In this document: positions 1 through 26,948 of the stretch, one piece after another
How the letters are laid out: every line of letters begins with the position of its first letter
Numbering within the stretch: the stretch's first letter is position 1
Source: a virus
Reading direction: 5' to 3' (one strand)
IMG/VR virus record: IMGVR_UViG_3300021963_000553
Location: 1-26,948 of that record
Length of the DNA stretch: 26,948 nt
Notes under the pieces: generated by a model
Databases searched by the model: none
What the model was told of the DNA's origin: nothing
The model's input: only the letters and a program-made list of their open reading frames with translations
Translations under genes and position numbers: made by a program

Positions 1-72
1 GTCGGCGGTGCCGGTGCCATGTTCACCGCGCTCAAGGCCCAGGACGCCCAGCCCGAGGACAAGGCCAAATGA
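1..72 (+). CDS. C-terminal fragment of an unidentified protein
   Basis: Only the last 23 codons are present; the frame is open from base 1 and stops with TGA at 70-72. The visible tail is Ala/Gly-rich, then acidic and basic (ending PEDKAK). It overlaps the following holin-like gene by ATGA, which suggests they are co-translated. Nothing here identifies the product. By position it could be the last gene of a capsid, portal or lysis block lying to the left. Confidence 0.6.
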   Translation, partial: VGGAGAMFTALKAQDAQPEDKAK

Positions 73-350
73 AGGACCAGCTACGCGATCTCGGTATCAA
101 CATCGGGCTCATCGTAGCTGGTTTCGCAGGGAGCCTCATGACCGTCAAGAAAGACGGACATAAGGACTGGTTCACTACCATCACCTCCCTCATGGCCGGC
201 ACTCTGTCGGCCAATTACCTCACGCCGGTGGTCATAGACCTCCTATCCATCGGAAACTCCAACACCCAATACGCCGCGGCATTCGTCCTCGGATTCCTTG
301 GCCTGCATGGTGTCGAGTACGTCATCAACAGGTTCTGGCCCAAGGGATGA
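69..350 (+). CDS. LydA-like phage holin, putative
   Basis: This is a 93-residue membrane protein with three hydrophobic stretches at about residues 10-26, 36-60 and 67-88, separated by short charged loops (KKDGHKDW after the first). The pattern GxxIGLIVAGFAGSLxxx followed by SLMAGTLSANYLTP resembles the LydA-type holin family, which forms the inner-membrane lesion in host lysis. The start overlaps the upstream stop (ATGA), with AAGG just upstream as a weak ribosome site. The next gene also overlaps by ATGA and encodes a membrane protein, consistent with a lysis cassette. The holin assignment rests on topology and motif resemblance. No endolysin gene is visible. Confidence 0.65.
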   Translation: MKDQLRDLGINIGLIVAGFAGSLMTVKKDGHKDWFTTITSLMAGTLSANYLTPVVIDLLSIGNSNTQYAAAFVLGFLGLHGVEYVINRFWPKG

Positions 351-685
351 ACCCACTGACCATCGTCAATGCCATCGCCAGCGGAATCCTCACCGCTGGC
401 GTTTCTGCTTTCATGATCATGCTCTACCGCTCCGATGGAGTGGTCAGACGCTGGCCAATGACAGGAAGCCTACTGCTCCGAATATCGCTCTCATTCACAG
501 CCTCCGGAGCACTCTTCAACTGCCTCACCCTGTCCACTCCTCCAACCAGCGAGATCATCCTCAACTGCGGACTCGCCGGCGTATTCGTTTGGGCCACCAT
601 CTTCCACGCCAAACTCCTCAAACATGGATCCAATTCTCAGCATCGCCCAGGGCGTGATGAACGCGACCCTGAACAAGATCGTTGA
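347..685 (+). CDS. Small membrane protein of the lysis region
   Basis: This 112-residue protein has three likely membrane segments at about residues 5-25, 42-60 and 68-92, followed by a polar, basic C-terminus rich in R, D and Q. It starts on the ATGA overlapping the holin-like gene, with AAGGG directly upstream. I do not recognise a family. Position and topology suggest a second holin, an antiholin or another lysis accessory. The last 20 or so residues are encoded in DNA that also encodes the start of the next small gene in another frame. Confidence 0.6.
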   Translation: MNPLTIVNAIASGILTAGVSAFMIMLYRSDGVVRRWPMTGSLLLRISLSFTASGALFNCLTLSTPPTSEIILNCGLAGVFVWATIFHAKLLKHGSNSQHRPGRDERDPEQDR

Positions 686-824
686 TCAGAAAGACCAAAC
701 CCTTGAAGACGGACAGAAAGACAATCGCCTGCGCGACGATCTCCTTGCTCGCGCTGATGCCGCTGGGCTGCACCCCGACAAGAGTGGTGATGGTCCCGCC
801 AGGGCAACCCGTCAGACTGGCTGA
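624..824 (+). CDS. Small soluble protein overlapping its neighbours
   Basis: This 66-residue protein begins MDPILSIAQGVMN, an amphipathic helix, then a charged stretch (DQKDQTLEDGQKDNRLRDD). There is no membrane anchor. It overlaps the end of the upstream membrane-protein gene by 62 bases and the start of the lipoprotein gene by 143 bases, in different frames. Its start has no Shine-Dalgarno sequence; the leader is A/C-rich (CTCAAAC). Such N-termini occur next to phage lysis genes, so I believe the 5' part is coding. The C-terminus may simply be dictated by the overlapping lipoprotein frame. Confidence 0.45.
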   Translation: MDPILSIAQGVMNATLNKIVDQKDQTLEDGQKDNRLRDDLLARADAAGLHPDKSGDGPARATRQTG

Positions 825-933
825 ATCAGTCAAAGCCCATGTGTGGGCTAAAGATGCCAGCGGTAACACCGTGAAAAGCCGAAACCGCGTGACAATCCAC
901 GAGGGTTGGTACGCACTACCTCCAAGAGAATAG
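682..933 (+). CDS. Phage outer-membrane lipoprotein, possibly spanin-like
   Basis: This 83-residue protein has a basic N-terminus (RKTKPLKTDRK), a hydrophobic stretch and the lipobox LMPLGC, so the mature protein would start at Cys30. The mature part (VPPGQPVRLAESVKAHVW, then VTIHEGWYALPP) resembles small phage lipoproteins of unknown function found in lysis regions. The start is taken as TTG at 682, overlapping the upstream TGA as TTGA; a second TTG lies at 700. Both keep the signal peptide. The gene is partly nested in the 624-824 frame, recalling Rz/Rz1, but the enclosing protein has no membrane anchor, so a true spanin pair is not shown. Confidence 0.65.
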   Translation: MIRKTKPLKTDRKTIACATISLLALMPLGCTPTRVVMVPPGQPVRLAESVKAHVWAKDASGNTVKSRNRVTIHEGWYALPPRE

Positions 934-934
934 T

Positions 935-2266
935 ATGGGAACCCCACTCACAGGCAGTACCGTCGCCAGCACCTACACTGGCCTGCTGAAGACATCCGAT
1001 AACGCCACGCTGACTGGCACTCTCAGGTCACTCAGCGACGGTAGCGGAAACGATTCCGCGCTCCAGGTCTCCACCACCGCGGTCAACTCCACCGGCGATT
1101 TCAGCGTCGCCACGAGCAAGTTCACCGTCGCTTCGGCCAGCGGCAATACGGCTGTGGCCGGTACCCTCGCGGTCACCGGGGCCACCTCCCTCAGCTCACT
1201 CACGACCAGCGGCAATGCCACGATCGGCGGAACACTCGGAATCACCGGTGGCCTCACGATCCCCGGCACTCTGTCCGTGACCGGCGCTTCCACGCTCACC
1301 GGAGCGGTCGGAATGGGCAGCACCCTCAACGTCACCGGACTCTCCACGTTGGCCAGCCTTGGCGTCACCGGAGCTGCGACTGTCGGAACCACGCTTGGTG
1401 TCACCGGACTCTCTACGCTCGCCAGCCTCGCGGTCACAGGAGCTTCTACGCTTGATAGCCTCGCGGTTACCAATGCGGCTACGATCGGCACTACGCTCGG
1501 TGTGACCGGCTTGTCCACCCTGGCGAGCCTGTCGGTGACGGGGGCTTCCACGCTGGCCAGCGCAAGCATCACTGGTGCCGCTACCGTTGGAACCACTCTC
1601 GGAGTGACCGGGGCGACTACGCTTGGTGATCTCGCTGCCAATGGTAACACTACTCTCGGAAACCAGAACACGGACACGCTGACGCTGAACTCCAACAGCA
1701 TCACGGTCCCGAACATGACCACGGTTCCGATTGATTCCGCTAACGACAAGGTGGTCATTCAAGACGCTACCGATTCGACGCTCAAGCTGATCACTGCCAG
1801 TTCGATTTCAGCGGTCAAAGCGATCTACTCGGAGAAGATATCTGTTGGCCAATCGGTCACGTTCGCATCGATCTCGAACACCTACGCTTACAATGCGAAC
1901 GGTGGATCGCAGTTCCAGTACGCGCACACGTTCAAAACGGTTGGAAATACTGCGATCATCAGCATGTCGGTTCCGGTCAAGATAACCGCTGCTGGAAGTA
2001 AGGTTTACCTGATCATCACTGACGGGCCTTCTAGCCCAACATCTTCAAACGTCATTGCTTGTGGTGTTGGAAGCGTTGGATTTGCTGACGGTGAAACCAA
2101 TATCAGCTTCTCGACCAAATTCGTTTCCACATCGTCGTCTCATACGTTCTACGTGTGGGTGGCTTCTAGTGGTGTGAGTGCCGATTTTAACACTTACTCT
2201 CCCGCTGGAGGAACGCCTGCTTGGTTCGTTGAAAACTCCGTGTTCACTCTGATTGAGACCGCATGA
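935..2266 (+). CDS. Tail fibre or spike with tandem beta repeats
   Basis: This 443-residue protein is rich in Thr, Ser, Gly, Ala and Leu. Residues about 70-245 consist of short repeats of the type VTGxSTLxSL/TLGVTG. Four long units begin near residues 133, 156, 190 and 224, the last three at a 34-residue period. This composition fits a trimeric beta-helical shaft. The C-terminal part (about 300-443) is non-repetitive, aromatic and Ser-rich, and would be the receptor-binding head. It starts one base after the lipoprotein stop, and its stop overlaps the next gene (ATGA). Fibre is inferred from repeat architecture and neighbours, not from a named family. Confidence 0.65.
   Translation: MGTPLTGSTVASTYTGLLKTSDNATLTGTLRSLSDGSGNDSALQVSTTAVNSTGDFSVATSKFTVASASGNTAVAGTLAVTGATSLSSLTTSGNATIGGTLGITGGLTIPGTLSVTGASTLTGAVGMGSTLNVTGLSTLASLGVTGAATVGTTLGVTGLSTLASLAVTGASTLDSLAVTNAATIGTTLGVTGLSTLASLSVTGASTLASASITGAATVGTTLGVTGATTLGDLAANGNTTLGNQNTDTLTLNSNSITVPNMTTVPIDSANDKVVIQDATDSTLKLITASSISAVKAIYSEKISVGQSVTFASISNTYAYNANGGSQFQYAHTFKTVGNTAIISMSVPVKITAAGSKVYLIITDGPSSPTSSNVIACGVGSVGFADGETNISFSTKFVSTSSSHTFYVWVASSGVSADFNTYSPAGGTPAWFVENSVFTLIETA
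1331..1660 (+). repeat. Coding tandem repeats in the fibre gene
   Basis: Units encoding GVTGLSTLASL, then VTGAxTxxS and TIGTTLG, recur at 1331, 1400, 1502 and 1604. The last three have a 102-bp period. The copies differ at many third codon positions (for example GTCACC against GTGACC), so the repeats are old and kept at protein level rather than freshly duplicated. Confidence 0.8.
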
Positions 2267-3024
2267 AACCATCCGAAGTAGCCCAAGCGGCCTGCGACAA
2301 GCTCTCGTTCACGGACTCGGCCACCCTCGCGTTGGCCAAGAAGTTCTGCATCCGTCGCTACTCGATGATCTGGGACTCGTGCCTCTGGAACGATACCCTC
2401 GGAGTCGTCTCCACCCCGGTCACCAACGGCCAAGAACTCGTCACCATCTCGCAGTACGTCACCGCGATGTACGCCTCCGGGACCGGTTACAACATGTTCC
2501 TCGACTTCCCGGTCGCCTCACGCTTCACCATCAGCGGTGAGAGCGATGGCATCGAAGTCCCCGCCGCCGAATGGGTCTCGTTCTTCCAGCTCGATCCCAA
2601 CACCTGGAACAACGTCGATAGCCGCAAGTCTACCCCCGGCAACTTCGTTAACTGGACTCGCGTCCTCGGAGTCTCCTACGGCGAGGCTGGTGTTCCCCAG
2701 ATCAAGCTCATCCCGACTCCGAACACCGACGGCACCCTGTTCATCCTGGGCAAGAAGCAGTCCCAGATGCGGCAGTTCGGCGAAACCCAGACCATATCGA
2801 ACGATACCAACTTCGAGCTGCGCGGCGTCGAGAATGCACTGATGGCCTACACCGAAGGCGATCTACTCGAATACAGCAGGCAGTACGGCAAGGCGCAGGC
2901 CAAGTTCCAAGAGGGCGCTGCTCAGGTAAGCATCATGAAGGACATGGAGCGTGGCCAGCAGCAGCAGATCAGCCGCATCATCCCGGATAGCCTCTACGAT
3001 TACACGTTCCAGGACATCCTCTAA
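2263..3024 (+). CDS. Head-tail adaptor-like / tail tubular A-like protein
   Basis: This 253-residue protein has a helical N-terminus (SEVAQAACDKLSF...LALAKKFCIRRYSMIWD), a central beta-rich region and a long charged helix near 200-240 (GDLLEYSRQYGKAQAKFQEGAAQ). It ends in a Gln-rich linker. The same order occurs in podovirus adaptor or tail-tubular proteins that dock below the portal. The following gene encodes a large beta protein, as expected for the pair. ATGA overlaps join it to the fibre gene upstream; the downstream gene starts at its stop codon. No residue-level signature confirms the family, so the role rests on architecture and order. Confidence 0.5.
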   Translation: MKPSEVAQAACDKLSFTDSATLALAKKFCIRRYSMIWDSCLWNDTLGVVSTPVTNGQELVTISQYVTAMYASGTGYNMFLDFPVASRFTISGESDGIEVPAAEWVSFFQLDPNTWNNVDSRKSTPGNFVNWTRVLGVSYGEAGVPQIKLIPTPNTDGTLFILGKKQSQMRQFGETQTISNDTNFELRGVENALMAYTEGDLLEYSRQYGKAQAKFQEGAAQVSIMKDMERGQQQQISRIIPDSLYDYTFQDIL

Positions 3025-4982
3025 TGCCTTTCCAATCCTCAGACGCGCTCGATGACCAGATGCTTCTGGATGGAAGCAACGGCTTCTCAACCGGGGTCAT
3101 CTCTGCCACTCGTCCCGATGCCATTCCTGCCACGAGCATGGAAGAGGCCATCAACATGGACTATGACGACTTCGGCAACCTAGTCACGCGCCTCGGGACC
3201 ATCTCGCTGACCGGCAACAGCGAATCGCGCAACTGGGAAGACATCATCACCAACTGGGAGTCCACCACTTCCAACTTCGCCAGTAACCTGCCCACCAACT
3301 CGCAGGTCTTCTCTGGCTTCTACTTCGACACCGCGGCCTCCGAGCGCCTCGTCATCGCGGTTCTCAATCGGAACACCGGTGCCAAGGATCTCTACTACGG
3401 ATCACCCGGAGTCTCGTACAACATCATCAGCAGCTCGACGATCGATGCCGCTTCGCGCTTCGTCTACTTCGCGCAGCTCAACGACAAGCTGTTCTACGCG
3501 GATGGCTATACCGCGCTGCGTTATGTCACCAGCACGAACACCAACGCTGCAATTACTGCCGGCAAGATCAGCCGCATCGATGTCATCAATCAGGGGTCGG
3601 GTCACAGCTCGATTCCTACGATCACCGTGTCGGCTCCGCCCAGCGGTGTCACGGCTACCGCAGAAGCAAGAATCGGTGGGGACGGAGCCATTTTCTCCAT
3701 TGTAATTACCAACCCCGGAAGCGGATACGTCACGCCCCCGACGATTACAATTTCCCCCACAAACCAGTCCCACGCGGCAGCATTCGTCTCACTCGCTGCG
3801 CCCGCCAAGCCTCTCTATCTCACGACGCACACGAACCGCCTGTGGGCCGTGTCCGCGGATACCACCATCCAGCCCGACACCCTCTACTTCTCAGACATTC
3901 TCGATGGCGAGTCATGGGATCCGCTTGGCTCTATCCGTGTCGGTGGCGATGGCGATCCGATCCGAGGGCTCTACTCGTGGTTCGGCTACAAGCTCCTCGT
4001 CTTCAAGGAACGCTCGATCTGGAGTGTGGATGCCGATCCTACGCAGGATCCTGCCGATTGGGTCATCACACTCGTCTCAGGCAATATCGGGTGCTCCTCG
4101 CACCGATCTATCACTGCTGTCGGAGCCGATGTCTTCTTCCTGTCCCGCGATGGCATCCGCTCGATGGCTCAGATCCAAGCGGGTACCCAGACCAGCGTCG
4201 GCCTCGCTCTCAGCAGTCCGATCAACGACCTGATCAGCCGCATTGATAAGACCAAGCTGGAATACTGCGACGGCGTGTTTTGGAACAACCGCTACCTCTT
4301 GGCAGTCCCGTTCGTCACCGCTGGGCCGTTCTCAATCGGGTTGGAAAATGAACAGGGGTTGCTGCTTGAGTCTGGTTCATCAATCGAACTGGAAGGTACA
4401 TTCGACCAGAACAACGCGGTCATCGTCTACCACTCACTGGCCCGCTCGTGGCTCGGCTACTGGGACAACTGGCAGGTCAACGACTTCATCCCCACCGCCT
4501 TCTCGAACTTTGGACCTGTGCTCATGTTCGCCGGCGACATCATCTCGCTCAGTGAAGGTGCGGGCCAAGTCTGGTCGTTCAACGACTACCTCCCCAACAC
4601 CCGCCTCAGCCCCGTGCAGCAGTCGGCCTACCTCGATGGCGGTAGCGCGTATCAGTCCACGGTCACCACCAAGGCGTACAACCTCGGGGAGCCCATTCCT
4701 GACAAGATCGGATACAGCATCCAGATCGCTCTCGATAATCCGTATACCACGAGCATCGGTGCCTCGCTCTCATACGCCACTAACATGAGCGGGACGTTCA
4801 CCTCGATCGATCCTGCGATCAGCATCCCGAGCACCCAGAAGTTCCTGGCGGCTTACAACCTCATCAGCCGAGGGCGTTGGAACAACATCCAGTTCAAGAT
4901 CAACACGACCAGCGGAAGCCGCATGAGCCTCCAGTCCACGATCCTGTCCGGATTCGTCGATTCCATTCGTCCCCAGCAATGA
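3024..4982 (+). CDS. Large beta-propeller-like tail protein (tail tubular B / gp10-like)
   Basis: This 652-residue protein is predominantly beta. The N-terminus (SATRPDAIPATSMEEAINMDYDDFGNLVTRLG) is the typical opening of podovirus tail-nozzle or DNA-stabilisation proteins, in which a gene set is 'registered' to a propeller. Propeller-like motifs follow: HTNRLWAVSAD, LYFSDILDGESWD, YKLLVFKERSIW, DVFFLSRDGIRSM. Residues about 180-256 form two GSGY-type repeats (NQGSGHSSIPTITV and NPGSGYVTPPTITI), apparently inserted between blades. AGGA lies nine bases before the start, and the stop overlaps the next gene (ATGA). It probably forms the distal tail tube or plug. The exact family is uncertain. 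Confidence 0.6.
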   Translation: MPFQSSDALDDQMLLDGSNGFSTGVISATRPDAIPATSMEEAINMDYDDFGNLVTRLGTISLTGNSESRNWEDIITNWESTTSNFASNLPTNSQVFSGFYFDTAASERLVIAVLNRNTGAKDLYYGSPGVSYNIISSSTIDAASRFVYFAQLNDKLFYADGYTALRYVTSTNTNAAITAGKISRIDVINQGSGHSSIPTITVSAPPSGVTATAEARIGGDGAIFSIVITNPGSGYVTPPTITISPTNQSHAAAFVSLAAPAKPLYLTTHTNRLWAVSADTTIQPDTLYFSDILDGESWDPLGSIRVGGDGDPIRGLYSWFGYKLLVFKERSIWSVDADPTQDPADWVITLVSGNIGCSSHRSITAVGADVFFLSRDGIRSMAQIQAGTQTSVGLALSSPINDLISRIDKTKLEYCDGVFWNNRYLLAVPFVTAGPFSIGLENEQGLLLESGSSIELEGTFDQNNAVIVYHSLARSWLGYWDNWQVNDFIPTAFSNFGPVLMFAGDIISLSEGAGQVWSFNDYLPNTRLSPVQQSAYLDGGSAYQSTVTTKAYNLGEPIPDKIGYSIQIALDNPYTTSIGASLSYATNMSGTFTSIDPAISIPSTQKFLAAYNLISRGRWNNIQFKINTTSGSRMSLQSTILSGFVDSIRPQQ

Positions 4983-5407
4983 CCCCGCACCCCACAATCC
5001 TAGCCGCGGCCAAGCTGCTGAAGGAGAAGTGGCCCACTTGTTCCACGTGGAACGATGACCAGATCCTCAACTGGATCGGCATTTTCAACGCCAAACGGCA
5101 GATCGGTATCGTTCAAGACGAGAATGGCGAGTGCTGCGGTGTGGGTGCTGTGCGGTTCCTAAACTCATCGGAGGATGCGGAGGATATCTACGCAGACGAT
5201 CCGAATGGTCACATCGCGTGGATCGAGGTGGTAGCCACCACCAAGCCGATGGCCGTGCAGACGCTCTGGATGGGCATGCAGGCCATGTGCTCTGATCGCG
5301 TGACCAAGCTGGGCGGAATCCGCAAAGGCGTTTCCCGTTTGTACGATTTCGACAGGTACTTCAAACTTCTGATGAACAACAGGATTTGCTATGGGCGGAA
5401 CGTATAA
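4979..5407 (+). CDS. Small virion-region protein, possibly GNAT-fold
   Basis: This 142-residue alpha/beta protein starts at ATG 4979, overlapping the previous stop; a longer upstream reading would run into that gene. Short beta stretches (RQIGIVQDENGECCGVGAVRFL, then HIAWIEVVATTKP) and a helix are followed by RLYDFDRYFKLLMNN. The order and the C-terminal segment recall small acetyltransferase-fold proteins encoded beside podovirus ejection genes (as T7 gp13 is described). I see no acetyl-CoA-binding Q/RxxGxG/A loop, so enzymatic activity is not claimed. It overlaps the next gene by 17 bases. Confidence 0.45.
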   Translation: MTPHPTILAAAKLLKEKWPTCSTWNDDQILNWIGIFNAKRQIGIVQDENGECCGVGAVRFLNSSEDAEDIYADDPNGHIAWIEVVATTKPMAVQTLWMGMQAMCSDRVTKLGGIRKGVSRLYDFDRYFKLLMNNRICYGRNV

Positions 5408-6728
5408 AGCACCAGACATTGCGGCGGCGAATCGGGAAGCCGTGATGGCTTCGATCGAGACGTTCCCGCTCCAGCGCCAGATCGAGGCGGCGTCCCGAAT
5501 GGGTACAACCGTTCAGGTTCCAATCTACAAAGATGGAAAAGAGACCGGACAGTACAAAACCGTCGATTTTGGTCCTGTTTCCGATATCGCTCAGACGAGG
5601 GCGCTTGGACAAGCCTTGGCTGATCTGGCCCCGATTCAGGCTCAACGTGAGCTTGAAGCGGCTCAGAAGTACGGCACCCAATTCGCTCAACAGCGCCGTG
5701 CCGAGCTTCAAGCTCTTGATCCTGAGCGGTATGGCAATGCTACCCAGCCAGGTCTTTACGCCCAGTTCCTGAGCGACATCGGCAAAGCTCCTATCTCTGA
5801 GACTTCTCCCACCGCGCCCACCTACGAGCGCGTGGGCATGCCTGCTGGCCCGCAGGATACCGGCTACGCTCAGTCCATCCGAAGCGATCTCGAACGCCAG
5901 ATCGGAGCCGGTCTCGCTCAGGCTGGTACTCTCGATCCCGCGATGATCCGCGCTGCCGAGCAAGCTGCTCGCGCCCGCGGAACCGCCACCGGAAACATCC
6001 TCGGCAACCTCTCCGCTTTCCGTGAGGCTCGTGCCGTCAACGAAGCGATCGCCAATGCGGATGTGCAGCGTCGACAGCAGGCCATCGGCCTTCTCCAGAG
6101 CGGACAGACCACGAGCGATGTCGCCAATCGTCAGGCTCAGGAGGCGTTCAACAACATCCTCGCGGCCACCGGTCAGCGGAACACCGCGATGCAGCAGAGC
6201 TTTGCCGGTCAGATGGCCGCTCAGCAGCAGCAGCAGGCCGGTCGCCAGCAGAACATCGCCAACATCCAGTCCGCCCTGGGACTCCAGCCGATCGTCTCGC
6301 AAGCCGCCCAGCTCGGAGGTCTCCAGCAGGGCGCTTCTCCGTTCGCCGCTCCGCAGCTCATGCAGGGCATGCAACAGGCTGGTCCGGGTCAGCTCATGCA
6401 ATTGGGTTCGAGCTTCGCGCTTACCAATGCTCAGAATCAGTTCCAGGCTTCGCAGGCAAACTCTCCGCTGGCCATTGCCAAGGGCGTTACCAGCTCAATC
6501 GGCGCTCTCGGAAGCGCATTCGGATGCTACGTGGCCCGCGAGTGCATCCCCGATCAGTGGGAGGCGTTCTACTTCTGGAAGGAACTTGTCGGTCCCAAGT
6601 GGTTCAAGAGCTTCTACGACAGCAATGCCGAGAAGTTCGCCAAGTGGCTCAAGGACAAGCCGAAGACCAAGAAGCTCGTGGCCAACTGGATGCTCGGTCG
6701 GATCAAGAGCATCATCCCGAAAGCCTGA
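5391..6728 (+). CDS. Ala/Gln-rich internal virion protein, putative
   Basis: This 445-residue protein is strongly helical and rich in Ala and Gln. A Gln cluster (MAAQQQQQAGRQQN) lies near residue 282. The C-terminal 65 residues differ sharply: CYVARECIPDQWEAF, then aromatic and basic residues (WFKSFYDSNAEKFAKWLKDKPKTKK). Similar aromatic/basic tails occur in phage structural proteins. Low-complexity helical proteins between tail and late genes are typical of podovirus core or ejection proteins. The start is supported by AGGA seven bases upstream. No enzyme motif was seen. Confidence 0.5.
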   Translation: MGGTYKAPDIAAANREAVMASIETFPLQRQIEAASRMGTTVQVPIYKDGKETGQYKTVDFGPVSDIAQTRALGQALADLAPIQAQRELEAAQKYGTQFAQQRRAELQALDPERYGNATQPGLYAQFLSDIGKAPISETSPTAPTYERVGMPAGPQDTGYAQSIRSDLERQIGAGLAQAGTLDPAMIRAAEQAARARGTATGNILGNLSAFREARAVNEAIANADVQRRQQAIGLLQSGQTTSDVANRQAQEAFNNILAATGQRNTAMQQSFAGQMAAQQQQQAGRQQNIANIQSALGLQPIVSQAAQLGGLQQGASPFAAPQLMQGMQQAGPGQLMQLGSSFALTNAQNQFQASQANSPLAIAKGVTSSIGALGSAFGCYVARECIPDQWEAFYFWKELVGPKWFKSFYDSNAEKFAKWLKDKPKTKKLVANWMLGRIKSIIPKA

Positions 6729-6731
6729 TCA

Positions 6732-7652
6732 ATGGCAACCGATACAGGATCCAACTACTGGTTGATCGGAGGCGGAGAAACTCCCGCGCCTCCGTCTACT
6801 CTGCCGCCAGCTATTGCAGAGCTGTTCGGTCCTGTGACTCGATCCGGATACGCTCAGGCTCCGGTAGATCCGTTGAGCTATTACAACCCCGCTCCGCCTC
6901 CCGTGGAGACGACTCCGTACACCGGTGCTCCCACTAAGTGGTACGAGGTCTATCGGCCAACCCCGGAGACTCCTGCTCCGACTCCGATGCCGGTCACGCC
7001 CGACCTGAGCAGCGTGGATACCTTCAATCCGCTACCGCAGGAGCCAGTTACGCCTGCGGAACCGGAGCCCGCTGCTCCTCCTACGGCTTACGAGCAGGTT
7101 GCCGCGGAGGAGCCCGAGGTCAGCGTCCTGCCCGATTGGATTAAGGAATACTACGTCAAGTACGGGACGATGCCTCCGTACACCCCTGGAACTCGGGGTG
7201 ATTCATACGTCCGCGAAGACGGCGCGATCGTCACTCCTGGTGGTCAGACCAATGTAGCCCCTCCGGGACCGGCTCCGACCATCACGCTTCCTCCTGAGAC
7301 TGTAGAAAGCACTCCTGCTTCGCAGGCTCAGGTCATTACGCAGCCTCCCGTGTTCGAGGAGCGCGTCACCGTCACGACTCCGCCCAAAGCTCCAGAGTTC
7401 GAGTTCCAGGAGCCTGCGCCCGCTCGCAACCCGATCGTCCTCCCCGGAACCTCGATACTCAGCAGGCCAGTCATCACGACCCCGCTGCCCGAACTTCCGG
7501 TCAACCCCGTGCTGACTCGCAATCGGGAAACGATCCCGAGTCGGTACTTCCGCGACATCAACTACGATCCCGAGGAGATTCTCGCCGCGGCGATGCGCGG
7601 TTTGGGCGGAAAGATGGCCATGCGATCGGTTCTTGGTGAAATGGGAAGATAA
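6732..7652 (+). CDS. Proline-rich virion-region protein
   Basis: This 306-residue protein is rich in Pro, Thr, Ala and Glu for most of its length (runs such as PAPPSTLPP and EPVTPAEPEPAAPP). A structured patch lies near 136-150 (LPDWIKEYYVKYG), and a short helical C-terminus (DPEEILAAAMRGLGGKMAMR) closes it. It is probably an extended, largely disordered protein. It starts three bases after the previous stop and is followed five bases later by the next gene. A role as a virion linker or packaged protein is inferred from position only. Confidence 0.45.
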   Translation: MATDTGSNYWLIGGGETPAPPSTLPPAIAELFGPVTRSGYAQAPVDPLSYYNPAPPPVETTPYTGAPTKWYEVYRPTPETPAPTPMPVTPDLSSVDTFNPLPQEPVTPAEPEPAAPPTAYEQVAAEEPEVSVLPDWIKEYYVKYGTMPPYTPGTRGDSYVREDGAIVTPGGQTNVAPPGPAPTITLPPETVESTPASQAQVITQPPVFEERVTVTTPPKAPEFEFQEPAPARNPIVLPGTSILSRPVITTPLPELPVNPVLTRNRETIPSRYFRDINYDPEEILAAAMRGLGGKMAMRSVLGEMGR

Positions 7653-7657
7653 CCACT

Positions 7658-8095
7658 ATGGCAATCGAGAACTTCCTTCAGAACGCTGCCAACTTCGCAA
7701 CCGGTGGACTGTACAATCAGCTCACCGGACGCGACAAAGAACTTGAGGAGCAGAAGCTCGCTGAGGCTGCTGCATTTCGGGCTAACCCGGAGCTTGTCCG
7801 AGAAGCTGCCAAGTACGACCCGAGCATCATGGAGCGCCTCGGGAACCTGCTGACCGGAGGCATCTACGGGCAGGCCAGTGGCATGAACGAGAAGCTCCAG
7901 CAACGGAGTCTCGCCAAGCAGCAGATCATGGAGGATGAGCTTCAAGCGCGAATGCTTGAACGCATGCGGGGCTACGGAATCAGCCCTGTTGAAGAACCCA
8001 TTGGAAGCGAATTGAATCCTGATCGCAGTGCCGCACCGATTCCCGTTGCGCCTGGAACCATTCGCAAGAGGAACACTTTCGCTGGAGGCTACTGA
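7658..8095 (+). CDS. Small internal virion protein with duplicated TGG motif
   Basis: This 145-residue helical protein contains the same motif twice, in perfect 51-residue register: residues 12-37 (NFATGGLYNQLTG, then charged helix) and 63-88 (NLLTGGIYGQASG, then charged helix). A related copy sits at the N-terminus of the next gene. The motif looks like a short Gly-rich hydrophobic hairpin followed by an amphipathic helix, as might insert in or cross a membrane during DNA ejection; that role is inference. The start follows the previous gene by five bases with GGGAAG upstream. Confidence 0.5.
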   Translation: MAIENFLQNAANFATGGLYNQLTGRDKELEEQKLAEAAAFRANPELVREAAKYDPSIMERLGNLLTGGIYGQASGMNEKLQQRSLAKQQIMEDELQARMLERMRGYGISPVEEPIGSELNPDRSAAPIPVAPGTIRKRNTFAGGY

Positions 8096-8098
8096 CCT

Positions 8099-9616
8099 AT
8101 GGCTACGAACTACAATTACCCGAGCGTTGAAAACATCGAGACTCAGGCGCAATACCGCCCTGGTGTCGCTTCCAACATCTTCAACGTCCTGACCGGTGGT
8201 CTCGCCGGCCAAATCACCGGAAGCACTCAACGCGCTCAGGAAGCCGCTCGTGCCCGTCAGGCGCTGCTTCAAGAGGAGTTCAATAAGCGGGATGAGCAAC
8301 GGATGCTTGAGCGCCAGTTGATGGTGAACGCGCTTCAGCAGGGAATTGCTGCTCCAGAAGGTGCCACGTTCGAGGAGAGGATGGCCGACTTCAATAAGAA
8401 GCGAGTTCGTCGAGATATTGCTGCGTTTCAAGGAGCCAAAGAAGGCCTTGAAAGTCCTACTGGTCCCTATCAGTCACCGCTGCAATCTGAACCCGCATTC
8501 CAAATTGCCGCAGCTCAGGCTCAATCCGAGGCGGTTAAACGCGCTTCCGAAATTGAGCAAAACAAGAGATTGCAGGCGCTCAACGACTTTGAGTTCCTCA
8601 AGGGCTCAAACGCCCAGCTCCGCGGCAATGAAACCCCCGGAGAGCTTTCCGCTTTGGCGTACCAAGCTCGCATCAAGGCTCAGTCGCTGTATCCTCAAGA
8701 GATTAGACAGGCAGCAGACAAGGATGCAGCAATCGAGCTGTTCAATCAGAATCCTGATCTTGAGGCTTTCAAGGGTTACAACGAGCAGTCGATTCAAAAC
8801 CTCCCTCTTAGTGCTTACAAGGGGTTGAATGCGCGGGCCAACAAAGACCTCCAGAAGAGTGTTACGGAGAAGAACAAGCTGGCTCAGGAGAATGCGGTCG
8901 TTGAGGCCACGAAGATTCTCAATGGACCGGTCGAAGAGCGCGATCCGGTGAAGCTGTATAAGTTGTCTCCGTACCTTCCGGACTACCTCATCAAGAGTCC
9001 CAAGTTCCAAGCGGCAACCGGCACTGGCCCTGGACCTACGAGCGATGAAGTTAAAGCTATCAAGACTTACACCGAATCGCTTGATGGAGCCAATCGGGTT
9101 TCAAGCCTCATCGCTCGTGTTGCTGCCACTCCTGGTGGTCTCAAGAAGTTCTCCGAGAACAACTTCGGATACATCTCCGATCAGTTGAACACCAAGGGAT
9201 CCAAGTTCTTCGCAAATGACGATGAGCGTGAACTCGCCAGAGCCTTGAAGGCTGAATACGAGTCGTTCAGGCAAGGGCCTCGAAAGGCTCTATTCGGTGC
9301 TTCACTCACTCCTGGAGAAGAGGCCAGCTCTTCGTTGTCTTGGGGTTCTCCTGCGGACAAGGATTTCATGAATCGTGCGATCCAGTACATCGATCGACTG
9401 CAAGGCGAAGATCCGATTGGAATCTACATCGATATGGGAAGGTCTATAGATCCCAGAATCATCCAAAGGGTTTCTGGTCTGAAGAAGAACTACCAAGAGA
9501 TCAGACCCACGTTTGGCGTTCGCTCGTATACGTCAGGTGCTCAGGGTGCTGCGGCAGCTCCTGCTGCTGGAGGCGGAAAAGTGATCGAAATGACGCGGTC
9601 TGGAACGAGGAAATAA
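8099..9616 (+). CDS. Internal virion / ejection protein, putative
   Basis: This 505-residue protein is mostly helical. Residues 29-54 carry the TGG motif shared with the preceding gene (NVLTGGLAGQITG). A long Gln/Glu/Arg-rich coiled-coil region (about 45-190) follows, then a mixed central part. The C-terminal region (about 340-470) is more globular (KTYTESLDGANRVSSLIARV, SLSWGSPADKDFMNRAIQYID). It is separated by three bases from the previous gene, with GGAGG ten bases before the start, and by one base from the next. Size, composition and location fit a middle ejection protein of a podovirus. No catalytic motif was recognised. Confidence 0.5.
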   Translation: MATNYNYPSVENIETQAQYRPGVASNIFNVLTGGLAGQITGSTQRAQEAARARQALLQEEFNKRDEQRMLERQLMVNALQQGIAAPEGATFEERMADFNKKRVRRDIAAFQGAKEGLESPTGPYQSPLQSEPAFQIAAAQAQSEAVKRASEIEQNKRLQALNDFEFLKGSNAQLRGNETPGELSALAYQARIKAQSLYPQEIRQAADKDAAIELFNQNPDLEAFKGYNEQSIQNLPLSAYKGLNARANKDLQKSVTEKNKLAQENAVVEATKILNGPVEERDPVKLYKLSPYLPDYLIKSPKFQAATGTGPGPTSDEVKAIKTYTESLDGANRVSSLIARVAATPGGLKKFSENNFGYISDQLNTKGSKFFANDDERELARALKAEYESFRQGPRKALFGASLTPGEEASSSLSWGSPADKDFMNRAIQYIDRLQGEDPIGIYIDMGRSIDPRIIQRVSGLKKNYQEIRPTFGVRSYTSGAQGAAAAPAAGGGKVIEMTRSGTRK

Positions 9617-9617
9617 C

Positions 9618-12600
9618 ATGGCTATCCAAGTTAAAGTCGAAGGTCTCGGCACACTCAGCTTCCCTGATGATACCCCAGAGGATGTCATCTCTGATGCTGT
9701 CAGGCGTGAGGTGGCCAACCAGGACGCTCAGAATCAAAAAGTGGCTCGTTTGAGCAGGCTTCCGATGACCGGTGGAGCATTCATGCCTCCGACCAAGCAG
9801 ACGATCGGAGAAGAGTCCATGGCTGAAGCCGAAGCGATTCAACGCGAGAAGATGCGCGATCTCGGAAAGGCTTCTCTTAGATACGGCGTTCCACTTGCCG
9901 CTGGTATTGCCGCTGGACCTGTAACCGGACTCGCTGCTCTTGCTCGAACTGCTCTTATTGGAGGAACCGCGGCGGGCGCTGGCGAAACGGGCGCTGAGAC
10001 GATTGAGAAATTCGCTGAAGGACAAGAATATCGTCCTGGTCAGATTTTAGGAGCAACAGTTCGAGGAGCCGTTCCATATCTCAAGGGAGCTGGCCCGCTC
10101 ACCACGTTGGCTAAAAACGTAACTGCGGCAGGAACCGGTGGTGTTGCCGGTGGAATGCTCGAAGGAGGAGTCACTGATGCGCGTTCTGCGATCAAGGAAT
10201 TCGGCATTTCAGGCGGTCTTGCTGGCGTTCCTCAGGCTGCTGAGAGCTTTGCTGGAGCTGTTGGCAGCTTCTTCCGCAAAGCGGGAGAGAAGGCTCAGGT
10301 TCTTGAGAAGGCTGGCATCACTCCGTTGGCCACAGATGTGGTTCCCGGCCTCGCTTCGTTCGCTCAGAGGGCGCAATCGAAGATGGGTCTCAACACTCTG
10401 CGTCAGCTTGAGGAAAATCAGGTCGCTGAGATTGAAAGACGAGCCCGTGAACTCGGTGGATCGGTCAATCCGACCGATGTTGTCCGCGTTTACGAGGATG
10501 CGGTTCAGCTTTTGGGCCTCAACAAGGTCAATGACATCACCGGACAGAGCCGAACCTTCGCCGGGGCCACTGAAGCTCTCCAAAACGCGGTCAACGAGGC
10601 CAAGAAGTACGGCAATGAGTTGATGCAGTCTGAGCAGCAGGCTTTCAAGGAGACTCGAACCAGAGAACTCAACGATGTGGAGCAGAATTGGCTCCAATTC
10701 GTGGATTCTCTTGGCACTCAGACCGAACAAAAGATCGCTGGAGCACTGAATCCTAGGATCGCGGCACAAGAAGCACGAGCTACGAGAGAAGCGTTCCCTG
10801 CTGGAGTGCCTGAAGGCGCTGATACTGCCCGAAAAGGATTCAGGATCCAGCAACTCATCACTCAACCGGCAGAAGGCCAGCCTCCAGGTCTGAAGCAGCT
10901 CACTGACGACTTCTTCAAGAAAGAATACGCGGGCATTCCGACTGAGGAACGCGTTTTTAGACCGGATGTTCCGATTGGAGAAACTGGAGTTTCACTAATC
11001 GACAAAGTTCAAGAACTGAGGGCTTTAATTCCAAAAACTGGAATGCCAGGACTTGAAGACATCATTAAAGGTGCCAGCAGAACCGAACGAGTTCCTATTG
11101 CTGGAACTGGTGGAATGGCTTCAAAAGCAGTGCCTTCCAACTTTTCGTTGTCTGAACTTCGAGAAATCAGGTCCAACCTTGAAAACTGGGCCTATTCCAA
11201 GGAAGCGTACGGAAGTAAGGCTCAAGCAAAGGCAAAAGAGCTTTCAAACTACATCACCACGTTGCTCAACGAGCAGGCTCCGATCGTTTATAAGCCTGAA
11301 ATCGCTGAAAAGTTTCTACAAACTCAAGCCAAGTACGCTCAAGTTCGCAAACTCTGGGAGAACCCATACATTGAAAGAGCGTTCGCAGGGATTGAAGCGA
11401 CTCCTGAGAAGTTCCTCGAACAGCTTGGAAACTCGGTCACGAAATACGGCACTCAAGGCATTCAATACCGTGGCATTTCAGATCTTCTGGACAACCTGAA
11501 GGCCATCGGTGTCGAGGGCGTTCCTGATCGCTCCGAGATCAACTCTCTGGTGCAGCAGTTCATTGCCACCAAAGCGGCCAACGCCGCTGGCGGAATCGAC
11601 AACACCAAGCTGCTTGGAATCCTCAACGGCATCGAGCGGACAGCCCCGGGATCGCTTCAGGAACTTGGGTTCGGAAACCTCGCTCAGCTTCGCAACTTCG
11701 ATGTCGTCAACAACCTGATCCAGTCGAGCACCAAAGATAAAAAGGTCGATTACCGTGGCCTGCTCACAAAGCTGAACGTCATGGAGTCCCAATCTCCGGG
11801 AACCCTCAAGGCTCTTGGGCTTGGACCCATCGACGATCTGGAGAAGCTGAACCGAAACCTTGGCGCTGCTGAGACCGAACTGTCGGAGGCTGTGAAAGCT
11901 CGTGAGGCGGCTAAATCCGACACGCTCACCGGTTACAAGATCAGCGAGCGCATTCTTGGCCTGCTTGAAGACTCCAGGGACATCAAGTCCGTGATGAACA
12001 CGCTTGAGGATCAGGTCAGCAACGCGGCCACTCCAGAGCTTCGCAAAGCCGCCGCTGATGCGCTGATCAACACGCGGGCCACCAAGATCGAGGACATCCT
12101 GTTTGGAACGCGCCAGAATGGGGTGTCACCCGGAGCGTCCAGCCTTGATCCGGACAACATCCGAAAGATGCTTGCCACGCCTTCGACGCGAGAGGAGTTC
12201 TCAAACATCGTTGGACCGCGGGTACTGAAGCAGATCGAAGACGAACTCCTGCCGGCATTCGACATCATCAGGGATCGTCAGCTTCGTGCTGGTGGAGCGG
12301 GCCAGACAACCGGTGGCCAGCTTGTTGAAAAAGCCACCCTGAGCGGATTCAAATCGCCTTTTGTTATCGGTGGAACGCTGCTAGCAACCGGAGGTGAACT
12401 TAAGACATCAGCTCTTGCTGGATTGGTGACACTGGCCGCTGATATCGGTGTGCCGTACCTTGCGGCAAAGGTGCTTGCCCGTACAGTCGGAGCGACCGGA
12501 CTCCGCAGCAAACAGGCCAGTGCTCAGGCCATCGAATCGCTCGCTCGCGCCGTCAATAAAGCTCCGAATCGAGAGGCTGCGCTGCGCCTGATGCGCGACT

Positions 12601-12641
12601 TTTCCGAGACCGGAGAAGCCCCGAGCAACACGCGGGAATAA
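9618..12641 (+). CDS. Giant internal virion / DNA ejection protein, putative
   Basis: At 1007 residues this is the longest product in the window. The N-terminal 35 residues (VKVEGLGTLSFPDDTPEDVISDAVRR) resemble the short beta/helix opening common in large phage virion proteins. Residues about 90-220 are Gly/Ala-rich and hydrophobic (GVPLAAGIAAGPVTGLAAL; GTGGVAGGMLEGG), a likely membrane-active segment. A long helical part follows. I see no convincing lytic-transglycosylase motif, unlike some T7 gp16-type proteins. AGGA lies eight bases before the start. It ends the virion block; the strand stays plus, but the next genes are recombination genes. Confidence 0.55.
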   Translation: MAIQVKVEGLGTLSFPDDTPEDVISDAVRREVANQDAQNQKVARLSRLPMTGGAFMPPTKQTIGEESMAEAEAIQREKMRDLGKASLRYGVPLAAGIAAGPVTGLAALARTALIGGTAAGAGETGAETIEKFAEGQEYRPGQILGATVRGAVPYLKGAGPLTTLAKNVTAAGTGGVAGGMLEGGVTDARSAIKEFGISGGLAGVPQAAESFAGAVGSFFRKAGEKAQVLEKAGITPLATDVVPGLASFAQRAQSKMGLNTLRQLEENQVAEIERRARELGGSVNPTDVVRVYEDAVQLLGLNKVNDITGQSRTFAGATEALQNAVNEAKKYGNELMQSEQQAFKETRTRELNDVEQNWLQFVDSLGTQTEQKIAGALNPRIAAQEARATREAFPAGVPEGADTARKGFRIQQLITQPAEGQPPGLKQLTDDFFKKEYAGIPTEERVFRPDVPIGETGVSLIDKVQELRALIPKTGMPGLEDIIKGASRTERVPIAGTGGMASKAVPSNFSLSELREIRSNLENWAYSKEAYGSKAQAKAKELSNYITTLLNEQAPIVYKPEIAEKFLQTQAKYAQVRKLWENPYIERAFAGIEATPEKFLEQLGNSVTKYGTQGIQYRGISDLLDNLKAIGVEGVPDRSEINSLVQQFIATKAANAAGGIDNTKLLGILNGIERTAPGSLQELGFGNLAQLRNFDVVNNLIQSSTKDKKVDYRGLLTKLNVMESQSPGTLKALGLGPIDDLEKLNRNLGAAETELSEAVKAREAAKSDTLTGYKISERILGLLEDSRDIKSVMNTLEDQVSNAATPELRKAAADALINTRATKIEDILFGTRQNGVSPGASSLDPDNIRKMLATPSTREEFSNIVGPRVLKQIEDELLPAFDIIRDRQLRAGGAGQTTGGQLVEKATLSGFKSPFVIGGTLLATGGELKTSALAGLVTLAADIGVPYLAAKVLARTVGATGLRSKQASAQAIESLARAVNKAPNREAALRLMRDFSETGEAPSNTRE

Positions 12642-12658
12642 TTTCCGCAAGAAATAGT

Positions 12659-12686
12659 TTGCAACACTCGGCAACACGGGATACGT
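12659..12686 (+). promoter_or_regulatory. Possible promoter before the recombination genes
   Basis: TTGCAA (12659-12664) and TACGTT (12682-12687) are separated by 17 bases and lie in the only gap between virion and recombination genes. The match to sigma-70 elements is modest (four of six and three of six). The position, at the change of gene function, is the main support. Confidence 0.3.
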
Positions 12687-12697
12687 TCTGTCCCGTG
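12675..12697. promoter_or_regulatory. Inverted repeat at the excisionase-like gene start
   Basis: CACGGGA and TCCCGTG form a perfect 7-bp inverted repeat around a 9-base centre. The right arm ends exactly on the GTG start codon of the HTH gene, and the left arm overlaps the possible -10 region. It could be an operator bound by the HTH protein itself, or an RNA hairpin hiding the start. Confidence 0.45.
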
Positions 12698-12868
12698 AGC
12701 GTAAAACTACTCTCTATCAAGGAGATCGCACAGACGCTCGGGACTCATCCCGAGACCGTGCGTCGCTGGATCAGGGATGGTCGGCTTCCAGCCATGAAGG
12801 CAACGAAGCGCACGATCCGTGTTCGCTCCGACGTCATCGAGCAACTACTCCGAAACAACAACAAATGA
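12695..12868 (+). CDS. Excisionase/MerR-like HTH DNA-binding protein
   Basis: This 57-residue protein is almost entirely one helix-turn-helix of the excisionase (Xis/MerR-like) type: SIKEIAQTLGTHPETVRRWIRDGRLPAMK (about residues 7-35), followed by a wing-like basic strand (RTIRVRSDVIEQLL). The start is GTG at 12695; a TTG farther up would add residues that do not belong to the fold. Its stop overlaps the RecT-like gene by ATGA, so it heads the recombination operon. In phages such proteins act as excisionases or small transcription regulators. No integrase is seen here, so the regulator role seems as likely. Confidence 0.65.
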   Translation: MSVKLLSIKEIAQTLGTHPETVRRWIRDGRLPAMKATKRTIRVRSDVIEQLLRNNNK

Positions 12869-13644
12869 ACGCAATCGCAACGACAACCGCTGATGCATCC
12901 TCCGAGATGTACAGCAAGATCGCAGACCCCATCACCGCCATCGAGAAGATGGGCGAGTGGATAGCTTCCAGCGGCATGCTGGGATGCACCAAGGTCGAAC
13001 AGGGCAAACTCATCGCGTGGCAATGCGCCGCCGAGCGCAAGACCCCGTTCGATTTCAAGCGCGAGTACCACATCATCAACGGCTCACTCAGCATGCGCTC
13101 CGATGCCATGCTGGCCGGCTACCGCGCTCGCGGCGGCAAGGTGCTGTGGAAGCAGTTCGACACCAAGGCGGCAATCGCTGTCTGGAAGTACGACGGCAAC
13201 GAATGCGAGATCGGATTCACCCTTGAGGACGCCAAGCTCGCGGGTCTCCTCCCCGCCAAGCCGGGTTCCGGGTGGGCCAAGGATCCGGGTGCAATGCTCC
13301 GCGCTCGTTGTATCTCCAAAGCAATCCGCATGCTGGCTCCTGAAGTGGTGGCCGGCATCTATACCCCGGAAGAGACCGAGGACTTCCAGCCCGCGCCCGC
13401 TGAGGTGGCTGTCGCTCCAGCCAAGGCCTTCGACCTCGTGGCCAAGCTCGAAGAACTCTTCGAGGCTCGTGAGTACGATGTAAACGCGCTGCTGCTCAAG
13501 GCTGGTCGAATCAAGGAAGGCCAGACCTTCCGCGATTTGGATGACACCTTCGCCAGCAAGTACATCAGCAAGCCTGACCTCATCCTCAACAAGCTGCCCG
13601 TCATCGTGACCACCGAGATCGTGAACACGGAGGTGCAGCCGTGA
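12865..13644 (+). CDS. RecT-like single-strand annealing protein
   Basis: This 259-residue protein has the RecT-type core. It opens with a helical region and AAERKTPFDF, then REYHIINGSLSMRSDAMLAGYRARGG, a beta stretch (VLWKQFDTKAAIAVWKYDG), and KDPGAMLRARCISKAIRMLAPEVV followed by GIYTPEE near residues 139-172. This last motif (Lys/Pro, Met-Leu-x-Arg, Arg-x-x-x-Pro) is typical of RecT family annealases. It would anneal resected strands made by the exonuclease encoded directly downstream (GTGA overlap). The C-terminal 80 residues are variable. The leader is CAACAACAA-rich with no Shine-Dalgarno sequence. The family is assigned from motif pattern. Confidence 0.7.
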   Translation: MNAIATTTADASSEMYSKIADPITAIEKMGEWIASSGMLGCTKVEQGKLIAWQCAAERKTPFDFKREYHIINGSLSMRSDAMLAGYRARGGKVLWKQFDTKAAIAVWKYDGNECEIGFTLEDAKLAGLLPAKPGSGWAKDPGAMLRARCISKAIRMLAPEVVAGIYTPEETEDFQPAPAEVAVAPAKAFDLVAKLEELFEAREYDVNALLLKAGRIKEGQTFRDLDDTFASKYISKPDLILNKLPVIVTTEIVNTEVQP

Positions 13645-14420
13645 GCGGAGAACTCATCTGCAACATGCCGGCGGCGATCTACCACGGCACCAAGGCACTC
13701 TCGAAGTCCGGGCTTGATCAGTTTCGCAAGTCGCCCGCCCATTTCCGCGCTTGGCAGGACGGCATCACCAAGAACGAGTCGTCCCCCGCCCTTGAGTTCG
13801 GCACTGCGGTTCACATGGCGATCCTTGAGCCTGAGCTATTCGCCAAGTCATACACTGTCTTCACCGGCGATCGCCGCAACAAGGACGGAAAAGCAGCCTA
13901 CGAGGCCGTCATCGCATCGGGCATGAACCCGCTCAACCAAGAGCAATGGGACAACATCACCGGAGCCGCTGCCGCGGTTCACGCTCACCCTGCCGCCGCT
14001 CCGCTGCTCAACGGCATCCAGACCGAGGTCTCGTGCTTCGACACTTGGATGGGCGCGAAGGTCAAAGCCCGCATCGACGGCCTTGGGAAGGACTACATCA
14101 TCGACGTCAAAACCACCCAGGACGCATCGCCAGTGGCCTTCGGGAAGTCATGCGCCCAGTTCCGATATCACGTTCAAGCCGCGTGGTATCGCCAGATCAC
14201 AGGTATCCAACGGTTCGTGTTCATCGCGGTCGAGAAGGAGGCACCCTATGGCGTGGCCTGCTACGAACTCGATGAGCAGGCCATCAACCTCGGCATCGAT
14301 ATCATCGAGGAACAACTCCGAACATACGTCGAGTGCGAGCAACTCAACTCTTGGCCCTGCTACTCGTCCCAGATCCAATCACTCTCGCTGCCCGCGTGGG
14401 CGGCTCGTCAGTCCGAATAA
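13641..14420 (+). CDS. RecE-like PD-(D/E)XK exonuclease
   Basis: This 259-residue protein matches the C-terminal nuclease of RecE (exonuclease VIII). IYHGTKALSKSGLDQFRKSP and LEFGTAVHMAILEP form the N-terminal signature. The catalytic core is ARID (Asp146) followed by IIDVKTT (Asp155, Lys157), then a Gln/Tyr helix (YHVQAAWYRQ). It would degrade 5' strands to give 3' tails for the RecT-like partner. The start is GTG with GGAGG seven bases upstream, overlapping the recT-like stop. The length fits a stand-alone RecE-type nuclease. Confidence 0.8.
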   Translation: MSGELICNMPAAIYHGTKALSKSGLDQFRKSPAHFRAWQDGITKNESSPALEFGTAVHMAILEPELFAKSYTVFTGDRRNKDGKAAYEAVIASGMNPLNQEQWDNITGAAAAVHAHPAAAPLLNGIQTEVSCFDTWMGAKVKARIDGLGKDYIIDVKTTQDASPVAFGKSCAQFRYHVQAAWYRQITGIQRFVFIAVEKEAPYGVACYELDEQAINLGIDIIEEQLRTYVECEQLNSWPCYSSQIQSLSLPAWAARQSE

Positions 14421-14444
14421 CAACAGCAACACACATCCCAACAC

Positions 14445-14864
14445 ATGAAATTCAAAGTCGATCGTTCCCAAGCCGAAGTTAAGCCGTTTGCCGGTCCCGG
14501 CGAATACACCATCGTCATCCAGTCCGCCAAGGACGAGGGTCTCGACAAGAGCGGTAACAGCGTCGCCACGCTGCGATACAAGGGCACTGGTGGAGAAGTC
14601 ATCAGCGACCGCTTCATCCTCAAGGACACCATGATGTGGCGTCTGCAGGCGTTGATCAGCGCGACTGAAGCCAACATCGATGACGGTGCCGAGTTCGATT
14701 TTAGCGTCGGAGGAGCATTCACACGGTTCCTCCAGGGCTTCGTTGGGCTGTCGATGATCGTCGTCCTCGAAGAGGAGAAGTACACCGACAAGCAAGGTCA
14801 GGAGCAGACCGCTCTGCGTGTTCGTCGGATGAAGAAGGTGCCGTCCGATAACGACACCATCTAA
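14445..14864 (+). CDS. DUF669-like recombination/replication accessory protein
   Basis: This 139-residue beta-rich protein opens MKFKVDRSQAEV, then AGPGEYTIVIQSAKDEGLDKSGN, the usual beginning of DUF669-type phage proteins. These sit next to recombination genes and are often suspected of binding single-stranded DNA. An internal segment (FTRFLQGFVGLSMIVVLEEE) and a basic tail (RVRRMKKV) follow. The 25-base leader is A/C-rich without a Shine-Dalgarno sequence. A strong hairpin follows the stop by 14 bases. Family by pattern; function unproven. Confidence 0.55.
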   Translation: MKFKVDRSQAEVKPFAGPGEYTIVIQSAKDEGLDKSGNSVATLRYKGTGGEVISDRFILKDTMMWRLQALISATEANIDDGAEFDFSVGGAFTRFLQGFVGLSMIVVLEEEKYTDKQGQEQTALRVRRMKKVPSDNDTI

Positions 14865-14878
14865 CCACTAAACAAAAG

Positions 14879-14904
14879 CCCCCGGAGGTTGCAGCCTCCG
14901 GGGG
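14879..14904. terminator. GC-rich 10-bp hairpin between accessory and helicase genes
   Basis: CCCCCGGAGG and CCTCCGGGGG form a perfect 10-bp stem with the loop TTGCAG. On the plus strand no U-run follows. On the minus strand the stem is followed by CTTTTGTTT, which makes a classical intrinsic terminator for antisense transcription. For plus-strand RNA it could pause polymerase, or protect or separate the upstream message. Confidence 0.6.
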
Positions 14905-14942
14905 TGACATGAGTCCAAAACAACAAAGCGCAACGACACGCT

Positions 14943-16433
14943 ATGCAACTGAGACCGTACCAAGAAGAGTGTGTGGGTCAAGTCTTCCAGTCTTGGGAAG
15001 ATTATCAACGATCGCTGATCGTCATCCCCACTGGTGGCGGGAAGACCATCGTCTTCGCTCACATAGCCAATCGCGCTCAGGGTCGCACCCTCATCATCGC
15101 GCACCGCGAAGAACTCCTTCAGCAGGCCAAGGACAAGATCAAGCAGGCCGTCGGTCGAGACGCTGCACTCGAACGCGCTGAGGACTTCGCGGGTCCAGAG
15201 TTCCGTATAGTTGTCGGATCCATTCAAACCCTTCTACGCCGACACAATCGGTTCGATCCCGATTACTTCACCAACATCATCATCGACGAGGCGCATCACG
15301 TTGCAGCCGACTCGTACCAGAGCGTTCTAAGCCACTTTCCGCAGGCCAATATCCTCGGGGTCACCGCAACCCCAGATCGCTCCGATAAGAAACAGCTCGG
15401 GTCATTCTTCGAGAACGTCGCCTACGAGGTCACACTCCTCGATCTCATCAAGCAGGGCTATCTCGTACCCATCAAAGCCCGTGTCTGCGATGTCTCCATC
15501 GATCTCACCAAGGTCAAGTTCCACGCCGGCGACTTCGATGCCAATGACACCGCTCACGCCATCGAGCCGTACCTCGAACGCATAGCAGCCCAGATCAAGC
15601 AGTTCGGCGGGAAGAAGACCATCGTGTTCCTGCCGCTCATAGCCACATCGGAGAAGATGACCTCCATCTGCCGCGCAATCGGCCTCGATGCCGAGCACGT
15701 GGATGGCACCAGCACCGATCGTAAAGAGATCCTCAAGCGTTTCTCCCAGAAGCAGCGCGGAGTCCTCTGCAATGCCATGCTACTGACCGAGGGGTACGAT
15801 GAGCCTAGCATCGACACCATCGTCTGCCTGCGCCCCACCAGAAGCCGCTCACTCTACACCCAGATGATCGGTCGCGGCACCCGGCTGCATGCCGGCAAGA
15901 CCCATCTCACCATCCTCGACTTCCTATGGATGACCGGACGCCACAAGCTCGTGCGTCCCACGCGCCTCATCTCCCAGGATGAGATCGGAGACATCGCTGA
16001 TGAACTCACGGCCAAGCAGGGCGAGTTCGATCTCCAGGAGGTCGTCAACGACGCGGTGATACAGCGCGAGAATGCGTTGGCCAAGCAGTTGGCTCAGAAG
16101 AAGAAGCTGTCCGGGAAGACCATCGATCCGCTAGAGTTCGCCTTGTCGATCCACGACACAACGATGGCCGACTGGGAACCGACCATGCCGTGGCACTCGC
16201 AGCCGGTCACTGAATCGCAGGCCAAGACACTCAAGAGCTTCGGGTTCTCAACCGACTCGATCACCTGCCGCGGTCAGGCCAGCGCGGTGCTGGATCGTGT
16301 GATGAATCGAGCGGCCCTGAAGCTCGCCACACCCAAGCAGGTTCGCTGTCTGACCCGTTTCGGAATCAAGAACGCGCACACATGGAAGTTCGATGCGGCC
16401 TCCCAATTCCTGTCGAAGGCATTCCAACGATGA
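14943..16433 (+). CDS. Superfamily 2 DEAH-type DNA helicase
   Basis: This 496-residue ATP-driven helicase of the type II restriction/UvrB-like SF2 group has LRPYQ at residues 3-7, Walker A PTGGGKT (29-35), DEAHH (115-119), VTATPDRSD (motif III region) and QMIGRGTR (motif VI, about 307-314). The C-terminal 90 residues hold two related copies of a small helical module: TESQAKTLKSFGF with RGQASAVLDRVM, and TPKQVRCLTRFGI with DAASQFLSKAF. It probably unwinds DNA in replication or recombination. The start lacks a Shine-Dalgarno sequence (CAACGACACGCT). The stop overlaps the next gene as ATGA. Confidence 0.85.
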   Translation: MQLRPYQEECVGQVFQSWEDYQRSLIVIPTGGGKTIVFAHIANRAQGRTLIIAHREELLQQAKDKIKQAVGRDAALERAEDFAGPEFRIVVGSIQTLLRRHNRFDPDYFTNIIIDEAHHVAADSYQSVLSHFPQANILGVTATPDRSDKKQLGSFFENVAYEVTLLDLIKQGYLVPIKARVCDVSIDLTKVKFHAGDFDANDTAHAIEPYLERIAAQIKQFGGKKTIVFLPLIATSEKMTSICRAIGLDAEHVDGTSTDRKEILKRFSQKQRGVLCNAMLLTEGYDEPSIDTIVCLRPTRSRSLYTQMIGRGTRLHAGKTHLTILDFLWMTGRHKLVRPTRLISQDEIGDIADELTAKQGEFDLQEVVNDAVIQRENALAKQLAQKKKLSGKTIDPLEFALSIHDTTMADWEPTMPWHSQPVTESQAKTLKSFGFSTDSITCRGQASAVLDRVMNRAALKLATPKQVRCLTRFGIKNAHTWKFDAASQFLSKAFQR

Positions 16434-16567
16434 ACACCGCCCTGACAATCATCTCCATGGCCGTGCTGATGCCCCTCTGCGTGATCGCAGGCATCTACGT
16501 AGGCCACACTCTCACCATCCGGTCCCAACAAACCAAAACCAATGAGCAAAACAATCGTAGCCTGTGA
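16430..16567 (+). CDS. 45-residue membrane miniprotein
   Basis: This short gene starts on the ATGA overlapping the helicase stop. Residues about 4-28 form one hydrophobic helix (ALTIISMAVLMPLCVIAGIY), followed by a polar tail (RSQQTKTNEQNNRSL). Its end overlaps the resolvase start by 26 bases. The A/C-rich tail codons double as the leader of that gene. Function unknown; a single-pass inner-membrane protein is inferred. Confidence 0.5.
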   Translation: MNTALTIISMAVLMPLCVIAGIYVGHTLTIRSQQTKTNEQNNRSL

Positions 16568-16997
16568 CCCCGGCGTGAACGGCGGGTTCGCTGTCCAGAC
16601 CAAGGACGGCATCCTACTGTTCCCAATGCCCGAGTCACTCCCCGACATGGCGCAACTCCTCACCGGCTTCAAGCTGGCCGATTCCCACATGTGGATCGAG
16701 AAGGTGCCCAAGTTCGTGTCCAAACTGACCCCGGCCTCTGCGGTCGCCACGCTCCACGAGAACTACGGCATCATCCAAGGACTGGCCTACGCCACCGGCT
16801 ACGCGCTGCACCGCGTGGAACCCAAGGTCTGGCAGGAACCCCTCGGACTCGGCGGTCGCAAGGCATGCGCCACGGGTCCTGAGTGGAAGCGCAAGCTCAA
16901 GTCCAAGGCCCAGGAGCTGTACCCGCACCTCGATGTGACGCTCGGCAACGCGGACGCGCTGCTGATCCTCCACTACGCCCAGGGAGGTGGCCGATGA
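16542..16997 (+). CDS. RuvC-like Holliday junction resolvase
   Basis: This 151-residue protein has an RNase H-like fold. IVACDPGVNGGFAV carries the first catalytic acid (Asp9), MWIEK the second (Glu53), and GNADALLILHYA the third (Asp138, with Asp131 nearby). KVWQEPLGLGG near the middle is typical of phage RuvC-like proteins. It would cut branched DNA left by the RecE/RecT pathway or before packaging. The leader (AACAAACCAAAACCA) has no Shine-Dalgarno sequence. The stop overlaps the next gene (ATGA). Confidence 0.8.
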   Translation: MSKTIVACDPGVNGGFAVQTKDGILLFPMPESLPDMAQLLTGFKLADSHMWIEKVPKFVSKLTPASAVATLHENYGIIQGLAYATGYALHRVEPKVWQEPLGLGGRKACATGPEWKRKLKSKAQELYPHLDVTLGNADALLILHYAQGGGR

Positions 16998-17143
16998 GCG
17001 AGCTGGCCAAGAAGCTGAATCAGCAGGGTACCGGCGTGTACCAGCTTACCCGCAAGGAAGCGGGCGAGGCATACCGCGCTGCGAAGAAGGTCAAAGCGTA
17101 TCAGATCACGTACTGGAACCGGAAGAAGAAGGAGGCGAAATGA
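16994..17143 (+). CDS. Small basic protein, first of the miniature gene array
   Basis: This 49-residue protein is Lys-rich, with MSELAKKLNQQGTGVYQLTRKEAGEAYRAA and the basic end NRKKKEAK. It starts on an ATGA overlap with GGGAGG nine bases upstream, a strong ribosome site. It is unrecognised; its charge suggests nucleic-acid binding, but no fold is evident. Confidence 0.55.
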   Translation: MSELAKKLNQQGTGVYQLTRKEAGEAYRAAKKVKAYQITYWNRKKKEAK

Positions 17144-17337
17144 GTGACAACAAGTCAGAGACTGTACGTCTCACATTCAAAGGGCTGCTGTCCATCTACT
17201 TGCCCGAGAAGACGATGATGGAAGTCTACAACGCCATCGAGCTGTCCTGCCGTAGAAATAACTGGGGCATCGCAATCGACGAGAGCAACCGATTGGACTT
17301 CGTTCCGATGGTGAAGGTGGTGGAGGGCGAGCAATGA
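17140..17337 (+). CDS. Small hypothetical protein
   Basis: This 65-residue protein has a mixed alpha/beta pattern (TVRLTFKGLLSIYLPEKTMMEVYNAI, then WGIAIDES). The start is fixed by AGGAGG four bases upstream and by the ATGA overlap with the preceding gene. The stop overlaps the next gene. No family recognised. Confidence 0.55.
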   Translation: MSDNKSETVRLTFKGLLSIYLPEKTMMEVYNAIELSCRRNNWGIAIDESNRLDFVPMVKVVEGEQ

Positions 17338-17708
17338 ACGGCACACCGAGAACGGACCAGATGGAGCAACACGCTCCTGTGGGTCTACGCAGGAACTCTG
17401 CGTTTGAACAAGCATCTGATTTGTGCCGCCAACTCGAACGCGAACTAAACGCGGCCAATGCAGACGTTGAGCGACTCACCAAATCCAATCTGCAACTCCG
17501 CGAAGGCTGCGAGGGGCTGAAGCAACGCATCAAGCGGCTGGAGGACTGCATCGAAACCGCATGGGGAATCATTGCCAATGTAAGCGGCGGTGATTGGACC
17601 CGACAGAAACCTCATTGGCAGGAAGCTGTTGTTCGATGGAGGGACAACGACTTCCATCCGATCATGAAAGAACTGTCAGAGCGCAAAGCCAAGGAGGCCA
17701 AGCTGTGA
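17334..17708 (+). CDS. Coiled-coil protein of the TPRTD type
   Basis: This 124-residue protein opens with NGTPRTDQ, then LCRQLERELNAANADVERL and a long coiled coil to about residue 66. The C-terminus is polar and aromatic (GGDWTRQKPHWQEAVVRWRDND). The opening and coil match the product at 18446-18733, so the two are paralogues. TPRTD/LERELN proteins are common small phage accessory proteins of unknown function. GGAGG lies seven bases before ATG. It overlaps both neighbours by four bases. Confidence 0.6.
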   Translation: MNGTPRTDQMEQHAPVGLRRNSAFEQASDLCRQLERELNAANADVERLTKSNLQLREGCEGLKQRIKRLEDCIETAWGIIANVSGGDWTRQKPHWQEAVVRWRDNDFHPIMKELSERKAKEAKL

Positions 17709-17911
17709 GAAGATCAACCGAAACACTGATCGCAGCCATGCGGATTCTGTCTCAGGATATTCAATCCGACGATGGAGTGGCCAACGATTTCATTGCTGAA
17801 GCAGCCCAGCGACTGGAGGAGCAGCATATGCGAATCACCCAACTAGAGCAGGAGAACGACGCTCTGAGAGCCGATCTGCTGCTGTGGGAGAATGGAGGGC
17901 CGTTGCCGTGA
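17705..17911 (+). CDS. Small helical protein, DGxAN type, copy 1
   Basis: This 68-residue protein starts at GTG 17705 (AAGGAGG seven bases upstream; GTGA overlap). Residues 3-30 (STETLIAAMRILSQDIQSDD, then GVANDFIAEAAQRL) match the product at 20196-20441 closely, showing a paralogous pair. The second half is a coiled coil (ITQLEQENDALRADLL). Function unknown. Confidence 0.6.
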   Translation: MRRSTETLIAAMRILSQDIQSDDGVANDFIAEAAQRLEEQHMRITQLEQENDALRADLLLWENGGPLP

Positions 17912-18099
17912 GTAGCATTTCACTTTTAGAACAATGTATGTACGGACTTGTGGCCGGTTGTTTTATGTCCTTAGCAATCCTGTGGGGCGATCAGCTTGGC
18001 AAGAGCAGTATGCGCGAAGAAGCCGTAAGGAAAGGCCACGCTGAGTGGGTGGTCGATTGCGCGGGTAAAAATCAATTCAAATGGAAGGAGTGCAAATGA
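17908..18099 (+). CDS. Small membrane protein of the miniature gene array
   Basis: This 63-residue protein starts at GTG 17908 (overlap with the previous TGA; GGAGG nine bases upstream). Residues about 4-28 are hydrophobic (SLLEQCMYGLVAGCFMSLAI), followed by a charged tail with WVVDCAGKNQFKW. It is probably a single-pass membrane protein. No family recognised. Confidence 0.5.
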   Translation: MSSISLLEQCMYGLVAGCFMSLAILWGDQLGKSSMREEAVRKGHAEWVVDCAGKNQFKWKECK

Positions 18100-18449
18100 G
18101 CGAACCAATCTACTTTTCAACCAACAGCCACCCGATATCCAACCCAACGACGCAGATCATGCGGGTCGATCTGGATGGTGGGTTCACGGTCAATGAATCC
18201 ATACCCGCTACTGATGCAGCCAAAGAAGTGCTTCGGATTATGAAGGAGCAATGGTTTGCCGACGCACAGGCCACAAAGATCCGCGAACTCCAATCCGATG
18301 TGAACGAGCTGAAGGAGCTGGTCGAGTACCTGCAAGATCGGATCAGGAAGATGAAGATGGCTGGAGACGACTTGGACTCATGGCTAGGCCGAGAAACACC
18401 AGTCACGGTGCGAATCAACTGGAGACGGGTCAAGGAGGTGAAGCTGTGA
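18096..18449 (+). CDS. Coiled-coil hypothetical protein
   Basis: This 117-residue protein has an N-terminal beta-like part (MSEPIYFSTNSHPISN, MRVDLDGGFTVNES) and a coiled coil at about 65-95 (IRELQSDVNELKELVEYLQD). A basic end (RINWRRVKEVKL) closes it. GGAG lies five bases before ATG. Four-base overlaps link it to both neighbours. Function unknown. Confidence 0.55.
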   Translation: MSEPIYFSTNSHPISNPTTQIMRVDLDGGFTVNESIPATDAAKEVLRIMKEQWFADAQATKIRELQSDVNELKELVEYLQDRIRKMKMAGDDLDSWLGRETPVTVRINWRRVKEVKL

Positions 18450-18733
18450 ACCATCTTGTTAACGCCAACAAAAAGGTCGTCAGCAAAACACCGCGCACAG
18501 ACCGACAGACGTACATCAATGTAGCATTTCAACAGTACGTCAAAATCGGCTTCGCCCGTCAGCTAGAGCGGCAACTGGCTGGAGCGAACAAGCGGATCAT
18601 CGAGCTAGAGAAGGAGAACGAACGCATCCACAGATTGGAACGTGCTGGCGATATGCTGTGCGCTGCTGCCGCCTTCCTAGGCTGGCATGGTGAGATTGAG
18701 CAATGGAACAAGGTGAAGGGGCAGAAGCCATGA
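18446..18733 (+). CDS. Coiled-coil protein of the TPRTD type, second copy
   Basis: This 95-residue protein starts at GTG 18446, with GGAGG seven bases upstream. SKTPRTDRQTYINVAFQQYV is followed by ARQLERQLAGANKRIIELEK, the same order of motifs as the product at 17334-17708. A short hydrophobic patch (GDMLCAAAAFLGW) near residue 70 ends the coil. The function of this small phage family is not known. Confidence 0.6.
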   Translation: MNHLVNANKKVVSKTPRTDRQTYINVAFQQYVKIGFARQLERQLAGANKRIIELEKENERIHRLERAGDMLCAAAAFLGWHGEIEQWNKVKGQKP

Positions 18734-18945
18734 ACGTCCCCATCGGCCCTGCCGCATACGTCTTCAAGCACAAGAGAACCGGACAAGTCGTCGTCGTTCC
18801 TAGCGAACAATGGAATGAGTATTGGTTCCATAAGGACTGGGAACACACGGCCAGCCTCAACGCCTGCGGCGCAATCCAATACCTCATCAACGTCAAACCG
18901 AAGGAGCGGAACCGATATTTGAGATCACTCACCGAAAAGGTATGA
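18730..18945 (+). CDS. Small hypothetical protein
   Basis: This 71-residue protein (PIGPAAYVFKHKRTGQVVVV, then WNEYWFHKDWEHT) resembles a small beta domain with an aromatic-rich loop. It starts at an ATGA overlap with AAGGGG eight bases upstream. The end also overlaps the next start. No family recognised. Confidence 0.5.
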   Translation: MNVPIGPAAYVFKHKRTGQVVVVPSEQWNEYWFHKDWEHTASLNACGAIQYLINVKPKERNRYLRSLTEKV

Positions 18946-19151
18946 CCCTCCTGCTCCACGAACTCCCGCACCATCACCACCTCCGAAACTCCGCACTCAA
19001 CACAATCGACGTTCGCATCCGGTGCCGACACACCAAGTCGAGCCGCGACCCGAGAACGTGGAAGATCAAGAACAACAGCTACAACGAACTCAATGATTCC
19101 TGGCAGACGAACTTCGACTTCATCGTCACCGTCGCCAGCGACCAACAATAA
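18942..19151 (+). CDS. Small hypothetical protein
   Basis: This 69-residue protein starts on the ATGA overlap and lacks a good ribosome site, so it is probably translated by coupling. The first part is His-rich (HELPHHHHL). The second half (RDPRTWKIKNNSYNELNDSW, then NFDFIVTV) has the look of a real folded domain. Unrecognised. Confidence 0.5.
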   Translation: MTLLLHELPHHHHLRNSALNTIDVRIRCRHTKSSRDPRTWKIKNNSYNELNDSWQTNFDFIVTVASDQQ

Positions 19152-19152
19152 A

Positions 19153-19413
19153 ATGAACCAGCTAGCAAGATTTGGGTTGACCAAGGAGTCGATGCAGCGC
19201 ATGCTCGGCACCGTCACCGTCACCACCACGGCAAAGAAACGGGAGATTCCTCCCGGTCCTAACCGTAAGTGGTACAGCGTTCCAGACGACATCAAGACAG
19301 CTATCCTCGAAGCCCACCCAACCTCCACCTACCGTGAGTTGGCCAAGAAGTATGGCGTGTCCCTAACCAGCGTATGGAAAATCAAGAACCAAAACCAAAA
19401 CAACAAGAAGTAG
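19153..19413 (+). CDS. HTH DNA-binding protein, putative
   Basis: This 86-residue protein has a C-terminal helix-turn-helix: DDIKTAILEAHPTSTYRELAKKYGVSLTSVWKIKN (about residues 46-80), of the resolvase/transposase-tail kind. The N-terminal half is basic and Thr-rich. The start is ATG 19153, directly after the previous stop. The leader CAACAATAAA has no Shine-Dalgarno sequence. Its 3' end overlaps the hidden zinc-finger gene at 19374 by 40 bases. A regulator role is likely but the target is unknown. Confidence 0.6.
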   Translation: MNQLARFGLTKESMQRMLGTVTVTTTAKKREIPPGPNRKWYSVPDDIKTAILEAHPTSTYRELAKKYGVSLTSVWKIKNQNQNNKK

Positions 19414-19553
19414 AGGAACTACAACGATGGAAGCAGTTATGTCACGAATTGGCCGCATGCTTGGGCTGCGGCTGCACAACTCAGACCGGCCTGTGCATGC
19501 AGTGCCACAAAGCCAACAAACGATACAGAGCAGTCCAAATACCCCTTCGATGA
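19374..19553 (+). CDS. Hidden zinc-finger protein between two HTH genes
   Basis: This 59-residue protein begins at ATG 19374 inside the end of the preceding HTH gene and ends at TGA 19551-19553, overlapping the next start as ATGA. A charged helix (MENQEPKPKQQEVEELQRWK) precedes a cysteine cluster: Cys23, Cys29, Cys32, Cys34, then Cys41, Cys44 and His45 (CLGCGCTTQTGLCMQCHK). This CxxCxC...CxxCH spacing strongly suggests one structural zinc. It also shows that this frame, rather than the competing one across 19427-19549, is coding. Function unknown; probably nucleic-acid or protein binding. Confidence 0.7.
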   Translation: MENQEPKPKQQEVEELQRWKQLCHELAACLGCGCTTQTGLCMQCHKANKRYRAVQIPLR

Positions 19554-19942
19554 AACTCCGCGAGTCCATAAACCAAGTCACCGAACTCAGATCAAAGGGC
19601 CACACATACAAGGCCATTGGCCAACAACTCGGGTTCACCAAGCAGCGAGTCCACCAGATCCTACGATCTGCCAAGACGCTCAAGGAGAATGAGGCGCTCT
19701 GGACCAACGGACTCAGTGCCCGCAACGTGGCAATTCTCTCGAAGCTTCACATCACCTCACGCGAGGTAGCCATCCACGCGATCAAGACCGGTGACATCAG
19801 GCCATTCAAGTGGGCCAACTACGGTGCCACTTCCTACACCGAACTCTGCGAGTGGCTAGGCATTCAGCCGGTCGCCAACACCGCAAACAGCCGAAGCTCA
19901 CGCGCATCCAAGGTCTGCCCGCACTGCAACAAACCCCTATGA
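19550..19942 (+). CDS. HTH regulator with C-terminal CPHC motif
   Basis: This 130-residue protein has an N-terminal sigma-70 region 4-like or HTH_7-like fold (SINQVTELRSKGHTYKAIGQ, then LGFTKQRVHQIL, residues about 5-40). A second helical region follows (NVAILSKLHITSREVAIHAI), and it ends CPHCNKPL. The start is set at ATG 19550, overlapping the zinc-finger stop; the frame stays open farther up to 19427, but that part is the shadow of the zinc-finger gene. Probably a DNA-binding regulator of the phage. The lone CxxC may pair with another protein or bind metal as a dimer. Confidence 0.6.
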   Translation: MKLRESINQVTELRSKGHTYKAIGQQLGFTKQRVHQILRSAKTLKENEALWTNGLSARNVAILSKLHITSREVAIHAIKTGDIRPFKWANYGATSYTELCEWLGIQPVANTANSRSSRASKVCPHCNKPL

Positions 19943-20199
19943 GCCGACATTCATTCCCGCTCGTCGAATCCATCAAGGTGGTCACCCTCTCAGGCGGGAT
20001 CACCGTCCGAGTGTGGCGTGATCGAACCAAAGAGAACCTGAAGACCAACTACGGCGACGGTGATATCCACCTCACCTGCGTGGCCCAAGCTCATGATCAC
20101 TTCGAGATGATCAAGACCCTGGCCCGCTTGGAGAATGTTCGAGCCGTTGAGTTGGTCGATCAGAAAGGCAACGGAATCAAAGTCCACAAACAACCATGA
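19939..20199 (+). CDS. Small hypothetical alpha/beta protein
   Basis: This 86-residue protein has beta strands (IKVVTLSGGITVRVWRD; DIHLTCVAQ), then a helix (HDHFEMIKTLARLENV) and a last strand (RAVELVDQKGNGIKV), a ferredoxin-like order. It starts on an ATGA overlap, without a Shine-Dalgarno sequence. No family recognised. Confidence 0.5.
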   Translation: MSRHSFPLVESIKVVTLSGGITVRVWRDRTKENLKTNYGDGDIHLTCVAQAHDHFEMIKTLARLENVRAVELVDQKGNGIKVHKQP

Positions 20200-20441
20200 G
20201 CCACTCCTCGACACGCGACCTTGCAAGCGCCCTCAAGATCCTGGCCCAACAGATCCACAGTGAAGACGGCGCAGCCAACGTCGTCTGCGCTGAAGCCGCC
20301 GACCGGATCCTTCTGCTCGTCACCCTCACCAACGAACTGACAGCACACATCCTGGCCAGCCCAATCCACCACCCCAAATGCACAGCCAAGACCAAGGGAA
20401 GCTACTGTAATTGCATCCTATCCCGGGTGACACCATCATGA
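20196..20441 (+). CDS. Small helical protein, DGxAN type, copy 2
   Basis: This 81-residue protein is a paralogue of the product at 17705-17911. STRDLASALKILAQQIHSED followed by GAANVVCAEAADRI aligns without gaps to that N-terminus. The C-terminus differs: it has HHPKCTAKTKGSYCNC, a possible small metal site, instead of a coiled coil. It starts and ends in ATGA overlaps. Function unknown. Confidence 0.55.
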   Translation: MSHSSTRDLASALKILAQQIHSEDGAANVVCAEAADRILLLVTLTNELTAHILASPIHHPKCTAKTKGSYCNCILSRVTPS

Positions 20442-20704
20442 AAACCCCACGACACGAGCAGCCATGGTACTCATGCCGGCTCGAAAACAACAAGAAGCCT
20501 GAACCACTCACCGAAGAAGAGAAGACCATCATGAGCGGTGTGAACCGCAAACTCATCGAAGACGCCCCACGCCTCATCGCCTACGGAGTTCAGAAAGGAT
20601 GGATCTCCTACCCCAAGAAACCACGCACCCAACACACATGGATAACCAAGGACAGCCCACCGCTCGAACAGGACGATTCGTCAACATTCACAACGGATCC
20701 GTAA
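20438..20704 (+). CDS. Small hypothetical protein
   Basis: This 88-residue polar protein (PRHEQPWYSCRLENNKKPEP, then LTEEEKTIMSGVNRKLIEDA) ends in a Thr/Asp-rich tail. It starts on an ATGA overlap with no Shine-Dalgarno sequence. The last 22 codons overlap the next small gene in another frame. No family recognised. Confidence 0.45.
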   Translation: MKTPRHEQPWYSCRLENNKKPEPLTEEEKTIMSGVNRKLIEDAPRLIAYGVQKGWISYPKKPRTQHTWITKDSPPLEQDDSSTFTTDP

Positions 20705-20838
20705 TCGTCGAAGTCATAGGCCAAGGACAGTACCGTCTAGGAGAGACCCGCCGCACTGTAACCATCTACAGTCGAGACGGGTCTCTTTTCGTCCGCAATT
20801 CCCAAGAGTTCCATCGAGTCTTCAAAGAACTCAAGTAG
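20638..20838 (+). CDS. Small SH3-like beta protein
   Basis: This 66-residue protein starts at ATG 20638 with an A/C-rich leader (CCAACACAC). It is mainly beta: GRFVNIHNGSVIVEVIGQG, then TVTIYSRDGSLFVRN. Such small barrels are common in phage early regions. It overlaps the previous gene by 67 bases, so one of the two may use a different boundary. Confidence 0.45.
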   Translation: MDNQGQPTARTGRFVNIHNGSVIVEVIGQGQYRLGETRRTVTIYSRDGSLFVRNSQEFHRVFKELK

Positions 20839-20861
20839 TCCGAACCCAGCAACGCAACGAC

Positions 20862-22718
20862 ATGACAACGCTCCTCGAACGAGCGGCGCTTTGGCTCGCC
20901 AAGGTACCGCCAGCCATCTCCGGATCCGGAGGGCACTCGCAAACCTACACCGCCGCCGTTGGCCTAGTCCACGGCTTCGGCCTTTCAGACACCGACGCAT
21001 TCGCGCTCCTGTCCGATTGGAACCGCTCATGCCAACCTCCATGGCAGGACCGCGAACTCCTCCACAAGATCCGACAGGCCAATGAGAAGTCCCACTCCAA
21101 GCCCCGCGGCCACCTCGCCAATTCCTCAAGCACCGTGTCCATTGAGCCATTGGACCTGACACGGGTCCGATTCAGCAGGCCAAAGCCCGTGGAGGCTACG
21201 CAGAAGGCCGAGGTGTCTACGGAGCCCTCCGCGCCATCAAACCCGCCCGCAGCCCCCATCCCGGCCTCGCACGATGCCTCGGAGTTCAAGCGGTTCCTCA
21301 CATCCGCCTTCGCGCCCACCGAGGTGGTCTGCATCTGCGAGCAGGTCGAGGACGGTACCCCCATGACCAGCGGATCCTTCCTGCCCGTCGAGGATTGGAT
21401 CGCCCGCTTCGATGACCCCGAGTCCATCCTCTTCCGACCCGATCGGAATCAGGGCGTCTTCGTCCGCATCAACCCGTTCAAGCCCAACCTCTACAGCGGC
21501 TCCGACAACGATGTCATGGCCTACCGCCATGTCCTGGTGGAGTTCGATCAGAAGCCCAAGGCCGAGCAGGAACAGCTCCTCCGCTCATCGGGCCTGCCCA
21601 TCAGCGTCCTCATCGACTCCGGTGGCAAATCCATCCACGCATGGGTCCGGGTCGATGCACCCAATCGCAAGGAATGGGACGCCCGCAGGGATGCCATCTA
21701 CGCGGCCATCCCCGATGTCGATCCCAAGAACAAGAACCCATCGCGCTTCTCCCGGCTCCCGGGCGCATGGCGGGGCGAAGAGAAGCAGAAGCTGTTGGCC
21801 AGCAACCTGGGCGCTCGCTCGTGGGAAGAATGGCTCACCGATCGGGAGACCGATGATGACAAGGCCACCGTCGTCACGGTCAAAGACCTCATCAACTTCG
21901 ATCCCGACAAAGATCCGGACAACCTCATCGGCAAACGGTGGCTTACCCGCGGATCCTCCATGATCATCTCCGGTGGCACCGGCATCGGAAAGTCATCCCT
22001 CATGATGCAGATCGTCATCCAGTGGGCCATGGGCAGAGACTTCTTCGGTGTTGCACCAGTGCGACCACTCCGCATCGGTATCGTGCAAGCAGAGAACGAC
22101 AAGGGCGACCTCGCAGAAGCCTTCAGGGGCGTCATCAAGGGGCTCAATATGCCCACTTCCGATATCTACACCCTCCAGGAGAACCTCCACTTCAGGACCG
22201 AGGCCGTCCGCACCGGTGACGCGTTCCTCGCCTACGCCCGCCGGTTCATCACCAGATCGAAGCTCGATGTCATCATCGGTGACCCGCTCTTCTCCTACTT
22301 CGGTGGCGATCTGTCGGACCAAGGCGAGGTCAGCGTGTTCCTACGGAACAAGCTCCAGCCCATCCTCCACCAGACCAAGGTCGCTTGGATCTGGATGCAC
22401 CACATCTCCAAAACCCAGCGCAAGGACGGCGAACCCATGACCACCATGGAGCTCGCCCACTCCGGGTTCGGATCCAGCGAACTCGCCAACTGGGCGCGAG
22501 AGATCGCCGTGTTGGTAGAAGTAGGCCAGTCGAAGCCCCGTCGGTTCCAACTGGCCTTCTGTAAGCGGGGATCAAGGCTGCCGTCTAATACCCTCAACCT
22601 TCAGCATTCTCCCAGTGAGATCGTATGGGAGCAGTGGAACCCGATGGTGATGACAGGGGCTCAACTGAAGGAACCGAGTGGTAGGAAGGGAGCTTATCCC
22701 AAAAGGCGGGGTCCTTAG
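20862..22718 (+). CDS. Fused AEP-type primase and RecA-like replicative helicase
   Basis: This 618-residue protein has three parts. Residues 1-85 are a small helical domain of the primase C-terminal type (WNRSCQPPWQDRELLHKIRQA). Residues about 165-310 look like an archaeo-eukaryotic primase core: VLVEFDQ (Glu227, Asp229), GGKSIHAWV (His259) and NPSRFSRLPG (Arg295, Arg298). Residues about 350-590 are a RecA-like ATPase of the RepA/AAA_25 kind, with Walker A GGTGIGKS (371-378), Walker B LDVIIGD (468-474) and WMHHISK. It likely primes and unwinds at the origin. The leader is CAACGCAACGAC without a Shine-Dalgarno sequence. Its last 125 bases overlap the opposing gene tail to tail. Confidence 0.8.
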   Translation: MTTLLERAALWLAKVPPAISGSGGHSQTYTAAVGLVHGFGLSDTDAFALLSDWNRSCQPPWQDRELLHKIRQANEKSHSKPRGHLANSSSTVSIEPLDLTRVRFSRPKPVEATQKAEVSTEPSAPSNPPAAPIPASHDASEFKRFLTSAFAPTEVVCICEQVEDGTPMTSGSFLPVEDWIARFDDPESILFRPDRNQGVFVRINPFKPNLYSGSDNDVMAYRHVLVEFDQKPKAEQEQLLRSSGLPISVLIDSGGKSIHAWVRVDAPNRKEWDARRDAIYAAIPDVDPKNKNPSRFSRLPGAWRGEEKQKLLASNLGARSWEEWLTDRETDDDKATVVTVKDLINFDPDKDPDNLIGKRWLTRGSSMIISGGTGIGKSSLMMQIVIQWAMGRDFFGVAPVRPLRIGIVQAENDKGDLAEAFRGVIKGLNMPTSDIYTLQENLHFRTEAVRTGDAFLAYARRFITRSKLDVIIGDPLFSYFGGDLSDQGEVSVFLRNKLQPILHQTKVAWIWMHHISKTQRKDGEPMTTMELAHSGFGSSELANWAREIAVLVEVGQSKPRRFQLAFCKRGSRLPSNTLNLQHSPSEIVWEQWNPMVMTGAQLKEPSGRKGAYPKRRGP

Positions 22719-23232
22719 TCGCTTCCTGCAATTTGCGGAAGTTCTCTTCCTTTGCCCTCTCCACCAGCTCCTCAGGATCCACATCCGGGGAGCTTTTCTC
22801 TTCCTGAGCCTCAGCGTCTGAGTCGGCCACATCTCTGGAACCCTTCCGCCGACGCAACGTCCCGATCATCTGCCGCAGCTTACGGTCCTCAGACCTCAGC
22901 GAGGATATATCACGCTTCATCTCAGTGATCATTGCCAATAGCATTGATACCTTATCAACTTCCTCGGCAGGAACCCAATCACAACCACGCCACTGGCGAT
23001 GGATTCGATCATATATCAATACGCCGCTCTTTATGTTACGCATCGAATTGAACGAGCGGATCGCCTTACCGAGATCGCATCGGAGGTTGTCCATTATGTA
23101 GGCCAGAACCTCGGATCGGCTCGGGTCGATGTCGTGCCTCATCGGCGGCATCAGGCGGAACATGGCGCGGAGGGTGGAACCATTCTCTAGATAACTCATG
23201 GTAGAACCAACGTAGCTTCCATCAGGACGCAT
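22594..23232 (-). CDS. Putative DNA-binding coiled-coil protein, opposite strand
   Basis: This 212-residue protein runs against the replication genes. Residues about 10-85 (GSTLRAMFRLMPPMRHDIDP, RSEVLAYIMDNLRCDLGKAI, VLIYDRIHRQWRGCDWV) look like a compact helical domain with a strand-turn, winged-helix-like. A coiled coil follows (about 87-118, basic at its end), then an acidic linker and a helical tail. The start has no Shine-Dalgarno sequence; an ATG ten codons inside is an alternative. A good promoter with two palindromic sites lies upstream, so autoregulation is plausible. No named family recognised. Confidence 0.55.
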   Translation of the reverse strand: MRPDGSYVGSTMSYLENGSTLRAMFRLMPPMRHDIDPSRSEVLAYIMDNLRCDLGKAIRSFNSMRNIKSGVLIYDRIHRQWRGCDWVPAEEVDKVSMLLAMITEMKRDISSLRSEDRKLRQMIGTLRRRKGSRDVADSDAEAQEEKSSPDVDPEELVERAKEENFRKLQEATKDPAFWDKLPSYHSVPSVEPLSSPSGSTAPIRSHWENAEG

Positions 23233-23293
23233 GTCAAGGAAGCAGAAATAAACCCTAATCGTGGCACCAGAATCTTATCCACCCCCCCCGCTA

Positions 23294-23335
23294 TCTCCCC
23301 TAAAAGGGAGTCTTAATACTCCCTTAAAAGGGAGT
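23294..23335. repeat. Two 18-bp palindromic operator-like sites
   Basis: Site A (23318-23335) is ACTCCCTTAAAAGGGAGT, with perfect 8-bp arms around AA. Site B (23294-23311) matches it at 16 of 18 positions. Their centres are 24 bp apart. Site A fills the spacer of the minus-strand promoter and site B covers its start point, the classical arrangement for a dimeric repressor. Confidence 0.7.
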
Positions 23336-23338
23336 CAA
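23310..23338 (-). promoter_or_regulatory. Promoter for the 22594-23232 gene
   Basis: On the minus strand TTGACT (23338-23333) and TAAGAC (23315-23310) are 17 bases apart, giving a start near 23303 and a leader of about 70 bases. The -35 box matches the sigma-70 consensus at five of six positions; the -10 is weaker. Two palindromes cover the spacer and the start site. Confidence 0.5.
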
Positions 23339-23401
23339 AAATAGCATCGCCGAGACGCTGCGGGGGCGTTTTAAGACGCCCCGCGCTCGGCGGCAATTTT
23401 T
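23337..23401. terminator. Bidirectional intrinsic terminator
   Basis: An outer stem CGCCGAG/CTCGGCG (23348-23354 and 23386-23392) encloses a second stem GCGGGGGCGT/ACGCCCCGC with a one-base bulge. T5 follows at 23397-23401 on the plus strand, and A5 (23337-23341) gives a T5 on the minus strand. It would insulate the repeat region from both sides. Confidence 0.7.
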
Positions 23402-23892
23402 GAGAACCCCCGATTCCGGATTGCGAAACTTGGAAGCAGTGGATCCCGAGGGTAGGAGGTAGGGGTATCGGAGCACTGAAACCGGAATGGTTGGTCCGAT
23501 GGATGGATATGGATGCCTCGCAATCGAGCGGAAAGGGGTCGCCAGTGCGTCGGAGGGGTTCTTCCGCATCAAATTGCGAAAGCGGGGTCTGCGGGGCTGG
23601 AAATCGAAGGGCCGAAACCGCTCCATTCTGCCGCTCCATTCAACCCATGGATGGTTGGCCCACTCGATCCCGCTCCACGATGAGGTATCGGGGCATTAGC
23701 ATTTCTAATTTCCGAATTCCGAATTCCGTATGGCTTATGGAAGATTGGGGAATAGTGATAAATCGGGGGGGGGGCGGACGCGGGAGCTTGTGACATACGG
23801 TGGCGGGCGCTTGTGTTAAATCGGAGCCGTTGGACATTGGGTGTCCTAGGGGGGCTGGCGATCGGCAAGGAAGGAAGGGAGCGGATCCGGGC
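23402..23892. other. Repeat-rich region without a convincing gene
   Basis: Short reading frames exist but none has a ribosome site, protein-like composition or a recognised motif. The region holds several short direct repeats: GGTATCGGAGCA at 23464, repeated with one change at 23684; ATGGTTGGTCC at 23487, repeated with one change at 23651; CCGCTCCATTC at 23618 and 23631; and a heptamer AATTCCG array at 23707-23728. It also has a G10 run at 23765-23774. Such a mix suits a replication origin or another cis-acting site. Confidence 0.5.
23707..23728. repeat. Tandem AATTCCG heptamers
   Basis: AATTTCCG is followed by two exact AATTCCG copies in the repeat-rich intergenic region. The array is the most AT-rich part of that region. 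Confidence 0.7.
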
Positions 23893-23925
23893 AAAGAAAA
23901 GCCCCTAGGGGGAACCTAGGGGGGC
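23893..23925 (-). terminator. Intrinsic terminator of the minus-strand operon
   Basis: CCCCTAGG (23902-23909) and CCTAGGGG (23915-23922) form an 8-bp stem with loop GGGAA. On the minus strand the stem is followed by TTTTCTTT (plus-strand 23893-23900). It lies 22 bases past the last gene of the operon. Confidence 0.7.
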
Positions 23926-23946
23926 GAGAGGAGAATGGCCTGCTTG

Positions 23947-24039
23947 TCAGCCATTCCCGGCGAGGGCCGATAGGAACATGAGACCGACGAAGAAAGCGCC
24001 GAGGAGGAGGTAGCCAAGGGCACGAAAGAGGTCGGTCAT
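23947..24039 (-). CDS. 30-residue membrane miniprotein
   Basis: The gene starts at ATG 24039, overlapping the previous stop as ATGA, with GAGG seven bases upstream. The product MTDLFRALGYLLLGAF, then FVGLMFLSALAGNG, is one hydrophobic helix after a short charged start. It is the last gene before the terminator. Size, tight coupling and ribosome site argue for a real gene. Function unknown; single-pass membrane peptides of phages often inhibit host functions, but nothing shows that here. Confidence 0.55.
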   Translation of the reverse strand: MTDLFRALGYLLLGAFFVGLMFLSALAGNG

Positions 24040-24230
24040 TCCAAAGCCTCGATTAAAAGCGAAAACTCCCGGAGGGTGTCGCTTGACGTATACTCGGGGC
24101 GAAGGGTGACAACCCTTCCTTCACGGAAGGATATCGTCGCCCCGTTGTTTCGCTTCGCGCCCCATGCATTAAACATACGGGAAAACTCCCGGGCGTGCTC
24201 CTCGAGTAGGAAAGTGTGGGTTGTTTTCAT
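24036..24230 (-). CDS. Small hypothetical protein
   Basis: This 64-residue protein begins MKTTHTFLLEEHAREFSRMF and has a beta hairpin (ATISFREGRVVTLRPEY) and a C-terminal helix. The start is taken at ATG 24230, two bases after the previous stop; a farther TTG would invade that gene. The end overlaps the miniprotein start. No family recognised. Confidence 0.5.
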   Translation of the reverse strand: MKTTHTFLLEEHAREFSRMFNAWGAKRNNGATISFREGRVVTLRPEYTSSDTLREFSLLIEALE

Positions 24231-24232
24231 GA

Positions 24233-24466
24233 TCAGATCATGCCAAGGGCGATCAGAAGTGAAGGGCACCCATGGGAGCAGCGCCCGTCGGGTTCGACAA
24301 TGCAACCCTCAGTGCAGCACGCAGGACTTGTACCCTCGAACATAGCATGGCGGGCGTATTCAAAAGCGCCGTCTTCCGACGGCTCCCAACCCTCGTTTTC
24401 AAGCGCTTCCATGGCGCTGATTCGGTACGGGTTGCGGGTTGCGGTAGGGACTTGTGTGGTTTTCAT
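24233..24466 (-). CDS. Small cysteine-rich protein ending CSHGCPSLLIALG
   Basis: This 77-residue protein has a helical first half and a C-terminal cysteine cluster: Cys50, Cys51, Cys55, Cys63, His65, Cys67 (PACCTEGCIVEPDGRCSHGC), then the hydrophobic end PSLLIALGMI. Such endings are common in small phage and plasmid proteins of unknown role, and the cluster could hold zinc. ATG 24466 follows a structured leader; a TTG at 24526 would add 20 unlikely residues. Confidence 0.6.
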   Translation of the reverse strand: MKTTQVPTATRNPYRISAMEALENEGWEPSEDGAFEYARHAMFEGTSPACCTEGCIVEPDGRCSHGCPSLLIALGMI

Positions 24467-24482
24467 GTTTTGAATGGGCTTC

Positions 24483-24528
24483 AATTGCCCGCACAACCCA
24501 CGGTTACCCATGGGCTGGCCGGGCAATT
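24483..24528 (-). promoter_or_regulatory. Structured leader before the cysteine-rich small gene
   Basis: AATTGCCCG (24483-24491) pairs with CGGGCAATT (24520-24528), a 9-bp outer stem. On the minus-strand RNA an inner 6-bp stem (AGCCCA with UGGGUU, one G-U pair) stacks inside after symmetric 3-base internal loops. The G-U pair would be a mismatch in plus-strand RNA, so the fold fits minus-strand transcripts. It may control translation or cut the message between two genes. Confidence 0.45.
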
Positions 24529-25238
24529 CAAGCGATCAAAGCGGGCATATCAATGAAATGCCGGGCTCCGGTCCCGTGAACGGGAATGTGGATTGAGCGC
24601 TGGCCAGTCCTAGCGCCCGCGCAGGCGAGACACTCCGAACATGGGGTTCCGACCCGATCGGAGGCGCAAAGAGTCTCGATCGAGTGGTGATCGAGGTCTG
24701 GTGTCACACGGAAGGTTGACCAGCCCATGCTGCGGGCAATGAGGAGTTCGGCCGCAGTGTCCACACTGGCCATTAATAGTTGCTTCCAACCCTGCAGACT
24801 AGGCTTGCGCCATTGGTGCGTATAGCCTGTCCACCCAGATGAAGCGCCGGCGATCGCGAGGGCGAGGCTAAGAGGGAGATGCGTGGGGTCGCCATAGGCT
24901 CCGAAGCGGACCCGTCGGCCGGTGAAACACTCGAGAGAGCGCAAGGGAGAGTATCGGCCCGCTTTCCACGCCTTCCAAATCCCTTGGGGGGCTTGGCCAG
25001 GATTTACGTAGCATGATCGGCCTACTCCGAAGCGACCGTTTTCTTCGTGCCCGCGATGCATGCAATTGCCGCAGATTAATCTGTCAAGTCCCGTGCGTAT
25101 CGCTTCGGTAGGGGAAACGGATTTCACTAGGATCCACACTTGGATCATGTCGCCGGTCTTCCGATTGTCGGAAGGGGACTCGAAGCCCGTCGCAATGATC
25201 ACACGATGCTGGTCTTCGTGGATAATGAAACCGTTCAC
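24528..25238 (-). CDS. Cysteine-rich phage protein of unknown function (DUF7227-like)
   Basis: This 236-residue protein starts at GTG 25238 (overlapping the previous TGA; GGAGG six bases upstream). It has two cysteine clusters, ICGNCMHRG...RSCYVN (Cys56, Cys59, Cys76) and LCASDRVGTPCSECLACAG (Cys191, Cys200, Cys203, Cys206). Between them are conserved-looking blocks: FGAYGDPTHLP (112-122), GWTGYTHQW (135-143), LMASVD (155-160) and GWSTFRV (172-178). I recall this block order in phage and plasmid proteins listed as uncharacterised. It is probably metal-binding and soluble. An enzyme is possible, given the several invariant-looking Asp, His and Trp residues, but no catalytic class is established. 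Confidence 0.6.
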   Translation of the reverse strand: MNGFIIHEDQHRVIIATGFESPSDNRKTGDMIQVWILVKSVSPTEAIRTGLDRLICGNCMHRGHEENGRFGVGRSCYVNPGQAPQGIWKAWKAGRYSPLRSLECFTGRRVRFGAYGDPTHLPLSLALAIAGASSGWTGYTHQWRKPSLQGWKQLLMASVDTAAELLIARSMGWSTFRVTPDLDHHSIETLCASDRVGTPCSECLACAGARTGQRSIHIPVHGTGARHFIDMPALIA

Positions 25239-25528
25239 TGGAGACCTCCTTCGGCAATGGGGGCGATCGATCGAAGCAAGGCGCTAGGAACGGGCCGATC
25301 GGTGTCAACGTATCGGGCATGCGACTTATACTTGTGGCCTCCGGATTGCAGTGATCTCCCATAGCCCGTCCAAGTCAGGCGGACCCGTCGCCCGTTGACC
25401 TCTGCAATGACACCCTCAAAGGAGAACATGGATTGGCGCACACAAGCGTGCACGTAGCAGTGCCCGTATCGGCGGGTGCATTGCACGTAGGCGATCAGGT
25501 TTGGCAGGTAGTGTTCGGGAGGGTTCAA
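25235..25528 (-). CDS. Small Cys/His-containing protein with SH3-like half
   Basis: This 97-residue protein is placed at TTG 25528, because GGAGG lies six bases upstream and the TTGA overlaps the previous stop exactly; a farther ATG would run through the upstream gene. Residues 17-29 (CTRRYGHCYVHAC) hold three Cys and two His. The second half (FEGVIAEVNGRRVRLTWTGY, then KYKSHARYVDTDRP) is beta-rich. Function unknown; the first part may bind a metal. Confidence 0.55.
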   Translation of the reverse strand: MNPPEHYLPNLIAYVQCTRRYGHCYVHACVRQSMFSFEGVIAEVNGRRVRLTWTGYGRSLQSGGHKYKSHARYVDTDRPVPSALLRSIAPIAEGGLQ

Positions 25529-25638
25529 AGGGAACCTCCGATCCAAAGGGATTGCTCCCGGAGCCCGTTGACGATGACGATTGAGATGATCGCGAGCCAA
25601 AAGAGGGTCGCGAGAATGCGTTTTGCGCGTGGTTTCAT
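25525..25638 (-). CDS. 37-residue membrane miniprotein, first gene of the operon
   Basis: MKPRAKRILATLFWL, then AIISIVIVNGL, gives a basic start and one membrane helix (about residues 8-23), followed by a short polar tail. ATG 25638 follows the promoter by about 30 bases. The leader has an inverted repeat but no clear Shine-Dalgarno sequence. The frame remains open farther up, but the promoter would lie inside it. Function unknown. Confidence 0.5.
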   Translation of the reverse strand: MKPRAKRILATLFWLAIISIVIVNGLREQSLWIGGSL

Positions 25639-25648
25639 GATTTGAAAG

Positions 25649-25665
25649 GAACCGACTATCGGTTC
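25649..25665. promoter_or_regulatory. Operator-like inverted repeat in the minus-operon leader
   Basis: GAACCG and CGGTTC flank ACTAT. The repeat lies just downstream of the predicted start point of the minus-strand operon. The seven-base word GGTTCAC begins in its right half (25661) and recurs at 25729 on the other side of the promoter region. Confidence 0.45.
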
Positions 25666-25674
25666 ACGGGAGAG

Positions 25675-25703
25675 AGAATCGCAAAGGATCGCACACTTGT
25701 CAA
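25675..25703 (-). promoter_or_regulatory. Promoter of the minus-strand operon
   Basis: On the minus strand a perfect TTGACA (25703-25698) and GATTCT (25680-25675) are 17 bases apart, with a start near 25668. The -35 element is at full consensus. The first gene starts about 30 bases on. Confidence 0.6.
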
Positions 25704-25731
25704 TACTCACGCACAAATATTTCAGGGTGGT

Positions 25732-25752
25732 TCACTTTGTGGGGCAAAGTGA
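25732..25752. promoter_or_regulatory. Inverted repeat before the terminase small subunit gene
   Basis: TCACTTTG and CAAAGTGA form a perfect 8-bp inverted repeat with a TGGGG centre. The right arm ends on the GTGAGGG ribosome-site-like sequence, four bases before ATG 25757, so it could act as an operator or as a hairpin hiding the ribosome site. Confidence 0.5.
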
Positions 25753-25756
25753 GGGC

Positions 25757-26218
25757 ATGGGTAGGAAGGAGAATAAGGAAGCGAAAGAGACGGAAAGCGC
25801 CGTCCAGGTTGTGGAGGGGAAAACACCTTCGATTCGTCCCTCCGGTTACGTCAAAAAAAATGGTCCCGATCCCAAGACGGTCTCCGCTTCCGACTGGGCC
25901 CGCGTCTTGGATGCCGCTTCCTTGGGGCTTCCGCTTGAAAGGCTATGGGCTCTTTCAGGAATGAGTGACAAGACGTTCACCAAGTACCTTTCCCGCTTCC
26001 CGGAGAAAGCGAAGGAGATCGAAGGAGCCCGGTCTCGGGGCGAGTATGACCTCACCTCCGTCGTTCGATCCTGCGGACCAGGTTGGCAAGGAAGCGCTTG
26101 GCTACTGGAGCGAACCCGAGGCTACGTAGCAAGAGCTCAACTCGAACACACTGGTAAGGGAGGGAAGGAACTCTCAGTATCCGGAGCCCTACTCGGAGCA
26201 TTCGGAGGAGGGAAATAG
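25757..26218 (+). CDS. Terminase small subunit, putative
   Basis: This 153-residue protein has a charged, Lys/Glu-rich first 30 residues and a helix-turn-helix-like region (DWARVLDAASLGLPLERLWA, then LSGMSDKTFTKYLSRFPEKA). The segment QGSAWLLERTRGYVARAQLEH is a hallmark pattern of small terminases. It would recognise the packaging site and load the large subunit, whose gene follows. The start is ATG 25757; an upstream in-frame start would cross the inverted repeat. GAGG lies close to the ATG. Confidence 0.7.
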   Translation: MGRKENKEAKETESAVQVVEGKTPSIRPSGYVKKNGPDPKTVSASDWARVLDAASLGLPLERLWALSGMSDKTFTKYLSRFPEKAKEIEGARSRGEYDLTSVVRSCGPGWQGSAWLLERTRGYVARAQLEHTGKGGKELSVSGALLGAFGGGK

Positions 26219-26295
26219 CACCACGGGGGGGGGCGACCCCCAAGAGGGGGGTGGGTGTTACCTGTATACCCCCTCCCCCTACCGCCACCAATTTT
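26219..26295 (+). other. G/C-homopolymer spacer between terminase genes
   Basis: The 77-base spacer has G9 (26225-26233), C5 (26237-26241), G6 (26246-26251), GGG, then C5 and another C5 run. GGGGG-CGA-CCCCC can form a tight hairpin, and the G-runs could form a quadruplex. No gene or ribosome site is visible; the terL leader is CCGCCACCAATTTT. Confidence 0.6.
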
Positions 26296-26948
26296 ATGCC
26301 AGTCAAGCAAATTAAGCGGAAGAAATCCCCTTCACTCGGAATGGGTTCTCACATCCCTGCGTGGAAGCAGCGCAAGCTCCTGGAGGAGGCGCAGCAGCTC
26401 AAGAACTTCCCGAAGATGATGCTTGGCCTACGTGATACCTATCCTTGGCAGGAGGCGGTGCTCGGGGCGTTGAACGAGAAGCACTCGAAGGTGGCTCTGA
26501 AGGCGGCTAACGGCTCTGGCAAGACGAGCATGGTGGCGGCGTCAGCTGTCATCTGGCACATGCTCCGCTGGCCGGGGAGCCTCGTTGTCTGCACCGCTGG
26601 CGTGTACCGACAGGTGGCCGACGCTCTGTGGCCGCATCTGAGGAAGATGATCAATGGGTTGGGTGGCGAGGAGAACGGCTTCTCGATCAAGGACGGCGAG
26701 ATCCGCTACGTGTACCCGAAGAAAGTGGACGGGCAGGAGCTGATCAGCCGGTGCATCGGGTTCAGCGCGAGCAACCCGGAGAAGGCGGAGGGCTGGCACG
26801 TGCAGGGTCCGAGCAATGACCTGATGTACATTGTTGATGAGGCGAAAGCGGTTCCGGACGGGATATTCCAGTCGATGGAGCGGTGCCAGCCGACGCGGAC
26901 GCTCCTCATGAGCAGCCCGGGTGGCAGCTCCGGGTACTTCTACGATGT
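26296..26948 (+). CDS. terL: Terminase large subunit, N-terminal part (cut by window end)
   Basis: The frame is open from ATG 26296 to the last base, giving 217 residues of the packaging ATPase. WQEAVLGAL is followed by Walker A AANGSGKTS (Lys76, Thr77), an adenine/arginine-finger region (VVCTAGVYRQVADALWP), Walker B MYIVDEAKAVPD (Asp181, Glu182) and the coupling motif LLMSSPGG. Glu182 is the likely catalytic acid. The nuclease domain lies outside the window. This subunit pumps DNA into the prohead and cuts it. The start lacks a Shine-Dalgarno sequence. Confidence 0.85.
   Translation, partial: MPVKQIKRKKSPSLGMGSHIPAWKQRKLLEEAQQLKNFPKMMLGLRDTYPWQEAVLGALNEKHSKVALKAANGSGKTSMVAASAVIWHMLRWPGSLVVCTAGVYRQVADALWPHLRKMINGLGGEENGFSIKDGEIRYVYPKKVDGQELISRCIGFSASNPEKAEGWHVQGPSNDLMYIVDEAKAVPDGIFQSMERCQPTRTLLMSSPGGSSGYFYD

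Follow-up and report, generated by a model that had tools for sequence, protein, structure and literature searches.

A pair of conserved palindromes in uncultivated phages may form part of a hairpin array upstream of the likely promoter of a predicted winged-helix protein gene

A dimeric repressor acting on tandem operators is a textbook layout of phage control regions. A pair of palindromes with this appearance lies in a 26,948-bp virus record, which carries RecT-like, primase-like and small-terminase-like genes and the whole of which was analysed here as "the window". An earlier note on this DNA had placed the pair over the spacer and start point of a minus-strand promoter, TTGACT/17/TAAGAC, reading into a gene at 22594-23232, and had proposed the operator region of a self-regulating dimeric repressor. 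The question raised by this locus is whether the palindromes are operators, and which promoter they serve. In the answer that we favor, and to which we give about an even chance of being correct, the palindromes together make up block H2 of H1-H2, a conserved array of hairpins acting in cis, which would control or insulate the promoter of the downstream gene, here named p201.

In the window, the two copies of the 18-mer CTCCC[C/T]TAAAAGGGAGTC occupy 23295-23312 and 23319-23336, agree at 17 of 18 positions (94%) and start 24 bp apart. Their near-identity and spacing are real, and the pair is conserved before the same gene in many uncultivated phages, although only the second copy, in that order, is a full palindrome (arms of 8, with 2 nt between them), the first having mismatches. 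When up to three mismatches are allowed, the 18-mer has three matches in the window, all at this site, with 0.02 expected and with none of 100 shuffled windows reaching three; the third match overlaps the second copy on the opposite strand. A relaxed 16-mer (at most 1 mismatch) has no further site anywhere in the 26,948-bp record. Extra motif copies across genomes were also rejected: a wider palindrome pattern finds one place in 14 of 17 records and none in the other three, which are those behind L520, L526 and L528. Three strings, two from the window and one from a relative, had no match in the literature text that was searched, the range to which this result applies.

Related phages conserve the 18-mer, and its sites lie upstream of relatives of the p201 gene. 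An exact search of IMG/VR returned 96 stretches; among the 80 of these listed, 54 hold two copies, which are 24 bp apart in 52. The protein predicted in the earlier note had a tblastn match in 226 of 235 loci, part of which match only its primase-overlapping portion. Fourteen of 69 distinct tblastn rows (32-39% identity) have primase coding sequence upstream and were dropped, since they seem to match only the primase-overlapping part of p201; among the 55 distinct upstream regions kept, 54 contain the exact pattern ACTCCC..GGGAG, twice in each case except for L162 and L173, which have it once. The main set of upstream regions, which required a match from within the first 3 residues as well as 280 nt of upstream sequence, comprises 384 loci, 116 of them distinct; counts out of 110 refer to regions distinct by their last 200 nt, the window included. 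Relatives were taken as the best 80 of 210, 318 and 265, and for the primase as the best 80 of 156. The inverted CTCCC/GGGAG arms of both palindromes are kept together in 102 of 110 distinct upstream regions, and the palindromes are delimited as follows.

23319..23334, minus strand: P1, first of the two palindromes, which on this strand supplies the 5' arm of hairpin H2
23295..23310, minus strand: P2, the second palindrome, 3' arm of hairpin H2

The same relatives point to a different gene start and to a different promoter. They share the sequence ATGAG(T/C)TA.. 33 nt downstream of the ATG first chosen, and only 30 of 110 distinct regions have ATG, GTG or TTG at that earlier position; for these reasons p201 most likely starts at 23199 and has 201 residues, and the start that had given a product of 212 residues was wrong. 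Upstream of this start codon, TTGAC is found at -38 in 104 of 110 regions and at -39 in 3 more (107 in all); a 17-bp spacer, a hexamer (TACCTT, CATTCT, TACGTT and TATTTA are examples) and 9 nt then lead to the start codon.

22594..23199, minus strand: gene p201 (most likely extent), 201 aa, with a predicted winged helix (about residues 1-75), a predicted coiled coil (80-124) and a variable tail; the last 125 bp of p201 are shared with the primase gene, which runs on the opposite strand
23209..23237, minus strand: conserved promoter TTGACA - 17 - TACGTT, likely the true promoter of p201, ending 9 nt before the start codon

Since no ribosome-binding site was seen before p201, its mRNA probably has no leader or almost none. 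With TACGTT (3/6), the conserved promoter has a weak -10, and a consensus scan lists neither it nor the one first proposed. The strings of the latter, TTGACT (23338-23333) and, after 17 nt, TAAGAC (23315-23310), are indeed present on the minus strand, but TAAGAC agrees with TATAAT at 3 of 6 positions, and the site is not conserved: the exact arrangement occurs in 36 of the 102 distinct regions holding both palindromes, and, of the 102, 5 satisfy a sigma-70 test with this spacer. A laxer scan (spacers 16-18, 20-nt bins, both strands, within 700 nt, n = 109) gave promoter-like matches for 76 + 10 of 109 regions in the bins where the conserved promoter falls and for 44 in the bin of the earlier site, overlapping P1, with no other bin on either strand exceeding 15; these counts led us to reject any further conserved promoter, whether before H1 or on the opposite strand. 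The locus illustrates how palindromes, though rightly recognized, may be assigned to the wrong promoter when relatives have not yet been compared. In L527 and L528, a promoter segment, TTGACGCGAGCAGAAGTGAA.., is present twice in tandem upstream of p201, and the hairpins are pushed further upstream behind the duplicated segment.

P1 and P2 are also complementary to each other, and can be drawn as a single element.

23295..23334, minus strand: H2, the one long hairpin that P1 can form with P2; in the window 7 bp, a 2x2 internal loop, 8 bp and a 6-nt loop

Folding of the window sequence gives -24.1 kcal/mol for this nested form and -18.5 kcal/mol for two separate hairpins, a difference of 5.6 kcal/mol. 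The 24 distinct palindrome-pair sequences were sorted by their spacers into 10 classes, and one representative of each was folded; the nested fold was the more stable in 10 of 10, by only 0.2 to 1.3 kcal/mol in four of them, and a 3-nt bulge in the 5' arm recurs in 8. Pairs in H2 were counted on anchored blocks, MAFFT alignments having misplaced P2 and RNAalifold on the joint alignment having paired P1 with itself. In 6 of the 10 classes, every base of the P2 spacer is complementary to P1, and when P2 spacers were permuted among the classes, with relatedness ignored, 6 of 20000 permutations reached the observed pairing and 18 of 20000 reached the observed energy. L487, folded in a longer stretch, forms two hairpins, and six distant relatives (L520, L521, L523, L524, L526 and L485) have two unlike tandem hairpins in place of the palindrome pair. 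Comparison of these sequences shows that the H2 block is hairpin-forming throughout, with one nested hairpin favored, or two tandem ones.

This variation bears on the explanation suggested by the textbook layout, namely that the palindromes are two double-stranded DNA operators at which a dimeric repressor, with p201 the likeliest candidate, would shut off its own promoter. Tandem palindromes do stand here before a gene whose product is predicted to combine a winged helix and a coiled coil, the arms are conserved in sequence and not in pairing alone, they keep to a fixed distance from the promoter, as would suit sites bound as DNA, and the lax scan finds promoter-like matches over P1. However, the spacing between half-sites varies among the 10 classes from 6 to 8 bp in P1 and from 4 to 6 bp in P2, and reaches 9 to 10, by eye, in the hairpins of L485 and L520, which is ill-suited to a rigid dimer. 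P1 and P2 show a mutual complementarity that separate operators would not require, or, in the six distant relatives, are replaced by two hairpins that are unlike. The promoter under the palindromes is exact in a minority of regions, and, taking the conserved promoter at 23237-23209 as the one in use, the palindromes neither overlap nor abut it, the conserved -35 beginning 57 bp beyond the palindrome end. What survives of the operator layout is the conservation of the palindromes before this gene and the predicted winged-helix, coiled-coil character of its product, and we consider operator function unlikely.

The case for a hairpin array draws further on the sequence that adjoins H2.

23335..23403, minus strand: H1, a long hairpin adjoining H2 without a gap, recognized by pairing and covariation

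In alignment A5, which holds 56 of 68 regions, 97.1% of cells in H1 are paired and 166 cells are changed on both sides. The covariation score of 0.519 compares with 0.135 for shuffled alignments, none of 500 of which reached 0.519, and with at most 0.128 for a slid control; cruder measures lie within the shuffles, the pairs with double change being reached by 275 of 500 and further pair types by 88 of 500. Since hairpins can arise and be maintained through template switching at inverted repeats (PMC8794818), pairing alone is no proof of selection.

A GC-rich hairpin with conserved pairing, as H1 is, calls to mind bidirectional or tandem intrinsic terminators, and H1 and H2 might serve only to end transcription from both neighbors, with no specific ligand. 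In the window's clade, A and T tracts at the base of H1 give it, by eye, a terminator-like look in both directions; the H1/H2 stretch folds strongly on both strands, the hairpins adjoin each other, and mismatches in H1 are balanced between G-T and A-C (23 to 22), as for a structure used on both strands. In other clades, however, the tract is missing: by eye, none follows H1 in sequences of the L427, L484, L498 and L520 types, so termination by H1 would be conjectural in the L484/L498 and L520 types. A terminator scan lists within H1 only a short minus-strand stem, 23359-23343. Plain terminators also do not account for the recurring arm sequence of H2 or for its nearly fixed distance to the promoter, and a separate terminator-like hairpin, CCCCTAGG..CCTAGGGG with a T-rich tail, is already found after the leftward genes at 23902-23922 on the minus strand. 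We regard termination as the sole role of the array as improbable.

Alternatively, the array might act as RNA, either in read-through transcripts, for example in the manner of the polymerase-modifying put RNA of phage HK022, or as a small noncoding RNA. The put RNA, as described in PMC9378689, is about 70 nt long, lies downstream of its own promoter and acts in the nascent RNA; like the array, it consists of two adjoining stem-loops in a phage control region, whereas the only well conserved promoter here comes after the array (H1 + H2, 109 nt). That pairing persists through double changes would suit an RNA, as would the excess of G-T over A-C mismatches on the gene strand in H2 (16 to 1) and in the less certain hairpin H3 (54 to 19), the counts being made with no strand preference; but the H2 excess reflects few independent changes, and H1 is without strand bias. 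H3 itself, a third hairpin between H2 and the -35, pairs well in the L484/L498 types; in many window-type sequences its best stems are short and differ in position, and it was rejected as a general feature. The lax scan found no conserved promoter within 700 nt upstream of H1 from which such an RNA could start, and in the window's clade p201 is, by eye, the only plausible gene downstream on that strand. A known RNA family was also rejected, since Rfam 15 covariance models gave four matches in window positions 22500-24600, with E values of 0.69 to 4.6, all far below gathering scores. Action as RNA of either kind seems to us very unlikely.

The array H1-H2 keeps a nearly fixed distance from the gene. 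H2 ends 94-97 nt from the start codon in 89 of 102 regions (95 nt in 75, 96 in 9, 94 in 4 and 97 in 1) and 105 nt from it in the other 13, and two short anchors follow it.

23291..23293, minus strand: a conserved TAG at -94 counted from the start codon, one base beyond the end of H2; 97 of 102 regions have it at exactly this distance from H2, and the other 5 within 4 bases
23267..23276, minus strand: AAGATTCTGG, the window form of the common AACTTTCTGG at -77, a possible upstream regulator site

The TAG was counted relative to the end of H2; a count by position (94 + 16 of 110) includes chance matches in L484, L527 and L528 and was not used. AACTT is present at -80 to -75 in 77 of 110 regions, with AACTT or AAGTT at -90 to -85 in 12; the window itself has AAGATT in place of AACTT. 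The six relatives with unlike hairpins still have TAG at -95 and an AACTT-like sequence at -77. In one group the TAG and the AACTT-like sequence shift together by 10 bp, which is close to a helical turn and may reflect a single insertion event. Because the distance of the anchors is nearly fixed and shifts by about one helical turn, we infer that a DNA-bound regulator may act upstream of the -35. At class I activator-dependent promoters, as a rule, sites one helical turn apart lie on the same face of the DNA. The arrangement here is similar in its strong -35, its weak -10 and the joint 10-bp shift of its upstream anchors in that group; it differs in that the activator is putative and in that the helical-turn argument rests on a single insertion event.

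Under the favored reading, the array would shield the p201 promoter from polymerase coming out of neighboring units, which it would stop or stall, and its fixed end (the TAG at -94 and the AACTT-like sequence at -77) would position a DNA-bound regulator, perhaps an activator, so that regulator and polymerase are correctly aligned around the helix. Foremost among the candidates for this role would be p201 itself. An AlphaFold2 model of its residues 1-125, built from 42 sequences (pLDDT 85.7), has helices at 30-39 and 43-54, strands at 61-64 and 69-72 and a long helix at 80-124; it agrees with the DNA-binding-like domain and coiled coil proposed in the earlier note, these being predicted as a winged helix followed by a coiled coil, and p201 is probably DNA-binding. 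An earlier structure model had a pLDDT of 66.6, and a search with it gave nothing useful. L187 was left out of the protein alignments. Structural matches (VIA Z up to 5.5) are too low to name a family and are mostly to chains that we take to be winged-helix domains; the best Foldseek match had an E value of 0.052, and sequences in the PDB matched weakly (best E 0.026). That the family is unfamiliar was borne out, in that profiles from Pfam (best E 0.062) and PHROGs (best E 0.012, with the 212-residue version as query) assigned p201 to no family. Its relatives were not found in phage records or in a first scan of prokaryote genomes.

The array, the promoter and p201 appear to form one unit, because they stay together in differing genome positions. 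In the window's clade (L004, L017, L065, L133), p201 stands tail to tail with the primase gene, and in the window the ends of the two genes overlap by 125 bp on opposite strands (22594-22718). Within the stretches fetched, no relative of the primase was found in L484, L496, L503, L511, L515, L518, L520, L526 or L528; in the four that were translated (L511, L515, L520 and L528), a recT-like gene comes next on the same strand.

Several observations together lead us to favor the array H1-H2. The pairing of H1 is kept through many double changes, as judged against shuffled and slid controls; the complementarity of P1 and P2 is kept while their spacers change; the pattern occupies one place in most records; the end of H2 is nearly fixed relative to the start codon, with the TAG following at one base; distant relatives keep the TAG and AACTT-like sequences beside unlike hairpins; the module stays together both tail to tail with the primase and before recT-type genes; and, apart from the site over P1, no other promoter-like position recurs in more than 15 of 109 regions. 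Against it stand the weak -10, the U-tract missing in the L484/L498 and L520 types, the displaced hairpins of L527 and L528, the small margins of the nested fold (at most 1.3 kcal/mol) in 4 of 10 classes, the two hairpins of L487, and the fact that the relatives are related to each other. We further propose, tentatively and with considerable doubt, that a self-pairing hairpin block (extruded DNA or RNA), set a constant helical distance before a leaderless promoter, read by the adjacent winged-helix protein and moving with promoter and gene as one module, may constitute a new promoter architecture. If the hairpin block does act as a structure at a fixed distance, this would be an unusual regulatory design, and the locus supplies a definite control region, open to experiment, in a large group of uncultivated phages.

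Two relatives hint at hosts, one in the Planctomycetes and one in the Verrucomicrobia. The only relative of p201 in the genome collection is L550 (CAIYZV010000219.1), a 3,344-bp contig in an uncultured Pirellula bin with two unlike tandem hairpins in the same stretch; it hints at a planctomycete host, although binning may mislead. The recT-like product of L515 shares 35% identity over 59% of its length with the RecT-like protein of Verrucomicrobia phage P8625. In the window, a gene at 12659-12868 (plus strand) directly before recT encodes an HTH_17, excisionase-like product, and a small gene of similar look, by eye, lies between p201 and recT in L515. A repeat-like motif of the window, CATACGGAATTCGGAATTCGGAA (minus strand, 23690-23740), is present whole or in part, at distances of 408 to 2144 nt from the gene, in 45 of 55 relatives, and its region is possibly part of an origin region. 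Further along, the gene at 24528-25238 (minus strand) encodes a phrog_2554 protein (E 2.8e-63) with relatives in 147 phage records, many of them from phages of Mycobacterium, Klebsiella and Gordonia.
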